This document shows positions 1 through 64,000 of a stretch of DNA of 64,000 nt, one piece after another (within the stretch, counting starts at the first letter, position 1; each line of letters opens with the position of its first letter). The stretch is from positions 186,001 through 250,000 of the forward strand of contig CALLUS010000005.1 of assembly GCA_938010435.1 (NCBI GenBank). The letters run 5' to 3'. The notes beneath the pieces are model-generated. The model did not search any database and was not told the origin of the DNA. It saw only the letters and a program-made list of their open reading frames with translations. Source of the stretch: an uncultured Rhizobiaceae group bacterium (lineage in GTDB: Bacteria; Pseudomonadota; Alphaproteobacteria; Rhizobiales; Rhizobiaceae). The translations under genes were made by a program, and so were the position numbers.

Positions 1-484
1 CTTCATCAGAAATGATAGCGTGTTCGTGACCATCGAGGGAAACATGGCGATTTGGGGTGCCACCAACAGCAACAACAATACGCTCCGCGGTCACAACACG
101 GTCTTCTGCTTCCAGATAAACTTCATGGGGTCCACGCAAAACGGCACGACTATCGAAAGCCTCAACGCCATTGCTTTTCAAACCCGAGCGGTACAGATTT
201 TCGAGACGTGTAATTTCAGCTTCTTTGCTCGCAACCAGTTTTTTCCAGTCAAACGAAGTATCGCCGACAGTCCAACCGTAGCCTGCCGCATCTTCAAATG
301 ATTCATGAAAGGTTGAGGCATAAACATATAGTTTTTTCGGGACACAGCCGCGAACAACACAAGTGCCACCATAGCGACTTTCCTCAGCAATCCCGACTTT
401 GTGACCTAAAGTCCCTGCTCTACGTCCGGCACGTACACCACCGGAACCGCCACCAATAACAAACAAATCATAATCGTATTTCAT
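1..484 (-). CDS. gor: Glutathione-disulfide reductase, N-terminal part (cut by window edge)
   Basis: Flavoprotein that reduces glutathione disulfide with NADPH in the cytoplasm. I translated about 161 residues on the minus strand from the ATG at 482-484. They begin MKYDYDLFVIGGGSGG, an FAD-binding dinucleotide fold at about residues 7-16. The redox-active disulfide motif GGTCVVRGCVPKK follows, with cysteines at about 42 and 47; the RGCVPKK form is typical of glutathione reductases rather than dihydrolipoamide dehydrogenases. The C-terminal NADPH and dimerisation domains lie beyond position 1. The gene is downstream of rpiA and a DUF2059 gene on the same strand, an order I recall from Rhizobiales. 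The family assignment is firm; separation from close paralogues rests on the motif only. Confidence 0.93.
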   Translation of the reverse strand, partial: MKYDYDLFVIGGGSGGVRAGRRAGTLGHKVGIAEESRYGGTCVVRGCVPKKLYVYASTFHESFEDAAGYGWTVGDTSFDWKKLVASKEAEITRLENLYRSGLKSNGVEAFDSRAVLRGPHEVYLEAEDRVVTAERIVVAVGGTPNRHVSLDGHEHAIISDE

Positions 485-576
485 AATAACCCCACACCCA
501 AAAAATCAATGCCTAAATTGTTTTCAACACACTCAAGCCATGATGGCGAATGAAACACTATTCAATTGTTAGAGAA

Positions 577-1080
577 CTACTCGGTTTTTGCGGCCTCACT
601 GATGCGCGGTCCCACTTTGGCGTTGAGATCTCGAGCAACTCCAGAAGCCCAAACGCGCGCTGCTTTACCGAGTTCGCGAGCCAAAATAGGTGTGTTACCT
701 AAATATTTTTGACCAGCTTCTGAAGCGAAGAATGTAGCAATTGTTTTGAGTTCATCTTCCGAAAATGCATTTGCAAACAATCTGGCTGCTTCCTGTTCCA
801 AATCACCACGACGCGCAGCAAGCGCGATCGCTTCCTCGTCAACAATCTCTGTAATTTTCTCGGCCAAATTTGGATTGTTAGACGTTAGGTTTTTTTTCAA
901 ATTATTAGATGTCGTCAACAAGATTGAATCAAAACTGTCAGTCGCCTTGGTCGCAGTCAAAGCTTTGCGCGCTGCTGAAATGTGGGAAGGTGATGCCTCC
1001 TGAGCAACTGCGATGGGCGCAAGCATTGTTGAACCAGCTATCATAAGAGCAATTAGGGAGGCTTTAGACGTTGCAATCAT
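577..1080 (-). CDS. Exported DUF2059 family protein
   Basis: A 167-residue protein with a clear signal peptide: basic and polar start, hydrophobic stretch at about 8-22, and a likely cleavage after AVA at residue 26. The mature part is mostly helical and contains the pattern FSEDELKTIATFFASEAGQKYL, characteristic of DUF2059, a family of unknown function found in the periplasm of proteobacteria. It lies between rpiA, 59 bp upstream, and gor, 92 bp downstream, on one strand, so the three may share a transcript. No catalytic motif is visible. Family and export are well supported; function is unknown. Confidence 0.85.
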   Translation of the reverse strand: MIATSKASLIALMIAGSTMLAPIAVAQEASPSHISAARKALTATKATDSFDSILLTTSNNLKKNLTSNNPNLAEKITEIVDEEAIALAARRGDLEQEAARLFANAFSEDELKTIATFFASEAGQKYLGNTPILARELGKAARVWASGVARDLNAKVGPRISEAAKTE

Positions 1081-1116
1081 TTTGTTTTGAAACTCCAGTT
1101 TCAGTCAAATCTTGGC

Positions 1117-1149
1117 ATTTGCGAAATTGCAAATGAGAATCATTTTGCA
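1117..1149. promoter_or_regulatory. Overlapping inverted repeats, Fur/Mur-like
   Basis: Two dyads overlap just upstream of the DUF2059 start. The first is ATTTGC and GCAAAT around six bases (1117-1134). The second, AATGA-GAA-TCATT, is centred near 1138. The second resembles Fur-family operators, and the TTTGC/GCAAA arms resemble the manganese-responsive sites of rhizobial Mur as I remember them. The repeats run over the rpiA stop codon. No T-tract follows, so a terminator is less likely. The regulator is a guess. Confidence 0.3.
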
Positions 1150-1835
1150 GTTACAATACGTATGCCATCGCTGCCTGCAACAATGGCGCGAGAAGCTAGA
1201 CCTGTAAACAGGCCATGTTCAACAACACCGGGCACGGCAACCAAAGCGGTTGCCAATGCAATTGGATCAGCAATGCGGCCAAAAGATGCATCAATGATCA
1301 AATGCCCGCCATCCGTTATGTAACGTTCGTTATCGGTCCCCTTTCGCACATTTAATGTGCCGTTCACATCGCAAGAGGCAGCCGCTTTCTCAATAGCAGA
1401 GATTGTTGCGGCCACTCCAAAAAGGTTGACTTCAACGGGCAAATCAAACGCCCCCAAAGTGTCCACAAGCTTGCTATCATCGGCAATCACCAACATATCA
1501 TCGGACGCTGAAGCAACAATCTTTTCACGTAACAAAGCCCCACCACCACCTTTTATAAGATTCAACTGCGGATCAATTTCGTCCGCGCCATCAATTGTCA
1601 GGTCCAGATGCGGCGTTTCTTCCAATGTCGTTAGCGGGATATTCAAGTTTTTGCAGAGTTCAGCTGTGCGAATGGATGTGGGTACGCCGATAACTTTTAA
1701 GCCGCCAGCAACCGCTGCCCCCAATTCACGAATAAAGGCGTCGGCAGTTGATCCCGTACCGATCCCAAGTTTCATACCATCACGCACATAGTCCAGAGCA
1801 GCTTTGCCAACTTCGGCTTTTAATTCTTGTGACAT
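1140..1835 (-). CDS. rpiA: Ribose-5-phosphate isomerase A
   Basis: Interconverts ribose-5-phosphate and ribulose-5-phosphate in the non-oxidative pentose phosphate pathway. The 231-residue protein has the family's usual length. It carries the phosphate-binding GIGTGSTA at 24-31, the catalytic DGADEID at 82-88 and [11 protein letters not shown] at 95-105, all diagnostic of RpiA rather than RpiB. The ATG at 1835 fits the conserved N-terminus. The stop is 59 bp before the DUF2059 gene on the same strand. Divergently, gph starts 100 bp away, so the interval 1836-1935 should hold promoters for both. Confidence 0.97.
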
Positions 1836-1935
1836 GCCAAGTGCCTATATTCAGGATTCATTTTTCGTGGCGATACCATGGAGAGCTGAAGATCGCTATA
1901 AGTCAAAGTAATCTTCAACAGCGGGATTCGCTGAT

Positions 1936-2613
1936 ATGACACACCCGACAATTGTTTTTGATCTTGATGGAACATTGGTTGACAGCAACCGCGATTTGGT
2001 CCCCGCCCTAAACAGAACCACCGCTCATGACGACTTGCCACCTATCTCAAAGGCAGATGTTGGTCACGTTGTGGGTCAAGGCGCCTTGATGATGATCAAA
2101 CGCGCTTTTGATTTTCACAAAACACCCTTAAGTGAAGAGCGCCACAAAGAACTCCTGTCTATTTTTCTTGAAACGTATGAAGCTCACATCGCTGATGAAA
2201 CGGTCTATTACGATGGTGTTCTAAAAGCGTTGGACAATTTGGCAGAGCGTGATTGGATATTGGCTGTTTGCACCAATAAATACGAACATTTGGCGCGTAA
2301 ATTGTTGAATATCATTGGAGGAACCGAACGATTTGCAGCTATTACTGGTGGAGATACATTTCCTCTAAAGAAGCCTGATCCGTCTCATATCATTAAAACA
2401 ATCAAATTGGCTGGTGGCGATCCGTTAAATGCCGTCATGGTTGGTGACAGTATCAATGATATCGACGCTGCACTCACGGCAAATATCCCGGTTATTGCAG
2501 TCAATTTCGGTTACTCAGATGTCCCTGTCGAACAATTGAAGCCAACAACAATCATTTCTCATTTTGATGAATTGGTCGATGAGGCCGTCAATCTGGCAAA
2601 ACCACACAACTAA
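1936..2613 (+). CDS. gph: Phosphoglycolate phosphatase, HAD family
   Basis: Dephosphorylates 2-phosphoglycolate, a product of DNA repair and oxygenase chemistry. The 225-residue protein shows HAD motif I, FDLDGTLVDSN, with nucleophile Asp9 and acid Asp11. It has a helical cap, motif II around CTNK, a lysine in the KKPDP stretch (motif III) and motif IV MVGDSINDIDAA. Length and motifs fit Gph/CbbZ. The neighbourhood with rpiA is the usual rhizobial one. Many HAD phosphatases look alike, so substrate identity is inferred from similarity and context. Confidence 0.88.
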   Translation: MTHPTIVFDLDGTLVDSNRDLVPALNRTTAHDDLPPISKADVGHVVGQGALMMIKRAFDFHKTPLSEERHKELLSIFLETYEAHIADETVYYDGVLKALDNLAERDWILAVCTNKYEHLARKLLNIIGGTERFAAITGGDTFPLKKPDPSHIIKTIKLAGGDPLNAVMVGDSINDIDAALTANIPVIAVNFGYSDVPVEQLKPTTIISHFDELVDEAVNLAKPHN

Positions 2614-2623
2614 AGTCAGTGCT

Positions 2624-3055
2624 TTAGTGGGTCATAGCCTTCGCAACATCTTCTTCCGGGATTTCAAGCAAATTTGCCACGCGTTCCACCAAAACAACTT
2701 CGGTTTCATGCATTCGCCCGTCTGCAAATACCATTTCCCACATGTGTGAGACCAGTAAAAGCAAATCCTTTTTTGAAAGCCCAACTTTCAAAATTTTCGC
2801 CATAGTCACCATATCCAGCTCAGAATTGGATTGCTCTTTCGCATAGGAGATTAGATCTGCCGTCTCATCAGAGTTCAATTCAAAATCATCAGCAAGAATG
2901 CGTGTCAAACGGTCGAGTTCTTTTGGGTGACTTTGCCCATCAATAGGCATTACCATGAATAAAAAGCTTGCAACTGCCGCACGCACCGGAAAACCAGCAT
3001 CCCGCTCTCGTATGTCGGTAATCTTCGACTTAACGAGTTCAATTTCTGATTTCAT
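2624..3055 (-). CDS. TerB-like protein
   Basis: A 143-residue all-helical, acidic protein of the TerB/COG4103 type. Typical features are the repeated MPIDGQSHPKELDRL and FADGRMHETE segments, which resemble the metal-binding helical hairpins of TerB tellurite-resistance proteins. I chose the ATG at 3055 because a GGGGG ribosome-binding stretch lies just upstream; an in-frame extension to 3133 looks unnatural. It converges on gph with about 10 bp between stop codons. A link to tellurite is not implied, since family members are widespread and their role is unclear. Confidence 0.78.
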   Translation of the reverse strand: MKSEIELVKSKITDIRERDAGFPVRAAVASFLFMVMPIDGQSHPKELDRLTRILADDFELNSDETADLISYAKEQSNSELDMVTMAKILKVGLSKKDLLLLVSHMWEMVFADGRMHETEVVLVERVANLLEIPEEDVAKAMTH

Positions 3056-3174
3056 GACGCCCCCAATCTGACGTAACGGCAGGTAAAGATTAGCGGTTCG
3101 TGTGTCAACACTCCAAACCAGACAAAACAACAAATATGGAGCTTATGCCAATCACATTCGTTTCAAAGACATAC

Positions 3175-3203
3175 CTTGAAGTCACTTCCGGCGCTAGTTA
3201 AAC
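3175..3203 (+). promoter_or_regulatory. Candidate sigma-70 promoter of the fumarase gene
   Basis: CTTGAA at 3175-3180 and TTAAAC at 3198-3203 are separated by 17 bp, about 36 bp before the chosen fumarase ATG. The -35 element fits the alphaproteobacterial CTTGAC preference; the -10 element is weak. This is suggested by pattern only. Confidence 0.3.
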
Positions 3204-3238
3204 CCTTATCAAGCATCTCGCAGCAAGGCAGTTACAAA

Positions 3239-4858
3239 ATGTCAGATCAAGTCCATGTCGATCTTTTTCCACTGAGCGAAGACAAAACACCCTACCACAA
3301 ATTAAGTGGTGACTACGTCAAAACCGTTGAAATAGACGGCATATCCTTCCTCAAAGTAGAGGAAGAAGGCATTCGCTTATTGGCGGAACAAGCATTTATG
3401 GACATCAACCACCTTTTACGTCCAGCTCATCTAAAACAACTTGCATCTATATTGGATGACCCTGAAGCAACACAGAACGACAGATTTGTCGCCTTCGATT
3501 TACTCAAGAACGCAAACATTGCTGCCGGCGGCGTGCTTCCCATGTGCCAAGACACCGGTACGGCGATTGTCATGGGCAAGCGTGGTCGCCAAGTCCTCAC
3601 AGATGCAATAGATGAGAATGCGATCAGTCAGGGCATTATGGATGCCTATTTCAAAAAAAATCTTCGCTATTCCCAGCTTGCACCTGTGTCGATGTTCGAA
3701 GAAATAAATACGAAAAACAATTTGCCAGCTCAGATAGATATCTATTCGGAAGGCGAAGATTCCTACAAATTCCAATTCATCGCAAAGGGTGGCGGATCAG
3801 CGAACAAAACATTCTTTTATCAGGGCACCCCGTCGCTTTTGACCCATGATCGAATGGTTGATTTTCTGCAAGAAAAAATATTGACACTGGGAACTGCTGC
3901 CTGCCCACCATACCACTTGGCCATTGTGATTGGCGGTACATCCGCGGAGCAGACATTGAAAACTGTAAAAATGGCTTCAACAAAATACCTCGACAACCTC
4001 CCGACATCAGGGTCGCAGACCGGTCATGCATTCCGTGATCTAGAGATGGAGCAAGAAATCCATAAACTCACTCAAAACATGGGTGTTGGTGCACAATTTG
4101 GCGGCAAATATTTCTGCCATGATGTTCGTGTCGTTAGGCTGCCTCGCCATGGTGCTTCATTGCCCATCGGGCTTGGCGTATCCTGTTCGGCAGACAGGCA
4201 AGCCATGGGTAAGATCACGGCAGACGGCATTTTCCTTGAAAAGTTAGAAACAGAACCCGCTAAATACATGCCTGAGGTCGATGAAAGCGCATTTGAAGGC
4301 GGTGTGGTTCAGATCGATTTATCAAAACCAATGGACGAAATCCTTGCCGCCCTCTCTAAGCATCCCGTAAAAACCCGTCTTTCCTTAAATGGCACCATTA
4401 TTGTGGCTCGTGATTTGGCCCATTCTAAAATCCGTGCCCGGTTGGAGGCAGGTGAAGACATGCCGCAATACATGAAAGATCACCCCGTATATTACGCCGG
4501 GCCAGCAAAAACACCGGAAGGGATGCCTTCAGGCTCATTTGGCCCAACAACCGCAGGTCGTATGGATTCTTATGTGGATCAATTTCAATCATTTGGCGGA
4601 TCAAAAGTCATGTTAGCGAAGGGCAATCGTTCCAGACAAGTGCGCGATGCTTGCAAACAACATGGTGGGTTTTACCTCGGCTCTATTGGTGGCCCTGCTG
4701 CACGCTTGGCGCAAGACTGCATCAAAAAGGTTGAAGTTCTTGAATATCAAGAATTGGGTATGGAAGCGGTGTGGAAAATTGAGGTTGAAGATTTCCCGGC
4801 ATTCATCGTTATCGATGACAAAGGGAACGATTTTTTCAAAGAATTGAACTTAAGTTGA
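3239..4858 (+). CDS. Class I (iron-sulfur) fumarate hydratase
   Basis: Hydrates fumarate to malate in the citric acid cycle using an oxygen-sensitive [4Fe-4S] cluster. The 539-residue product has the length of single-chain class I fumarases such as E. coli FumA/FumB. Likely cluster cysteines are in [15 protein letters not shown] (about residue 103), [14 protein letters not shown] and [13 protein letters not shown]. The C-terminal beta domain carries [21 protein letters not shown] and [17 protein letters not shown] chose the ATG at 3239 ([10 protein letters not shown]) rather than the in-frame 3176 start because it matches family N-termini and has AAGG upstream. An AT-rich 9-bp inverted repeat (4850-4880) spans the stop codon. 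It appears to be a stand-alone unit. Confidence 0.95.
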
Positions 4859-4990
4859 GCAAAAATTAAATTCAACTTAATGTAATCGTTACAAATTGAC
4901 CTGATGTGAGTGTGAGATTGATCACAAACATATTGAATGCCCGAGTTTAAATTTATGGGTATCGAATGTGAGAGAAAGAGGTTGTGGACT

Positions 4991-5635
4991 ATGAGACTGG
5001 GGAAATTATTTGCAGCAGCAGCGATTACTCTAACTGCAGCGTTTGTTGGAACGACATTTACATCAACAGATGCTGAAGCACGGCGCGTTCAAGGCGAACG
5101 CTATTTTGACTATGATACACATCAGTGGAAAGTGTGGAGCGGTCCGACGACGAGGCGTGGTTATGCTTCTAACAAATCCCCGATCAAAAAGCGTAAGGTG
5201 CGTTATTCAACCAGTCAAAAACCGGGAACGATTATTGTAAACACTAAAGAACGCCGTCTTTATCTCGTTCTGGACGGTGGCAAGGCTTGGAAATACGGTA
5301 TCGGTGTTGGTCGTGATGGATTTCGTTGGTCTGGTACTCACCGTGTCAGCCGCAAGGCGGAATGGCCGGGTTGGACGCCTCCAAAGCGCATGATTGCCCG
5401 CGTAAAGCGCGAAACCGGCAAAACGCTTAAAGGCTACTATCCCGGTGGGCCAACCAACCCTCTTGGCGCACGTTCATTGTATATTGGCTCCACGATTTAT
5501 CGCATTCATGGCACCAATCAGCCTTGGACAATCGGTCAAGCCATGTCTTCAGGCTGCATTCGCTTGGCTAATGATGATGTGACAGACCTCTACAAACGCG
5601 TAAAAGTTGGTGCGAAAGTCGTCGTTCAGAACTAG
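4991..5635 (+). CDS. Exported L,D-transpeptidase (YkuD domain)
   Basis: Predicted periplasmic enzyme that forms 3-3 peptidoglycan cross-links or attaches envelope proteins to peptidoglycan. From the ATG at 4991 the 214-residue protein starts with a signal peptide (MRLGKLFAAAAITLTAAF, then an alanine-rich site ending near DAEA). The YkuD domain starts around PGTIIVNTKERRLYLV and ends with the active-site block HGTNQPWTIGQAMSSGCIRL, holding the conserved His, Ser-Gly-Cys and Arg. I preferred 4991 over an upstream in-frame ATG at 4937 because it begins directly at the signal peptide and has a purine-rich stretch before it. A strong terminator follows. Confidence 0.92.
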   Translation: MRLGKLFAAAAITLTAAFVGTTFTSTDAEARRVQGERYFDYDTHQWKVWSGPTTRRGYASNKSPIKKRKVRYSTSQKPGTIIVNTKERRLYLVLDGGKAWKYGIGVGRDGFRWSGTHRVSRKAEWPGWTPPKRMIARVKRETGKTLKGYYPGGPTNPLGARSLYIGSTIYRIHGTNQPWTIGQAMSSGCIRLANDDVTDLYKRVKVGAKVVVQN

Positions 5636-5655
5636 GCTGCTACAACATATTTTTC

Positions 5656-5690
5656 AAAAGGCGCGGATTGCAAAAATTCGCGCCTTTTTT
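5656..5690 (+). terminator. Rho-independent terminator after the L,D-transpeptidase gene
   Basis: GGCGCG (5660-5665) pairs with CGCGCC (5679-5684) around a 13-nt loop. The stem is preceded by four A and followed by six T (5685-5690). It starts 20 bp after the stop codon, and the flanking A/T runs extend the pairing. Confidence 0.88.
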
Positions 5691-5766
5691 ATGCATATCT
5701 GAACTATCCAAACTTAAAAAACGCGCATAACGATATATCCTTATAAATTGCAGGATAACGTCAGCC

Positions 5767-6696
5767 ATGAAGAACCTATCTGCCAACGCATTGGGTGCCC
5801 TGTTTATGATGGGTTCAATGGCTGGTTTTGTGCTGAACGACACTTTGATGAAACTGGTTCTGGAAGACATCAGTCTATTTCAAGCTATACTCATTCGCGG
5901 TCTCTTCGCCACAACCTTCATGGCAATCTTATGTTGGAGTATGGGCAGTCTTTCATCAGTACAGACGATCAAAGGTAATCTCAAAAACAAATATCTGATT
6001 TGGCGGTCTATTGGTGAGGTTGGCGGGACGTTTTTCTTTCTCAACGCGCTGTTCCAACTGCCAATTGCAAACGTAACCGCTGTTTTGCAAATTCTACCCC
6101 TCACCATCACATTGGCGGCCGCGCTGTTTTTGGGGGACGCTGTTGGATGGAAACGCTATATTGCTATTTCCATTGGATTTTTTGGTGTCTTGCTAATTGT
6201 GAAACCAGGGGCTGAAGGCTTCAGTATCTTTTCAATCTATGCATTGATCGCGACCGGCTTTATAACATTGCGTGACATTGTAACACGACAGATGCCGCGT
6301 AACATTCCGTCAACATTGGTTAGTCTCGTTACATCTGTGTTGGTGACCCTATTGGGTTTGACTGGAAGTTTTTTCCAGCCTTGGGCTGCAATCGGCCCCC
6401 TACAATTGATTTATCTGGTCGGAGCAGCAGGCATATTAATGCTGGGCTACATTTGCTCCATCTTGGCCATGCGCGATGGTGAAGTCAGTTTTGTCGCACC
6501 ATTCAGGTATTCAATTTTAATATGGGCTTTGCTACTGGGATATTTCGTATTCGGCGATGTTCCTGATTGGATATCGGTGATCGGAGCCGTGTTGATTGTG
6601 GGGAGCGGATTGTTCAGCTTTTACAGAGAGCGCATGTTGGCCAAGAAAGCTGCAATGTCTGTGGCTTCTTCCTCAGCCTCTTTGAGCAACCACTGA
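5767..6696 (+). CDS. DMT superfamily transporter (EamA)
   Basis: A 309-residue inner-membrane protein with about ten hydrophobic segments arranged as two EamA repeats, such as GALFMMGSMAGFVLNDTLMK in the first and GAAGILMLGYICSILAMRDG near the start of the last third. Members export amino acids, nucleobases or other metabolites; the substrate cannot be read from sequence. The C-terminus ends in a Ser/Ala-rich tail. The last 76 bp overlap the 3' end of the converging LysR gene, so the two coding ends are antisense to each other. Confidence 0.88.
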   Translation: MKNLSANALGALFMMGSMAGFVLNDTLMKLVLEDISLFQAILIRGLFATTFMAILCWSMGSLSSVQTIKGNLKNKYLIWRSIGEVGGTFFFLNALFQLPIANVTAVLQILPLTITLAAALFLGDAVGWKRYIAISIGFFGVLLIVKPGAEGFSIFSIYALIATGFITLRDIVTRQMPRNIPSTLVSLVTSVLVTLLGLTGSFFQPWAAIGPLQLIYLVGAAGILMLGYICSILAMRDGEVSFVAPFRYSILIWALLLGYFVFGDVPDWISVIGAVLIVGSGLFSFYRERMLAKKAAMSVASSSASLSNH

Positions 6697-7568
6697 CGAA
6701 ATGAAGCCACACGCGGCAGCTCTAAAGCGCTTTCTGGCGCGACAAAGTGAAAGCCAGATTGAGTCCCGATATACTCTTTAAATGGCGCCACAAGTCGTCC
6801 CGACTTGATGTCTCGCATCGCGATAGACAATCGACCCAACACAATTCCTGCCCCATCAACAGCTGCATCCAGACCATGGTCTGCATGGTTAAACCGGGGC
6901 CCTTTTTCAGGATTAACGTTTTTATAGCCCATCCGTTCCAGCCAGTTATGCCAACCAGAAGCGCCTTTGATGAAATTGCTGGAATCATCATGTAGCAAAG
7001 TGAGTTCACTTAAAGATTTTTCACCCAGTTCCCCGTCAAAGCGTTCCAACACTTTAGGACTGACCAACGGCACCATTGCTTCTGTGAACAACGGTTCCGA
7101 ATAAAGGTCTGGATAGTCACCACCACCAAACCGCAAAGCACAATCTACCTCATCCACATTAAAATCGCTCAACCGTAAATTAGCCGCTATACGCAGTTCA
7201 ATCTCTGGAAATTCATCGACAAATTTATAGACCCGTGGCGCCAACCACTTGGCCGCGAATGCAGGACCACTGGATACTACCAACACATTGTTTTGCACGG
7301 TGCGGCCCACAGAACGAACAGCCCCCTGAAACCGTTCCAAACCCTCATGAATACCCGGATACAATCGTTCGCCAGCCTCAGTTAGCATCACAGCACGATT
7401 GAGGCGCTCAAACAGCGGAATCTGTAGGTGTTCTTCCAATTGTCTGATCTGGTAACTCAATGCTGAAGGCGTAACGAACAATTCCTCTGCCGCCTTTTGA
7501 AAGCTCATCAAACGTGCTGCAGCTTCAAATGCTTTGAGTGAATTTAACGGTGGCAATCTATAAGCCAT
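6621..7568 (-). CDS. LysR-type regulator, GcvA-like
   Basis: A 315-residue regulator with an N-terminal winged helix-turn-helix (MAYRLPPLNSLKAFEAAARL followed by SALSYQIRQLEEHL) and a LysR effector-binding domain from about residue 90. The opening LPPLNSLKAFEAAAR is typical of the GcvA/TrpI subgroup. The ATG at 7568 is used; the in-frame codon before it is TTG. It is divergent from the small ORF at 7692 and converges with the DMT transporter, overlapping it by 76 bp. LysR proteins commonly act on a neighbouring divergent gene, but no operator is obvious here. Confidence 0.9.
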   Translation of the reverse strand: MAYRLPPLNSLKAFEAAARLMSFQKAAEELFVTPSALSYQIRQLEEHLQIPLFERLNRAVMLTEAGERLYPGIHEGLERFQGAVRSVGRTVQNNVLVVSSGPAFAAKWLAPRVYKFVDEFPEIELRIAANLRLSDFNVDEVDCALRFGGGDYPDLYSEPLFTEAMVPLVSPKVLERFDGELGEKSLSELTLLHDDSSNFIKGASGWHNWLERMGYKNVNPEKGPRFNHADHGLDAAVDGAGIVLGRLSIAMRDIKSGRLVAPFKEYIGTQSGFHFVAPESALELPRVASFRQWLLKEAEEEATDIAAFLANMRSL

Positions 7569-7691
7569 CAAATTGCTTTCAGTTCAAATTTTTTGATGTG
7601 ATAGGTTGAATTTTCCCGTTTGTCAAAACGCTGCTTTGTTCTTAGTTTCAGCTTAAGCAAACAATTAAACCAGAACGATCTGGAGCAGAAC

Positions 7692-7838
7692 ATGACTTGT
7701 TATAAACCCCAATCATCACAACAATTTAACAAATCAATTCAAACTGGTTTGAATCGTGGCCGCGTTGCAAGGTCTCGTGCAATGTTTGATTTTATCGATG
7801 CTTTGACAGGTAAATCCAAATCAAAAAACAATCATTAA
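7692..7838 (+). CDS. Small hypothetical protein (48 aa)
   Basis: Small ORF starting at the ATG at 7692, with GGAGCAG about 5 bp upstream as a good ribosome-binding site. The product is basic, with a central RGRVARSRAMFDFIDALTG segment and a lysine-rich end. I do not recognise a family. It is divergent from the LysR gene, with 123 bp between the starts. A longer in-frame reading from 7620 is possible but has no ribosome-binding site that I can see. The good ribosome-binding site is the main support. Confidence 0.45.
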   Translation: MTCYKPQSSQQFNKSIQTGLNRGRVARSRAMFDFIDALTGKSKSKNNH

Positions 7839-7991
7839 GCCTCCTATTCAAAGCAGTTTAGTTAAATTGCCCTCTCCCTAATCTACTCAATAACAACAGT
7901 TAAAGCGGAAACAATAGCGCAACTTACCTATAGCGCATTCGTCCCGAGAGGCGTATCACAGTCACTTGGATTTCAACCGCAGCACATCTTC

Positions 7992-9212
7992 ATGCCAGAA
8001 CTTATAAAACGAACGAAATTATCGGGGGCAGTTACACCGCCGAAAATCGGAACGCTCGTTTTGCTGGCTGGGTCCTCTGTGATGGCGATGAATATTGCAC
8101 TCCCTGTGCTTCCCGAGATTGGACGCGCGCTTGGCACAACACAAGCAAACGCGCAATATGTGCTCACTATATTCCTGATGGCTACTGCTCTCATCCAGCT
8201 GTTCGTTGGTCCATTAGCAGATCGTTTCGGAAGACGCCCGGTCCTTTTGGTTACATCAGCAATCTTCATCGCCGGAACGCTGATCTGCATTTTTGCCAAC
8301 AGCCTCGAAATCCTATTGATCGGACGTGTTCTGCAGGCATCTGCAGCAGCATGTATGGCCTTAAGTCGTGCCATCATTCGCGATTTATTTGTCAGATCAA
8401 AAGCGGCCAGTATGATCGGATACGTCACCATGGCAATGACTGTCCTGCCAATGGTCACACCATTGGTGGGTGGATATGTGGGAGAACAATTTGGGTGGCG
8501 CGCAACATTTGTGGTTCTGCTCATTGTTGGACTTCTCATTTTAGCAGTTGTCTATTGGGATGTAGGAGAAACTCACAAACCTGTTCGAAACCCAATTTCT
8601 GAACAGGTTGCTGACAATATTTCTCTTTTGAAAGAACCAGACATCTGGGGTTATTTCCTGTGCTCCACATTGGCATCTGGCGCTTACTTTGCTTTTTTGG
8701 GCGGCGCACCGTTTGTGGGTCAACAGATCATGGGTCTCACCCCATCAACATTGGGCATGTATTTCGGACTTCTGGCGATCGGCTACATGCTCGGAAATTT
8801 CATATCAGGTCGCTACTCTGAACGAATAGGTATCGAACCTATGATGTTTGGCGGCAGTGTGTTTGGTACTTTAGGAACAGTCATGACAATTGTTCTAATG
8901 ACATATTTTACACCAAATGCTGCATACTTGTTCGTCCCCATGATGCTGGTTGGGTTGGGAAATGGCATGACCTTACCCAATGCGAATGCAGGCGCTCTGA
9001 GCGTACGACCTGAACTCGCAGGTTCCGCTTCTGGTCTTGGCGGTTTCCTTCAAATTGGCGGCGGGGCAACCCTTGCCATTTTGGCTGGTAATCTCATCAC
9101 GGTGGAAAACTTGGCAATGCCGCTCTATTACATCATGTTTATGACTTCACTGGGCGGCGGTTTCATTGCCTCATGGATGTATTTTCGCGCAAAACGTTTA
9201 CGGCGCGCTTAA
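7992..9212 (+). CDS. MFS multidrug exporter, Bcr/CflA family
   Basis: A 406-residue inner-membrane antiporter with about 12 transmembrane helices. The pattern MNIALPVLPEIGRALGTT followed by QLFVGPLADRFGRRPVLL (the MFS loop 2-3 signature) and SRAIIRDLF in helix 4-5 is typical of the Bcr/CflA subgroup, which exports bicyclomycin, chloramphenicol and other compounds by proton exchange. The gap before it (7839-7991) shows no gene. The following fdhD-like gene starts 14 bp after the stop, so read-through is possible though the functions differ. Confidence 0.9.
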   Translation: MPELIKRTKLSGAVTPPKIGTLVLLAGSSVMAMNIALPVLPEIGRALGTTQANAQYVLTIFLMATALIQLFVGPLADRFGRRPVLLVTSAIFIAGTLICIFANSLEILLIGRVLQASAAACMALSRAIIRDLFVRSKAASMIGYVTMAMTVLPMVTPLVGGYVGEQFGWRATFVVLLIVGLLILAVVYWDVGETHKPVRNPISEQVADNISLLKEPDIWGYFLCSTLASGAYFAFLGGAPFVGQQIMGLTPSTLGMYFGLLAIGYMLGNFISGRYSERIGIEPMMFGGSVFGTLGTVMTIVLMTYFTPNAAYLFVPMMLVGLGNGMTLPNANAGALSVRPELAGSASGLGGFLQIGGGATLAILAGNLITVENLAMPLYYIMFMTSLGGGFIASWMYFRAKRLRRA

Positions 9213-9226
9213 AGGTTTCATTGGTC

Positions 9227-10105
9227 ATGAACAAACAACCTACCCCCCGGACATCAAATTATTTACTCGCTCCTAATCCCAACGATGAACGCTTATCCAC
9301 GCCGGTCACTGGTATTGATCAAAACGGGAAATCAGTCGACCTGAACGTGATCACTGAGCGACCACTTACGCTTTACTTAAACAGCCAAGAAGTTGTCACC
9401 ATGATGACTATTGGCGACCACCCTGACCTCCTCGCCATTGGTTATCTCATCAATCAAAACATGTTAAAGTCGGACGCAGCGATCACTTCTGTAGATTATG
9501 ACGATGAATTGGGGGTGGTGATTGTGCGCACACCAGATGAAACCAAATTCGAACAAAAGTTGAAAAAGAAAGTTCGAACATCCGGTTGCGCACAAGGCAC
9601 AATCTTCGGCGATGTGATCGATACGTTTGAAGACATCAAATTATCCGGCAACGCAAAGCTCAAAACATCTTGGTTGGGTGCGTTGACGAGAAAGATCAAC
9701 ACCACACCTAGCCTCTATTTGGAAGCAGGCGCTATTCACGGTTGCGTCTTGTGTGAAGAAGACCGTCCGTTGGTTTATATGGAGGATGTGGGCCGCCACA
9801 ACGCCGTGGACAAAATTGCGGGCTGGATGGCCGTGAACAAAGCTGATCCAAGCAATAAACTGTTCTACACAACGGGACGTCTCACCAGTGAAATGGTGAT
9901 TAAAACTGTCATGATGGGAATACCAATTTTGGTGTCGCGTTCTGGTTTTACAGCTTGGGGCGTGGAACTGGCCCGTCAATCCGGATTGACGTTGATTGGA
10001 CGCGCACGCGGTGAACGGTTTGTTGTGCTTGCTGGTGAAGGCCGAGTGGAATTTGATATCAACCCATCGAGCGGTGAACAAGACACTGGAAAGCGCAAGA
10101 CATGA
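9227..10105 (+). CDS. fdhD: FdhD-like Moco sulfurtransferase, variant cysteine motif
   Basis: FdhD proteins transfer sulfur from IscS to the molybdenum cofactor of formate dehydrogenase. This 292-residue protein has the family core, including YMEDVGRHNAVDKI, FYTTGRLTSEMVIK and the C-terminal GFTAWGVELARQSGLTLIGRARG. The usual Cys-x-x-Cys loop is replaced by TSGCAQGTIFGD, leaving one cysteine; another pair occurs at HGCVLCEED. I chose the ATG at 9227 (MNKQPTPRTSNYLL), with AAGG upstream, over the in-frame 9173 start inside the transporter gene. It overlaps mobA by 4 bp and heads a Moco operon. No formate dehydrogenase gene lies in the window, so the client enzyme is unknown. Confidence 0.85.
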   Translation: MNKQPTPRTSNYLLAPNPNDERLSTPVTGIDQNGKSVDLNVITERPLTLYLNSQEVVTMMTIGDHPDLLAIGYLINQNMLKSDAAITSVDYDDELGVVIVRTPDETKFEQKLKKKVRTSGCAQGTIFGDVIDTFEDIKLSGNAKLKTSWLGALTRKINTTPSLYLEAGAIHGCVLCEEDRPLVYMEDVGRHNAVDKIAGWMAVNKADPSNKLFYTTGRLTSEMVIKTVMMGIPILVSRSGFTAWGVELARQSGLTLIGRARGERFVVLAGEGRVEFDINPSSGEQDTGKRKT

Positions 10106-10722
10106 AAATCTGCGGCATCATACTGGCAGGAGGCCAGTCGCGTCGCATGGGTGGACGCGAGAAAAGTTTGATGGAATTGCAAAACATTGCACCCATTGAA
10201 TGGGTCGCGCGTCGTTTACAAAGCCAAGTGGATAAAATGGCCGTCAATGCCAACGGTGATCCCAGACGTTTCGATTTCCTAGACCTTCCTGTTTTGCCCG
10301 ACACGATCGAGGGCTTTGTTGGCCCCTTGGCGGGTGTGTTAACCGGCATGCGCTGGGCAGCCGGCACGCATGATGCAACACATATCGTCACAGCTGCTGC
10401 AGACACACCATTCATTCCATCACAAATGGTGCAACAATTGAGTTCTCACCTTACTGAATCAAATAGAGTTTCTATGGCTCACAGCAATGGCCGTATTCAT
10501 CCGGTAGCAGCATTGTGGCCTTGTGATTTAGCCGATGCATTGGAACGTTTTTTGATTGTGGAAGACCAACGTAAAATTCTCGTTTTTGCCCAACGCTATG
10601 GGCTGGCAGAAACCAAATTTAATGTGGTTGAAGGCCATGCAGGACACGATCCCTTCTTCAACATCAACACACCAGATGATATGGCAATCGCAGAACAAAT
10701 AGCGTCTGGGTTGAAGCAATGA
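10102..10722 (+). CDS. mobA: Molybdenum cofactor guanylyltransferase
   Basis: Attaches GMP from GTP to molybdopterin to make the MGD form of Moco. The 206-residue protein begins with the nucleotide-binding signature IILAGGQSRRMGGREKSLME, and has PVLPDTIEGFVGPLAGVLTGM and TAAADTPFIP, where the aspartate would bind Mg. Length matches MobA. The ATG overlaps the fdhD-like stop by 4 bp (ATGA) and its own stop overlaps mobB by 4 bp, which suggests translational coupling. Confidence 0.95.
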   Translation: MKICGIILAGGQSRRMGGREKSLMELQNIAPIEWVARRLQSQVDKMAVNANGDPRRFDFLDLPVLPDTIEGFVGPLAGVLTGMRWAAGTHDATHIVTAAADTPFIPSQMVQQLSSHLTESNRVSMAHSNGRIHPVAALWPCDLADALERFLIVEDQRKILVFAQRYGLAETKFNVVEGHAGHDPFFNINTPDDMAIAEQIASGLKQ

Positions 10723-11228
10723 GTAAAGTGTTTGGCATCACGGGTTGGAAGAATTCAGGTAAGACAACATTGACAGCAGCACTGGTTCAAGAATTTGTAA
10801 AACGTGAATACGCAATCAGCACGATCAAACATGCCCATGAGAGCTTTGCAGTCGACGTAGAAGGAACAGATTCGTTCAAGCATCGTGCAGCAGGTGCATC
10901 TGAAGTTGCCATCCTTTCCAAAGGGCGTTGGGTAATTATGCATGAAGGCAAAGATGGTGGCGCTGCACCGACGCTTGATACCATGCTATCCAAACTTGCT
11001 CCCTGCGACCTGATTTTGGTGGAAGGTTTCAAGAATGTAGATTTTCCAAAACTGGAATGCATTCTCACCAAAAACCAAATCGACGAACCTGTCTGGCATC
11101 AAAACAAAAGCGTCATCGCTACTGCGTCAGATCAGATTGATTCCAATTGTGAATTGCCTCAGTTTCAATTGGATGATGTATCAAAAATTGCGGATTACAT
11201 ATCCCAAAAAATGGGATTGGGTTTGTGA
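10719..11228 (+). CDS. mobB: Molybdopterin-guanine dinucleotide biosynthesis protein B
   Basis: GTP-binding adaptor that assists MobA. The 169-residue protein has a Walker A motif GWKNSGKTTL at about residues 8-17, the switch-like HAHESFAVDVEGTDSFKHRAAGA and the conserved ILVEGFKNVDFPKLE. These are standard MobB features and the length is normal. It overlaps mobA and moeA by 4 bp on each side. Confidence 0.95.
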   Translation: MSKVFGITGWKNSGKTTLTAALVQEFVKREYAISTIKHAHESFAVDVEGTDSFKHRAAGASEVAILSKGRWVIMHEGKDGGAAPTLDTMLSKLAPCDLILVEGFKNVDFPKLECILTKNQIDEPVWHQNKSVIATASDQIDSNCELPQFQLDDVSKIADYISQKMGLGL

Positions 11229-12508
11229 ACCAACCAGCTTCACTGATCAACGATTGCTTCCTGCATGACAAAGACCGTCTATCCCACGATGACGCGTTGG
11301 CATTGCTGCAAGCACGTCTGAACTGCATTACCGGAACTGAAGTCATTTCAACCAGCAAAGCCATGGGTCGCATTCTGGCAGTCGACATTTCAGCACCACA
11401 CAATGTTCCTCTTCACACTAATTCTGCAGTTGATGGATATGCGTTCAACCATGGTGATTTGGCTAATTCTCCATTGCCTTTGTCAGGTCGGATTGCCGCT
11501 GGAGATTTATCACCGGAGCCTTTGGCAGCCAACCACGCGGTCCGTATTTTCACAGGCGCAGCCATGCCTGCAAACGCAAACACAGTGGCTATGCAAGAGG
11601 ACTGCGTTGAAGAGAGTGGCACGGTTACCTTGCCCCAAGGCTTAAAAGCTGGTGCAAATTGCCGACTGGCTGGCGAAGATTTAAAACAAGGTGATCCGGT
11701 TCTGCCAAGTGGTCAACGAATTGGTCCAGCAGACCTTGCAGCATTAGCATCCATTGGCATTGCAGAAATCGAAGTTCATAAAACGCTGCGTGTTATATTG
11801 TTTTCCAATGGTAACGAGATGCGTACACCGGACGATGGTAGAGGCCCGTTGTTGGCGGGACAGGTTTTTGACGCGAACGCACCAATGTTGTCGGCATTGC
11901 TTTCGAAATTACCAGTTGATCTCACCCTTGGTGGAATGATCAACGACACAGCAGAAGATGCATTGGCTGCGATTGCAGACGCCAGCAAAATCTATGATGT
12001 GATACTCACCACAGGTGGTGCATCGCGTGGGGACGAAGATCACATGCTTTCCACTTTAGATCAGTTGGGAAAACGTCATCTTTGGCAATTGGCTGTTAAA
12101 CCCGGTCGTCCGATGATGTTCGGGCAAATACCGCGCGACGACACTCAAAGAGACTGTTTGTTTTTCGGATTGCCGGGCAACCCTGTCGCGGCTTCCGTTT
12201 GTTTCATGCTCTACACCCGCCCTGCACTTCTGCAACTGTGCGGTGCCAATTGGGAAAGCCCTATTCGGTATTCTGTACCCGCTGCTTTCAAAATTAAAAA
12301 CAAAAAACCGGATCGCAGAGAATTTCTGCGGGGTAAACTTGTTTCAGGCAAAGACGGAGCACTGCATGTGGACAAATTTCTACGCGATGGTTCCGGGTTG
12401 ATCAGTTCATTGCGCGAAGCGGATGGATTGATTGAAGTTGCTGAATCAGTCACCCAATTGGGGGTGGACGATTTGGTGAACTTCATTCCCTTCAACTCTT
12501 TTGATTAA
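11225..12508 (+). CDS. moeA: Molybdopterin molybdotransferase
   Basis: Inserts molybdate into adenylated molybdopterin. The 427-residue protein has the three-domain MoeA layout: an early segment NVPLHTNSAVDGYAF, the MoCF-fold motif TTGGASRGDEDH around the middle, and GLPGNPVAASVCF near the C-terminal domain. It uses a GTG start at 11225 that overlaps the mobB stop (GTGA). The chain fdhD-mobA-mobB-moeA covers late Moco maturation; the moaABC genes for pterin synthesis are not in this window. Confidence 0.94.
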   Translation: MNQPASLINDCFLHDKDRLSHDDALALLQARLNCITGTEVISTSKAMGRILAVDISAPHNVPLHTNSAVDGYAFNHGDLANSPLPLSGRIAAGDLSPEPLAANHAVRIFTGAAMPANANTVAMQEDCVEESGTVTLPQGLKAGANCRLAGEDLKQGDPVLPSGQRIGPADLAALASIGIAEIEVHKTLRVILFSNGNEMRTPDDGRGPLLAGQVFDANAPMLSALLSKLPVDLTLGGMINDTAEDALAAIADASKIYDVILTTGGASRGDEDHMLSTLDQLGKRHLWQLAVKPGRPMMFGQIPRDDTQRDCLFFGLPGNPVAASVCFMLYTRPALLQLCGANWESPIRYSVPAAFKIKNKKPDRREFLRGKLVSGKDGALHVDKFLRDGSGLISSLREADGLIEVAESVTQLGVDDLVNFIPFNSFD

Positions 12509-12558
12509 GGCGTTTCACAACTAAAGTGTACTCAAGACAAAACTCCAAGGAATTTAAA

Positions 12559-13437
12559 ATGGCATCTGTTGCATTTATCGGTTTGGGCGTGATGGGATAT
12601 CCCATGGCAGGTTACCTGAAGACAAAGGGGGGGCATGATGTGACTGTGTACAACCGGACAGTTGCGAAAGCTGAAAAATGGGCCACTGAATTTGACGGGA
12701 ATTTTGCAGCAACGCCTGCCGAAGCCGCTAAAGGTGCGGATTTCGTTTTCTGTTGCGTAGGCAATGACGATGATTTGCGCTCAGTCACTATTGGCGAAGA
12801 CGGTGCATTCCACACGGTAAAAAGCGGCGCGATCTTTGTCGACAACACAACCGCCTCCGCAAATGTTGCGCGCGAATTAGCAGAAGTTGCTGCGCAAAAA
12901 GGCTTCGGTTTTCTGGATGCACCAGTATCCGGCGGACAAGCCGGTGCAGAGAACGGCGTTCTCACTGTCATGGTGGGGGGCGATCAATCCACTTTTGACA
13001 CCGCAAAACCGGTTATCGAATGCTATGCCAAAATGGTCGGTCTCATGGGTGATATTGGTGCCGGTCAACTGACCAAAATGATGAACCAGATTTGCATTGC
13101 AGGTCTTGTGCAAGGACTGTCCGAAGCCATTCATCTTGGCCAAGCTGCAGGTCTCGATATAGAGAAAGTGGTTGATGTTATTTCCAAAGGTGCAGCTGGC
13201 TCTTGGCAAATGGAAAATCGCCACAAGACAATGGATGCAGGTGAATACGAACATGGGTTTGCCGTGGATTGGATGCGCAAAGACCTGAAGATTTGCCTTG
13301 AAGAAGGTGAAGCGCAAGGCGTGTCGTTACCAGTGACAGCACTCGTCGATCAATTTTACAGTGAAGTGCAGCGCATGGGTGGCAACCGTTGGGACACATC
13401 AAGCTTGTTGGCCCGTTTGGAAAACTCCAAAAAATAA
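12559..13437 (+). CDS. NAD(P)-dependent 3-hydroxyisobutyrate dehydrogenase-like oxidoreductase
   Basis: A 292-residue beta-hydroxyacid dehydrogenase. The N-terminal Rossmann motif is GLGVMG at 8-13, followed by the substrate-binding DAPVSGGQAGAENGVLTVMV and the catalytic lysine in GAGQLTKMMNQ. These fit the 3-hydroxyisobutyrate/tartronate-semialdehyde reductase superfamily; the exact substrate cannot be fixed. The ATG at 12559 has CAAGGA upstream; an in-frame start at 12526 lacks a ribosome-binding site. It follows moeA by 50 bp but is probably functionally separate. A hairpin terminator follows. Confidence 0.9.
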   Translation: MASVAFIGLGVMGYPMAGYLKTKGGHDVTVYNRTVAKAEKWATEFDGNFAATPAEAAKGADFVFCCVGNDDDLRSVTIGEDGAFHTVKSGAIFVDNTTASANVARELAEVAAQKGFGFLDAPVSGGQAGAENGVLTVMVGGDQSTFDTAKPVIECYAKMVGLMGDIGAGQLTKMMNQICIAGLVQGLSEAIHLGQAAGLDIEKVVDVISKGAAGSWQMENRHKTMDAGEYEHGFAVDWMRKDLKICLEEGEAQGVSLPVTALVDQFYSEVQRMGGNRWDTSSLLARLENSKK

Positions 13438-13447
13438 CAAACATTTC

Positions 13448-13480
13448 AGCGCTGATGCAGAAAGCCTCAGCGTTGTTTTT
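13448..13480. terminator. Hairpin terminator between converging genes
   Basis: CGCTGA (13450-13455) pairs with TCAGCG (13467-13472), extended by A-T and G-T pairs, and is followed by TTGTTTTT on the plus strand. It sits between the converging dehydrogenase and Lrp genes. On the minus strand the flanks are only mildly T-rich, so it should act mainly on the plus strand. Confidence 0.65.
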
Positions 13481-13484
13481 CCAT

Positions 13485-13952
13485 CTAGGATTTCAACAGA
13501 TAGTCCAACGGCAATTCCGTTGTATATTTCATCTGTTCCATGGCGAATGATGAACTCACATCTTTGATATCGATTTTTGATATCAATCGTTGATAAAACG
13601 CGTCATACGCTTGGATGTCTGGCACGACCACGCGCAATAAATAATCTACATCCCCGCTCATGCGATAGAGTTCAACGACTTCTGGAAACTCTACCGAGAC
13701 TTCAGAAAACCGTTTTAACCATTCTGCATTGTGAGACCCTGTACGAATGGAAACGAAGACAGTCACTTTTGCATTCACAGAAGTCGGGTCGAGCACCGCC
13801 ACCCGTTTTTTGATGACGCCGTCTTCTTCCAGCTTTTGAATACGGCGCCAACAAGGCGTGGTCGACAACCCTACCTTCTTGCCAATTTCAGCCACCGGTG
13901 TGGTTGCGTCCTGTTGCAAAAGCGTCAAAATACGTTTGTCGATGCGGTCCAT
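13485..13952 (-). CDS. Lrp/AsnC family transcriptional regulator
   Basis: A 155-residue regulator. The N-terminal helix-turn-helix reads MDRIDKRILTLLQQDATTPV followed by VGLSTTPCWRRIQKLEEDGVI, a classic Lrp reading head. The C-terminal RAM domain (VFVSIRTGSHNAEWLKRF to the end) would bind amino acids and mediate oligomerisation, with GDVDYLLRVVVPD as the conserved ligand-pocket segment. Targets are unknown. It converges on the dehydrogenase gene and has no close operon partner. Confidence 0.94.
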   Translation of the reverse strand: MDRIDKRILTLLQQDATTPVAEIGKKVGLSTTPCWRRIQKLEEDGVIKKRVAVLDPTSVNAKVTVFVSIRTGSHNAEWLKRFSEVSVEFPEVVELYRMSGDVDYLLRVVVPDIQAYDAFYQRLISKIDIKDVSSSFAMEQMKYTTELPLDYLLKS

Positions 13953-14063
13953 ATCAAAATTGCCAATTTCACGTCAGATAGAATAACGTTCTACATATAG
14001 AGACCATACGCAAGAATAATAGGTGTTAGATTAGAATAAACCACAAAACCCGAAAATTCATGC

Positions 14064-14681
14064 TCAAGTAAGCCTTTGCACCTCAGAACGTAAAACGGGC
14101 AAAACATCTGAATCAAACCACGGGTTTTTCTTCAACCAACCTGTGTTGCGCCATGATGGATGTGGCAATGGCAAAATACGCGGACCATCATTGCGATTGA
14201 TATATCGATTCCAGTTTTGCACGGTTTCGGTAACGCCTTTTTCACGCAGGTCACCCAAATGATAAGCCTGCGCATACATGCCGATCACCAATATCAGCTC
14301 TATCTGAGGCATAACTGTGAACAAATCATCATGCCACTTGGCCACGCATTCCTTGCGTGGAGGCAAGTCACTTTTGTTTTTATCATACCCCGGGAAACAA
14401 AACCCCATAGGCACAATTGCAAGTTTGGAAGCATCATAAAAAAGATCACGATCTATTCCCATCCATTGCCGGAGACGATCACCAGACCGGTCATCGAATG
14501 GAATACCCGATTCATGCACCCGCAAACCGGGCGCCTGCCCTGCAATACAAATTCGAGCGGTCTCAGATACTTGTACCACCGGACGTGGTTCGTGGGGTAA
14601 AGGTAACTTTAAGGGAGCATCCTTACAGATGCGACACTTCAATATCGCTGAATTTAAGTCTTCAAGTGAACGATCAGGCAT
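14064..14681 (-). CDS. Fe-S uracil-DNA glycosylase family protein
   Basis: A 205-residue protein of the uracil-DNA glycosylase-like superfamily. Four cysteines at 16, 19, 95 and 112 form a Cys-x2-Cys...Cys-x16-Cys pattern, matching the [4Fe-4S] ligands of family 4/5 enzymes. Motif A appears as AGQAPGLRVHESGIPF (about 47-62) and motif B as LPLPHPSWRN near the C-terminus. Such enzymes remove uracil or other deaminated bases from DNA. The motif A residue pattern differs from classical family 4 (GEAPG), so specificity may differ. The start overlaps the upstream GST gene end by 8 bp, suggesting coupling. Confidence 0.82.
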   Translation of the reverse strand: MPDRSLEDLNSAILKCRICKDAPLKLPLPHEPRPVVQVSETARICIAGQAPGLRVHESGIPFDDRSGDRLRQWMGIDRDLFYDASKLAIVPMGFCFPGYDKNKSDLPPRKECVAKWHDDLFTVMPQIELILVIGMYAQAYHLGDLREKGVTETVQNWNRYINRNDGPRILPLPHPSWRNTGWLKKNPWFDSDVLPVLRSEVQRLT

Positions 14682-15285
14682 CAGCAGAAGGACGCATTTT
14701 GACGTTTTTATACCAAGCCAATAAATACTTATGATCTTCAGGCACCTGAAGTCGCGCTGGCTTCATAAAATCAATAGCAATCATGGCCGTGATGTCAGCG
14801 ATTGAGAAACGATCTCCGGCGATGAATTCCCTGTCTTTCAGCTCAGCATTCAACCAAGCCAATGTGGTCATAACTTTGGGTTTGTTGGCGTCGCTGAATT
14901 CTTTGACCTGCGGAACCTCCCAATCCGCCATGGCTGGATGAGCATGACGAAATACATTGGCCACCAAAAGTAACAGATGCATCTCCATGCGCCGTTGCCA
15001 CATCTCAACAACAGCTTTGTCAACGGCATCAACGCCCATCAGCGCTGGCTCAGGATGCAATTCTTCAAAATACCGGCAAATTGCGACGCTTTCGCTGATA
15101 ATCGTTCCATCATCCAGTTCTAAAACAGGAAGACGTTGCAGCGGATTACGTGATGAAATTAATTCTGATTTGTGACCAAGTTTGTTCATGTCCACGGCTT
15201 CGAGCAGAACATCAATTTCCTTTTCAGCGAGATAAATACGAACCCGTCGCGGGTTGGGCGCTTTGCCACCATCATACAATTTCAT
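14674..15285 (-). CDS. Glutathione S-transferase family protein
   Basis: A 203-residue two-domain GST. The thioredoxin-like N-terminal domain has MKLYDGGKAPNPRRVRIYLA, and the glutathione-site motif NPLQRLPVLELDDGTIISESVAI with the cis-proline and the ES pair. The helical C-terminal domain includes the capping segment FSIADITAMIAIDF. The ATG at 15285 has a strong AGGAG 10 bp upstream, so the longer in-frame reading to 15324 is rejected. The substrate is unknown. Its 3' end overlaps the glycosylase gene by 8 bp. Confidence 0.9.
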   Translation of the reverse strand: MKLYDGGKAPNPRRVRIYLAEKEIDVLLEAVDMNKLGHKSELISSRNPLQRLPVLELDDGTIISESVAICRYFEELHPEPALMGVDAVDKAVVEMWQRRMEMHLLLLVANVFRHAHPAMADWEVPQVKEFSDANKPKVMTTLAWLNAELKDREFIAGDRFSIADITAMIAIDFMKPARLQVPEDHKYLLAWYKNVKMRPSADA

Positions 15286-15317
15286 TGATTGGAACTCCTG
15301 TTGATTTTGGACAAACC

Positions 15318-15920
15318 TTACCAAAGAAATCGCTTCTTAATACCGCGAAGTTTCGAAACAACAACATTTGCATTGAATGACACCAACGATGCCAAACCAC
15401 CGCGCTGGGCTTCCCGCCATTCTTGCGGTCGTTCAAATTCTCCGATCCAAATACCTTTCCGAGCAACACGAGGAGATTTTTCCAGTGCCGAATATCGACC
15501 GTAGGCCAATGCCCAACCTTGTCTGACCATTTCTGCATTCATGGACCCTGCAGTATTTCGACATGCGACAAGCCAACGGTCATATTTGTCTAAACCTTCA
15601 GAAATACAAACAACACCACCCTGTTTCACAAGGGCGCTAAGTGCCTGCCTGCTTTTTATGCCGCAGGGCCAATCTTGCCCGTTCTTTTTACAAGTCTGAC
15701 GCAATTCTGGAGCATCAATCCCCACAAGCCGTAATTTTGCTTCATTGATGACAAGGCTGTCACCATCCACCACGTAAGTTTTACCCGTGAACTCTTGAGA
15801 CGATTGACCATCTAACCAAACGGTCGCGTAAGCGATGCCACCCAAAAAAACAGCAGTCAAAAACAGGTCCTTCAAAAGCGAACGCTTCCTACGGCGAGAC
15901 CTGTATGATTTTCTTGCCAA
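15318..15920 (-). CDS. Membrane-anchored thermonuclease (SNase-like) protein
   Basis: A 200-residue protein with a strongly basic N-terminus (ARKSYRSRRRKRSLLK), one transmembrane segment at about 18-35 and a staphylococcal-nuclease fold. The fold contains TYVVDGDSLVI, RLVGIDAPELRQ and YDRWLVACR, where the Asp and Arg residues match the catalytic set. The start codon appears to be TTG at 15920: there is no internal ATG before the domain, and GAGGG lies about 9 bp upstream. The domain should face the periplasm. It could degrade nucleic acid in the envelope; the physiological substrate is unknown. Confidence 0.82.
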   Translation of the reverse strand: MARKSYRSRRRKRSLLKDLFLTAVFLGGIAYATVWLDGQSSQEFTGKTYVVDGDSLVINEAKLRLVGIDAPELRQTCKKNGQDWPCGIKSRQALSALVKQGGVVCISEGLDKYDRWLVACRNTAGSMNAEMVRQGWALAYGRYSALEKSPRVARKGIWIGEFERPQEWREAQRGGLASLVSFNANVVVSKLRGIKKRFLW

Positions 15921-16058
15921 ATCTCAAACCCTCTTCAAAAGTTAGCTCTACCGGTCTGAAACCCGTTATCGTTAACGAGACGTTTGCACAAATTAGCTAT
16001 GATTTCGACACACGAGGTTTGACCAAACCCGCAATGCCATTGGAACAAGTGTCGCATA

Positions 16059-17624
16059 ATGTCGATGGATGCAAACGAGAACATTGATAAGACGATTGTT
16101 GAACGTTTGCGACCTCACGCCAACGACCAATCTCGCAAAGCTGTTCGTGAACAAAGAGCAGTGTTCAACGGTAAAGGTGAGAAAAACGACCACTTCATCC
16201 GCGAAGTCCTTCGCCTACATGTTAACGTCCAAGAAACAGCGTTATTTTCATCTGCTCTGCTCGTCTTAGTGTCCGCATATTTCGCCCATTTTTCAATACC
16301 ATTGATTTTAGTGGCACTTTGGACAGTCATGGCGGCGGCTCTTTTGGCTTGGATCAAGAGAACATGCAGAATTTTTAAAGGTATCGATGCAAAGAAGCCC
16401 GACACGAAAAAATGGGAACGTAACTTTCAAAGCATTCAACTCGCTATAGGTTTGATGTGGGCGTTATTGTTTGGATTGCATCCGCTTTACGCGCCCTCTG
16501 GCGGTATATCTGTACTCACTTTTGCAGGCGCTATGGTTCTCATCGGCCTTTCTTTGGTGACGACGCGATATCTAAAGCACGGCATTTTTCTAACCAGTTT
16601 TCCATTTGTAGCAGTGGTTGCTGGTCGTCTGATAATGGAAGCCACATTTCCTTCTTTCGGTATGGCGCTCGTACTTGTCGGAGCATGTTTTTACTTCAGT
16701 CGTATCGGCGATCTTATGCGCCGATCGCAATTCGACTTCCTGACTTCGCGCGCAGAACGCGACCAATTGATTATGGAATTGGAAGCATCGCGTGGTGTGT
16801 CTGAAGAAGCACGTCGTCGGGCAGAAGAAGCAAACCTTGCAAAGTCGCGTTTCTTGGCCACGATGAGCCATGAATTGAGAACCCCACTCAATGCCATTTT
16901 AGGCTTTTCAGAGATCATGGCCAATGAAGTCATGGGACCTTTGAACAATGATTACTATAAAGAATATTCTGGTGACATCCATTCGTCCGGCACCCATCTC
17001 CTCAAATTGATCAATGAAATATTAGACCTCTCCCGGGTAGAGGCTGGTCGGTATGAACTGCATGAAAGCGCAACAAATTTGGCTCATGCGGCAGAAGAAT
17101 CTCTGCAAATGGTCAAGTTAAAAGCATCTGAAAAAGATGTTGAGATTGTTATGCAAATCCAACCTGACATGCCGGAAATTTGGGCTGATGCCCGTGCCGT
17201 TCGTCAAATCATGCTCAATTTGTTGTCGAACGCATTAAAATTTACGCCCCCAAGCGGAACCGTCTGGCTTAAAGTGGGCTGGACTGCTGGCGGCGGACAA
17301 TACGTTTGCGTAAAGGACACTGGACCTGGAATTCCAGAGGAAGAAATTCCAATTGTCCTGTCTTCTTTCGGACAAGGGTCCATAGCGATTAAAAGTGCCG
17401 AGCAAGGCACAGGTCTTGGTTTGCCAATCGTGCAAGCACTTGTCCAAATGCATGATGGTGAATTCACGTTCCATTCTAAATTGCGTCAAGGCACGCAAGT
17501 AACTGCCGCCTTCCCGCGAAAACGCGTTATGGAAGAGCTTCCAGCTGTGCCACAGGAAATGGACAACGAACGTATGCAACGCGGTGTATTTTCAGCCAAA
17601 CGTAAAAAAGCCGCTGCCGCATAA
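16059..17624 (+). CDS. Membrane sensor histidine kinase, PdhS/DivJ/PleC-like
   Basis: A 521-residue kinase. About five or six transmembrane helices lie between residues 60 and 225, then a short coiled coil (ERDQLIMELEASRGVSEEAR), a HisKA domain with phosphoacceptor His271 in FLATMSHELRTPLNAILGF, and an HATPase domain with N-box NLLSNALKFT, G1 DTGPGIP and G2 GTGLGLPIV. The segment after the His (GFSEIM, GPL, Y..Y, DI..SG.HLL, EILDLSRVEAG) resembles the DivK-interacting PleC/DivJ/PdhS family as I know it. No PAS domain is visible, which is like DivJ. divK and pleD lie elsewhere in this window. Partner choice is an inference. Confidence 0.88.
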   Translation: MSMDANENIDKTIVERLRPHANDQSRKAVREQRAVFNGKGEKNDHFIREVLRLHVNVQETALFSSALLVLVSAYFAHFSIPLILVALWTVMAAALLAWIKRTCRIFKGIDAKKPDTKKWERNFQSIQLAIGLMWALLFGLHPLYAPSGGISVLTFAGAMVLIGLSLVTTRYLKHGIFLTSFPFVAVVAGRLIMEATFPSFGMALVLVGACFYFSRIGDLMRRSQFDFLTSRAERDQLIMELEASRGVSEEARRRAEEANLAKSRFLATMSHELRTPLNAILGFSEIMANEVMGPLNNDYYKEYSGDIHSSGTHLLKLINEILDLSRVEAGRYELHESATNLAHAAEESLQMVKLKASEKDVEIVMQIQPDMPEIWADARAVRQIMLNLLSNALKFTPPSGTVWLKVGWTAGGGQYVCVKDTGPGIPEEEIPIVLSSFGQGSIAIKSAEQGTGLGLPIVQALVQMHDGEFTFHSKLRQGTQVTAAFPRKRVMEELPAVPQEMDNERMQRGVFSAKRKKAAAA

Positions 17625-17666
17625 AACAGCTGTTTGCCAGTACAATCATTGTGGTATTTGTGGTTT

Positions 17667-18587
17667 ATGACCAAAAATACAAATACCACCAAGCACCCCA
17701 CAGTTTCCATGATTGGATTTGGGGAAGCCGGAACAGCTTTCGCCGAAGGTTGGGCTGACAATTCTCCTATTGTCGCCGTCTACGATAAAATGCTGGATGC
17801 GACGCATTCCGGTTCGATGATGTTAGACAAAATCGTACAGGCGAAACTACAACCTGTTCAATCAGCAACAGAGGCGGCATCAAAAAGCGAAGCTATCTTT
17901 AGCTTTGTAACCGCAGACCAAGCAATGGATGCCGCACATAATGTACGAGACGGCTTACAACCAAATGCGTTCTACTTCGACTGCAATTCATGTGCACCTG
18001 ATACAAAACGACAAAACGCAACCATCGTAGAAGCTGCTGGCGGTCGATATGTGGACGTCGCCGTTATGGCGCCTGTGCACCCTGCTCTGCACCAAACCAA
18101 AGTCCATATTAGCGGCCCTCATGCAAAACCTGCCAAGCGTGTAATGGAAGCTTTGGATATGAATGTCACTATTTTGGAAGGTGATGTAGGCACAGCATCC
18201 GCGACCAAAATGGTCCGATCGATCATGATGAAAGGATTGGAAGCCTTGATGCTTGAATGCGTTTTGGCAGGTCGAAAAGCTGGCGTGGATGAGCTCGTTT
18301 TAGAGTCTCTTGAAAAGACTTATCCCGGTTTTGGATGGAAAGAACGCACTCATTACAACGTTGAACGGGTCATGGTTCCCGGCAAACGCCGCGCTGCTGA
18401 AATGCGTGAAGTGGCCCTAACAGCAGAACAGCTAGGCTTGCCTAACGTCATGAGCAGCGCCACCGTCGGTTGGCAAGATAGGGTTGGCAATCTAGATTTG
18501 GACCCGAATTACAAGTTAGATAAAGACAACTATCAAGCTCGAGCGGACATCATCCTCAAAGCTCTTGAAGACGCAAAAGAGACCTAA
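17667..18587 (+). CDS. NAD(P)-binding dehydrogenase with DUF1932 domain
   Basis: A 306-residue protein with an N-terminal Rossmann fold (TVSMIGFGEAGTAFAEGW) like 6-phosphogluconate and hydroxyisobutyrate dehydrogenases. The C-terminal domain has ATKMVRSIMMKGLEALMLE, where Lys and Met positions match the DUF1932 family. The substrate is unknown; some relatives act on four-carbon hydroxyacids such as threonate derivatives. I chose the ATG at 17667 because an upstream in-frame start at 17634 would add an unconserved stretch. The hypothetical gene at 18592 follows 4 bp after the stop. Confidence 0.85.
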   Translation: MTKNTNTTKHPTVSMIGFGEAGTAFAEGWADNSPIVAVYDKMLDATHSGSMMLDKIVQAKLQPVQSATEAASKSEAIFSFVTADQAMDAAHNVRDGLQPNAFYFDCNSCAPDTKRQNATIVEAAGGRYVDVAVMAPVHPALHQTKVHISGPHAKPAKRVMEALDMNVTILEGDVGTASATKMVRSIMMKGLEALMLECVLAGRKAGVDELVLESLEKTYPGFGWKERTHYNVERVMVPGKRRAAEMREVALTAEQLGLPNVMSSATVGWQDRVGNLDLDPNYKLDKDNYQARADIILKALEDAKET

Positions 18588-18591
18588 GCCA

Positions 18592-19260
18592 ATGACAACA
18601 ATACGTACGACAAACGCTGTTCAAGTATTCTGCTCGGCAATTATGGTGTTTGCAGTTACACCTGCAGCATCAGCGTCTACTGCCAATAATTGCGTTTCAA
18701 CCGACAGCTTTTCCAAAGGCGTTATGATCGAGTATCAAGCGCCCAAGGGAATATTGTTCGAATCTGTAATAAGCTTGAATGCAAATCATCAGTTGAAAAC
18801 GACCTACACTTCAATCAGCCCGGGTCAGAAGAAACTAATCGTCAAATACCACCGTGGTTTGTTCACACTTGCTAGTTGGTCAGAACTATCCCCCTCGAAG
18901 AAAACGCTACATACCTATGAACCTGCAATCGAGACTCTAACTCCCGAAAAGACGGGAGATGTCATCAGGTATGTGCAAACTTGGATCACATCCACAGGTC
19001 GAAAGACAGTTCGCGATACCGTCATGAAAGTCATTCAGGAACGACAACAAGTTGTTGGCGATTGCACTTATAAAGTATTGGGCATCACCTTAAATTCAAA
19101 AATTAGGTTGCCTAATGGCCAAACAAAATTCAAAAATTCATCGTTCGACTACATCCCAGAATTGAATTTCAAAGATAGTGCGCTTTTGTTCAACAGCCCT
19201 CAAAACATAACAATCAGACATCTGAATTCAACCGACTTCAACCCCGGCAAAACACGATAG
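18592..19260 (+). CDS. Exported hypothetical protein (222 aa)
   Basis: Not recognised. The protein begins with an apparent signal peptide (about residues 1-29, ending TPAASASTA), and the mature part is mostly polar and beta-rich. Two cysteines (NNCVS and GDCTYK) could form a disulfide. It has no lipobox or known motif. The pattern of a secreted beta-rich protein with ISLNANHQLKTTYTSISPGQKK recalls generic periplasmic DUF proteins but no specific family. It starts 4 bp after the dehydrogenase stop and ends 4 bp from the converging acyltransferase. Base composition looks like its neighbours. Confidence 0.7.
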   Translation: MTTIRTTNAVQVFCSAIMVFAVTPAASASTANNCVSTDSFSKGVMIEYQAPKGILFESVISLNANHQLKTTYTSISPGQKKLIVKYHRGLFTLASWSELSPSKKTLHTYEPAIETLTPEKTGDVIRYVQTWITSTGRKTVRDTVMKVIQERQQVVGDCTYKVLGITLNSKIRLPNGQTKFKNSSFDYIPELNFKDSALLFNSPQNITIRHLNSTDFNPGKTR

Positions 19261-19264
19261 CAAT

Positions 19265-21370
19265 CTAATCGGCAATCACACCGCTGGTTGAAGTGCGAAG
19301 ACCTTGAATGGGTATCATTACGCTTCCCGTAGTGGTGCTGTCGACACCAGCATTATCATCTTTCTTTTTGGGCAAAGCACCGCTCTTCCAAGCTGTTTTT
19401 CCGTCAGATACCATATTCGCAACGCGGCGTTGATATGCCTTCACCCGTGTGTTCCAACCCTTGGTGGACACTGCCAATTGCTTGCGAATTTTACGGATGA
19501 AATATTCTGAACCCGGAATATTCAGGTGATGACTGTCGATGTACAAAAGCTGGTCGTTGTGAACGAATTTGCAATTGCCGCCAAAACACTGAGCACTCGT
19601 CACATCAAGCATTTCCGGCAGCAGCTTGGCCAATTGCTGATTGTATTTCAGTTCCTTAACAGCATCACTTTCATTGCCTTTACAGCGTTCTGCTACGTCC
19701 TTATCGCTCAGCACAAAATTGGGAACATTCATGCAATCAAGCAGTGATTTTCCAGGGCGAATAAAATCGGACATGAATCGCACATTGTGCTCGGTGTTCG
19801 ACAGCGATTTGAGTACAGCCTTGGTCGCACGGGCAACTTCTTGAGGACGCGAACGCTTTGCCGATGTCATAAAAATATGCGTTGGCGGAGCGAGCTTGAA
19901 AGCTTCAAGCGCTTTGCGGTTTCTCTCCTGACAGTCCTGCGTTTGTGCACTGCCAAAATCACGAACATAACCTGCAAAACCGGATTGTGGCACACACCCG
20001 CTTTGATACAAGACATTTACGTTATAATTCTTGTAAACATCTGCAAAACCGGCCGCGAGATGGAGCGCATGGCTGTCGCCCCAGATATAAATACTGTGCT
20101 TTTTACCACGATAGTTTTGACACGTAATTATGTCTCGATGGTCACCAGCAAATGTACCCTTTGGTGCAAACGAAGAACAATAGTCCTGTTTCACCAAGGT
20201 TCTATTTTCCAACTCGTTGACAGTTACCAAGCGTGTTTCAGGCACGCGCCATTCCCAACCACTGTGGGCATAAGCTGAATAAGACGGAACAGAGATAAGT
20301 GCGGCACAGGCAGCTGCCATCCCTGCAAACGAAAGGTCCTTGCCTGATACGCTATGGCGGAAACGAGTTTCTACAAAATGATATTGCATCCAACCCAGCG
20401 TTACGGACAAGAAGACAATCAACCACAAGCCGACGGTGTTTGGCGTCTCTTGGGCAATTGCATAATAGAATACGATAACAGGCCAATGAACGAGATAAAG
20501 CGAATAGCTGATCTGTCCCACCCAAACCATAGGTTGGGTGCGCAAGAGATAGCTGCTCCATTTTGCATTGGAACATGCAATGAAAAATGCCGTACCAACA
20601 CATGGCAACAGCGATGTGATGCCCGGAAACAGTGTGTCGTGACTATACGAAAATATAGACCAGACGATCATCGCCAATCCGGCAAAAGCACCGACTTCTA
20701 ACAAATTGTTGTTTCGGCCTTCCATTTTTGGAAGCCAAACAAGCGCGGCACCTATACCGAGTTCCACAACGCGCGCTGGCAACAAGTAGAAGGCAGCCTC
20801 GCGGTCGGCCTGCATCCAATATTCAGCCAAACCAAGGCTTGCCAAACACAACAACCCCAGAACCACCAAGGCAAACGCGCTGCGCATCTTGGCAAGAACA
20901 AAGACGATCAATGCGGGCCAGATAAAATAGAATTGCTCTTCGACAGACAAAGACCACGTGTGGAGAAGCGGCTTGTTGAACACGGCCGTGTCGAAATAAT
21001 CCGCTTCGAACCAGAAGTAGACATTTGACAAGCTTGTCAGTGCAGCAATGGTTGAAGCCCCAAAATCCTGCATCTGTTGGGGCGAAAACACAAGAAATGC
21101 TGCAACCCACGAAAACAAAACCGTGCACAAGAGTGCTGGAAACAACCGGCGAATGCGCCGCAAATAGAACCGTCCGAATTGGAACTTACCGCTTTCGCCA
21201 ATTTCACGAACGATCAAACTGGTGATCAAATAACCTGAGATGACGAAGAACACGTCCACGCCCACATAGCCACCGCCAAACACCGCAAAACCGGCATGGT
21301 AGAACAACACGGACAAGACAGCGACAGCGCGCAAGCCATCGATTTCAGGACGATAATTTAACTTGGCCAT
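19265..21370 (-). CDS. Acyltransferase 3 with C-terminal SGNH domain (OafA/YrhL type)
   Basis: A 701-residue inner-membrane O-acyltransferase. The N-terminal half has about ten transmembrane helices and the family signature YRPEIDGLRAVAVLSVLFYHAGF, plus LLHTWSLSVEEQFYFIWP. The C-terminal periplasmic part carries an SGNH hydrolase-like domain with IYIWGDSHALHL (block I) and YIDSHHLNIPGSEYF (block V, Asp-x-x-His). Such proteins O-acetylate lipopolysaccharide, capsule or other glycans. The in-frame TTG at 21394 was rejected in favour of the ATG at 21370. The tail of about 55 residues is low-complexity Ser/Thr-rich. No glycan gene cluster is nearby. Confidence 0.92.
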   Translation of the reverse strand: MAKLNYRPEIDGLRAVAVLSVLFYHAGFAVFGGGYVGVDVFFVISGYLITSLIVREIGESGKFQFGRFYLRRIRRLFPALLCTVLFSWVAAFLVFSPQQMQDFGASTIAALTSLSNVYFWFEADYFDTAVFNKPLLHTWSLSVEEQFYFIWPALIVFVLAKMRSAFALVVLGLLCLASLGLAEYWMQADREAAFYLLPARVVELGIGAALVWLPKMEGRNNNLLEVGAFAGLAMIVWSIFSYSHDTLFPGITSLLPCVGTAFFIACSNAKWSSYLLRTQPMVWVGQISYSLYLVHWPVIVFYYAIAQETPNTVGLWLIVFLSVTLGWMQYHFVETRFRHSVSGKDLSFAGMAAACAALISVPSYSAYAHSGWEWRVPETRLVTVNELENRTLVKQDYCSSFAPKGTFAGDHRDIITCQNYRGKKHSIYIWGDSHALHLAAGFADVYKNYNVNVLYQSGCVPQSGFAGYVRDFGSAQTQDCQERNRKALEAFKLAPPTHIFMTSAKRSRPQEVARATKAVLKSLSNTEHNVRFMSDFIRPGKSLLDCMNVPNFVLSDKDVAERCKGNESDAVKELKYNQQLAKLLPEMLDVTSAQCFGGNCKFVHNDQLLYIDSHHLNIPGSEYFIRKIRKQLAVSTKGWNTRVKAYQRRVANMVSDGKTAWKSGALPKKKDDNAGVDSTTTGSVMIPIQGLRTSTSGVIAD

Positions 21371-21422
21371 AACCAACCACACAGAACGCAACAAAACTTA
21401 CGTTCAATATGGGGCATTTACG

Positions 21423-21467
21423 GTTAAGCCTTTGCTAAAGAACCCTTTTCAAAGGAACTGGCTTAAC
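21423..21467. repeat. Inverted repeat downstream of cobT
   Basis: GTTAAGCC (21423-21430) and GGCTTAAC (21460-21467) form a perfect 8-bp stem. TTTG and CAAA inside can extend it with a small bulge. It lies between the cobT stop and the acyltransferase start, both minus-strand genes. No T-tract follows on the minus strand, so it may be a processing or weak termination structure. Confidence 0.4.
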
Positions 21468-21475
21468 GGAAAAAC

Positions 21476-22492
21476 CTATTTATTGCTCACAGCCGCTTCT
21501 TCAAATGTCGCCATACCTGTATGGCACAACGCCGCCGCTTTGATGATACCCGCAGCCAGCGCCGCGCCTGTACCTTCACCCAAGCGCATTCCCAGATTGA
21601 GCAGCGGTTGCTTGTCCATCGCTTTCAATGCCATTTCATGGGCAGGCTCCGCACTTGTATGTGCAAAAACACAATGATCTAGAGCAGTTGCATCGCATTC
21701 TTGAAGTATAGCTGCAGCAGAAGTGGCCACAAAACCATCAATCACCACCGGAATACGTTGTGCCCTACCCGCCAAAATAGCTCCCGCCATGGCCGCAATC
21801 TCTCGACCACCCAAACGGCGCAGTACTTCCAATGGGTCTTTCAAATGCTCTTTGTGAAGCGCAATCGCCTTTTCAATCACTTCGGCCTTCAATTTCACAC
21901 CAGCCTCATCATGCCCTGTTCCCGGCCCCACCCAATCAACAGCAGCCCCGCCATAAAGCGCATAATAAATGGCGGATGCGATAGTGGTGTTGCCAATCCC
22001 CATTTCGCCAATGCAAAGCAAATCCGTACCGCCGGCAATGGATTCCATGCCAAATGCCATAGTCGCCGCGCAGGTGCGCTCATCCATCGCCGCTTCTTCG
22101 GTGATATCTTGTGTTGGCACTTCCAATGCCAAGTCAAACACTTTCAAACCAAGATCATGAGCAATGCAAATTTGATTGATCGCTGCACCGCCACTTGAAA
22201 AATTGGCCACCATTTGCGCCGTCACCTCGGACGGAAATGGTGAAACGCCTTGTTTCGTCACACCATGATTACCAGCAAAAATAGCCACCAGTGGCCGTGT
22301 GATCTGCGGCTTGCGTCCGGTCCAAGTAGCTAACCACACTGCAATGTCTTCCAATTTGCCCAATGCACCCGGCGGTTTCGTCAACTGGCTATCGCGCTCA
22401 GACACCATTTGAGCTGCATGAGTATCCGGTCCGGGCATGGAATTGAGCAAAGCCCGAATATCATCAAAAGGCATACCGCTGGTCTGTGTCAT
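21476..22492 (-). CDS. cobT: Nicotinate-nucleotide-dimethylbenzimidazole phosphoribosyltransferase
   Basis: Makes alpha-ribazole phosphate, the lower-ligand precursor of cobalamin. From the ATG at 22492 (MTQTSGMPFDDIRALL) the protein has 338 residues, the family norm. Signatures include LTKPPGALGKLEDIA, FAGNHGVTKQGVSPFPSEVTAQM, SGGAAINQI and LCIGEMGIGNTT. The catalytic glutamate expected near the C-terminus would be in MRLGEGTGAALA. An in-frame extension to 22636 has no counterpart in relatives that I recall. It is divergent from cobS, with 146 bp between the starts, and no cobalamin riboswitch was seen there. Confidence 0.95.
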   Translation of the reverse strand: MTQTSGMPFDDIRALLNSMPGPDTHAAQMVSERDSQLTKPPGALGKLEDIAVWLATWTGRKPQITRPLVAIFAGNHGVTKQGVSPFPSEVTAQMVANFSSGGAAINQICIAHDLGLKVFDLALEVPTQDITEEAAMDERTCAATMAFGMESIAGGTDLLCIGEMGIGNTTIASAIYYALYGGAAVDWVGPGTGHDEAGVKLKAEVIEKAIALHKEHLKDPLEVLRRLGGREIAAMAGAILAGRAQRIPVVIDGFVATSAAAILQECDATALDHCVFAHTSAEPAHEMALKAMDKQPLLNLGMRLGEGTGAALAAGIIKAAALCHTGMATFEEAAVSNK

Positions 22493-22638
22493 TTCAATAA
22501 AATCTCGTGGTCGGGTTGAATGCTGTTTGGCATCATCATCTGTGCCATCTATAAGCGCCACAATGGTTGGTGCAACAGCAAACAGGCGACGTGAGTGCGC
22601 TAATTTGCGAACTAATGCAAAGAAATGGAAGCGCAATT

Positions 22639-23460
22639 ATGGCAAGCCCAAGGATGAATCTTCCGCGATCAATCTTGTCCAGTGTTCAGTTTCTATCGCG
22701 GTTGCCCGTCCATAAATTCGTCACCTTAGACGAAACACCTGATTTCAAGGCATCAAGTTACACTTATGGTTTGGCGGGTGTGTTCATCGCCATTCCTGCG
22801 GCAATGGTCTTGGCCGTTTCGTATTGGTCGGGACTAACACCACTCATGATCGCCATTTTGACCATTGCAACAAGTATAATCATCACAGGCGCACTGCACG
22901 AAGACGGCCTCGCCGACATGGCCGATGGTTTTTGGGGTGGGCACTCCATTGAACGCAAACTCGCCATCATGCGTGACAGCACCATTGGCACCTATGGGGT
23001 TTTGAGTTTGATCCTCACCATCGCCTTGCGCACCGCGCTTTTGGCTGCACTTATTGACCAAGTGGGGCTTTTGTCATGCGGGATAGTTGTCGCAACCGGT
23101 GGCTTGTCCCGTTTTGCAATGCTTTGGCCTTGGAGTACGCTGTCGCAAGCGCGAACTGAAATAAAGGCAAAAACCAAATCTAATGAAAAAGAAGCCACAA
23201 GCTTAGCGGCCAAATATGGTGCACCGGATCGTGCAGAATTCAACAAATCCATTCCATTGGTATTGCCTGCACTTGTTTTGATCGCATTCGCTCTACCGCC
23301 TTTGGCAACCATCATTTCATTAGCATTTGGAACCTTGGCCGTGATCTCAATAACCGTATTGTCCCGTCATCACATCAAAGGCCATACCGGCGACACTTTG
23401 GGTGCTACTCAACAATTTTGCGAGATAGGCCTTTATCTCGGCGCATGTATTGCTATTTAA
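22639..23460 (+). CDS. cobS: Adenosylcobinamide-GDP ribazoletransferase (cobalamin synthase)
   Basis: Inner-membrane enzyme that joins adenosylcobinamide-GDP and alpha-ribazole in the last steps of B12 synthesis. The 273-residue reading begins MASPRMNLPRSILSSVQFLS, with GGAAG upstream of the ATG at 22639. Several transmembrane helices are present, along with the signature TGALHEDGLADMADGFWGG, IMRDSTIGTYGV and the C-terminal GHTGDTLGATQQFCE. A start five codons later is possible. Paired with the divergent cobT, it indicates nucleotide-loop assembly of B12 in this organism. Confidence 0.95.
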   Translation: MASPRMNLPRSILSSVQFLSRLPVHKFVTLDETPDFKASSYTYGLAGVFIAIPAAMVLAVSYWSGLTPLMIAILTIATSIIITGALHEDGLADMADGFWGGHSIERKLAIMRDSTIGTYGVLSLILTIALRTALLAALIDQVGLLSCGIVVATGGLSRFAMLWPWSTLSQARTEIKAKTKSNEKEATSLAAKYGAPDRAEFNKSIPLVLPALVLIAFALPPLATIISLAFGTLAVISITVLSRHHIKGHTGDTLGATQQFCEIGLYLGACIAI

Positions 23461-23466
23461 GGTCTT

Positions 23467-23733
23467 ATGGAAACTTCTTCTCCCATCAAATCACCTTGCA
23501 TCCTCGTTTGTGCAATAGAACCAACTTCTGGTCATTGCTATGGCTGCGGTCGTTCTCGCGATGAGATTGCCAGTTGGACATCCTATTCCCATGAAGAGCG
23601 TGACTCGATTATGGAAACATTGCCGGAACGCGTTTCCAAATTAGAACGCAAGCCACGCCGCGTCACAAAACGCCAACGCATGCGTGGTGGTCCAGCCCCT
23701 CGCCGCGACACGCTTGATTTGTCGTCTTCGTAA
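23467..23733 (+). CDS. DUF1289 family protein
   Basis: A small 88-residue protein with the DUF1289 core: SPCILVCAIEPTSGHCYGCGRSRDEIASW. Its four cysteines could bind zinc or an iron-sulfur cluster. The C-terminal third is basic and arginine-rich. It begins 6 bp after cobS and ends 2 bp before the protease gene, so the three probably form one operon. Members are common in alphaproteobacteria; the function is unknown. Confidence 0.88.
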   Translation: METSSPIKSPCILVCAIEPTSGHCYGCGRSRDEIASWTSYSHEERDSIMETLPERVSKLERKPRRVTKRQRMRGGPAPRRDTLDLSSS

Positions 23734-23735
23734 CG

Positions 23736-24440
23736 ATGGGCCGCTTGTTCTGGATAATCACTGGTTTGTCTGGTTTATTGCTCATCACCCTGATTGTGAG
23801 CAGCGACACGGGCAAAACTTTTGGCATTGAAACTGACACATTTGGCTATGCTGCAGTTATGGGCCTTTGGGGCCTCTTGATCGGCAGCGCTGTATTGTCG
23901 CGGAACGTTTCATTCCGCGAAACACTCAAACAAGCAGCTATCTGGTGCTTGATCATACTGGGCCTGATGACAGCTTACGTCTTCCGCTACGACGCACAAG
24001 ACATAGTTTCGCGTATCAGCGGAGGTCTTGTGCCAGGCAGCCCAATTTCAACGACCCAAGACAATGGCAAAACCCAAGTCACCCTCATTCGCTCAAACAA
24101 TGGTCACTTTGAAGCTGTTGCGGGTGTGAATGATGCGTCGGTGCGCTTTCTGGTGGATACTGGCGCAAGTGCCATAGTCCTTTCAGCACAAGACGCCCAA
24201 GCAGCGGGCATCGACACCAGCCAATTGTCTTTCACAATCCCCACTCAAACCGCCAACGGCATTGGCTATTCAGCCATAGCGCGAATCGATAAACTTTATC
24301 TTGGCGGCATAGAGCGTAAAAACTTGCGCGTTATGGTCTCAGAACAAGGTCGATTGAACCAAAGCCTGCTTGGTCAACAGTTCTTGGAGAGCCTTTCGTC
24401 CTATGAAAAACGCGGCGATCAATTAACTTTGCGAGATTGA
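23736..24440 (+). CDS. Retropepsin-like aspartic protease (TIGR02281 type), membrane-bound
   Basis: A 234-residue protein with three N-terminal hydrophobic segments (about 5-20, 32-50 and 67-85) followed by a clan AA aspartic protease domain. The catalytic motif is FLVDTGASAIVLS at about residues 137-149, and QSLLGQQFLESL lies near the end. These proteins form dimers with one Asp per monomer. The protease domain should face the periplasm. Substrates are unknown. It follows the DUF1289 gene by 2 bp and precedes tRNA-Thr. Confidence 0.88.
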   Translation: MGRLFWIITGLSGLLLITLIVSSDTGKTFGIETDTFGYAAVMGLWGLLIGSAVLSRNVSFRETLKQAAIWCLIILGLMTAYVFRYDAQDIVSRISGGLVPGSPISTTQDNGKTQVTLIRSNNGHFEAVAGVNDASVRFLVDTGASAIVLSAQDAQAAGIDTSQLSFTIPTQTANGIGYSAIARIDKLYLGGIERKNLRVMVSEQGRLNQSLLGQQFLESLSSYEKRGDQLTLRD

Positions 24441-24491
24441 TCATTTTTCCGTTGCAGCCCCCAATCGAATAAGCTAAATGCCCTCTCGGAA

Positions 24492-24567
24492 GCCCTTATA
24501 GCTCAGCTGGTAGAGCAACTGATTTGTAATCAGTAGGTCCGCGGTTCGAGTCCGTGTGGGGGCACCA
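24492..24567 (+). tRNA. tRNA-Thr (anticodon TGT)
   Basis: A 76-nt cloverleaf with an encoded 3' CCA. The acceptor arms GCCCTTA and TGGGGGC pair, with two G-T pairs. The D-arm is GCTC...GAGC, and the anticodon stem CTGA/TCAG closes a 7-nt loop TTTGTAA with anticodon TGT. The T-arm has GGTTCGAGTCC. It reads ACA threonine codons. Its 5' neighbour is the protease gene; pntA follows 118 bp downstream. Confidence 0.97.
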
Positions 24568-24672
24568 TTTTCTTTTACAATTCGATTTTTTTGAGGAGAG
24601 TTTATCAGTTTCCTGCTGTTCCACTGGCGTCTCCAGCTTTGAGGTATTACACATAGCTTTCATTTAGACTTT

Positions 24673-24679
24673 AGGAGGG
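24673..24679 (+). promoter_or_regulatory. Ribosome-binding site deciding the pntA GTG start
   Basis: AGGAGGG lies 6 bp before the GTG at 24686. It is a near-perfect Shine-Dalgarno sequence and fixes the non-ATG start of pntA. Confidence 0.85.
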
Positions 24680-24685
24680 TTTGGT

Positions 24686-26248
24686 GTGAGCATTGTTGGA
24701 ACACCGAAAGAGGTTGCCAAGGGTGAGAACCGCGTGGCGATGACTCCGCAATCGGTTGCGGATATTATGAAGCTTGGTCATGAATGCATGATCCAATCAG
24801 GTGCTGGTATTGCAGCACGTTTTTCTGATGCGGATTATAAAGCGGCTGGCGCAACTATTGTAAGATCGGCTGCCGATCTTTGGAAAAAAGCAGACATCAT
24901 TGCCAAAGTGCAACCACCGACAACAGCTGAAAGTAAGAAATTCGAAAAGGGAAAGACGGTTATTTCTTTCGTCTACCCTACTGAAAATAAAAAACTCTTA
25001 GACGCTGCAAAATCAGCCAACACAACGCTCATCGCCAAAGACATGGTGCCACGTATTTCGCGGGCGCAAAAAATGGATGCTCTGTCATCCATGGCGAATA
25101 TCGCGGGGTATCGCGCTGTCATCGAAGCGGGCAATTCATTTGGCCGTTTTTTCACGGGACAAATCACCGCTGCCGGTAAAGTGCCTCCCGCCAAAGTTTT
25201 GGTTATTGGCGCTGGTGTCGCAGGGCTCGCGGCCATTGGCGCTGCCCAATCTTTAGGTGCAATCGTGCGCGCCTTTGACGTGCGCCCAGAAGTGGCCGAA
25301 CAGATCGAATCAATGGGAGCAGAATTCCTATTGCTCGATTTTGAAGAGAGCGGTTCTGGCGATGGTGGTTATGCAGCCCCCTCTTCTCCCGAATTCCGCG
25401 AAAAGCAGTTGGAACTATTCAAAGAACAAGCCACAGACGTAGACATCGTTATCACCACAGCGCTCATTCCGGGGCGCGATGCACCAAAACTATGGCTGGA
25501 AGATATGGTAAAAGCCATGAAGCCCGGTTCTGTGGTTGTTGATCTCGCGGCAGAGCGGGGTGGCAATTGCGACCTGACCGTGAAAGACGAGAAAATCGAA
25601 ACCGACAATGGTGTGACCATTATTGGTTATACGGATTTGCCAAGCCGCATGGCGACACAGTCTTCCACACTTTATGCCACCAATATCCGGCACATGTTGA
25701 CGGACCTTACCCCGGAGAAAGATGGTAAGGTCAACCACAATATGGAAGACGACGTGATCCGCGGGGCAACAGTCGCCCACAAAGGCAAGGTCACCTTCCC
25801 GCCTCCACCGCCTAAGATCGCTGCGATTGCCAAGCAAGCGCCAAAAGCGCCGGAACCAACTCGTGAGGAAATTGCCGCCAAAGAAGCTGAGGAACAGCGC
25901 AAAGCTGGTGTCCGCGAAATCGGCCTTCTCGTTGCTGGCGGATTGTTGCTGATGATCATCGGTATGTATGCACCGGCCAGCTTCATGCAGCACATGATTG
26001 TCTTTGCATTATCATGCTTTGTAGGCTTCCAAGTCATTTGGAATGTCAGCCACGCACTGCACACGCCGCTTATGGCGATCACGAATGCCATTTCGGGCAT
26101 CATTATCGTGGGGGCATTGTTGCAAATTGGTTCATCGAGCTGGTTGGTGACAATTCTCGCCGCCATTTCCGTACTCATTGCCGCAATCAACGTCGTTGGC
26201 GGCTTCATGGTAACACGGCGCATGCTCGCCATGTTCCAGAAAAGCTAA
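24686..26248 (+). CDS. pntA: NAD(P) transhydrogenase subunit alpha (full length)
   Basis: Couples proton movement across the inner membrane to hydride transfer between NADH and NADP. The 520-residue protein combines the NAD-binding domain I ([19 protein letters not shown] with [12 protein letters not shown] and [22 protein letters not shown]) and a C-terminal membrane part of about four helices from residue 410. It is thus the fused E. coli-like PntA; many alphaproteobacteria, such as Rhodospirillum, split this into pntAA and pntAB. A Pro/Ala/Lys-rich linker joins the parts. pntB follows after 12 bp. Confidence 0.95.
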
Positions 26249-26260
26249 GGGGCAAAGATC

Positions 26261-27634
26261 ATGGAAAACGGTTTCATCACCGCTGTTTATGTGACAGCAA
26301 GCATTCTCTTCATTCTATCTCTTGGCGGCATGAGCAACCAAGAAAGTGCTAAACGTTCAGTTTGGTACGGCATTTTTGGCATGGGTCTGGCTGTTTTTGC
26401 CACATTATTTGCCAGCACCGTTGGCAATTACTGGCTTATCGTTTTAATGCTGGGCATCGGCAGCGCGGTCGGTGTGCGAGTGGCCCAAAAAGTCGAAATG
26501 ACTGAAATGCCACAACTCGTGGCGGCGCTTCATTCCTTCGTTGGTCTGGCAGCCGTGTTCATTGGGTTAAATTCGGCAATCACGCCACCAGAAGGCTTGG
26601 TGGGTGCTGAGATTACCATCCATGAATGGGAAATCATTCTGGGCGTATTCATTGGCGCAATCACGTTTACAGGCTCAATTGTGGCTTACGGCAAACTCGC
26701 CGGTTCAATTGATGGAAAGCCACTCACACTTCCTTTCCGCCACGGATTGAATGCTGCCGGTATCATTTTGTGTGTCATTCTCGGCTTCATGTTTGCTTCC
26801 CATTTGGGCATGTGGACTTTGATTTTGGTTATGTTGATCGCCTTTGCCATTGGTGCGCATCTTGTGATGGGCATTGGCGGAGCCGATATGCCAGTTGTTG
26901 TGTCCATGTTGAATTCTTATTCAGGTTGGGCCGCTGCAGCAACGGGCTTCTTGCTCGGCAATGATCTGTTGATTGTGACAGGCGCACTCGTTGGCTCATC
27001 GGGGGCAATCCTTTCCTACATCATGTGCCGTGCCATGAACCGAAACTTCATTTCCGTTATTCTTGGCGGTTTTGGCGGCTCCACTGGCCCCGCCATGGCG
27101 ATTGAAGGTGAAATGGTATCGACTGAAGCGGACGCAGTTGCAGCCGCACTTGATGCAGCTGAAAGCGTCGTGATTGTTCCGGGCTACGGAATGGCTGTGG
27201 CTCAAGCACAAAGTTCAATATCTGAACTGACACGCCGATTGCGCGATGCGGGTAAGAATGTTCGCTTTGCCATTCACCCTGTTGCGGGTCGTTTGCCCGG
27301 CCACATGAATGTTCTACTTGCCGAAGCAAAAGTCCCTTATGACATCGTGCTGGAGATGGATGAGATCAACGATGATCTGCCGGATACAGACGTTGTGATG
27401 GTTGTTGGATCAAACGATATCGTCAATCCGGCTGCGCAGGATGACCCGAATTCTCCGATCGCAGGCATGCCTGTACTTGAAGTTTGGAAAGCAAAACAAG
27501 TATTTGTTTCTAAACGGGGCGCTGGAACTGGTTATTCGGGTGTAGAAAATCCCTTGTTCTTTAAGGAAAACACACGCATGTTCTATGGAGATGCTAAGGC
27601 ATCCGTTGATGCGTTGCTGCAAAAATTGAGCTGA
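26261..27634 (+). CDS. pntB: NAD(P) transhydrogenase subunit beta
   Basis: A 457-residue partner of PntA. The first 270 residues contain about eight or nine transmembrane helices (domain II), with conserved stretches such as [20 protein letters not shown]. The C-terminal NADP-binding domain III has [34 protein letters not shown] and [15 protein letters not shown]. The gene starts 12 bp after pntA, so the two are co-transcribed. Together they supply NADPH from the proton gradient. Confidence 0.97.
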
Positions 27635-27660
27635 CCGTCGCCTTGCAATCGGCACAATCA

Positions 27661-27687
27661 CTCAATATTACGTAACGTAATGTTGAG
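27661..27687. promoter_or_regulatory. 27-bp near-perfect palindrome upstream of the lysine-rich protein gene
   Basis: The arms CTCAATATTACGT and ACGTAATGTTGAG match at 12 of 13 positions around a central A. The inner TTACGTAACGTAA is a perfect dyad. It lies between the pntB stop and the exported protein start, 48 bp before the latter's ATG. It is a good candidate for a repressor or activator site. A terminator is less likely because it is AT-rich and lacks a T-tract. Confidence 0.5.
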
Positions 27688-27734
27688 TCGGCCGTCGGTT
27701 GCTTAACGACGAGAAGTTCATGGGAGACCACAAT

Positions 27735-28247
27735 ATGAAGATCAATACGTTTATTTCCGCCCCAGCTGCCGCATTTGCTTTGGCTGCTACGTTCATGTTT
27801 ACGCCAGTTACAACAGCGCAAGCTCAAAGCATTTGCAAAGGCCTGTCGAAAACGTCCTGCACAGCGAACGACGCTTGTTCCCATGTTGCGGCATTTACGC
27901 GGTCCGATGGCGCAAATGTGAAAGCATTTTGCCGTGCAAAGCCAGGTGGTGGCGCGAAAAAATCGGTTAAGAAAAAATCCAGCACCAAGAAAAAGACTGC
28001 AAAAAAAGCTGATGATGATGTGAAAACAACGAAAGCATCAACTAGTGCGGACGCCGATGAGGCAACGACGTCTAAAAAGAAAAAAGCCAAGAAGACCACC
28101 AAAAAGAAGAAGTCAGTAACGGCTGAAACAACAAAGCCCAAAAAGACAACAAAAAAGAAAACGGCTTCAAAGACAAAAACGACTAAGAAGAAAAAGACAA
28201 TCAAAAAGAAAAAACCGAAGAAGAAAAAATCAGCAGCAAGCAGCTAG
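27735..28247 (+). CDS. Exported protein with a four-cysteine head and lysine-rich tail
   Basis: A 170-residue protein. A signal peptide of about 30 residues ends TTAQA. A short mature segment has four cysteines (about 34, 42, 48 and 66) in SICKGLSKTSCTANDACSH and FCRAKP. From about residue 75 the protein is almost entirely Lys, Thr, Ser and Ala, like histone H1 tails. GGGAGA lies 7 bp before the ATG at 27735. Related lysine-rich exported proteins occur in rhizobia by my recollection, without known function. The tail may bind nucleic acid or anionic surface polymers; that is inference. A terminator follows. Confidence 0.78.
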   Translation: MKINTFISAPAAAFALAATFMFTPVTTAQAQSICKGLSKTSCTANDACSHVAAFTRSDGANVKAFCRAKPGGGAKKSVKKKSSTKKKTAKKADDDVKTTKASTSADADEATTSKKKKAKKTTKKKKSVTAETTKPKKTTKKKTASKTKTTKKKKTIKKKKPKKKKSAASS

Positions 28248-28266
28248 ACCGCTTCGTCGCTTAGCC

Positions 28267-28302
28267 AACAGCCCGCCTTTTCAAAAGAGAGGGCGGGCTG
28301 TT
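28267..28302 (+). terminator. Terminator after the lysine-rich protein gene
   Basis: AACAGCCCGCC (28267-28277) pairs perfectly with GGCGGGCTGTT (28292-28302), an 11-bp GC-rich stem with a 14-nt loop, followed by T-rich bases. It lies between converging genes. The reverse strand reads the same stem, so it may stop transcription from both sides. Confidence 0.82.
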
Positions 28303-28306
28303 TGAT

Positions 28307-28840
28307 TCAGCTGCTCAAAATTTTATACATATAAGTGGTGGAATCCAGACGTTCGGTTTTGGTGTCACGACAAAATTGGGGAATGATACCAGCAGTTTCA
28401 AACCCCATAGATTTGTACAACGGTTCTGCATTGTCACCAGTACGGGTGTCCAATGTGAGAAGCGATCGTTCGCGCAGCCTTGCTTCCTGTTCCAAAGCAA
28501 TCAGCAAGGCTTTGCCAATACCCTTTCGCTGATGAGCGGGATGAACAAGCATTTTGGAGACATCAGCCCGATGCATTTGATTGGGCATGGTGGCGCAGTT
28601 GAGTTGAACTGTTCCAACTGTCTCCCCGTCCATCACTGCCGCAAACAAAGTGTTGCTTTCAAATTGCAAGCTCGGTCCAATTAAACCTTGCCAAAACGAA
28701 AGACTGTGTTCCAAACCAAACGGCAAAACAAAACCAACGCTCGCACCATCGTTTACACACGCGTGAAGAATTTCAGCCAAGGCAATTGCCTGACTATCAA
28801 ACTCATGTGAGGCGATTTTGATGATTTCCAACTCGGACAT
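28307..28840 (-). CDS. GNAT family N-acetyltransferase
   Basis: A 177-residue acetyltransferase. The acetyl-CoA motif A appears as VSKMLVHPAHQRKGIGKALLIALEQEA, with the Q/RxxGxG/A pattern in QRKGIGKA, and motif B-like LLTLDTRTGDNAEPLYKSMGFE. The substrate is unknown. It ends 5 bp from the terminator region and is divergent from nadK. Confidence 0.88.
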   Translation of the reverse strand: MSELEIIKIASHEFDSQAIALAEILHACVNDGASVGFVLPFGLEHSLSFWQGLIGPSLQFESNTLFAAVMDGETVGTVQLNCATMPNQMHRADVSKMLVHPAHQRKGIGKALLIALEQEARLRERSLLTLDTRTGDNAEPLYKSMGFETAGIIPQFCRDTKTERLDSTTYMYKILSS

Positions 28841-28954
28841 TGCGTGTTTCCAAAGGGCTTCAGTTCAGCCATGCTATTGCAAAACCTTGCTGTTCTGTTG
28901 TCAATAAGGCATTGAAAGCGAACGCCTGTTTGGCCGAAATAAGAAAACAAGTCC

Positions 28955-29722
28955 ATGCCTGATTTTACAGTTGCGATCGTTGCCAACCGCACGCCCACCG
29001 CTCAAGAAGCCAAAGCCACTCTGGTTGCCAAATACGACAGTGTTTCGGCTGAAGAAGCAGATATTGTTGTTGCATTGGGTGGCGATGGTTTCATGCTGCA
29101 AACCCAGTTGAAATACATGGATTCTGGCAAACCCGTTTACGGCATGAACAAAGGCACAATCGGTTTTCTCATGAACGAGTTTCGCGAGGATGATCTCATT
29201 GAGCGCATTTCAAAATCTTTGCGTGCTAAAATCCATCCGCTTGTTATGGAAACAATTGACAGTGATGGGAAGGTCCATACCGCCCGCGCATTCAATGAAG
29301 TGTCCGTGTTTCGCCAATCTCATCAGGCTGCAAAATTGCGCATCGATATCGACAATAAACCAAGACTGGAAGCATTGGTTTGCGATGGGGTCATGGTCGC
29401 TACGCCCCAAGGCTCCACAGCTTACAATCTGTCAGCCCACGGTCCAATTCTACCGCTCAAAGCCCCACTTCTCGCTTTAACACCCGTCAGCTCGTTCCGT
29501 CCACGAAATTGGCGCGGTGCACTTTTGCCCAACACGGCCAAAGTGAAGATAACTGTGCTGGAACCGGAGAAACGGCCCGTCAATGCCGTGGCGGATAACA
29601 CAGAGATCAAGTCTGCAGTTGAAATCACTATTCATGAAGATCGTAAATCCACCGGCGTATTGATGTTCGATCCGGAACATTCTTGGGAAGAACGCATCTT
29701 GGATGAGCAATTCCGGTATTAG
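28955..29722 (+). CDS. nadK: NAD kinase
   Basis: Phosphorylates NAD to NADP. The 255-residue protein has the GGDG motif in VVALGGDGFMLQT at about residue 40-52, the NE/D-containing FNEVSVFRQ and the conserved VCDGVMVATPQGSTAYNLSAHGPILPL. Length and order match proteobacterial NadK. It converges with the PhyH-like gene with a gap of 4 bp. Confidence 0.95.
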   Translation: MPDFTVAIVANRTPTAQEAKATLVAKYDSVSAEEADIVVALGGDGFMLQTQLKYMDSGKPVYGMNKGTIGFLMNEFREDDLIERISKSLRAKIHPLVMETIDSDGKVHTARAFNEVSVFRQSHQAAKLRIDIDNKPRLEALVCDGVMVATPQGSTAYNLSAHGPILPLKAPLLALTPVSSFRPRNWRGALLPNTAKVKITVLEPEKRPVNAVADNTEIKSAVEITIHEDRKSTGVLMFDPEHSWEERILDEQFRY

Positions 29723-29726
29723 ATTG

Positions 29727-30515
29727 CTAGGCCTGCCAAACGGTTGGGAACCAGTCTTCCGGCAGCGGGTCATTCATGTTCAATTTCAAACCAAGGTCGA
29801 TAAATGGTGGTGAAATATCATGGGGTCTTGCAACATAGCGAGCGCCCTCTCCCACAAATCTGAAACTCACCGCACGGCGGCGCGTATCTGTCGGGTTTGC
29901 TGGAGCATCGTGCAATGTGTGAAAATCGAAGGCCAGAACATCACCTGGTTCGACCGCATAAGAAACAATGTTTTTTGCGTTTTCATCAATTTCAGGGAAC
30001 GGTGAATAATCAGTTGTATCACCATCTAAAGGTTCCAGCGTTTTGAAACGACGCGGCGTATAAGTCTTCTTCCCGCGATGAGACCCCTTCATAAAATTCA
30101 AGCTTTCAGCTTCACCCACAGGGTCGAGCGGAACCCAAAGGCTGACCGTTTTCTCACCTTCCAAACAATAATACGGCATATCCTGATGCCATGGCGTAGC
30201 CGAACTGTTGCCGGGCTCTTTCACCAACACATGTTCGTGGAAAAACTGAACTTGCGAAGCGCTCATGAGTTCGGCAGCCAACTGGCCAAGAGGCCCGTCA
30301 CTGGCCACATTGAGAAAATCTGGAATGCGTTTCCAATTCACATAATCGCCAAAATATGCACCGCCCTCTTCCGCATGGTTTTTCCCATGAGGGCCGGGAT
30401 TGGCCATGTTCTCATCTATCGCTGCCGCAAGTCTGGCCAACCACTTCGGGTCGAGCACATTTCGAACAACAGTGACGCCATCTTGCTGAAACTGGGAAAT
30501 ATCAGTGTTGGTCAT
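29727..30515 (-). CDS. Phytanoyl-CoA dioxygenase family protein
   Basis: A 262-residue Fe(II)/2-oxoglutarate oxygenase of the PhyH type. The metal-binding His-x-Asp is in TPWHQDMPYY (about residue 115), the distal His in DFHTLHDAPANPTDTRRRAVSF, and an Arg for 2OG binding follows in the same stretch. AAGGTGG lies before the ATG at 30515; the GTG three codons upstream is less favoured. The substrate cannot be inferred, as the family acts on fatty acyl-CoA, ectoine and others. It ends 4 bp from nadK and follows the GNAT gene by 10 bp. Confidence 0.88.
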   Translation of the reverse strand: MTNTDISQFQQDGVTVVRNVLDPKWLARLAAAIDENMANPGPHGKNHAEEGGAYFGDYVNWKRIPDFLNVASDGPLGQLAAELMSASQVQFFHEHVLVKEPGNSSATPWHQDMPYYCLEGEKTVSLWVPLDPVGEAESLNFMKGSHRGKKTYTPRRFKTLEPLDGDTTDYSPFPEIDENAKNIVSYAVEPGDVLAFDFHTLHDAPANPTDTRRRAVSFRFVGEGARYVARPHDISPPFIDLGLKLNMNDPLPEDWFPTVWQA

Positions 30516-30525
30516 ACGAACCACC

Positions 30526-31011
30526 TTAGTGAATTATTTTTTCAAATATCACAGCAGGAATGCCTGAAAGTCCACCACAAGCATCTGTTTGGTCAATCTT
30601 TTTATAACCCACATGTTCGTAGAATTTCATTGCATCCTCGTTGCCCTGCAACACATCAAGCCAACAACGCGTGTCGGCAAACAATTGCGCTTCAAGATGG
30701 GATAAAAGCGATTTGCCAATGCCGCGCCCCTTCATAGCTGGGTCCACATGCAAGCGATCCACATACATGCCATCTTTTTGAAATGCGTAGCAGTGACCCA
30801 CAACCTTGTCGTCTTCAACGGCCACGAGAAACCGATCCTGCACACGTGCGGCCTGCTCTTTGAACACATCAGCAGAATGCCGGCTTTCTATAATCGCACG
30901 CGTTTCATCTTCACCAATCAGTGGTGTATATGTCGCCAACCAACTTTTGTTGGACAAGTCCCGCGCCGCAGCGACTTCAACCCCTTCAGCACGTTTGATC
31001 AAAAGCGACAT
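30526..31011 (-). CDS. GNAT family N-acetyltransferase
   Basis: A 161-residue acetyltransferase with motif A VDRLHVDPAMKGRGIGKSLLSHLE and the C-terminal CWLDVLQGNEDAMKFYEHVGYKKID, a common GNAT motif B. It lies between gatB (48 bp) and the PhyH-like gene (10 bp) on the minus strand, so these genes may share a transcript. The substrate is not predictable. Confidence 0.88.
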   Translation of the reverse strand: MSLLIKRAEGVEVAAARDLSNKSWLATYTPLIGEDETRAIIESRHSADVFKEQAARVQDRFLVAVEDDKVVGHCYAFQKDGMYVDRLHVDPAMKGRGIGKSLLSHLEAQLFADTRCWLDVLQGNEDAMKFYEHVGYKKIDQTDACGGLSGIPAVIFEKIIH

Positions 31012-31059
31012 CGTACAAACCCTTTATGTCGTGTCAGCAAATACCGAAGTTCTCCGGGA

Positions 31060-32556
31060 TTATTCCGCAATTTTCTTTTGCAACAATTCGTTGACAGCCT
31101 TTGGATTGGCCTTACCACCAGTTGCTGCCATGACTTGCCCGACGAACCAGCCAATCATTTTTGGCTTCTCACGCACTTCGGCAACTTTGTCCGGGTTGGC
31201 TGCAATAATTTCATCAATAGCCGCTTCAATAGCGCCAGTGTCCGTCACCTGCGCCATGCCGCGATCTTCAACGATTTTGGCAGGGTCACCACCTTCATTC
31301 CAAACAATCTCGAACAGGTCTTTTGCAATCTTGCCACTGATCGTGTCCGCTTTGATCAAATCAATAATGCCGCCTAATTGAGTAGGCGAAACGGGACTGT
31401 TGTCCAAATCCTTACTCGCTTTGTTCAAGGCACCAAGCAGGTCATTGATCACCCAATTGGCCGTTGTTTTGGAATCGCGTCCTTCAGCCACTTGCTCAAA
31501 ATAGTCTGCATAAGATTTGTCAGATACAAGAATAGATGCGTCATATTCCGACAACCCTTCTTCCATAAAACGCGTACGTTTCTGATCTGGTAGCTCTGGC
31601 AGTTCTGCACGAATTTCTTCAATAAAAGCATCATCGAATTCTAACGGTAACAAATCCGGATCAGGAAAATAACGATAATCATGGGCTTCTTCTTTTGAGC
31701 GCATGGATCGTGTTTCAACCTTTACCGGATCAAACAAACGTGTCTCTTGATCGATGGAACCACCATCTTCCAGAATATCAATTTGACGCTTAGCTTCATA
31801 CTCAATCGCTTGCCCCATGAAACGAATGGAGTTCACATTTTTGATTTCACAACGTGTGCCGAAATCATCACCCGGTTTACGCACAGATACGTTCACGTCG
31901 GCACGCATAGACCCCTGATCCATATTACCATCGCATGTGCCGAGGTAGCGCAGGATAGAACGCAGCTTCGTCACATAGGCTTTGGCTTCATCAATGGAAC
32001 GGATATCGGGTTTTGAGACAATTTCCATCAACGCAACGCCGGAACGGTTGAGGTCTACAAAGCTCATGGTCGGATGCTGATCATGCATGGATTTGCCAGC
32101 ATCTTGCTCTAAATGCAGACGCTCCACACCGATTTCGACTGTTTCAAACTTCCCGGCTTTATCCGGCCCCACCTGAACAGTAATTGTGCCCTCACCCACG
32201 ATTGGATGATACAATTGCGAAATCTGATAGCCTTGAGGCAAATCTGGATAGAAGTAATTCTTACGGTCAAACACAGAACGCTTATTGATCACAGCGTTCA
32301 TGCCCAAACCTGTTTTCACAGCCTGACGCACACATACTTCATTGATGACAGGCAGCATGCCCGGCATGGCCGCATCAACCAATGATACGTTGGAATTCTG
32401 TTCTGAACCAAACGCGGTGGATGCGCCTGAAAACAGCTTCGCATTGGACGTAACCTGCGCATGGACTTCAAGACCAATCACAAGCTCCCATTCATGGTCC
32501 TCACCAGGAAAGAAGTTTTTCGGGTTGGGTGTGCGGACATCAACAAGTTCGGTCAT
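31060..32556 (-). CDS. gatB: Asp/Glu-tRNA amidotransferase subunit B
   Basis: GatB is the kinase and tRNA-binding subunit of GatCAB, which converts mischarged Glu-tRNA(Gln) and Asp-tRNA(Asn) to Gln- and Asn-tRNA. The 498-residue reading from the ATG at 32556 begins [18 protein letters not shown], matching rhizobial GatB. Signatures include [20 protein letters not shown], the [19 protein letters not shown] block and the C-terminal YqeY-like domain ending [13 protein letters not shown]. It is separated from gatA by two unrelated genes. Confidence 0.96.
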
Positions 32557-32628
32557 GGAGGCTTCCATTGGGACAGTAATTTCTTGTTCTGTGGCTAAAA
32601 CATCCAGCACCAAAGAACAAGAAATTTG

Positions 32629-33408
32629 CTAGTTCAAACGCCCATAAAACGTCATTCTGGCGCTTTCAGACAATTCAACGCCTTGTTGTGAATTGTAAGC
32701 TAAGACAGCAAGCATGCGGGTCTTGTCACTTTCGTTCGGTGATACCCGATGAATAGAGTTGCGTCCGCGAAACAATACGAGTGTTCCAGGCTCCATTGAA
32801 AGCACTGTGGGCTCAACCTGCCCGTCCAACAATTCAGTGACACCTTCGTAATTCATTTCACCAGCCTCCGCGTTACGCAAATCTTTGATATACTCAAATC
32901 GAGAGCCAGCTTCCGGCTTATCAATAAGCAAAGTGATAGCAAATTCGGAATTGTCAAAATGCCAACCAAGTTCTTGACCGCGTTCCGCGTAGTGAATGTT
33001 GATAGACGATAATGGATCAGCGTAAGGAAACAACGACCTCTGTCCTGTCACAGCCATGACAAAGGCGCGAAACTCTGGTGAATCATACATCTGTCGCAGA
33101 ACAGAATCTTGGGATACATCGTCATCACAAATGCACCCTTTGCTGGAGATAACCTGTCTGTTTACGGCATGGTCACTGGCGAGTGTCATATCTTGTGGTG
33201 TGAGATAGACTGAGTGATTTTGTGCGCAAAAATATGCCTTTTCGCGCCCCAATCTTGCCTCATCCTGGAGTGCAGTCAGCGCTGTGCCTGACAAAAAACC
33301 GGTGAGCACAAGTACACCATTAGCGTTCAACGATTGACGGCAAGTCTTTTGAAACTCAGCAGATTGAATGTTGTGTGATTTAAGATTGAGGAGTTGCGAG
33401 AGATCCAT
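32629..33408 (-). CDS. 2-oxoglutarate/Fe(II) oxygenase, HalD/BesD-like
   Basis: A 259-residue protein that looks like the 2OG-dependent family holding the amino-acid halogenases BesD/HalD and related hydroxylases. It has the metal motif WHFDNSEFAITLL with His150 and Asp152, a distal His220 in FRGRNSIHRVSP and Arg231 for 2OG. In the halogenases the Asp is Gly, so this protein should be a hydroxylase by the usual rule. Several cysteines occur early (GCICDDDV). The ATG at 33408 is good. It sits between gatB and a diguanylate cyclase gene; the substrate may be an amino acid, by inference from relatives. Confidence 0.75.
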   Translation of the reverse strand: MDLSQLLNLKSHNIQSAEFQKTCRQSLNANGVLVLTGFLSGTALTALQDEARLGREKAYFCAQNHSVYLTPQDMTLASDHAVNRQVISSKGCICDDDVSQDSVLRQMYDSPEFRAFVMAVTGQRSLFPYADPLSSINIHYAERGQELGWHFDNSEFAITLLIDKPEAGSRFEYIKDLRNAEAGEMNYEGVTELLDGQVEPTVLSMEPGTLVLFRGRNSIHRVSPNESDKTRMLAVLAYNSQQGVELSESARMTFYGRLN

Positions 33409-33490
33409 GGAGTACCAGAATATTGACCGTTGTTGAAACCATAGCCTGATACAAATTTACTGATCAATAGACAGCTTTTAGTCTCTACCG

Positions 33491-34684
33491 CTATGCCACT
33501 TCGCTTTTCACAATACGACCAACATTCTCATTGTTCAGCTCGGCTGCGGCTACGCGGTTTCGACCTTTACGTTTGGCCACGTAGAGGGCTTGGTCAGCTC
33601 TGTTGTACAAAGAATCGTAAGTTTCACGCTCTTGCACTTCTGCAAATCCAACGCTCACAGTGATTTGCGTTTCATCAGGAACGCCGTCAATTGGCATTGT
33701 TGAAAACGTTGACCGAATTTCCTCGGCAAACAATCGTGCACCGGATTGGTCAGTGTTCCAAAGCAAAACTGAGAATTCTTCTCCACCTAAACGCCCTGCA
33801 AAATCTGATACACGCATCCGCATTTCCAACAAACCGCCGAGACGCGCGATCACTCGATCACCTACCGGATGGCCGAATTGATCGTTCACCAGTTTAAAGT
33901 GATCAATGTCAATAATCAGGAGGCTGACAGGCAATGGCGTCCGATCCAGTTTCAACATCACTTGATCAGTTTTGGCTTCAAAAGCCCGCCGTGTGTTTAA
34001 TCCTGTCAAAACATCTTGGTTCGCAATCAACGTAACTTGTTTTAACAAATCACTAGCGCACATTCCGATCAGCGTCAGGGCGAGTACGAGAGACGAAATT
34101 GCTGTCGAGAAATTGACCACTCTCCAATGCAAAGAACCATTATAGTTTTCAGGTGTTAGAATGCCAGATAAATTCAACGTCACAGCGGTCAATCCAATAA
34201 ATTGCATACAAATCGCCAACATCACCAGTAAGATGAGTTTTTCCAGACCACCATCACGAGCGTTTTTGCGCAAGCGCCAAGCACCAATTCCCCAAAGAAC
34301 CCCCAAAGTAGCATTCGAAAGGTATAATCGAAGATTGAGATCATTGAATTGCAAAACAGCAATTGTACTCAACGCAACTCCAAACAAACCGATGCTCAAG
34401 AGTGGTCCGATGCCGCCTTGCAGTCCGGCGCGTCGGTATAAACCAGAAATAATGGCCGTTGTGGCAAAAGCATAAAGAACACCGATGAACAACACATTCG
34501 TCAATGACAGTTTTTCAATAAAAAAATGCGATGCGAGAAAGCCTACTCCCAGCGATGCGAACGCGAGACCAATAGCCAAAATATACGACTTATCCTTCTG
34601 GCGGAACCAGAAGATGATGAACGTCAATGCAAATATAGTTGCAATGATCGGATTCAAAAGCCCTATTAATTTTAAGTCGTCCAT
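33491..34684 (-). CDS. Membrane diguanylate cyclase (GGDEF)
   Basis: A 397-residue enzyme that makes c-di-GMP. The N-terminal 215 residues have about seven hydrophobic helices (a 7TM-like sensor). The GGDEF domain follows, with signature GGEEF at about residue 299, preceded five residues earlier by RVSD, an RxxD inhibitory site for product feedback. The ATG at 34684 is a clear start. The signal sensed is not known. It may relate to motility or biofilm; the operon context suggests no specific role. Confidence 0.92.
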   Translation of the reverse strand: MDDLKLIGLLNPIIATIFALTFIIFWFRQKDKSYILAIGLAFASLGVGFLASHFFIEKLSLTNVLFIGVLYAFATTAIISGLYRRAGLQGGIGPLLSIGLFGVALSTIAVLQFNDLNLRLYLSNATLGVLWGIGAWRLRKNARDGGLEKLILLVMLAICMQFIGLTAVTLNLSGILTPENYNGSLHWRVVNFSTAISSLVLALTLIGMCASDLLKQVTLIANQDVLTGLNTRRAFEAKTDQVMLKLDRTPLPVSLLIIDIDHFKLVNDQFGHPVGDRVIARLGGLLEMRMRVSDFAGRLGGEEFSVLLWNTDQSGARLFAEEIRSTFSTMPIDGVPDETQITVSVGFAEVQERETYDSLYNRADQALYVAKRKGRNRVAAAELNNENVGRIVKSEVA

Positions 34685-34818
34685 CAGAGTCCCGCCCCAT
34701 CAAGTTGGAGCTCAAATTAGACCAATCAAATTGGTATTTAGCAAAGAAATGCAGTCCAATTTCTGCAATCAAATTAAGGAACTGATAACCCTAGTTCGGT
34801 CGATGTGGCCCGTTTGCA

Positions 34819-36297
34819 CTACCACCATTTCTTAGGTGTAAAGGTTCCTGCAGCTTGTTCAATTATGGCACCGGCTTGAAACAATGTGCCCTCTTCGAAC
34901 GGTTTACCAATCAGCTGCAAACCCAAAGGAAGTCCATCATTTGACAACCCTGCTGGCACCGAAATACCCGGCAAACCAGCCATGTTCACTGTTACTGTGA
35001 AGACATCATTGAGATACATTTTTACGGGGTCAGCGGCCATCTCTTTGTCACCAATGGCAAATGCTGCAGATGGTGTCGCGGGTGTTAGGATTGTATCAAT
35101 GCCCTGTGCAAACACGTTTTCAAAATCCTGTTTGATAAGCGTACGCACCTTTTGAGCACGAATGTAATAAGCATCATAAAAACCGGCGGACAGAACATAA
35201 GTTCCGATCATGATCCGGCGTTTTACTTCTTCGCCAAAACCGGCAGCACGCGTATTTTCATACATTTCATCAATAGTATTTCCATCAACCCGCAGGCCGT
35301 ATTTCACTCCATCATAACGGGCAAGATTTGAAGACGCCTCGGCAGGAGCCACGATATAATAAGCTGGCAACGCATATTTCGTATGCGGCAATGAGATATC
35401 AACAATCTCAGCTCCGGCATCTTTCATCATCTCGACGCCCTTTTGCCAAAGTTGTTCAATCTCGGGCGGCATACCGTCTAATCGATATTCTTTTGGAATA
35501 CCAATTTTCATGCCTTTGACAGATTTTCCGATGGACGCTTCATAGTCTGGCACGGGAAGGTCTGCACAAGTTGTATCTTTCGCATCGGGCGACGCCATTG
35601 ATTTCAACATGATCGCAGCATCTCTCACATCGCGCGCAATCGGGCCAGCCTGATCTAGAGAAGAGGCAAACGCCACAGTTCCCCAACGAGAACAACGGCC
35701 ATAAGTCGGTTTAATACCAACAGTGCCCGTAAACGCAGCAGGTTGACGAATAGAACCACCGGTATCGGTTGCGGTGGCACCAGCGCACAATTGAGCAGCA
35801 ACGGCACTTGCAGATCCACCAGACGACCCACCGGGCACAAGTTTTGTGCCATCTTTCCCGAGCCACGGATTTGTCACCGCACCATAGTAAGAAGTTTCAT
35901 TGGATGAGCCCATCGCGAACTCGTCCATATTGAGTTTACCGATCATTACAGCACCATCATCAAACAAGTTTTGTGTGACAGTGGATTCGTAACGCGGTTC
36001 AAACCCATCCAGAATATGCGAACAGGCTTGCGTATGCACACTTTTGGTCGCGAACAAATCCTTGATTCCCAAAGGAATACCTTCCAGATCACCGCCCTCA
36101 CCTTGCGCTAATTTCGCATCAGATGTTTTGGCTTGCTCCAATGCCAACTCGTCCGTCATGGTCACATAAGCATTCAACGTATTGTTCGCCGCATTTGCAG
36201 CTTCAAGGTAGGCGCCAGTGAGTTCAGTCGATGTGATTTCTTTCGCCCGAAGTTTTTCGCGTGCTTGTGATATCGTGAGTGATGTGAGGTCGGTCAT
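34819..36297 (-). CDS. gatA: Asp/Glu-tRNA amidotransferase subunit A
   Basis: The amidase subunit of GatCAB that releases ammonia from glutamine. The 492-residue reading from the ATG at 36297 ([17 protein letters not shown]) has the amidase signature with catalytic lysine in [13 protein letters not shown] and the Ser-cis-Ser in [15 protein letters not shown], with LGSDTGGS-like [16 protein letters not shown] long in-frame extension to 36405 is rejected. It follows gatC by 55 bp. Confidence 0.96.
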
Positions 36298-36352
36298 AGG
36301 AACTAAATTTTCATAAATTAGAATAGCTGGAAACGATTGTGTCGGGCTCAGA

Positions 36353-36640
36353 TTATTCGACCACTTTCGGCACCATAAAGAAATTGTCTTCGCTGGCAGG
36401 CGCATTGGCAGTCACATCATCAGCGATGTTTCCGTCAGTCACCTCATCCATACGCTTACGCATTTGCATATCTACAACAGATGTCATCGGCTCAACACCA
36501 TCCACATTCACATCGTTCAATTGTTCAACAAACCCTAAAATAGTATTGAGCTCTTCGCGCATACTTTCGGCACGTTCATCGGTGATCGCGATGCGGGAGA
36601 GTTTAGCAACGCGCTTAACTGTGGCGGTATCAACAGACAT
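36353..36640 (-). CDS. gatC: Asp/Glu-tRNA amidotransferase subunit C
   Basis: The 95-residue small subunit that tethers GatA to GatB. The characteristic opening is [20 protein letters not shown], and the middle is [20 protein letters not shown], matching GatC. It precedes gatA by 55 bp on the minus strand, so the two are co-transcribed. Together with gatB downstream the full GatCAB is encoded within 5.6 kb. Confidence 0.95.
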
Positions 36641-36711
36641 GTTGTGTATCCGTGTTGGGGAATTTCATTGGTCTATAATCAATCGTTGAAAAGCCTGCAA
36701 TTGTATTGGCA

Positions 36712-37413
36712 TTAAAATTCCAAAGCCACACCAATTTCAGCAACCTTCACTTTATCGCTTTCATCCATTGCGGCCAAGAAACTCTCAGCCGTTTGGTCAA
36801 TGGCTGGAAATGTTCCAAAATGACAAGGAATGATAGTTTCAAAGTCGAAAAACCGTTTGCAAGACAATGCAGCAATTGCACCACCCATTGTATAACGATC
36901 CCCAATGGGAACCAAACCAATCTGCGGCTGATGTAATTCCTGAATGAGAGCCATATCGCCGAAAATATCCGTATCACCCATGTGATAGACAGATTTATCG
37001 TCTTCAAAGTGAAACACCAAACCATTCGGCATGCCAAGACTGTGCGCCACGCCGTTTTCATCCACATGGGTCGAAGAATGAAACGCCTGTACCCACGTCA
37101 TTGAAAATCCGTCGTGGTGCACTGTCCCACCCGTGTTACCCACATCAATATCTTTAACACCCTTACTGCCAAGCCAGCTTCCAAGATCAGCATTAGCAAT
37201 CACAGTCGCACCCGTTTGTTTGGCAATCGTTATTGTGTCACCCACGTGGTCTCCGTGGCCATGGGTCAATGCAATATGGGTCAACCCGGTTAAAGCGGAT
37301 TCTCTATCGTCTTCTTTGAAACTTGGATTGCCCGTAAAGAAAGGGTCGATCAGAATTTGCGCTCTATCTGTCTCCAACTTGAAAGCAGAATGTCCGTACC
37401 ATGTGATTTTCAT
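36712..37413 (-). CDS. UPF0173 metal-dependent hydrolase
   Basis: A 233-residue metallo-beta-lactamase-fold hydrolase. It begins [16 protein letters not shown] with the conserved WYGHSAF, and has the metal site [11 protein letters not shown] (His-x-His-x-Asp-His). Other conserved parts are [12 protein letters not shown] and [16 protein letters not shown] lies 9 bp before the ATG at 37413; the extension to 37491 overlaps the divergent ruvX. The substrate is unknown. It is a well-conserved family (YtkL/UPF0173) in bacteria. Confidence 0.9.
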
Positions 37414-37458
37414 ATTGTTTATTCCTGTATTCTGCATCGAATCTGCTAATGACACCCT

Positions 37459-37950
37459 ATGGCCAATCCACCCGATACCACCGTTGAACAATTTGCCACA
37501 CTGCTCAAAGGCCGTGGACGCCTTCTTGGATTAGATTTAGGCACAAAAACCATCGGGTTGGCGATTTCTAATTCAAATTGGTCCATCGCATCGGCCGTCA
37601 AGACAATACAACGTACCAAGTTTACGGCAGATGTGAAAGAAATGATGGAGTTTGCGACCTCTGAGAAGGTCGAAGGGCTCGTCCTTGGTTTGCCACTCAA
37701 CATGGACGGATCTGAGGGGCCGCGTGTGCAAGCAACGCGTGCGTTTGCTAGAAACCTTGCACAGCATACCGAACTGCCATTGATTTATTGGGACGAACGA
37801 TTGTCGAGCTTCACAGCTGAACAATTTATGTTGGAAGCAGATCTATCTCGCAAAAAACGGGCGAAATCCATCGACCACGTGGCGGCAGGCATCATACTTC
37901 AAGGTTGTATAGATGCACTCGCAGAAGCGCGTGATCGATTGAAAAGCTGA
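37459..37950 (+). CDS. ruvX: Putative pre-16S rRNA nuclease / Holliday junction resolvase
   Basis: A 163-residue YqgF/RuvX protein with an RNase H-like fold. The N-terminal [15 protein letters not shown] holds the first catalytic Asp, [17 protein letters not shown] the second acidic region, and [15 protein letters not shown] the third. The family is called a Holliday junction resolvase but in E. coli YqgF processes the 16S rRNA 5' end. The last 52 bp overlap the converging DUF6105 gene. Confidence 0.93.
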
Positions 37951-38207
37951 CGCACAAACGGGATCACCGTCGCACGTTTTTTAAATGCGATAATGAGTGC
38001 AACAATACCACTATCGAACGCAATTGCTCGTGCAGCCATGCCTGGCAATACTTCTGCATCAACACCAAGCATGTTCGCGTAAATCGCAAAAACTTTATCG
38101 TGGACTTCACGAGAAAACATCACATAGCCAAAATCATTGGATGCAAGGCCATACCAGATGCTCATAAGGACAATTGGGGTAATCCAAAGAATTAAAAATA
38201 TGCGCAT
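37899..38207 (-). CDS. DUF6105 family membrane protein
   Basis: A 102-residue protein with a hydrophobic N-terminus (MRIFLILWITPIVLMSIWYG) and a second hydrophobic segment in GIVALIIAF. The central SNDFGYVMFSREVHDKVFAIY is the hallmark of a family I know as DUF6105 from Rhizobiales. Function unknown. Its 3' end overlaps ruvX by 52 bp on the opposite strand. A TGTTAA-GG-TTAACA dyad at 38292-38305 lies about 85 bp before its start. Confidence 0.8.
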   Translation of the reverse strand: MRIFLILWITPIVLMSIWYGLASNDFGYVMFSREVHDKVFAIYANMLGVDAEVLPGMAARAIAFDSGIVALIIAFKKRATVIPFVRQLFNRSRASASASIQP

Positions 38208-38331
38208 GCTTCGCTGCCGATCAAAATAGCACTTCCCAAGAACTCTTGATCAAAATGCCCTGCTGATAGGCGCACTGCAACGTAAACTATTTGTTAAGGT
38301 TAACATACGGGCTGATTGGGGAAAACTTATG

Positions 38332-39957
38332 CTAGTTTGGTCGACAAACATAATCGATAATCGCACTCGCATCATAACGCGCATCCATCATACCGTATGT
38401 ATGACGCCACGGACGACCGAGCCTTGATTCAATAAAAGCGTCAGATATTTCATCAGGCAATGTACGTTTCATTTCTGCAGCAGCTGCGGTCAGCGCCAAT
38501 TGCTCTGTAAACATACGCGCCGAGCCCTCGTCTTCCAAAGCGATATTTCCCGCAACACGCAACACATCGATAGTGCCCGCTGCATTGCCACCCAGATCAA
38601 CAGCAAGCTTGTCCAATACCGTTTGCACAGCCTTAGGTCCTTTTTTCAAAACCCGCAGCACGTCCAAACACATAATATTGCCAGAACCTTCCCAAATAGC
38701 ATTCAACGGTGCTTCTCGGTAGATTCGCGGCAACGGGTTTTCTTCCACATAGCCATTCCCACCAAGGCATTCCATCGCCTCATAAACCAATTGAGGTGTG
38801 GTTTTGCAGACCCAATATTTAACCACGGGCGTCATCAAACGGGCAAATGCGCCTTCACTGGCATCCAATGAAGCCGCATCAAAGCTACGCGCCAAACGCA
38901 AACTAAGCGCCTGAGCAGCTGCAACATCTAGCGCCATATCGGCCAACACCCGTTGCATCAATGGTTGGTCGATGAGTTTTTTGCCAAATGCAGAACGGTG
39001 TCGTGAATGATGCACAGCTTCAGACAAAGCCGCACGCATTTGACCTGAGGACCCCAAGGACACATCAAGACGGGTAAGCGTGACCATTTCTAAAATAGTT
39101 TTGACACCCTGCCCTTCCTCACCAAGTAAAGTTCCAAACGTGTTAACGAACTGAACTTCCGAAGACGCATTAGAGCGATTGCCCAGTTTGTTTTTCAACC
39201 TTTGAAGCCGCAGCCCATTGTTGCTGCCGTCCGGCAAAAGTCTGGGAATGAGAAAACAAGATTGCCCCACACTGGTTTGTGCAAGAACGAGAAAGGCATC
39301 GCACATAGGTGCAGAAAAAAACCATTTCTCGCCGTTGATGCGCCACATGCCGTCAGAACCACCGGCATTAGACTTTTCGGCTTGCGTGGTGTTCTGACTG
39401 ATATCGGAACCGCCCTGTCGTTCGGTCATACCCATACCAATCGTCAAACCAGTTTTAACACCGGGCGACCTTTGGCTTGAATCATAGTCACGTGAGACGA
39501 TACGCGGCATCCAATCTTTCAACACGTCGGGCGTGGTCATAATCGCAGCAACCGAGGCGTTGGTCATCGTCAATGGACATGTGTGCCCGCATTCAAGTTC
39601 TGAAGTCAAAATGAACCGTACCGCGCGGGAAAGGTTACGATTGCCCTGCTCTTCTTCACCTTCATCCCAAATCGAAGCATGAAGTCCAGCAGATACCCCA
39701 CGCCGCATCAACGCATGATATGCTGGATGAAACTCAACAATATCAGCCCGTTCTCCTTTAGCATCGTGCGTGCGCAGTTGAGGTATGTTTTCATTTGCAA
39801 GGCGCGCCAAATCCAACGCTTCAGGAGATGCAACCCATTTGCCATGCTGTGAAAAACCATCACGTATGTTTTGGGACAGATTTTTAGTCAATTCCAGCAA
39901 AACACCATCGGAATCAAATGCATTATGTCCGGCATGAATGGGAGACTGGTTACTCAT
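38332..39957 (-). CDS. AidB-like acyl-CoA dehydrogenase
   Basis: A 541-residue flavoprotein, the same length as E. coli AidB. The N-terminal region has the WDEGEEEQGNRNLSRAVRFIL stretch, then MTERQGGSDISQNTT, and the C-terminal dehydrogenase domain has ECLGGNGYVEENPLPRIYREAP with ALWEGSGN-like NAIWEGSGNIMCLDVLR. AidB protects DNA from alkylation in E. coli; its enzymatic role is uncertain. The ATG at 39957 is clean. No ada or alkB gene is in the window, so a link to DNA repair rests on family resemblance. Confidence 0.85.
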   Translation of the reverse strand: MSNQSPIHAGHNAFDSDGVLLELTKNLSQNIRDGFSQHGKWVASPEALDLARLANENIPQLRTHDAKGERADIVEFHPAYHALMRRGVSAGLHASIWDEGEEEQGNRNLSRAVRFILTSELECGHTCPLTMTNASVAAIMTTPDVLKDWMPRIVSRDYDSSQRSPGVKTGLTIGMGMTERQGGSDISQNTTQAEKSNAGGSDGMWRINGEKWFFSAPMCDAFLVLAQTSVGQSCFLIPRLLPDGSNNGLRLQRLKNKLGNRSNASSEVQFVNTFGTLLGEEGQGVKTILEMVTLTRLDVSLGSSGQMRAALSEAVHHSRHRSAFGKKLIDQPLMQRVLADMALDVAAAQALSLRLARSFDAASLDASEGAFARLMTPVVKYWVCKTTPQLVYEAMECLGGNGYVEENPLPRIYREAPLNAIWEGSGNIMCLDVLRVLKKGPKAVQTVLDKLAVDLGGNAAGTIDVLRVAGNIALEDEGSARMFTEQLALTAAAAEMKRTLPDEISDAFIESRLGRPWRHTYGMMDARYDASAIIDYVCRPN

Positions 39958-40032
39958 AGCGCGTTCCGCAGATTCGTTTTTTGAACTCTACACAATTGTA
40001 AGTCCAGAAACGAACACTGAATCCAAAGCGAC

Positions 40033-40293
40033 CTAGCGTGTCTTTTTGCGCTTTAGATGACAGATTTTGGTTTTGGAACCGTCCCTATTGCGCTTCCAAC
40101 GACACCCCGGGTTTTTCGACTTGTTTTTGTAAATGTAATATTTGGCACGGCGTTTCTTATTGAAAATTTGGTTGGAAACATCATGCCCGCCTATGCGAAC
40201 ATTCTTGCCAAAACGAACTTCAGAGCGGGCCGTTGAAACAGCCGCATGAAGCAGAATAGAGAGGCAGAGAAGAAGCTGACTCAAAATTTTCAT
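40033..40293 (-). CDS. Small exported basic protein
   Basis: An 86-residue protein with a signal peptide (MKILSQLLLCLSILLHAAVS, likely cleavage near TA at 22). The mature part is very basic, with two cysteines (about 64 and 78) in NPGCRWKR and KICHLKRK that may pair. I recall similar small exported proteins with VRIGGHDVSNQ in Rhizobiales, but no function. It is flanked by the AidB-like gene upstream on the other side and a divergent PPOX gene. Confidence 0.68.
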   Translation of the reverse strand: MKILSQLLLCLSILLHAAVSTARSEVRFGKNVRIGGHDVSNQIFNKKRRAKYYIYKNKSKNPGCRWKRNRDGSKTKICHLKRKKTR

Positions 40294-40417
40294 TTACATT
40301 TCTCCACACGTTTTGCTTCGTAATCAAAAACAATCATTGAGCATTGAAAAGAGTATGTACACTTCATTTCAAAAAACAGGTTAAACAGATCAATCAACAT
40401 TCGAACAGGACCATCCC

Positions 40418-41032
40418 ATGACAAAAAAGTTTATGGAAATGGCTTTCACAGAAGCTGTACGCGATCTACAAACGGACAATGGGAGTGCAGATCATTATTC
40501 TAAAGAACGCGTAGGTAAACCTGAAAGCGATTCTTTCAGTGGCGATGAAATAGATTATATCTCCAGATGTGACAGCTTTTATATGTCTTCCATCAACGCC
40601 AACGGTTGGCCCTACATTCAACACCGTGGTGGTCCTGTAGGTTTCCTAAAAGTAATCAGTCCCACCATTTTAGCAATTCCGGAATTCCCGGGAAACAGGC
40701 AATTTCTCACGATGGGCAATCTGGCAGGAAATGATAAAGTCTCGCTGTTTTTGATGGATTATCCGCGCAAAGCCCGATTGAAAATCTTCGCCCGTGCCAA
40801 ACTGGTTCACCTGAAAGATGATCCTGCTACTGCTGGTTTGACAAAGCATCCGGCAATTGGCTTTGAAGCAACACATGCTTTGAGATTTGAATTGGAAGCG
40901 TTCGACTGGAATTGCCCCAAATACATCACACCGCGTTACACAGAAGAAGACCTGCGCGCTGTCGCCACAAACATGACCACGCGCATTTCCGAGCTGGAAG
41001 CTGAACTAGAACGGGTAAAAGCAAAAAGTTAA
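40418..41032 (+). CDS. Pyridoxamine 5'-phosphate oxidase family protein
   Basis: A 204-residue flavin split-barrel protein of the PNPOx-like group. The motif FYMSSINANGWPYIQHRGGPVGFL is typical of the family, and GNLAGNDKVSLFLMDYP covers the FMN-binding strand. It ends with a coiled-coil tail (ISELEAELERVKAKS). FMN or haem reductase function is possible; it is not PdxH. It converges with the anti-sigma gene with an 11-bp gap. Confidence 0.82.
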   Translation: MTKKFMEMAFTEAVRDLQTDNGSADHYSKERVGKPESDSFSGDEIDYISRCDSFYMSSINANGWPYIQHRGGPVGFLKVISPTILAIPEFPGNRQFLTMGNLAGNDKVSLFLMDYPRKARLKIFARAKLVHLKDDPATAGLTKHPAIGFEATHALRFELEAFDWNCPKYITPRYTEEDLRAVATNMTTRISELEAELERVKAKS

Positions 41033-41043
41033 AACCAGAAAGA

Positions 41044-41793
41044 TCAGATGGTTTTTGCGTATTTTTGCGCCAATTTCGAAACAACCTCTTCGTCATGACC
41101 ACCAATAAGCAAATAATTGAAACCATCGCGAGACCAAGACGCCGAACTCATGTTTTCCAAATCTTGCATTTCGATTGAGCTTGGATTGCCATTTTCAGTG
41201 CGAAGAATGCACAACGCATAAGGCACACCTGTATCAGACAAGAAAGCCAACTGTATCAGCGGCTTACCCTTAAAGTTCAAGATTTGAGCACGTTTATAAT
41301 CGATCGATTCATCAACACTCAACGCACTCAAATCAATAGATTTTCCGATGGCAGAGGAAACCCGAACCAATTGTTGTTCTTTGTCAGTTTTCGATACATT
41401 TACAGAAGCAAGAGTTTCTGTTGAATACAGCGCTTGATATGACGCTACATAGCTTTTCCAACCTGTATTGGGTTGTTGGAACGAGAATTTCCCCGCTCCA
41501 AAGCCAATACCTAAAGCCATCAAAATGGTCGCCGCCATTGCAGCCCAGCCATAATTTGGCGCTGGCTTGGAAGGAACTGAATTTAAAAAATCCGGAGCCG
41601 CAGGAGCAGAAGCCAACATACCGGAAAACGCACCTTTCATCTGGTTAATATCGAGAGAGAGAGCCTCAATACGTGCAGCGAGTATCGAATCCGTCGCAAG
41701 CGCCATCGTTATGGCATCGGCAGGACAATGCTCCGTTTCACCATCGAGAAACGCAATCAATTCTTCATCGGAGAAGACTTTATGATCGGTCAT
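41044..41793 (-). CDS. Putative membrane anti-sigma factor
   Basis: A 249-residue protein directly downstream of the ECF sigma gene. The N-terminal cytoplasmic part (SDEELIAFLDGETEH) fits anti-sigma domains. One transmembrane helix lies at about residues 82-100 (WAAMAATILMALGIGFGAG), followed by a periplasmic domain. No HxxxCxxC zinc motif is seen, so it would be a non-zinc anti-sigma. The ATG (41791-41793) shares one base with the sigma stop codon (TGATG). The signal sensed is unknown. Confidence 0.82.
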   Translation of the reverse strand: MTDHKVFSDEELIAFLDGETEHCPADAITMALATDSILAARIEALSLDINQMKGAFSGMLASAPAAPDFLNSVPSKPAPNYGWAAMAATILMALGIGFGAGKFSFQQPNTGWKSYVASYQALYSTETLASVNVSKTDKEQQLVRVSSAIGKSIDLSALSVDESIDYKRAQILNFKGKPLIQLAFLSDTGVPYALCILRTENGNPSSIEMQDLENMSSASWSRDGFNYLLIGGHDEEVVSKLAQKYAKTI

Positions 41794-42308
41794 CAATTTT
41801 CGCTTTCATCTTCAAACTTTCGCCCAATCTTACCACGCGCGCCTGCAAGGCGGCTCATCACAGTACCAATAGGAGTGTCCAATATTTCTGCTGCTTCTTT
41901 GTAACTGTGGCCTTCCACATACACTAAGAATACGGCAGATCGTTGCGCCTCCGGCAAATTTAAAACTTCTTTCAAAACTTCCCGACCCAAAACATTTTCT
42001 TCCGGACTGGATATTGAATCAACCAAATCCGTTTCTTCAACAGGAACCAAGCCCCCTCCCAAACGCACAGTTTGTTTGCGTAACTCATCAATCCAGAGCC
42101 TTTGTGCAACCTTAAAAACCCAACGGTCTAAATGTGTTCCAACTTGGAACAGATCAGATTTTTCTATGGCTTTCAAACAAGACGCTTGAGCAAGATCATC
42201 AGCACGGTCGCGGCTTCCTGTTAATACAACACAGTAACGCCACAAACGCGGAAACAAATCCCCAAGTCCTCTACGTACTATTTCAGCCGAATTAATTCTA
42301 TCTAGCAT
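41793..42308 (-). CDS. ECF sigma factor
   Basis: A 171-residue sigma-70 family factor with only regions 2 and 4. Region 2 is LFPRLWRYCVVLTGSRDRADDLAQ to VGTHLDRWVFKVAQRLWIDELRK. Region 4 is LPEAQRSAVFLVYVEGHSYKEAAEILDTPIGTVMSRLAGARGKI, with the helix-turn-helix near the end. The ATG at 42308 is chosen since the in-frame codon upstream is TTG. A following anti-sigma gene and upstream yceI suggest a regulated envelope or oxidative stress unit, by inference. Autoregulation is usual in such pairs; no promoter was identified. Confidence 0.9.
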   Translation of the reverse strand: MLDRINSAEIVRRGLGDLFPRLWRYCVVLTGSRDRADDLAQASCLKAIEKSDLFQVGTHLDRWVFKVAQRLWIDELRKQTVRLGGGLVPVEETDLVDSISSPEENVLGREVLKEVLNLPEAQRSAVFLVYVEGHSYKEAAEILDTPIGTVMSRLAGARGKIGRKFEDESEN

Positions 42309-42388
42309 TGTGAAGCCGTAAACTCCCAAACATTTGTCACAGCATGAATAGGCTGCAACTCAATAATTTGGAAGGCATGCTCCTCTCA

Positions 42389-42420
42389 AAGAGATCACGA
42401 TTTCATTATCGTAATCTCTT
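42389..42420 (-). terminator. Hairpin between yceI and the sigma gene
   Basis: AAGAGAT-c-ACGAT (42389-42401) pairs with ATCGT-a-ATCTCTT (42408-42420), 12 pairs with one C/A mismatch and a 6-nt loop. It lies 19 bp after the yceI stop on the minus strand. The following minus-strand bases are only slightly T-rich, so it may be a leaky terminator letting some transcription reach the sigma gene. Confidence 0.5.
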
Positions 42421-42439
42421 ATCAAATATCTACAGTTCC

Positions 42440-43027
42440 TTACTTTTGGAACACCATACGCACTGCAACAGGGGTGACTCTTGTGATACCTGACAATTTC
42501 GCAAGATTCATGAGCTGATCTACACCAGCATCAATGCCCAGATCTTCTGTGGACACCATGATAAAGTCTTCTGTAGTCACAAGAACGCGATTTTCACTCA
42601 AACGGGCGACCAGCATATTCGCTTCAACTTCATTTTCAATTCCAGCAAAACTGAGATTTACCTCCACCTCAACAACCTTAATTTCACCAGGTTTCATAGA
42701 GTCGACTTCACTCATATCCAACTGTCCGGTGATAACAGCTGTCGCTTTGCCCTCTTGAAACACGTGTTTGGTGATGCGCTCATTTCGAATGTCAATATTC
42801 GTTTCAACCGAACTGAGGTCAACGGTAATCACCATTTCCCCCTTCTCTTTCACCACACCTGTAACTTTATTGAAGTGATGAACCTCACCAGTCGTGTTTT
42901 TCTTTACGGAACCAAATGCAATGCGGGATTCAGCCTCAACAGAATTCCAAGTAATATGCCCTCCTGCAAAAACCGGAGTGGTCACCATAAGTGCTGCTGC
43001 GCAAAAAATCGATTTCACAAGTTTCAT
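42440..43027 (-). CDS. Exported YceI family protein
   Basis: A 195-residue periplasmic lipocalin-like protein that binds polyisoprenoids in known structures. It has a signal peptide of about 20 residues ending VFA, followed by the YceI beta-barrel: the start ESRIAFGSVKKNTTGEVHHF and the core VDLSSVETNIDIRNERITKHVF. AGGAG lies about 11 bp upstream of the ATG at 43027. It is upstream of the ECF sigma pair on the same strand, a pairing seen in some proteobacteria. It may be a target of that sigma. Confidence 0.9.
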   Translation of the reverse strand: MKLVKSIFCAAALMVTTPVFAGGHITWNSVEAESRIAFGSVKKNTTGEVHHFNKVTGVVKEKGEMVITVDLSSVETNIDIRNERITKHVFQEGKATAVITGQLDMSEVDSMKPGEIKVVEVEVNLSFAGIENEVEANMLVARLSENRVLVTTEDFIMVSTEDLGIDAGVDQLMNLAKLSGITRVTPVAVRMVFQK

Positions 43028-43240
43028 ATCTAAAATGCTCCTAAAATTGGTGGGCGCAATTGAGCCCGCTTCTAGGGTTAAACGTGCCAAGTCAGAATTT
43101 ATTCGAATTTTTTTGAATTTATTTTTGCGCTTACGAACTGTCTAACTCAAATCACGCATTTACGATGTAAACACTTCCTCACTGAATAACCCCAGACAAT
43201 ACTTGCCCTTCCTGCAAAAGCAGCCTAATTCACGGTTTTG

Positions 43241-44236
43241 ATGGCTAAGACAGATCAAAAACACAAAAAATCTGAACTCGACGCACCCGCGTTTCAGATT
43301 CCCGCCCCAAATCTCAAACATCTTATCGGTATCGAAGGGCTTTCGGCTCTCGACATTCACTTCATGCTCGACCGGGCAGAAGAGATGGTTGAAATATCGC
43401 GGCGCGTTGACAAACGTCGCCCCACATTGTCCGGTCGCACCTTGATCAACCTATTCTTCGAGAATTCCACCCGCACCCAGTCATCCTTTGAAATTGCGGG
43501 AAAACGTTTAGGCATGGACGTGATCAACATGGCTGTGGCTCAATCGTCCGTTAAAAAAGGCGAAACGCTGGTGGATACAGCAGTTACCCTCAACGCCATG
43601 CAGCCAGACTTACTGGTTATGCGTCACCACGCAGCTGGTGCAGCAGAATTGCTGGCACAAAAGGTTGGGTGTTCCGTCATCAACGCGGGAGATGGTGCCC
43701 ATGAGCACCCCACACAGGCGTTGCTCGATGCCCTCACAATTCGTCGAAAAAAAGGGTCCATAGAAGGCTTGGTCGTCGCCATTTGCGGAGACGTGGCCCA
43801 TTCGCGGGTCGCGCGCTCAAATATATTGTTGCTCAACACACTGGGTGCACAGGTGCGGGTCATTGCGCCCTCCACTTTGTTACCAAGTTCCGTCGAGAAC
43901 CTTGGTGTGACAGCCTACCGCTCCATGGAAGACGGCCTAAAGGGCTGTGATGTAGTGATGATGTTGCGCCTTCAAAAGGAACGTATGGCAGGTGCTTTTA
44001 TCCCCAGTATGCGCGAATATTTCCGTTTTTTCGGTTTGGACAAAAGCCGCATAGCATTGGCCAAAGAAGATGCCATCGTAATGCACCCAGGACCCATGAA
44101 CCGTGGTGTGGAAATTGCCTCTGAAATCGCAGATGGCGTACAAAGTGTCATCGTCGAGCAAGTTGAAATGGGCGTCGCCGTACGTATGGCCGTCATGGAA
44201 GTGTTGCAACAATCCAGACAGGAGAACGCAACATGA
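43241..44236 (+). CDS. pyrB: Aspartate carbamoyltransferase catalytic subunit
   Basis: Catalyses the committed step of pyrimidine synthesis. The 331-residue protein has the carbamoyl-phosphate loop [20 protein letters not shown], the [13 protein letters not shown] segment, and [11 protein letters not shown] at the end. It is about 20 residues longer than E. coli PyrB owing to an N-terminal extension rich in Lys and Pro. The ATG at 43241 is used. No pyrI regulatory gene follows; instead the pyrC-like gene overlaps by 4 bp, as in organisms with a PyrB-PyrC' complex. Confidence 0.96.
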
Positions 44237-45549
44237 AAGGCCTGATCAGCAGCAAACCTCCTCGTGCGCGTCTTTTCATCAACGCGCGGGTGATGGACCC
44301 TTCCCAGAGCTTGGATATCCATGCCGATGTCTTGGTTGAACGTGGAAAAATCATTCAAATCGGCAAAAACCTACCTAGAAAACACTCGAATAAAGACTTT
44401 AAAATCGTTGATTGTAAATCACATATTCTAACTACAGGATTAGTTGATCTTCGGACTTTCACCGGCGAGCCCGGCAGCGAACATCGCGAAACAATCAAGT
44501 CTGCAAGCAAAGCGGCGGCCGCGGGTGGCATTACATCATTCGTTATGATGCCCGATACAACCCCCGTCATTGACGATGTAGCTTTGGTGGATTTTGTGCG
44601 CCAGCGCGCCAATGAGAAATCGAAAGTCAACATACTCCCCGCAGCAGCCTTATCGAAAGGCATGACCGGAGAAGAAATGTCAGAATTCGGCCTTCTCCAA
44701 GAAGCTGGAGCCGTTGCCTTCACGGACGGACGCCAAACCGTGTCCAGCGCACAAATGATGCGTCGTGCCCTCACCTATGCCGGAGATTTTGACGGTTTGA
44801 TCATGGCGGCAACCCGCGATGAAAGTCTTGGCGGCGGGGTTATGAACGCCGGATTTAACGCAACCCGCATGGGCCTGCCAGGCATTCCCCGCGAAGCAGA
44901 GATTATTCCGCTGGAACGCGATATGCGCCTCGTCGCCATGACAAAAGGGAAATATCACGCATCAACCCTATCAACCTCGGATTCTGTTGATGTAATTGCA
45001 CACGCCAAAGACAAGGGGTTGAACGTTTCTGCAGCCGTTGCGGCCGCGAACATTGCCTTAAATGAAAACGACATTGGGTCTTATCGAACATTTTTACGCC
45101 TCTCGCCTCCGCTGCGCATGGAAGATGATCGACTGGCGATGATTGAAGGCATTCGCAATGGCACCATTGATGCGATTGTTTCAAACCACGACCCGCAAGA
45201 CGTGGACACCAAGCGGTTGCCGTTTGCCGAGGCAGAAGATGGCGCTGTGGGCCTAGAAAGCCTGTTGGCCGTTGGTTTGCGCCTCTATCACAGCAATGAT
45301 GTGCCGCTGATGCGGGTTTTAGAATGCATGTCCAGCGGACCTGCGAAACGATTGGGCCTAAAATGCGGCACTCTGAAAGTCGGTGCGCCTGCAGATATGA
45401 TCTTGTTTAATCCAGATAGCCCTTGGATCTTGCGCGAAGATGAATTGCATTCACGCTCAAGAAACACTGCTTTTGAAGGATCACGTTTTCAAGGTCGTGT
45501 CTTGAAAACTATTGTTTCTGGTCGCACAGTGTTTTCGAGGGATTTCTAA
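44233..45549 (+). CDS. Dihydroorotase-like protein, probably inactive PyrC'
   Basis: A 438-residue amidohydrolase-fold protein overlapping pyrB. In true dihydroorotases a His-x-His metal motif follows GLVD. Here it reads [19 protein letters not shown], so both histidines are gone. The later catalytic Asp of DHAPH is also replaced, since the segment reads [15 protein letters not shown]. These losses fit the noncatalytic PyrC' (PyrX) known from Pseudomonas, which is needed to assemble the PyrB complex. A working dihydroorotase would be encoded elsewhere. Start at 44233 with a GGAG upstream. Confidence 0.88.
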
Positions 45550-45572
45550 ATTTGACTGGAATGGGTTCATAG

Positions 45573-46169
45573 ATGGCCATAGCGATATTGCTTTTGATGA
45601 ACTTTGCAGTTGGGTACATTTGCGGTTCTATCCCCTTCGGTTTGATTATTACCAAACTTGGCGGTGCCGGTGATGTGCGTTCTATAGGGTCCGGGAATAT
45701 TGGAGCAACCAATGTTCTAAGAACGGGCAAAAAAGGTTTAGCAGTCCTGACTTTACTTTGTGATGCTCTAAAAGGCGCCATTCCCATTTGGCTGATCGCG
45801 CGAGGGCATACAGAACCCGCTATAGCAATTGCAGCAGGTGCATTTATCGGCCACCTCTTTCCAATCTGGCTGGGTTTCAAGGGCGGTAAAGGCATCGCGA
45901 CCTATGTCGGATTATTGCTAGCACTTGCATGGTGGCAAGGTTTTGTAGCTTTTTCTGCCACTTGGCTGATCGCAGCTGCAGTATTTCGTTATTCATCATT
46001 AGCCGCCCTCCTCGCTACTCTTGCCGCACCCGCCATCATTTGGTGGCAGGGAGACACTTATGTGGCGTATCTATTCTTTGCACTCACAGCGCTAGCCTGG
46101 TTCATGCATAGGGCCAACATCACGCGTTTATTGAACGGCAGCGAAGGTAAAATCGGAGCGAAAGGATGA
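45573..46169 (+). CDS. plsY: Glycerol-3-phosphate acyltransferase PlsY
   Basis: Inner-membrane enzyme that uses acyl-phosphate to make lysophosphatidate. The 198-residue protein has about five membrane segments and three conserved motifs: GSIPFGLIITKLGGAGDVRSIGSGNIGATNVLRTGKK split over the first and second, GHLFPIWLGFKGGKGIATYVG as the third. The ATG is at 45573, 24 bp after the pyrC-like stop. It overlaps dprA by 4 bp. Co-location of pyrB-pyrC-plsY-dprA-topA is a rhizobial pattern. Confidence 0.95.
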   Translation: MAIAILLLMNFAVGYICGSIPFGLIITKLGGAGDVRSIGSGNIGATNVLRTGKKGLAVLTLLCDALKGAIPIWLIARGHTEPAIAIAAGAFIGHLFPIWLGFKGGKGIATYVGLLLALAWWQGFVAFSATWLIAAAVFRYSSLAALLATLAAPAIIWWQGDTYVAYLFFALTALAWFMHRANITRLLNGSEGKIGAKG

Positions 46170-47311
46170 GTACCGTTGATCCACTGGCAGCCAAACCGGG
46201 AATTCGATTGTCAGATGATCAACGTATAGCTTGGCTGCAATTGATCCGCAGTGAAAACGTAGGCCCATCCACTTTCCGCGATCTTATAAATCATTTCGGA
46301 ACAGCAGCAGCAGCGTTAGAAGCTCTGCCCGATCTGGCAGCTCGTGCAAATTCCAAAAAAAGAATTCGAATTGCTGTCCGATCTGAAGCGGAACAAGAAC
46401 TCCAGCGACTGACACAAACCGGAGGCACCACTGTCTGTTTGGGTGAAGCAGATTATCCGCCTGCCTTGCGGACTGCCGATGGTGCACCACCCGTACTGTC
46501 CGTACGTGGAGATACTCAAATTTTAACACGCCATTCAGTGGCATTTGTCGGATCGCGCAATTCTTCCCTCGCGGGCGTGAAACTGACGAAGCAATTGGCC
46601 GGTCAAACTGCTGATGCCGGATATGCGATCATTTCTGGCTTGGCGCGCGGCATTGATTCGGCAGCCCATCAAGCAAGTCTTTCCCAAGGCACGGTTGCCG
46701 TTTTCGCTGGTGGCGTTGATCATATATATCCTCACGAAAATACTCGCCTTTCGGATGAAATTATATCAAACGGCGGTGCATTGGTTTCAGAAATGCCATT
46801 TGGTTGGAAACCGCGCGCGCAAGATTTCCCGCGCCGCAACCGGATTGTTGCCGGCATTGCATTGGGCTTGGTTGTGGTGGAAGCAGCCAAACGTTCAGGT
46901 TCTTTGATTTCTGCCAGACTAGCCAATGAGATGGGACGCTTGGTATTTGCCGTTCCGGGATCTCCACTAGACCCACGCAGTGAAGGTGCAAACCATTTAA
47001 TCAAGCAAGGAGCACAATTGATCACCAGTGCAGACGATATTCTGCGCGCAATTGAGCCACTTGCGAACGAGCCATTGCAATCAAGTTACACGCTGGATGA
47101 AGGGTCAAATAAAATGGAATTGGACTCCGACCCCAGCCAAACCGACCGGGAAAAATTGCTCTCTGCACTTGGCCATACACCAACAGATATCGATGAACTG
47201 CTGCGTTTCACAGAAATTACACCTGGCAGCTTACACATGTTGATCCTTGAGCTGGACCTTGCTGGCATTGTCGAACGCCATTCAGGAAACCGTGTTTCGC
47301 TAGCGGGTTGA
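46166..47311 (+). CDS. dprA: DNA-processing protein DprA
   Basis: Binds incoming single-stranded DNA and loads RecA in natural transformation. The 381-residue protein has an N-terminal helix-hairpin region (AWLQLIRSENVGPSTFRDLIN), the Rossmann-like core with SVAFVGSRNSS, ISGLARGIDSAAHQASL and FPRRNRIVAGIALGLVVVEA, and a C-terminal winged helix (TDIDELLRFTEITPGSLHMLI). It overlaps plsY by 4 bp, so the two are coupled. Presence does not prove competence, as dprA is widely kept. Confidence 0.95.
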   Translation: MSTVDPLAAKPGIRLSDDQRIAWLQLIRSENVGPSTFRDLINHFGTAAAALEALPDLAARANSKKRIRIAVRSEAEQELQRLTQTGGTTVCLGEADYPPALRTADGAPPVLSVRGDTQILTRHSVAFVGSRNSSLAGVKLTKQLAGQTADAGYAIISGLARGIDSAAHQASLSQGTVAVFAGGVDHIYPHENTRLSDEIISNGGALVSEMPFGWKPRAQDFPRRNRIVAGIALGLVVVEAAKRSGSLISARLANEMGRLVFAVPGSPLDPRSEGANHLIKQGAQLITSADDILRAIEPLANEPLQSSYTLDEGSNKMELDSDPSQTDREKLLSALGHTPTDIDELLRFTEITPGSLHMLILELDLAGIVERHSGNRVSLAG

Positions 47312-47315
47312 TGCG

Positions 47316-47573
47316 CTACTTCAACGCACCACTCATGAACAAGGCGGCTAAATCTTCGGCATTTGGTTTGGTCGATTTTTCAAGAACGCGCGTTTCTTGT
47401 CGCCCGGCAGATATTTTACCAGCAGCAATGTCAGATGCTTCTATCATTGCCATTTCAAGAAGATAGGTCAGCATATCGCAATTGTTGCTCATACTCATGG
47501 TCCTCATTTCCATAAGCATCGTCTCAATATAGTGCGCAGTTGCACATGTTGTGTCGCCTGACTGTGAAGCCAT
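47316..47573 (-). CDS. Small hypothetical protein (85 aa)
   Basis: I do not recognise a named family. The 85-residue product has a central SNNCDMLTYLLEMAMIEASDIAAG helix and a Lys-rich middle. GGAG 9 bp upstream of the ATG at 47573 supports the start. It converges on dprA with a 4-bp gap. The upstream interval 47574-47847 (about 270 bp, shared with topA) is AT-rich and holds a 7-bp inverted repeat. Confidence 0.62.
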   Translation of the reverse strand: MASQSGDTTCATAHYIETMLMEMRTMSMSNNCDMLTYLLEMAMIEASDIAAGKISAGRQETRVLEKSTKPNAEDLAALFMSGALK

Positions 47574-47636
47574 TCATCTGATCTCCAGAAAGAGAGCCCC
47601 CTACAGGCCCGTCGCAGCCGCCCTGATGATCTTTTG

Positions 47637-47655
47637 TGTTCACGGGCAGTGAACA
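47637..47655. promoter_or_regulatory. Perfect inverted repeat in the topA upstream interval
   Basis: TGTTCAC and GTGAACA around GGGCA form a perfect 7-bp dyad with a 5-bp spacer. It lies 64 bp before the small minus-strand gene and 193 bp before topA. The size suits a dimeric regulator. The spacing differs from the LexA GAAC-N7-GAAC box. Confidence 0.4.
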
Positions 47656-47847
47656 GGAGAAACATAAACTTATAACCATTTAGTGCAACAAAAAATTACA
47701 CACTATTTGGTTGTATTGATGTAAATACCACATATTTGGATAAAATTTAGCACCTGAATGGCCTTCATACGCCCAATATATTTGCGTTTCTGAAATAAGG
47801 GCCTTATGTGAGCCGCCTGCTAACATCATTACGGTCTCGTATCTTCC

Positions 47848-50484
47848 ATGAAATTGGTCATCGTCGAATCTCCAGCCAAAGCAAAAACAATCAACAAATA
47901 TCTGGGGTCAGATTATAAAGTCTTGGCATCCTACGGTCACGTGCGCGATTTGCCCGCAAAAGATGGTTCGGTATTACCGGATGAAGACTTTGCCATGTCT
48001 TGGAATATCGATGCGCGTGCAAAACCACGCATGTCGGACATCACCAAAGCAGCAAAAGAATCTGACAGCATCATTCTCGCGACCGACCCCGACCGCGAGG
48101 GAGAAGCCATCTCTTGGCATGTGTTGCAGGTATTGAGCGACAAGAAAATTTTGAAGGACAAACACGTAGAACGTGTTGTGTTCAATGCGATTACCAAAAA
48201 ATCAATTCTAGAAGCCATGGAAAACCCGCGTGAGATCGATGAGCCGTTGGTTCATGCATATCTTGCACGCCGGGCACTTGATTATCTCGTTGGATTTAAC
48301 CTCTCGCCCGTACTTTGGCGCAAATTGCCAGGCGCCCGTTCTGCTGGGCGTGTCCAATCAGTTGCTTTGCGACTCGTTTGTGAGCGTGAAAACGAAATAG
48401 AACGCTTCAAACCGGAAGAATATTGGACCATTGGCGGTGAATTCAAAAACAGTGCCGGTTCTGATTTCGAAGCACGTCTGACCAGTTTTGAAGGTGAAAA
48501 ACTGCAACGCCTTGATGTAAAGACCGAAGAACAGGCCAGCACCATCAAACGGATGTTGATGAAATCTGACTTTAAAGTTCAGTCTGTTGAAGCCAAGCCG
48601 GTTACCCGCAACCCGTATGCACCATTCACTACTTCAACGATGCAACAGGAAGCCTCTTCCAAACTTGGCTTTTCTGCTTCACGTACCATGCAGACCGCCC
48701 AACGCCTCTATGAAGGTATCGACCTTGGTGGCGAAACTGTAGGCCTGATCACTTATATGCGTACTGATGGTGTTCAAATGGCTCCAGAAGCTATCGATGA
48801 AACACGCAAAGTGATTGGTGAGAGCTTTGGTGCAATTTATCTACCTGACAAAGCACGCGTCTATCAATCAAAAGCCAAGAATGCTCAGGAAGCCCACGAA
48901 GCCGTGCGACCCACATCTTTGGCGCGTCATCCGAAAGAAGTTGCATCCAAACTCGATGATGATCAGCGCAAACTTTATGAATTGATTTGGAAACGCGCGA
49001 TCGCCAGTCAAATGGCATCCGCAAAAATCGAACGTACCGCCGCTGAATTGGAAGCCCGTCACGACGGACAAGTGGCCACCATGCGCGCCAACGGCTCTGT
49101 CGTGAAGTTCGATGGTTTTCTGTCTGTTTATGGCGACGCTGCCAAAAAAGGCGATGATGACGATAAGCGTTTAGTGCCTTTGAGTGAAGGGGAAACGATT
49201 TCACGCGAGGTGATCAACTCAAGCCAACACTTCACTGAGCCGCCTGCCCGTTTCTCTGAAGCGTCTCTCATCAAAAAGATGGAAGAGCTCGGCATTGGTC
49301 GCCCATCCACTTACGCATCCACATTGGCGACCTTGGAAGCTCGTGAATATATCACCATCGACAAACGCCGCCTGATTCCGCAGGCCAAAGGTCGTTTGGT
49401 GACATCGTTCCTGGAAAACTTCTTCAACCGCTATGTGGAATACGATTTTACTGCCGGCCTTGAAGACAAGCTTGACCGCATTTCTGCTGGCGATTTGCAA
49501 TGGAAAGATGTTTTGCGAGATTTTTGGACAGAATTCTCATCTCATGTGGCGGATACAAAAGATCTACGGATCACCGAAGTCCTCGACACGTTAAATGAAG
49601 CTCTTGGTCCACTCGCCTTCCCTGAAAAAGAAGACGGAGGTGACCCACGCTTATGCCCAACTTGTTCTGAAGGACAATTGAGCCTGAAGGTTGGCAAATT
49701 TGGTGCGTTTATCGGTTGTTCTAACTATCCCGATTGCAAATTCACACGCCAATTGGGCGCGGAAGGTTTGGAACAATCTGAACAAATCGCCAATGATGGG
49801 CCAATAGTCCTCGGCGTTGACCCTGACAGCAGTGAAGAAATCAAACTGATGGTTGGTCGCTTTGGTCCCTACGTTCAGCGCGGCGAAGGCAAAGAAGGCA
49901 AAAATGCCAGCATTCCGAAAAGCTGGGACGTAACCACAGTGGATTTTGAAAAAGCACTGCGTTTGCTGGAACTGCCGCGCACAGTCGGCGCACATCCCGA
50001 AACTCAAAAAGACATTGTCGCCCGTTTTGCCCGCTACGGCCCAGTGCTGCAGCATGATGGAAAATATGCAGGTTTGGAATCAGACGATGATGTGTTTGAA
50101 ATCGGCCTTAACCGCGCTGTTACAGTGTTGGCGGAAGCCAAGCCAAGTCGTGCCCGTGGAGCTGCCAGCCTGAAGGACTTAGGCGAACACCCAGAGTTCG
50201 GCGGACCTGTATCTGTGAAAGACGGTCGTTTCGGCCCGTATGTGAACCACGGCAAAATTAACGCCACCATTCCAAAAGACCGCGATCCGCAGTCTATTGA
50301 GATGGCAGAAGCAGTTACACTCATTGCTGCCCGCGCTGAAAAAACAGGGAAGAAGCCTGTTAAAAAGAAAGCAGTAGCCAAGAAAAAGCCTGCCGCGAAG
50401 AAAAAAGCTCCAGCTAAAAAGAAAACTCCGGCCAAAAAAGCGGCAACTAAAAAACCCGCAGCCAAGAAAAAAGAGGCTGAATAA
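47848..50484 (+). CDS. topA: DNA topoisomerase I
   Basis: Relaxes negative supercoils. The 878-residue protein has the Toprim domain (MKLVIVESPAKAKTINKYLG and ATDPDREGEAISWH), the active-site tyrosine in GLITYMRTDGV, one complete four-cysteine zinc motif (LCPTCSEGQLSLKVGKFGAFIGCSNYPDC) and degenerate repeats further on (VGRFGPYVQRG, VKDGRFGPYVNHG). The last 45 residues are Lys/Ala/Pro-rich, a histone H1-like tail. The ATG at 47848 has no strong ribosome-binding site. rnr follows 71 bp later. Confidence 0.97.
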   Translation: MKLVIVESPAKAKTINKYLGSDYKVLASYGHVRDLPAKDGSVLPDEDFAMSWNIDARAKPRMSDITKAAKESDSIILATDPDREGEAISWHVLQVLSDKKILKDKHVERVVFNAITKKSILEAMENPREIDEPLVHAYLARRALDYLVGFNLSPVLWRKLPGARSAGRVQSVALRLVCERENEIERFKPEEYWTIGGEFKNSAGSDFEARLTSFEGEKLQRLDVKTEEQASTIKRMLMKSDFKVQSVEAKPVTRNPYAPFTTSTMQQEASSKLGFSASRTMQTAQRLYEGIDLGGETVGLITYMRTDGVQMAPEAIDETRKVIGESFGAIYLPDKARVYQSKAKNAQEAHEAVRPTSLARHPKEVASKLDDDQRKLYELIWKRAIASQMASAKIERTAAELEARHDGQVATMRANGSVVKFDGFLSVYGDAAKKGDDDDKRLVPLSEGETISREVINSSQHFTEPPARFSEASLIKKMEELGIGRPSTYASTLATLEAREYITIDKRRLIPQAKGRLVTSFLENFFNRYVEYDFTAGLEDKLDRISAGDLQWKDVLRDFWTEFSSHVADTKDLRITEVLDTLNEALGPLAFPEKEDGGDPRLCPTCSEGQLSLKVGKFGAFIGCSNYPDCKFTRQLGAEGLEQSEQIANDGPIVLGVDPDSSEEIKLMVGRFGPYVQRGEGKEGKNASIPKSWDVTTVDFEKALRLLELPRTVGAHPETQKDIVARFARYGPVLQHDGKYAGLESDDDVFEIGLNRAVTVLAEAKPSRARGAASLKDLGEHPEFGGPVSVKDGRFGPYVNHGKINATIPKDRDPQSIEMAEAVTLIAARAEKTGKKPVKKKAVAKKKPAAKKKAPAKKKTPAKKAATKKPAAKKKEAE

Positions 50485-50555
50485 TTCACAATCTGCCCTT
50501 TTGGCCAATGAGGCCTCTTACTCTGGGTGCAGACACCAACCTGAAAGCACCTTAA

Positions 50556-52850
50556 GTGGCAAAATCCGTACGTCCAGCCGATAAAAACAAAGGCAAGCCC
50601 TCGCATTTGCCAAGTAAAGAAACCGTTTTGAAATTTCTGGAAGAAAATCGGGATATGAGCGGCAAGCGCGAAGTCGCGCGTGCTTTTGGCCTTAAAGGCC
50701 AGCAAAAAATTGCTCTTAAGTCTATGTTGAGAGAACTTGAGGGCGACGGGTTGATCAAAAAGCGTGGCAAGCGCTTCGCCAAACCCGGCTCACTACCCAA
50801 TGTGACAGTACTCGACATCACCGCCCGAGATCGCGAAGGCGGCCTTCTGGCACGCCCTGTGGAGTGGGACGAAGAGACGGATGGCAAAATTCCTGTCGTC
50901 AGTATTGTCAATCACCCCCGTTCAAAGTCTCCCACCGCTGGTGTGGGCGATCGCATCTTGGCGCGGATCAATATGCCACCAAAGGGATCTCCCCGCGGCA
51001 AAGTGATGAAAGTGTTAGACCGTCAACGGGGTACAACACTTGGTGTGTTGCGTATGGACGCGAAACCGGACAATGGGTTCGTCGCACGCATTGAACCCAC
51101 CAATCGTAAACAAGGCGAGTTGATGGTGCACGAGAAAAATCTTGGTAGCGCCAAACCGGGCGATTTGGTGGAAGTCTCCACCGTCGGCAACAAAGTTCAC
51201 GGTTTACAACAAGCAAAGGTCGAAAAGGTCATCGGTGACATGAACACCGAAAAAGCCATTTCGCTCATTGCGCTCCACGAACACAATATTCCAACCACGT
51301 TTCCAGAAGAAGTTATCCAGCAAGCGGAGCAAGCTGGTGAAGCTGACATGAAGGCACGTGAAGATTGGCGCAATATGTCGCTAATCACAATTGATCCGGC
51401 AGATGCCAAAGATCATGACGACGCGATTTACGCATATCCGGACGACGAACCAACAAACGAAGGGGGTGTGATTGCCGTTGTAGCGATTGCAGACGTCTCC
51501 TGGTACGTGCGCCCCACATCAGCAATGGACAAAGAAGCGCAACTGCGCGGCAACTCGGTCTACTTTCCCGACCGTGTCGTTCCAATGTTGCCAGAACGAA
51601 TCTCAACAGATTTATGTTCCTTGAAAGAGAAAGTCGATCGCCCTGCTCTCGCCGTACGCATGACGTTTGCCGCTGATGGGCGAAAACTGCGCCATACGTT
51701 CCATCGCATCATGATGAATTCCCATGTGCGTTTGGCCTACACAGAGGCACAAGACGCGATTGACGGGAAAGATGCGCCACGAGCCGAACCTTGGCTTGAA
51801 AACGTTCTAAAGCCCCTCTGGGCCGCTTATGAGGTTCTCAAGCGTGGCCGCGACTTCCGCCAACCACTCGAATTAGACATGCCAGAGCGTAAAATATTGC
51901 TGAACGAGAATGGCGGTGTCGATCACGTTGTCGTTCCACCACGTCTTGATGCTCATAAATTGGTCGAAGAATTTATGATCCAAGCAAACGTGGCTGCGGC
52001 TGAAACGTTAGAAAAACGCAAACAACCGTTGATCTATCGCATTCACGATCAACCGTCCTTGGCCAAGCTGGAAAGCCTGCGTGATTTCCTGAAATCAATG
52101 TCCATTCCATTGGCAAAATCAGGACAATTGAAACCTGCAAGCTTCAATGGAATTTTGGAACAGGTGAAAGACAACGACAACGAAGAGCTGGTTAATCAGG
52201 TTGTTTTGAGGTCTCAAAGTCAGGCCGAGTACAACCCAACCAATATCGGTCACTTTGGTCTCAACTTGAAAAAATATGCACACTTTACGTCCCCCATCCG
52301 CAGATATGCGGATTTGATCGTGCATCGTGCATTGGTGGGATCATTGTCGATGGGCGATGGTGGCATATCTCCACAAGAAGAAGAACGGCTGGATGTGATC
52401 GCGCAAGAGATATCCGACACAGAACGTCGTGCCATGATGGCGGAACGGCAAACCGTTGATCGCTTGATCGCAACCCACATGTCGACCCAAATAGGGGCGC
52501 AATTTGCCGGGCGCATCAATGGCGTGACGCGCGCAGGTTTGTTTGTCACCTTGAACGAAACAGGCGCAGACGGGTTTATTCCAATCTCGCTTCTTGGTGA
52601 TGACTATTTTGTGTTTGATGAGACAAATCGCTCCGTGACGGGCGAACGCACAAATCTTATGTATCAAATGGGCGACTTGGTTGATGTTAAACTGGTCGAG
52701 GCTGCACCCGTTGCAGGTGCGTTACGATTTGAGATGTTGAGCGAGGGCCGCGAATCAAAAGGACTACCGCGCTCCAAACGCAGCAGACCTGCGTCTCCTT
52801 CAGGGCGACCAAGACGAACGAAACGCTCAAACAAGTTTGGCAAACGATAG
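50556..52850 (+). CDS. rnr: Ribonuclease R
   Basis: A 3'-5' exoribonuclease that degrades structured RNA. The 764-residue protein begins with a winged-helix domain, then cold-shock domains, the RNB catalytic domain with TIDPADAKDHDDAIYA (four Asp ligands for Mg) and HFTSPIRRYADLIVHRAL, an S1 domain (GRINGVTRAGLFVTLNETGADGF) and a basic tail of about 35 residues. It uses a GTG start at 50556. DUF983 follows 8 bp later, so rnr and the next two genes likely form an operon. Confidence 0.97.
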   Translation: MAKSVRPADKNKGKPSHLPSKETVLKFLEENRDMSGKREVARAFGLKGQQKIALKSMLRELEGDGLIKKRGKRFAKPGSLPNVTVLDITARDREGGLLARPVEWDEETDGKIPVVSIVNHPRSKSPTAGVGDRILARINMPPKGSPRGKVMKVLDRQRGTTLGVLRMDAKPDNGFVARIEPTNRKQGELMVHEKNLGSAKPGDLVEVSTVGNKVHGLQQAKVEKVIGDMNTEKAISLIALHEHNIPTTFPEEVIQQAEQAGEADMKAREDWRNMSLITIDPADAKDHDDAIYAYPDDEPTNEGGVIAVVAIADVSWYVRPTSAMDKEAQLRGNSVYFPDRVVPMLPERISTDLCSLKEKVDRPALAVRMTFAADGRKLRHTFHRIMMNSHVRLAYTEAQDAIDGKDAPRAEPWLENVLKPLWAAYEVLKRGRDFRQPLELDMPERKILLNENGGVDHVVVPPRLDAHKLVEEFMIQANVAAAETLEKRKQPLIYRIHDQPSLAKLESLRDFLKSMSIPLAKSGQLKPASFNGILEQVKDNDNEELVNQVVLRSQSQAEYNPTNIGHFGLNLKKYAHFTSPIRRYADLIVHRALVGSLSMGDGGISPQEEERLDVIAQEISDTERRAMMAERQTVDRLIATHMSTQIGAQFAGRINGVTRAGLFVTLNETGADGFIPISLLGDDYFVFDETNRSVTGERTNLMYQMGDLVDVKLVEAAPVAGALRFEMLSEGRESKGLPRSKRSRPASPSGRPRRTKRSNKFGKR

Positions 52851-52858
52851 GACTAGCA

Positions 52859-53266
52859 ATGAGTGGTGTGAAAATTCTGACCGACATTGAACAGCCAAAG
52901 CGTGCTGTTCGCCCCGCAATCATTAAAGGCATCAAATGTAAATGCCCCAATTGCGGTGAAGGTGCCATGTTCGGCAAATGGCTGAAGGTCACACCTGAAT
53001 GCAGTGTGTGCGGCGAAGAACTGCACCACGAAGAAGCGCAAGATTTTCCCCCTTACATCACCATCACAATTGTTGGCCACATCATCGTCACACTACTAAT
53101 GGTCGTTGAAGCCAGAACAGACTGGTCACTAGCCACCCATTTATTAGTGTGGATTCCCATGGCAACTGTTTTGACTTTGGCCTTGATGCAACCCGTCAAA
53201 GGTGGCGTAGTGGGTATGCAATGGGCTGTTCGAATGTTCGGCTTTGGCGGAGAAAAAGAAGCGTGA
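52859..53266 (+). CDS. DUF983 family membrane protein
   Basis: A 135-residue protein with an N-terminal zinc-binding segment KCKCPNCGEGAMFGKWLKVTPECSVCGEEL (four cysteines, split here by citing parts CPNC and CSVC) followed by two transmembrane helices. DUF983 is common in alphaproteobacteria, often next to rnr; its function is unknown. The ATG at 52859 follows rnr by 8 bp and the stop overlaps the NUDIX start. Confidence 0.9.
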   Translation: MSGVKILTDIEQPKRAVRPAIIKGIKCKCPNCGEGAMFGKWLKVTPECSVCGEELHHEEAQDFPPYITITIVGHIIVTLLMVVEARTDWSLATHLLVWIPMATVLTLALMQPVKGGVVGMQWAVRMFGFGGEKEA

Positions 53267-54036
53267 ACAAAAAGACAGGCATGAAAAGCGGGATGACCCG
53301 CGATGAGATCGAAGAAGCGGGTGCAAGAGACGGTTCCATACGCAGCCCCAACATGCCGCCAAAGGATGCTTCAACTCTAATCATTCTCGATGGTGAAGGA
53401 CCAAACGCGAAAATGCTCATGGGCCGCCGTCATGAAGGTCATAAATTTATGCCAGGCCTATTTGTATTCCCCGGTGGCCGGGTTGATCGTTTTGATGGGT
53501 CTGTTGCCTCAAACAATGAACTGCATCCAATCATCGAAGATAAAATTGTTCGCACCCTGCGTGGCAAACCAAGCCGCCGTCGTGCCCGCGCTTTGGCCTT
53601 GGCTTCCCTTCGCGAAACCTATGAGGAAGCAGGTCTTCTGTTGGGCAAAAAAGACGATGCAGGTTTTGAAGCGAAACACGAAGACTGGAAAGCCTTCTCA
53701 AGCCTTGGCGTCACACCTACGCTGGATCACCTTCGTTTGGTGGCCCGCGCGATTACACCACCGGGCCGCACCAGACGTTTTGATGCATGGTTCTTTGCGA
53801 CTCAAGTTGAACATATTGCCCACCGTTTGCCAGAAGGAACCGGCCCATCGGGAGAACTTCAAGATCTCCATTGGCTCTCCATAGATGATGCCATGGATTT
53901 GGAATTGCCGATGATCACCGTCACAGTTTTAAAGGAACTAAAAGAGCGGCTGACGCGAGATCCAAAATTACTTCCGGAGACAGATCTGCCGTTCTTCCAT
54001 CTCCGAGGAAAGACATTTCAGCGGGATATGATTTGA
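53263..54036 (+). CDS. NUDIX hydrolase
   Basis: A 257-residue hydrolase of nucleoside diphosphate derivatives. The Nudix box is interrupted: FPGGRVDRFDG precedes an insertion, then ASLRETYEEAGLLLG supplies the REXXEE residues that bind Mg. I propose a GTG start at 53263 overlapping the DUF983 stop (GTGA), with GGAG upstream. An ATG at 53281 is an alternative. The substrate is not predictable; relatives with such an insertion are grouped with CoA or GDP-sugar pyrophosphatases without firm assignment. Confidence 0.86.
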   Translation: MNKKTGMKSGMTRDEIEEAGARDGSIRSPNMPPKDASTLIILDGEGPNAKMLMGRRHEGHKFMPGLFVFPGGRVDRFDGSVASNNELHPIIEDKIVRTLRGKPSRRRARALALASLRETYEEAGLLLGKKDDAGFEAKHEDWKAFSSLGVTPTLDHLRLVARAITPPGRTRRFDAWFFATQVEHIAHRLPEGTGPSGELQDLHWLSIDDAMDLELPMITVTVLKELKERLTRDPKLLPETDLPFFHLRGKTFQRDMI

Positions 54037-54065
54037 AGCAACTGCTCTCAGAGTAGCAGGCCTCC

Positions 54066-54839
54066 TTAAGCGGCTCTTTCAGGAGTGCCTTCTTTAGCGC
54101 CGGTAATGTAAGAGACGACATCCTGTCCATCTGTATTTTTGGCATCGAGATTTGCAACGATTCGCCCACGGCGGAATACGACAATCCGATCGACCAGATC
54201 AAAAACTTGCCGCATATTGTGACTGATCAGAATGAGTGGCTCTCCCCGTTCTTTCATATTGCGGATAATGTTTTCTACTTGTACGGTTTCCTGCACACCC
54301 AACGCGGCAGTTGGTTCATCCATAATTGTCAATTTGGAAGGAAAGGTCGCAGTGCGGGCAATCGCAACACATTGACGTTGACCACCCGACATATTGCGAA
54401 TGGAGTTTGCCAGATTTGGAATTTTCACGCCTGTACGCTTCAAACCTTCCTCTGTTGCTTTGCGCATTGCCCGATTATCGAGCGGAGAGAACGGCCCCAG
54501 ATTGAAAAGCCTTTTCTCTCGCCCCAAAAACAGATTTGACGGTACATCCAGATCATCTGCCAACGCCAAAGTCTGAAAGACTGTTTCAATGCCTGCTTCC
54601 CGTGCCGCAATAGGGCCATTGAAATGGGTCTCTTCACCACCGAAGACGATTGTGCCTCTTGTGCGTTGCTCAACGGCTGTTATTTGCCGCACAAATGTGG
54701 ACTTTCCAGCACCATTGTCGCCCATGATCGCCACATGTTCGCCCTGACGGATTTCGAAGTCGGCGTCAGTGAGGGCATGTACACCACCATAGTGCTTCGT
54801 CAGGCCAATCGTTTGAAGAATAACATCATTGTTGCTCAT
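54066..54839 (-). CDS. Sugar/polyol ABC importer, ATP-binding protein
   Basis: A 257-residue ABC ATPase with a single cassette: Walker A GDNGAGKST, signature MSGGQRQCVAIAR and Walker B KLTIMDEPTAAL. The Q-loop region reads VFQTLALADDLDVPSNLFLG. Most ribose-type (CUT2) ATPases have two cassettes; the single-domain form recalls FrcA-like proteins. It is the last gene of the operon, 18 bp after the permease. Energy for uptake would come from two copies. Confidence 0.92.
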   Translation of the reverse strand: MSNNDVILQTIGLTKHYGGVHALTDADFEIRQGEHVAIMGDNGAGKSTFVRQITAVEQRTRGTIVFGGEETHFNGPIAAREAGIETVFQTLALADDLDVPSNLFLGREKRLFNLGPFSPLDNRAMRKATEEGLKRTGVKIPNLANSIRNMSGGQRQCVAIARTATFPSKLTIMDEPTAALGVQETVQVENIIRNMKERGEPLILISHNMRQVFDLVDRIVVFRRGRIVANLDAKNTDGQDVVSYITGAKEGTPERAA

Positions 54840-54857
54840 CTTTTATTTCCCCTAGCC

Positions 54858-55937
54858 CTATCTGCTTGAACTGTTCTGACGCCATTGATCCAGAACAACG
54901 GCGCTTATGATAATCGTACCCATAGCCATAAGCTGGTAAAATGCATCGAGTTTGACGTAAGTGAAACCCGACTGAATAACTCCAAAAACACAAGCACCAA
55001 GAACGGTTCCGATGATCGATCCCCGTCCACCCGTAAGGCTGACACCGCCGATGACGGCCATCGCAATGGCAAACAACTCGTAAAATTGCCCCATGCCAGA
55101 CTGCGCAGTCAGGTTTTTAGAGGACAAAACAATAGCGGCCGTTGCTGCCAACATGGAGGCGATAACATAGACCAGCACTTTATGACGTTTGATATTAATC
55201 CCGGACATGCGGGCGGCATCTTCGTTGGAGCCAATTGCATAGGTGTGTTTGCCGTAAACCGTATATTTCAAGATGAAATGAAATATGAAAGCCAAACCTC
55301 CAAACCAGACAACAGGCATCATGCCAGAACCCAGTGAAGCAAAACTATCTGTTGGAAACGAAACTGGTTTGCCTCGTGTCCACCATTGAGCGATACCACG
55401 GCAGATTAAAAACATACCCAAAGTCGCAATAAATGGCGGGATGCGCGTATAAGCAATCAGCCCCCCGTTTATCGCACCTATAAATGCGCCGAATGCTAGC
55501 CCCACCAATATAGGAATCATAACAGGCAGGTCGAATGCCCACTCCCCGAACACAGCTTTCGGATTGGGATTCCCATTGACCAATTCGGTTTGAGCAAATG
55601 ACATCACCACCATCGCAGCCGCACCGACCAATGGTCCGGATGATAAATCAATTCCGCCCAGAATAATAACTTGGGTAACACCGAGAGAAATGATGCCGAT
55701 AATCGCCACTTGAAGAATCATAATCTTCAACCGGGCCATGTTCAAAATTGTACCATCGCGGTTAGTGTTGAAGTCAAACAGCATGGATTGACCCTTCATA
55801 TAGGGCAACAATTGTCCTGCAACTTCAAACAGACAAACAATGACGATAAGTGCAAAAAAGATATTCAGTTCGTTAGGCCACGAGCGTTTCTTACTGTCAA
55901 AACTGACCCCACCAGTACCGTGTGACGTGTCGGCCAT
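54858..55937 (-). CDS. Sugar/polyol ABC importer, permease (RbsC-like)
   Basis: A 359-residue inner-membrane protein with about ten helices, typical of the CUT2 permeases. Key stretches are LGVTQVIILGGIDLSSGPLVG, PPFIATLGMFLICRGIAQWW and AMAVIGGVSLTGGRGSIIGTVLG. Similarity to inositol-type permeases (as I recall them) is stronger than to ribose RbsC, so the substrate may be myo-inositol, but this is not proven. It follows the binding-protein gene after a hairpin. Confidence 0.9.
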   Translation of the reverse strand: MADTSHGTGGVSFDSKKRSWPNELNIFFALIVIVCLFEVAGQLLPYMKGQSMLFDFNTNRDGTILNMARLKIMILQVAIIGIISLGVTQVIILGGIDLSSGPLVGAAAMVVMSFAQTELVNGNPNPKAVFGEWAFDLPVMIPILVGLAFGAFIGAINGGLIAYTRIPPFIATLGMFLICRGIAQWWTRGKPVSFPTDSFASLGSGMMPVVWFGGLAFIFHFILKYTVYGKHTYAIGSNEDAARMSGINIKRHKVLVYVIASMLAATAAIVLSSKNLTAQSGMGQFYELFAIAMAVIGGVSLTGGRGSIIGTVLGACVFGVIQSGFTYVKLDAFYQLMAMGTIIISAVVLDQWRQNSSSR

Positions 55938-56001
55938 TTATGCCTCCCAAATGACGCCGCACACACTCCAGTGTCCGTGCGTAAATTATCCCGCAAACAA
56001 A

Positions 56002-56032
56002 CTTGGGGCAGCACGATCTGCGCTGCCCCAAG
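56002..56032 (-). terminator. Intercistronic hairpin between binding-protein and permease genes
   Basis: CTTGGGGCAGC (56002-56012) pairs perfectly with GCTGCCCCAAG (56022-56032), an 11-bp GC-rich stem with a 9-nt loop. On the minus strand it is followed by TTTGTTTG. It lies 18 bp after the binding-protein stop. Such hairpins commonly raise the level of binding protein over the permease by partial termination or 3'-end protection. Confidence 0.8.
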
Positions 56033-56049
56033 ACTTCGTAAAATTTGGC

Positions 56050-57000
56050 TTATTTAATGAAGTCGCTAATATTGTTTGGAGTCACAAGCTTAAAGGGAAT
56101 GAAAACAGTTTTATCGACGCTTTCACCCTTCGATAGTTTGATTGCAGTGTCGATTGCACCTGCACCCTGACCAGCCAGATCCTGGAAAACCGTGACATCT
56201 AAATCTCCGGCTTGCATGGCAACCAAAGCGTCTGCTGTCGCGTCAACACCACCAACTTCGATGACCTTCATATCAAGTCCGGCAGCCTTCATTGCTTGAA
56301 TGGCACCAATCGCCATCTCATCATTATTGGCCAAAACAAAGTCGAACTCTTCACCGGAAGATAACCAATTCGCCATTAAATCTTGTGCTTTGTCACGAGA
56401 CCATTCAGCGGTTTGTTTGTCGATCACCTTCATGAAATTGCACATATCCATACCGACAACGTCTTCAACGTCTTTTGTACGCTGAACTGCCGCCTGATTA
56501 GAAAGTTGCCCCATCAAGACATAACCTTTAGCGCCACCGGATTTACCTGCAGCACGCAAGTTGCGGCAAACTTGAAAGGCTTCCAATGTGCCCGATTCAA
56601 TTTCATTTGATGCAACAAATGCCTGACCGTCCGGAAGCGTTTCCATATTGATCGGCTGACGGTTCACATAGACCAGTGGAACGCTCGCAGCTGCAGCAGC
56701 TTTTGTCATGGCTTCGGTCGCATTAGTGTCAACCGCGTTGACAATAATCGCATCAACACCTGAAGCGATAAAGTTATTGATTTGATCAAGTTGCTTGGCA
56801 ACATCGTCCTGAGCATCTTCCATTTGGAGATCAACACCCTCAAGTGTTTTGACATGCTCAGTCATACCAGTGCGCATGACAGTAAGACCGTTATCGTCAA
56901 AACGTGCCACTGACACACCAATATTAGCAGCTAGCGCAGATGAAATAGCCGTAGTAGCCATTGCGGCACCCATTGCGAGTGCGATTAGTGTTTTTTTCAT
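56050..57000 (-). CDS. Sugar/polyol ABC importer, periplasmic binding protein
   Basis: A 316-residue binding protein of the ribose/galactose class (Peripla_BP_4). A signal peptide (MKKTLIALAMGAAMATTAIS, ending near ALA) is followed by the two-lobed fold: DDNGLTVMRTGMTEHVKTLE, GVDAIIVNAVDTNATEAM, VPLVYVNRQP, and FDFVLANNDEMAIGAIQAMK, the last a typical ligand-hinge motif. GGAGG is 6 bp before the ATG at 57000. It heads the operon, downstream of a LacI-type operator. Inositol is my best guess for the ligand. Confidence 0.93.
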   Translation of the reverse strand: MKKTLIALAMGAAMATTAISSALAANIGVSVARFDDNGLTVMRTGMTEHVKTLEGVDLQMEDAQDDVAKQLDQINNFIASGVDAIIVNAVDTNATEAMTKAAAAASVPLVYVNRQPINMETLPDGQAFVASNEIESGTLEAFQVCRNLRAAGKSGGAKGYVLMGQLSNQAAVQRTKDVEDVVGMDMCNFMKVIDKQTAEWSRDKAQDLMANWLSSGEEFDFVLANNDEMAIGAIQAMKAAGLDMKVIEVGGVDATADALVAMQAGDLDVTVFQDLAGQGAGAIDTAIKLSKGESVDKTVFIPFKLVTPNNISDFIK

Positions 57001-57120
57001 TTGGTTTCCTCCCCGAAATCGGGACCTTTGAGTTATAAAGTGTCGTCCACGTATCCAACCCGGAGAAAAATTTCCTCTCCGAGTGATACACAGATGTAAA
57101 ATCAAACACACCCCAAACAC

Positions 57121-57140
57121 TTTTGCAACCGGTTGCAAAA
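57121..57140. promoter_or_regulatory. LacI-family operator
   Basis: TTTTGCAACCGGTTGCAAAA is a perfect 20-bp palindrome with the central CG typical of LacI/GalR operators. It is centred about 130 bp before the binding-protein start. No lacI gene is in the window. Confidence 0.75.
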
Positions 57141-57233
57141 CGAATTTGGAAGGTTTTATTATTACGATACGTGAATTAAATGCGCCGGTTCCACAATACG
57201 CAGCAGAGCAACCGTAAGTGATGCCGCTTCGGC

Positions 57234-57262
57234 CTTGACTTTCACAGCACATCCCTTAGTAA
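57234..57262 (+). promoter_or_regulatory. Promoter of rpmG
   Basis: CTTGAC (57234-57239) and TAGTAA (57257-57262) are 17 bp apart, a good match to the alphaproteobacterial housekeeping promoter. Transcription should start near 57269, giving a leader of about 50 nt. Confidence 0.6.
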
Positions 57263-57272
57263 CCTCGCCAAC

Positions 57273-57295
57273 GAAGGTTACAGATATGAACCTTC
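57273..57295 (+). promoter_or_regulatory. Hairpin in the rpmG leader
   Basis: GAAGGTT (57273-57279) pairs with AACCTTC (57289-57295) around a 9-nt loop. A second copy of the complement, GTAACCT at 57259-57265, can pair with AGGTTAC (57275-57281), but that part lies in the -10 region and may not be transcribed. The hairpin ends 25 nt before the start codon and could affect translation or stability. Confidence 0.45.
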
Positions 57296-57320
57296 TCAAA
57301 AATTCTCAAGGAATAAGACC

Positions 57321-57488
57321 ATGGCTAAGGCAACCACCATCAAGGTGAAGCTGAATTCGACAGCTGACACCGGCTTCTATTATGTCGCCAAAAAGAATTC
57401 ACGCACAATGACTGAAAAGCTCACAATGCGTAAATACGATCCCGTTGCAAAAAAGCACGTGGAATTCAAAGAAGGCAAAATCAAGTAA
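57321..57488 (+). CDS. rpmG: 50S ribosomal protein L33
   Basis: A 55-residue ribosomal protein read directly from the sequence: it begins [20 protein letters not shown], continues with [20 protein letters not shown] and ends EFKEGKIK. It matches the proteobacterial L33 form without zinc cysteines. CAAGGA lies before the ATG. A promoter and a strong terminator flank it, so it is probably a single-gene unit. I recall rpmG following pleD co-linearly in other rhizobia; here it converges on pleD. Confidence 0.96.
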
Positions 57489-57509
57489 CACTTGATGTGC
57501 CGGACGACC

Positions 57510-57540
57510 AAAAAAGGCCGCTCATTGAGCGGCCTTTTTT
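57510..57540 (+). terminator. Terminator of rpmG
   Basis: AAAAAAGGCCGCT (57510-57522) pairs with AGCGGCCTTTTTT (57528-57540), a GC-rich core with a short loop and a six-T run. It begins 22 bp after the stop. Confidence 0.92.
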
Positions 57541-57649
57541 CGTTTAAGGCGTTTCACCATTTGGTGGAGTGATTATGCGTCAGAAGTCGCCCGGTTTTGG
57601 GGATACTTCTGATTTTATATCGAAGTGAGCACCTCAAATATTTTAAAAT

Positions 57650-57792
57650 AAAAAATTGAACCGGTTGGCGTATGAAAATACGAGGAGGCAGTTTCATACA
57701 ACCAACCGGAAACCTCGCGAGCTTAGGTGATGCGGCGGGCCCAAGCTCAAAACGAAGCGATACAGAACGAACGTAAACCCGTCCTGTTCTGT
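57650..57792 (-). ncRNA. Candidate structured RNA with anti-Shine-Dalgarno loop
   Basis: The 343-bp interval between the rpmG terminator and pleD has no convincing gene but is highly structured on the minus strand. In the 5'-3' sense it shows ACAGAAC/GTTCTGT (57792-57762), AGCTT/AAGCT (57747-57720), and a double stem CCGGTTGG/CCAACCGG with GTATGAAA/TTTCATAC (57709-57661) followed by a T-run to 57650. The last is a strong terminator with a CCUCCU loop (57688-57683), an anti-Shine-Dalgarno motif. The loop CCUCG can also pair with CGAGG at 57717-57713. The 5' end is unknown, and I saw no clear promoter, so it may be a processed pleD 3' UTR. Confidence 0.55.
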
Positions 57793-57883
57793 GCAACCAA
57801 ATTCGCGCAATCGTCAGCAAGACTCAAGAGCTCAAAGCTAAAAGTCGCAATGTTAGTAAATACTTAACCTAAACAAACAAGGT

Positions 57884-59260
57884 TTACGCAGCGTCTGCAA
57901 CCACCTGATTTCGACCTGTTCTTTTGGCTTCATAAAGAGCTTCATCTGCGCGCTTCATCATACTTTCAATTGTATCATCTTCGCCTTGAAGTGATGCAAC
58001 ACCAGCGCTTACCGTGACAGAAATTTGCTGTTTGCCACCATCAATAACGAATGGATGAGCAGCAATTTCTTTGCGCATGCGATCTGCAACCACAAACGCC
58101 AAAGCACGGTCGGTTTCAGGCATCGCAATGACAAATTCTTCACCACCAAAACGACATGCCAAATCTTCGGAACGAACGTTCTTGTTCAAACGCTGTGAAA
58201 AAGTTTTCAAGACGTCATCACCGGCTTGGTGACCGTAGGTGTCGTTAACTTTTTTAAAGAAATCGATATCGAACACAATCAACGATAAAGGCTTCCCGCC
58301 CAAGATCGCTTTGTTGATAAGATTATCTGAATGAGAATCAAAATAACGTCGATTGTTCAACCCGGTAAGCGAATCTTTGACCGCCATTTCCATTGTATTT
58401 TGAACGCTGGCACGCAATTGATCATTCAATCGTTTACGCCGAATTTGTGTTTTAGAACGGGCAATTAACTCATTTTGCTCAACTGGCCTATTAATATAAT
58501 CGTTCACACCAAGATCAATACCACGAATGAGAGCAGCCTCATCGCCTTCTTGAGCAACAAGCAACAGTGGCACGAGACGCGTGCGGTCCAACGAACGCAA
58601 TTGCGAACACAACCGAAGTGCATCGAAATTCTCAATCGACAGTGAAATTATCACCAAATCAAAGTTTTCATCGGCAGCGCGAAACAGAGCTTCCTGCGGA
58701 TTGGTAACAACAGTGACACGATGCAACTGTCCCAGCGCTTTCACAATCGGTTCATACGATGAAGCACGATCATCAACGACCAAAACCTTACCGTCACGAT
58801 CTGATGGTAATTCAATCGATGAGTCGGATATCTCATCCAAGCCCAATTCACGCCCCGTGGAGACCCGTAAATGCAGCTCATCAGTCACCATTTTCAGTCG
58901 GGACAAGCTTTTGACTCGAGTTTGCAGAGCAAGATCGTTGATCGGTTTGGTAAGAAAGTCGTCGGCTCCCGCTTCCAATCCGTTTAATTTATCAGAAGGT
59001 TGATCAAGCGCAGTGACCATAATTACCGGCAGATGGGCCGTACGGCGATCTGCTTTCAACGTACGGCAAACTTCATAACCATCCATTCCAGGCATCATAA
59101 CGTCCAACAAAACGATGTCACATTGGCCACGCTGACAGATATCAAGCGCCTCAGGTCCGTTAGAGGCAGTTAAAACCTCAAAATACTCAGCCATCAAACG
59201 CGCTTGCAAGAGCTTTACATTCGCCTCTATGTCGTCAACAACCAATACACGTGCTGTCAC
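57884..59260 (-). CDS. pleD: PleD-type response regulator diguanylate cyclase
   Basis: A 458-residue two-receiver diguanylate cyclase that controls polar development. The first receiver has the phosphoacceptor in DIVLLDVMMPGMDG (about Asp53) and KPIN for the conserved Lys. The second is degenerate and serves dimerisation. The GGDEF domain has GGEEF at about residue 372, with RSED five residues earlier as the inhibitory site. The start is GTG at 59260 with GGAG upstream. It follows divK by 40 bp, the standard alphaproteobacterial operon. Confidence 0.96.
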   Translation of the reverse strand: MTARVLVVDDIEANVKLLQARLMAEYFEVLTASNGPEALDICQRGQCDIVLLDVMMPGMDGYEVCRTLKADRRTAHLPVIMVTALDQPSDKLNGLEAGADDFLTKPINDLALQTRVKSLSRLKMVTDELHLRVSTGRELGLDEISDSSIELPSDRDGKVLVVDDRASSYEPIVKALGQLHRVTVVTNPQEALFRAADENFDLVIISLSIENFDALRLCSQLRSLDRTRLVPLLLVAQEGDEAALIRGIDLGVNDYINRPVEQNELIARSKTQIRRKRLNDQLRASVQNTMEMAVKDSLTGLNNRRYFDSHSDNLINKAILGGKPLSLIVFDIDFFKKVNDTYGHQAGDDVLKTFSQRLNKNVRSEDLACRFGGEEFVIAMPETDRALAFVVADRMRKEIAAHPFVIDGGKQQISVTVSAGVASLQGEDDTIESMMKRADEALYEAKRTGRNQVVADAA

Positions 59261-59300
59261 GAGTTATACTCCGTTCAAGTGGACATACGACCCAACAGGG

Positions 59301-59672
59301 TTAGCCGTCACCCAGATAAGACTTTACAGTTTCAATAAATTTCATCACTGAAATCGGCTTCGATATATAGGCTTCACAACCGCCTTGACGGATACGCTCC
59401 TCATCCCCTTTCATAGCGAACGCTGTCACAGCGATCACAGGAATTCGAGCCAGCTCATCGTCTTCTTTCAACCACTTGGTTACTTCAAGCCCAGACACTT
59501 CCGGCAATTGGATGTCCATTAAAATAAGGTCTGGTTTGTGCAAACGCGCCAAGTCAAGCGCTTCCAAACCATTGCTGGTCTGGATCGTTTCATATTGCTG
59601 CGCCTCGAGAAGATCGTTGAACAATTTCATGTTCAACTCATTATCCTCGACAATCATGACTCTTTTGGCCAT
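59301..59672 (-). CDS. divK: Single-domain response regulator DivK
   Basis: A 123-residue receiver that controls the CtrA pathway through the PleC/DivJ kinases. It begins [20 protein letters not shown] and has the phosphoacceptor in [13 protein letters not shown] (Asp53), the conserved Thr in [13 protein letters not shown] and Lys in [15 protein letters not shown] lies before the ATG at 59672, so the longer reading is rejected. pleD follows in the same operon. Confidence 0.96.
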
Positions 59673-59783
59673 CAACTTCCTCTGGGATAACACCAAGCTG
59701 GTGATGGGCTTTGCGCCGCTACCGCATTAATTTGATTCGAACTTGCCTAAATATAGCTGCGATAACCTTACGGACTAGTGAAT

Positions 59784-60068
59784 ATGCACAAACTTACGCG
59801 AGAAGCGGCCGAAACAATTGCAATTTCCGGCTTTCAGTATCTTGCTGCTGATGATGATCTGTTAATGAGATTTTCCGGTGTCACAGGCATTTTGGTCAAT
59901 GATATGCGAGAAGCAGCGTCACAACCGCATTTTTTAGCGGGTGTTCTTGATTTCTTTTTGTCGCACGAACCTGACTTGTTGGCTTGGACGGAATCTGCGC
60001 AAATCAATCCCGAAAACATAATCTCTGCGCGCTATACGTTAGCACCAGAAGACATTTCAGGTTTCTAG
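59784..60068 (+). CDS. DUF3572 family protein
   Basis: A 94-residue protein of the alphaproteobacterial DUF3572 family: LTREAAETIAISGFQYLAADDDLL then RFSGVTG and FLAGVLDFFLSHEPDLLAW. I cite the ATG at 59784; an in-frame GTG at 59778 is possible. It is divergent from divK and is immediately followed by the HAD-like gene. DUF3572 genes next to divK are usual in Rhizobiales. The function is unknown. Confidence 0.88.
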   Translation: MHKLTREAAETIAISGFQYLAADDDLLMRFSGVTGILVNDMREAASQPHFLAGVLDFFLSHEPDLLAWTESAQINPENIISARYTLAPEDISGF

Positions 60069-60767
60069 ATGAAAAAGCGCACTGCCGACGACCAAACTCT
60101 CAATCAACTCGAAGAACTGGGCTATTTGGGTTCAGGTTCGCACAATCATGAACGTCCTCTGCTCATCTGCGATGTGGATGAAGTGATTTTACATCTCGTG
60201 GACCCTTTTGTTGAAGTGCTCCAAGAACGCGGGTTTGAATTAAAATCTCATTCTTTCAAACTGACCGGCAATGTGTTTCACAAAGATACAGGTGAAGAGG
60301 CCAGCCAACAGGAAGTGTGGGCTGGTCTAACCCAACTGTTTGAAGAGCAAAGCAATCGACAAGGCATTGTTGAATGCGCCGCAGAAGAATTGGGAGATCT
60401 AAACGAACAGATCGACATCGTGTTCCTGACCAATATGCCACACGAGTTCGGTGACATTCGCCGCAGCTATTTAGCTCAAAACGGTATGACCTACCCTTTG
60501 ATCACCAACACAGGTTCCAAAGTACCAGCAATCGAAATCATGCAATCGCGTAGTCAAAAACCTATTGGCTTTATCGACGATACGCCGAAAAATTTAGAAC
60601 AAGTTCGCGATGGAGCATCGGACATTCATCTCTTTCACTTCATGGCGAATGAAGAGTTCAGACAATTGGCTGGAGACATTGACGGCGCTCATTTTTCCAC
60701 TGGCCACTGGCCCACAGCAAAGACGGGGATACTGTCAGTTCTAGTAGAGAACGGAAGTGGAACATGA
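60069..60767 (+). CDS. HAD-like hypothetical protein
   Basis: A 232-residue protein that starts right after the DUF3572 stop (TAGATG). It has HAD motifs: CDVDEVIL (about residue 37, first Asp pair), VFLTNMP (motif II) and FIDDTPKNLEQV (motif IV). It is related to conserved hypothetical proteins of Rhizobiales that I recall without function. A phosphatase activity is possible. Its 3' end contains the LexA box of dinB. Confidence 0.75.
   Translation: MKKRTADDQTLNQLEELGYLGSGSHNHERPLLICDVDEVILHLVDPFVEVLQERGFELKSHSFKLTGNVFHKDTGEEASQQEVWAGLTQLFEEQSNRQGIVECAAEELGDLNEQIDIVFLTNMPHEFGDIRRSYLAQNGMTYPLITNTGSKVPAIEIMQSRSQKPIGFIDDTPKNLEQVRDGASDIHLFHFMANEEFRQLAGDIDGAHFSTGHWPTAKTGILSVLVENGSGT
60749..60763 (+). 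promoter_or_regulatory. LexA (SOS) box of dinB
   Basis: GAACGGAAGTGGAAC is a perfect GAAC-N7-GAAC direct repeat, the alphaproteobacterial LexA site. It ends 16 bp before the dinB ATG, inside the 3' end of the upstream gene. It predicts induction of dinB by DNA damage. Confidence 0.82.
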
Positions 60768-60779
60768 TACCGTGTCTGC

Positions 60780-62075
60780 ATGATAGGAGAACACGGATTT
60801 TGTAGAGATTGCCTGACTGTTCAGCAACGAATGGTCAAAAGATGCTCAAGCTGTGGCAGCCCTCGCCTTATTCAGCACAAAGAACTCTACGACCTATCTC
60901 TTGCCCATATAGATTGCGACGCTTTCTACGCTTCCGTGGAGAAACGCGACAACCCTGAATTGGAAAACAAGCCAGTCTTAATCGGCGGAGGGAAACGCGG
61001 GGTTGTCTCCACGTGTTGCTATGTGGCGCGCATAAATGGCGTGCGCTCTGCGATGCCGATGTTCAAGGCACTCGAAGCCTGCCCCCATGCGGTGGTGATC
61101 AAACCGCGTATGGACGTTTATTCCCAAGTCGGCAAACAAGTGCGTGAAATGATGCGCTCTCTCACGCCATCGGTCGAACCACTTTCCATTGACGAGGCAT
61201 TTCTGGACCTGTCAGGAACGGAGAGACTTCACGGCAACCCGCCTGCCCTCACATTGGCAAAATTTGTTCAGCGAGTTCAAAAGGAAGTTGGAATATCAAT
61301 TTCAGTCGGCCTTGCCGCTAACAAATTTCTTGCAAAAGTTGCTTCAGATTTTGAAAAACCAAAAGGGTTTTCGGTAATCGGCGCCGAAGAAGCCTACGGT
61401 TTTTTGGCAGAACAGCCCGTTTCCCTGATCTGGGGTGTCGGCAAAGCTATGCAAACCAAATTGCATTCCGACAATATCAAAATGATATCTGACCTTCAAA
61501 AAATCGAAGAGGTTGACCTCATTCGCGCTTATGGATCAATGGGATTACGACTATCGCGATTGTCTAAAGGCCAAGACCACCGCAAAGTTGAATCACGTGG
61601 CAGTGCTAAAAGCGTCAGTTCAGAAACCACGTTTAACACCGATATTTCATCAGCTGAAGAATTGATTCCTATTCTGAGAAATCAAGCGGAACGCGTATCC
61701 GAACGATTGAAGAAATCACATATTGCAGGCCAAACCGTAGTGCTGAAGCTGAAGACATCTGACTTTAAAGGGCGAACACGAAACACGCCCCTACCCGACC
61801 CCACCCAACTGGCGGACAAGATGTTTCAAGTTGGCCGTACCATGTTGGAAAAAGAGTTGGACGGCACGCGGTTTCGTCTCCTTGGCATTGGCGTTAGCGA
61901 CCTTCAATCAGATGAAACCGCAGACCCTGGTGATTTAATTGACGAAGGCGCTACGAAGCGCGCTGCCGTAGAACGCGCCATGGACAAAGTGCGGGACAAA
62001 TTCGGCGGTAAGAGCGTTGAACTGGGCCTCACTTTTGGAAAGCGCAAACCTCTATCACCGCCGGAACCAGACTAG
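60780..62075 (+). CDS. dinB: DNA polymerase IV (Y family) with N-terminal zinc motif
   Basis: A 431-residue translesion polymerase. Residues 8-27 carry CRDC and CSSC, a zinc-finger-like extension seen in rhizobial DinB. The polymerase core has [20 protein letters not shown] (metal Asp and steric gate Phe region), [11 protein letters not shown] (second metal pair) and [15 protein letters not shown]. The little-finger domain spans about 280-390. I see no obvious clamp-binding peptide at the C-terminus. The upstream LexA box implies SOS control. Confidence 0.95.
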
Positions 62076-62096
62076 ATGGAAACCGAAACGCGCCGG

Positions 62097-62936
62097 TTAC
62101 GGTGTGCAGGGTTTGGAAGGCAAAAACTCAACCTTCTTTAAAGAACCGCGCAAGGAATAGTCGTCATAACGCATCATCAAGTCTCGCGACACGCCGCTTT
62201 CCTGCAACAGAAATGACACTTGATAAACGGGCAAACGTTCCCCGGCATTTGCACTTTCTGCCGTAGAAAAATAACTGACAGAAACCGGCCAACTTTCTTC
62301 TCGTTCAAACGCTTCAACAACTTCCTTTGGCTCACCTTTTAAATCAGAAACACTTCTCTTTGTTTTACCAACAATAGCAGTTGTATCCACCAATTCGTCA
62401 CCTTTGTCAGACCCGTCAAATACGGTGGCGGACAAAATAGTTTCGTTAGATTTTGCAGCGTCGATGATCGCAGCAATGTGCTGCGTCATAAAAATTCCCT
62501 TGTCCAATTTAACATCCAGCTTTTCAGGTTTGCTGAGCTTCACGTTCACCGAAGGACCGGAACGGTCGGCTGTTCCACGAACCTCTTGTTCCAATTGACC
62601 GTTCAAATAGGACTGAGTGACGAAATTGAAATCAAGACCATCGCCGCTTTCGTAAGTCGTGCTGCGCTGATCTGTTGTAAATCCTTTGCGGGATGTCTGA
62701 ACATTCGTCAGAAACCGGAAGCGGACTGCAAATCCTTCGCAAACAGAGCCCTTCATTTCATAGACAATGCGACCATTCATTCCCGTAATGCCGGACCGGT
62801 CGCTGGATTCGACCATAGCAAGATCATAAACGGCCCGATGCGCGCGCAATTTGTCTATTGCTGCGGCTTCAACAAAACCCGTTGTGGTCATAAGAGCCAG
62901 CAATGAAAGCGACAAGGCCGTTTTTGTTTTGATCAT
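62097..62936 (-). CDS. eipB: EipB-type periplasmic envelope protein (DUF1849)
   Basis: A 279-residue periplasmic beta-spiral protein required for envelope integrity in Brucella. A signal peptide of about 25 residues (ending VEAA) precedes LRAHRAVYDLAMVESSDRSG, the family start. Cysteines are only at 66 (GSVCEGF) and 277 (KPCTP), which match the conserved disulfide of EipB that joins the ends. The ATG at 62936 is clear. It converges on dinB. Function in this organism is by homology. Confidence 0.88.
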   Translation of the reverse strand: MIKTKTALSLSLLALMTTTGFVEAAAIDKLRAHRAVYDLAMVESSDRSGITGMNGRIVYEMKGSVCEGFAVRFRFLTNVQTSRKGFTTDQRSTTYESGDGLDFNFVTQSYLNGQLEQEVRGTADRSGPSVNVKLSKPEKLDVKLDKGIFMTQHIAAIIDAAKSNETILSATVFDGSDKGDELVDTTAIVGKTKRSVSDLKGEPKEVVEAFEREESWPVSVSYFSTAESANAGERLPVYQVSFLLQESGVSRDLMMRYDDYSLRGSLKKVEFLPSKPCTP

Positions 62937-63054
62937 CTTGAATATGTGTCCGAATGATTTGAATTGATTTGATTTGTCTTCATGCAGTCTTTCACCACAT
63001 GCACAAACGCGCTACTAAATTTACACCTGCATCACACAATTTTTAGGACAGAAC

Positions 63055-63519
63055 ATGGCAGCTGATATTGAAAAGAATTTAAAAGAGCTTGGCATTGAAT
63101 TGCCAGCACCAGCTGCACCCGCAGCGAATTATATTCCATTCACCATTGCCGGAAACATCTTGACCATATCAGGTCAGATTCCCATGGGGCCAAACGGCAT
63201 TGAATTTGTGGGGAAACTTGGTGACACAGCTGACGTGGCAACAGGGCAAGGCGCAGCACGTTTGTGCGCCATCAACATTTTGGCACAAGCACAAATGGCG
63301 CTTGGCGACCTGTCGCGCATCAAACAAGTCATGAAAATTCAAGGCTTCGTCAACGCAACACCTGACTTCACCGACCATCCTGAAGTCATCAACGGAGCAT
63401 CTGACCTTCTGGTGGCAGTGCTTGGCGATGCAGGCAAGCACGCCCGCGCAGCGGTTGGTATGAGCTCACTGCCTCGCGGTGTCGCTGTTGAAGTCGATTG
63501 CACAATCGAAATCGTTTAA
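63055..63519 (+). CDS. RidA/YjgF family protein
   Basis: A 154-residue protein of the YjgF/Rid family, which deaminates reactive enamine/imine intermediates. The segment ANYIPFTIAGNILTISGQIP covers the first strands, and GFVNATPDFTDHPEVINGAS and AVGMSSLPRGVAVEVDCTIE follow. The canonical arginine of RidA occurs as CxNR-like KIQGFVNA without the Arg, so it may be a noncatalytic Rid subgroup. It is followed by a GDPD gene 3 bp later, a common pair in Rhizobiales. Confidence 0.85.
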   Translation: MAADIEKNLKELGIELPAPAAPAANYIPFTIAGNILTISGQIPMGPNGIEFVGKLGDTADVATGQGAARLCAINILAQAQMALGDLSRIKQVMKIQGFVNATPDFTDHPEVINGASDLLVAVLGDAGKHARAAVGMSSLPRGVAVEVDCTIEIV

Positions 63520-63522
63520 AGC

Positions 63523-64000
63523 ATGACCAAACTAACGCCCGCACCTGACTGGTTGACTTCACTCCCGATCGCCCATCGCGGATATCACGACCTGTCCGAA
63601 GGGCGCGCTGAAAATTCAATGGCTGCATTTCGCGCAGCCGTTGACGCGGGCTTTGCAATTGAATGCGATTTGCAGGTCACTGCAACAGGCGAACCCGTCG
63701 TATTTCACGACCCGGTTTTGGACAGAATGACGGGTGTGGATGGCAACGTGCGCGACCATTCACCAGCTTCATTGCTTGATATGAAACTTCTGAACATCGC
63801 TGATGGCATCCACCTGCTCACAGAACATTTGAAATTAGTTGCTGGAAGAGTTCCGATTGTTTTGGAGTTAAAAGGCGTTCAGGACGAAGATGCAGGTTTT
63901 GTAGAGGGTGTAGCAAAGGCGCTTGAAGGCTACGAGGGAAAGATCGCACTCATGTCGTTTGATCATTGGATTTGCGCCCAATTCAAGCCGCTCATACCCC
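63523..64000 (+). CDS. Glycerophosphodiester phosphodiesterase, N-terminal part (cut by window edge)
   Basis: The 159 codons visible begin MTKLTPAPDWLTSLPIAHRG and contain the GDPD catalytic motif IAHRGYHDLSEGRAENS and the metal-binding IECDLQVTATGEPVVFHD, including the EcD and HD residues. The family hydrolyses glycerophosphodiesters from lipid turnover. No signal peptide is seen, so the enzyme is probably cytoplasmic. The C-terminal half lies beyond the window. Confidence 0.92.
   Translation, partial: MTKLTPAPDWLTSLPIAHRGYHDLSEGRAENSMAAFRAAVDAGFAIECDLQVTATGEPVVFHDPVLDRMTGVDGNVRDHSPASLLDMKLLNIADGIHLLTEHLKLVAGRVPIVLELKGVQDEDAGFVEGVAKALEGYEGKIALMSFDHWICAQFKPLIP

Follow-up and report, generated by a model that had tools for sequence, protein, structure and literature searches.

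What does the DNA between pleD and rpmG encode in this uncultured member of the Rhizobiaceae? The window, a stretch of 64,000 nucleotides, carries pleD on the minus strand (57884–59260; NF007135, 676 bits), with a DivK-like receiver gene upstream of it, and a convergent rpmG for ribosomal protein L33 on the plus strand (57321–57488; TIGR01023, PF00471). The original prediction described three minus-strand stems in the space between them and proposed either a new sRNA or a functional pleD 3' UTR. The structured RNA adjoining pleD is a divergent ecpR1, a known stress-induced sRNA that slows the rhizobial cell cycle. The sRNA family is already known, and the RNA of the window is a functional-looking divergent member of it. 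The explanation that best fits the whole of the evidence, held with high confidence, is an ecpR1 gene with its own promoter and a three-hairpin RNA that would act as an antisense through the loop of its middle hairpin, SL1, with dnaA as the most plausible target.

The Rfam family RF02500 (Atu_C6/EcpR1) matches 57654–57760 of the minus strand with 44.2 bits in an E-value search of 601 bases (E 5.7e-5; whole-genome E 7.9e-5), and the match spans model positions 1–113 of 113. The curated gathering score of RF02500, a reporting threshold and no biological feature, is 60 bits and is not reached. The default Rfam scan is therefore silent on ecpR1, and at gathering thresholds Rfam reports only a tRNA in the whole window. 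A leave-clade-out covariance model, composed of eight congeners outside the clade of the window and six wider homologues (14 sequences), gives the window 72.7 bits (E 4.9e-15). It has no second match in the 464 kb searched, which comprise the window and 400 kb besides it from this genome and serve as the genome background. Nucleotide search alone recovered congeners only. In Sinorhizobium meliloti, ecpR1 (also SmelC291, Sra33 or SmrC10) was mapped between divK-pleD and rpmG (Robledo et al. 2015; PMC4414408), and the RNA of the window likewise sits between divK-pleD and a convergent rpmG. The same neighbors recur among wider homologues, with pleD upstream in 55/58 and rpmG, scored with tblastn, convergent downstream in 45/58. 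The RNA is therefore taken as ecpR1 from the RF02500 matches, the leave-clade-out model and the published locus; homology and locus are both direct observations. Instead of a new sRNA, the locus encodes EcpR1/SmelC291 of RF02500, and the proposed likeness to alpha-r14-type RNAs finds no Rfam match up to E = 10.

The minus strand of 57645–57795 folds into three successive stem-loops with a minimum free energy of -62.4 kcal/mol (z = -7.5 against dinucleotide shuffles, with 0/200 shuffles equally stable), which confirms the three predicted stems. The 5' hairpin, SL0 (57765–57792, minus strand; ACAGAAC...GUUCUGU), is found by folding and lies outside the Rfam model. SL1 (57712–57758, minus strand) consists of a lower stem, a 3-nt bulge and a 9-bp upper stem, and is backed by the fold and by compensatory changes. 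Its 12-nt loop, CCCGCCGCAUCA (57728–57739, minus strand), leaves the GC-rich motif CCGCCGCAUC unpaired and corresponds to the antisense seed of the EcpR1 family that was validated in S. meliloti (PMC4414408). SL2 (57661–57709, minus strand) has a variable stem in two parts, CCGGUUGG/CCAACCGG and GUAUGAAA/UUUCAUAC, and presents CCUCCU in its loop (57688–57683) just as had been predicted; the family core of this loop is UCCUC(G). S. meliloti EcpR1 has the same two conserved stem-loops, with CCGCCGCAUC as the SL1 loop core and UCCUCG as the motif of the SL2 loop; it also has a 5' extension upstream of SL1. The window differs from it in the SL1 loop, where UCCGCCGCAUCU has become CCCGCCGCAUCA and the flanking U and U are now C and A, and in a rewritten SL1 lower stem; its Rfam score falls under the cut-off. 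All 12 intact congener sequences, each folded alone, form the two-hairpin core with the 12-nt SL1 loop unpaired.

Alignment of relatives, which had been suggested as a check for compensatory changes, bears out the stems. Of the cells in the 14-sequence alignment, which leaves out the clade of the window, 96.7% are paired, and both sides have changed in 11/22 pairs. Neither value is reached by any of 500 shuffles, and pairing falls to 52–56% when the partner is shifted by one column. The covariation signal comes mostly from the outer stem of SL2, where 10/11 pairs have changed on both sides. Within the genus, 6/7 pairs of the SL1 lower stem show both-side changes after hand adjustment of one column. 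Compensatory changes have preserved the stems, and the original prediction is right in seeing a structured trans-acting sRNA between pleD and rpmG.

The strongest constraint is on the SL1 loop, the most conserved loop of the RNA and the one that the original prediction did not mention. Its core CCGCCGCAUC is unchanged in 71/71 homologues checked. The prediction had instead placed the active antisense element in the SL2 loop, as a new anti-Shine-Dalgarno sRNA of the alpha-r14/cuckoo type whose CCUCCU would be masked by a pseudoknot with an upstream CGAGG. Like the alpha-r14, cuckoo and AbcR-type sRNAs, SL2 has a C/U-rich hairpin loop that could pair with Shine-Dalgarno sequences, and UCCUC is kept in 70/71 homologues. 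However, CCUCCU itself is present in 62/71, being lost in congeners G010 and G012 and in 7/59 wider homologues, whereas the SL1 loop stays the same throughout. In G012 the SL2 loop is replaced altogether, and G003 retains SL1 without SL2. The window RNA has no sequence or covariance match to those other sRNAs and occupies another locus, whereas its homology to EcpR1 is clear, and the demonstrated interaction of EcpR1 uses the other loop, SL1, in which two changes abolish the phenotype in S. meliloti (PMC4414408). The pseudoknot is possible as far as complementarity goes: CGAGG (57717–57713) can pair with CCUCG of the SL2 loop, and in the genus this loop matches the SL1 arm better than shuffles do (mean z -1.8), an excess that is no longer clear across the wider family (mean z -0.57). 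In the minimum free energy fold, however, this arm is locked in the covarying lower stem of SL1. The covariation of the SL1 stem, the loop statistics and the weak complementarity in the wider family do not favor the anti-Shine-Dalgarno reading, which is considered very improbable. In G003 (L144, around position 1515), an isolated SL1 with the invariant loop stands beside pleD, and both SL2 and the convergent rpmG are gone.

A putative -35 element CTTGAG (57823–57828, minus strand) and, 17 nt after it, a putative -10 element CGAATT (57800–57805, minus strand) align with the mapped sigma-70-type promoter of S. meliloti ecpR1, ATTGAT-N17-CAATGC, and the spacing is constant in the genus alignment. 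With CTTGAG-N17-CGAATT at 57828–57800, the 5' end would fall close to the base of SL0. The predicted primary transcript begins at about 57793 and extends at least through SL2 (57661), and the ecpR1 gene is assigned to 57661–57793 of the minus strand. The RNA follows immediately after pleD on the same strand, and judged by sequence read-through from pleD is possible, as would be expected of a 3' UTR element or a transcript-end structure without a separate sRNA. Yet the promoter between pleD and the RNA is orthologous to a functional one, ecpR1 is an independent transcription unit in S. meliloti (PMC4414408), and a purely terminating hairpin would keep no invariant 10-nt loop. Because of the orthologous promoter just upstream, a pleD 3' UTR alone is a most improbable account, slightly more so than the anti-Shine-Dalgarno sRNA.

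Two further elements surround the promoter of ecpR1. The SL0 region has a z of -3.7 in this species and reaches a Stouffer z of -5.5 in the genus, versus -1.3 for a control region. In the wider set the corresponding values are -8.4 and -3.4, although these combined scores overstate independence because the sequences are related. Throughout the family, SL1 is preceded by a 5' hairpin whose stem sequences are unrelated. In S. meliloti, a published sigma-54-like motif, AGGAAGG-AAAC-TTCCA, occupies the place of SL0; since this motif is itself an inverted repeat, we read it as what may be the 5' hairpin. Further upstream, a conserved element TTAA-N7-CTAA (57853–57867, minus strand; expected 0.006 times per 200 bp in this genome) is placed just after pleD across the genus. 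The CtrA consensus is TTAA-N7-TTAA, and the ecpR1 boxes resemble CtrA boxes. Among wider homologues, TTAA-N7-TTGAT/TTGCT overlaps the -35 element in 37/55 (loci L022–L051), with none in the control region. Judging from these motifs, direct control of ecpR1 by CtrA is possible. The main text of a CtrA ChIP paper on S. meliloti mentions neither pleD, rpmG nor sRNAs (PMC4433202).

The 3' end is less clearly marked. The original prediction called SL2 with its T-run a terminator. A T-rich run does follow SL2 (57645–57660, minus strand) and could be a species-specific terminator tail; it is absent in the two nearest relatives (G008 and G013; loci L140 and L141), being private to this species, which makes the terminator call uncertain. 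A simple terminator scan did not include SL2 and its T-run among its calls. A conserved GC-rich terminator hairpin, AAAAAAGGCCGCTCAATGAGCGGCCTTTTTT (57510–57540, minus strand), with T-runs on both sides, is common to ecpR1 and the convergent rpmG. In relatives the equivalent hairpin follows SL2 by a few tens of nucleotides. In the window, a repeat of about 96 bp (57638–57543, minus strand) separates the two and widens the distance to about 120 nt. This repeat is absent from this place in relatives, and S. meliloti EcpR1 also differs from the window in this respect. Two further copies of the repeat in this genome occur at G000:C1:31877–31971 and G000:C4:79220–79310; the copies are 77–80% identical and contain an internal inverted repeat, CAGAAGT...ACTTCTG.

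The function of EcpR1 has been established in S. meliloti, where stress expression, dependence on ppGpp and repression of gcrA and dnaA through the SL1 loop were shown. The loop pairs with gcrA at -109 to -95 and with sites over the ribosome-binding site and start of dnaA, and compensatory changes partly restore the phenotype lost by changes in the loop (PMC4414408). EcpR1 acts independently of Hfq, and dnaA decay is due in part to RNase E (PMC4414408). An independent transcript induced by stress and in stationary phase is among the traits of EcpR1; in the window its counterpart is the aligned promoter. For this organism we infer expression of EcpR1, repression and the targets. A vegetative-sigma promoter just downstream of pleD would start a short three-hairpin RNA whose middle hairpin presents the 12-nt loop, kept single-stranded. 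The loop would base-pair with cell-cycle mRNAs at GGCGG-type sequences in their 5' parts, and this pairing would block translation and promote mRNA decay.

Whether complementary sites are present or absent can be observed directly, and it differs within the genus. In G002, G004, G009, G010 and G011, the gcrA leader carries a GGCGG-type site (best AUGUGGCGGA) at about -90 to -105, and the position of this site counts for EcpR1 since it matches the validated site at -109 to -95. In several congeners the site makes up the 3' side of a short hairpin with T's after it (CCACAAATGTGGCGGATTTT; gcrA leaders L174–L187, about -95). Inspection of the gcrA leaders of G000, G008 and G013, the clade of the window, revealed no such site, and the window also differs from S. 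meliloti in this regard. The target set is therefore not simply inherited. The window species has a different hairpin at that place of the leader (GAACCC...GGGTTTC). UGCGGCGGA occurs at gcrA -197 in G000 and G013, where it sits in an apparent promoter and would probably escape transcription.

With the S. meliloti-type gcrA site missing, dnaA would stand as the target in this species. The dnaA ribosome-binding site reads ACGGCGGAU(A/U)AUUAUG in G000, G008 and G013, and its CGGCGG at -12 forms 6 bp with the SL1 loop. CGGCGG is found at the ribosome-binding position in 2/331 gene starts of this genome. The energy of the dnaA duplex is ordinary, as 79% of 300-nt start regions do as well, and thermodynamic ranking of gcrA and dnaA against the 331 gene starts is not discriminating; position and conservation were therefore used as evidence. 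On that evidence, the dnaA ribosome-binding site is the most plausible direct target here. A further proposal is that the clade has been rewired, with loss of the gcrA site, targeting of the dnaA ribosome-binding site and direct CtrA control of ecpR1 via TTAA-N7-CTAA. This combination is unlikely; if true, an RNA driven by CtrA would tune DnaA and so complete a regulatory loop. Target comparison within the genus makes it directly testable how gcrA and dnaA have lost or gained sRNA sites. The modest new points are a gcrA site that this clade lacks and several congeners keep, the dnaA alternative, the 5' hairpin and the CtrA-like box.

The loss of the gcrA site could also signal that ecpR1 is a decaying copy whose function is being lost in this clade. 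The low Rfam score of 44.2 bits and the repeat inserted before the terminator are in line with decay, as are the loss of SL2 in G003 and the lack of a match in G005 and G014. Against this, G000, G008 and G013 preserve their stems through compensatory changes, the RNAs of these three species are 92–94% identical, and the SL1 loop is intact. Decay is accordingly given little credence, about as little as the anti-Shine-Dalgarno sRNA.

A low Rfam score is frequent in the genus. RF02500 matches at the same locus in 13/15 same-genus genomes and exceeds the cut-off in 7/15, with no match in G005 and G014 among the 15 scanned; a substantial part of the matched genomes (6/13) thus falls below it. The analysis extends a cell-cycle sRNA to a lineage overlooked at the standard Rfam cut-off. 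Beyond the genus, the family is matched in 125/151 genomes of the window's family and, with E no higher than 0.01, in 214/297 genomes of the order, of which 164 exceed the cut-off. By our count from the listing, the order-level matches span about 43/52 Hyphomicrobiales families sampled, and a class-wide sample added two more families outside the order, compared with five families reported. EcpR1 of Methylosinus sporium 5 (PMC12403871) also adjoins rpmG and has two stem-loops; it is an RNA-seq transcript that was named by Rfam, the search having passed, whereas the copy in the window is known from its sequence. Outside Hyphomicrobiales, loci L254–L257 in families f61 and f142 carry full EcpR1 homologues that exceed the Rfam cut-off.
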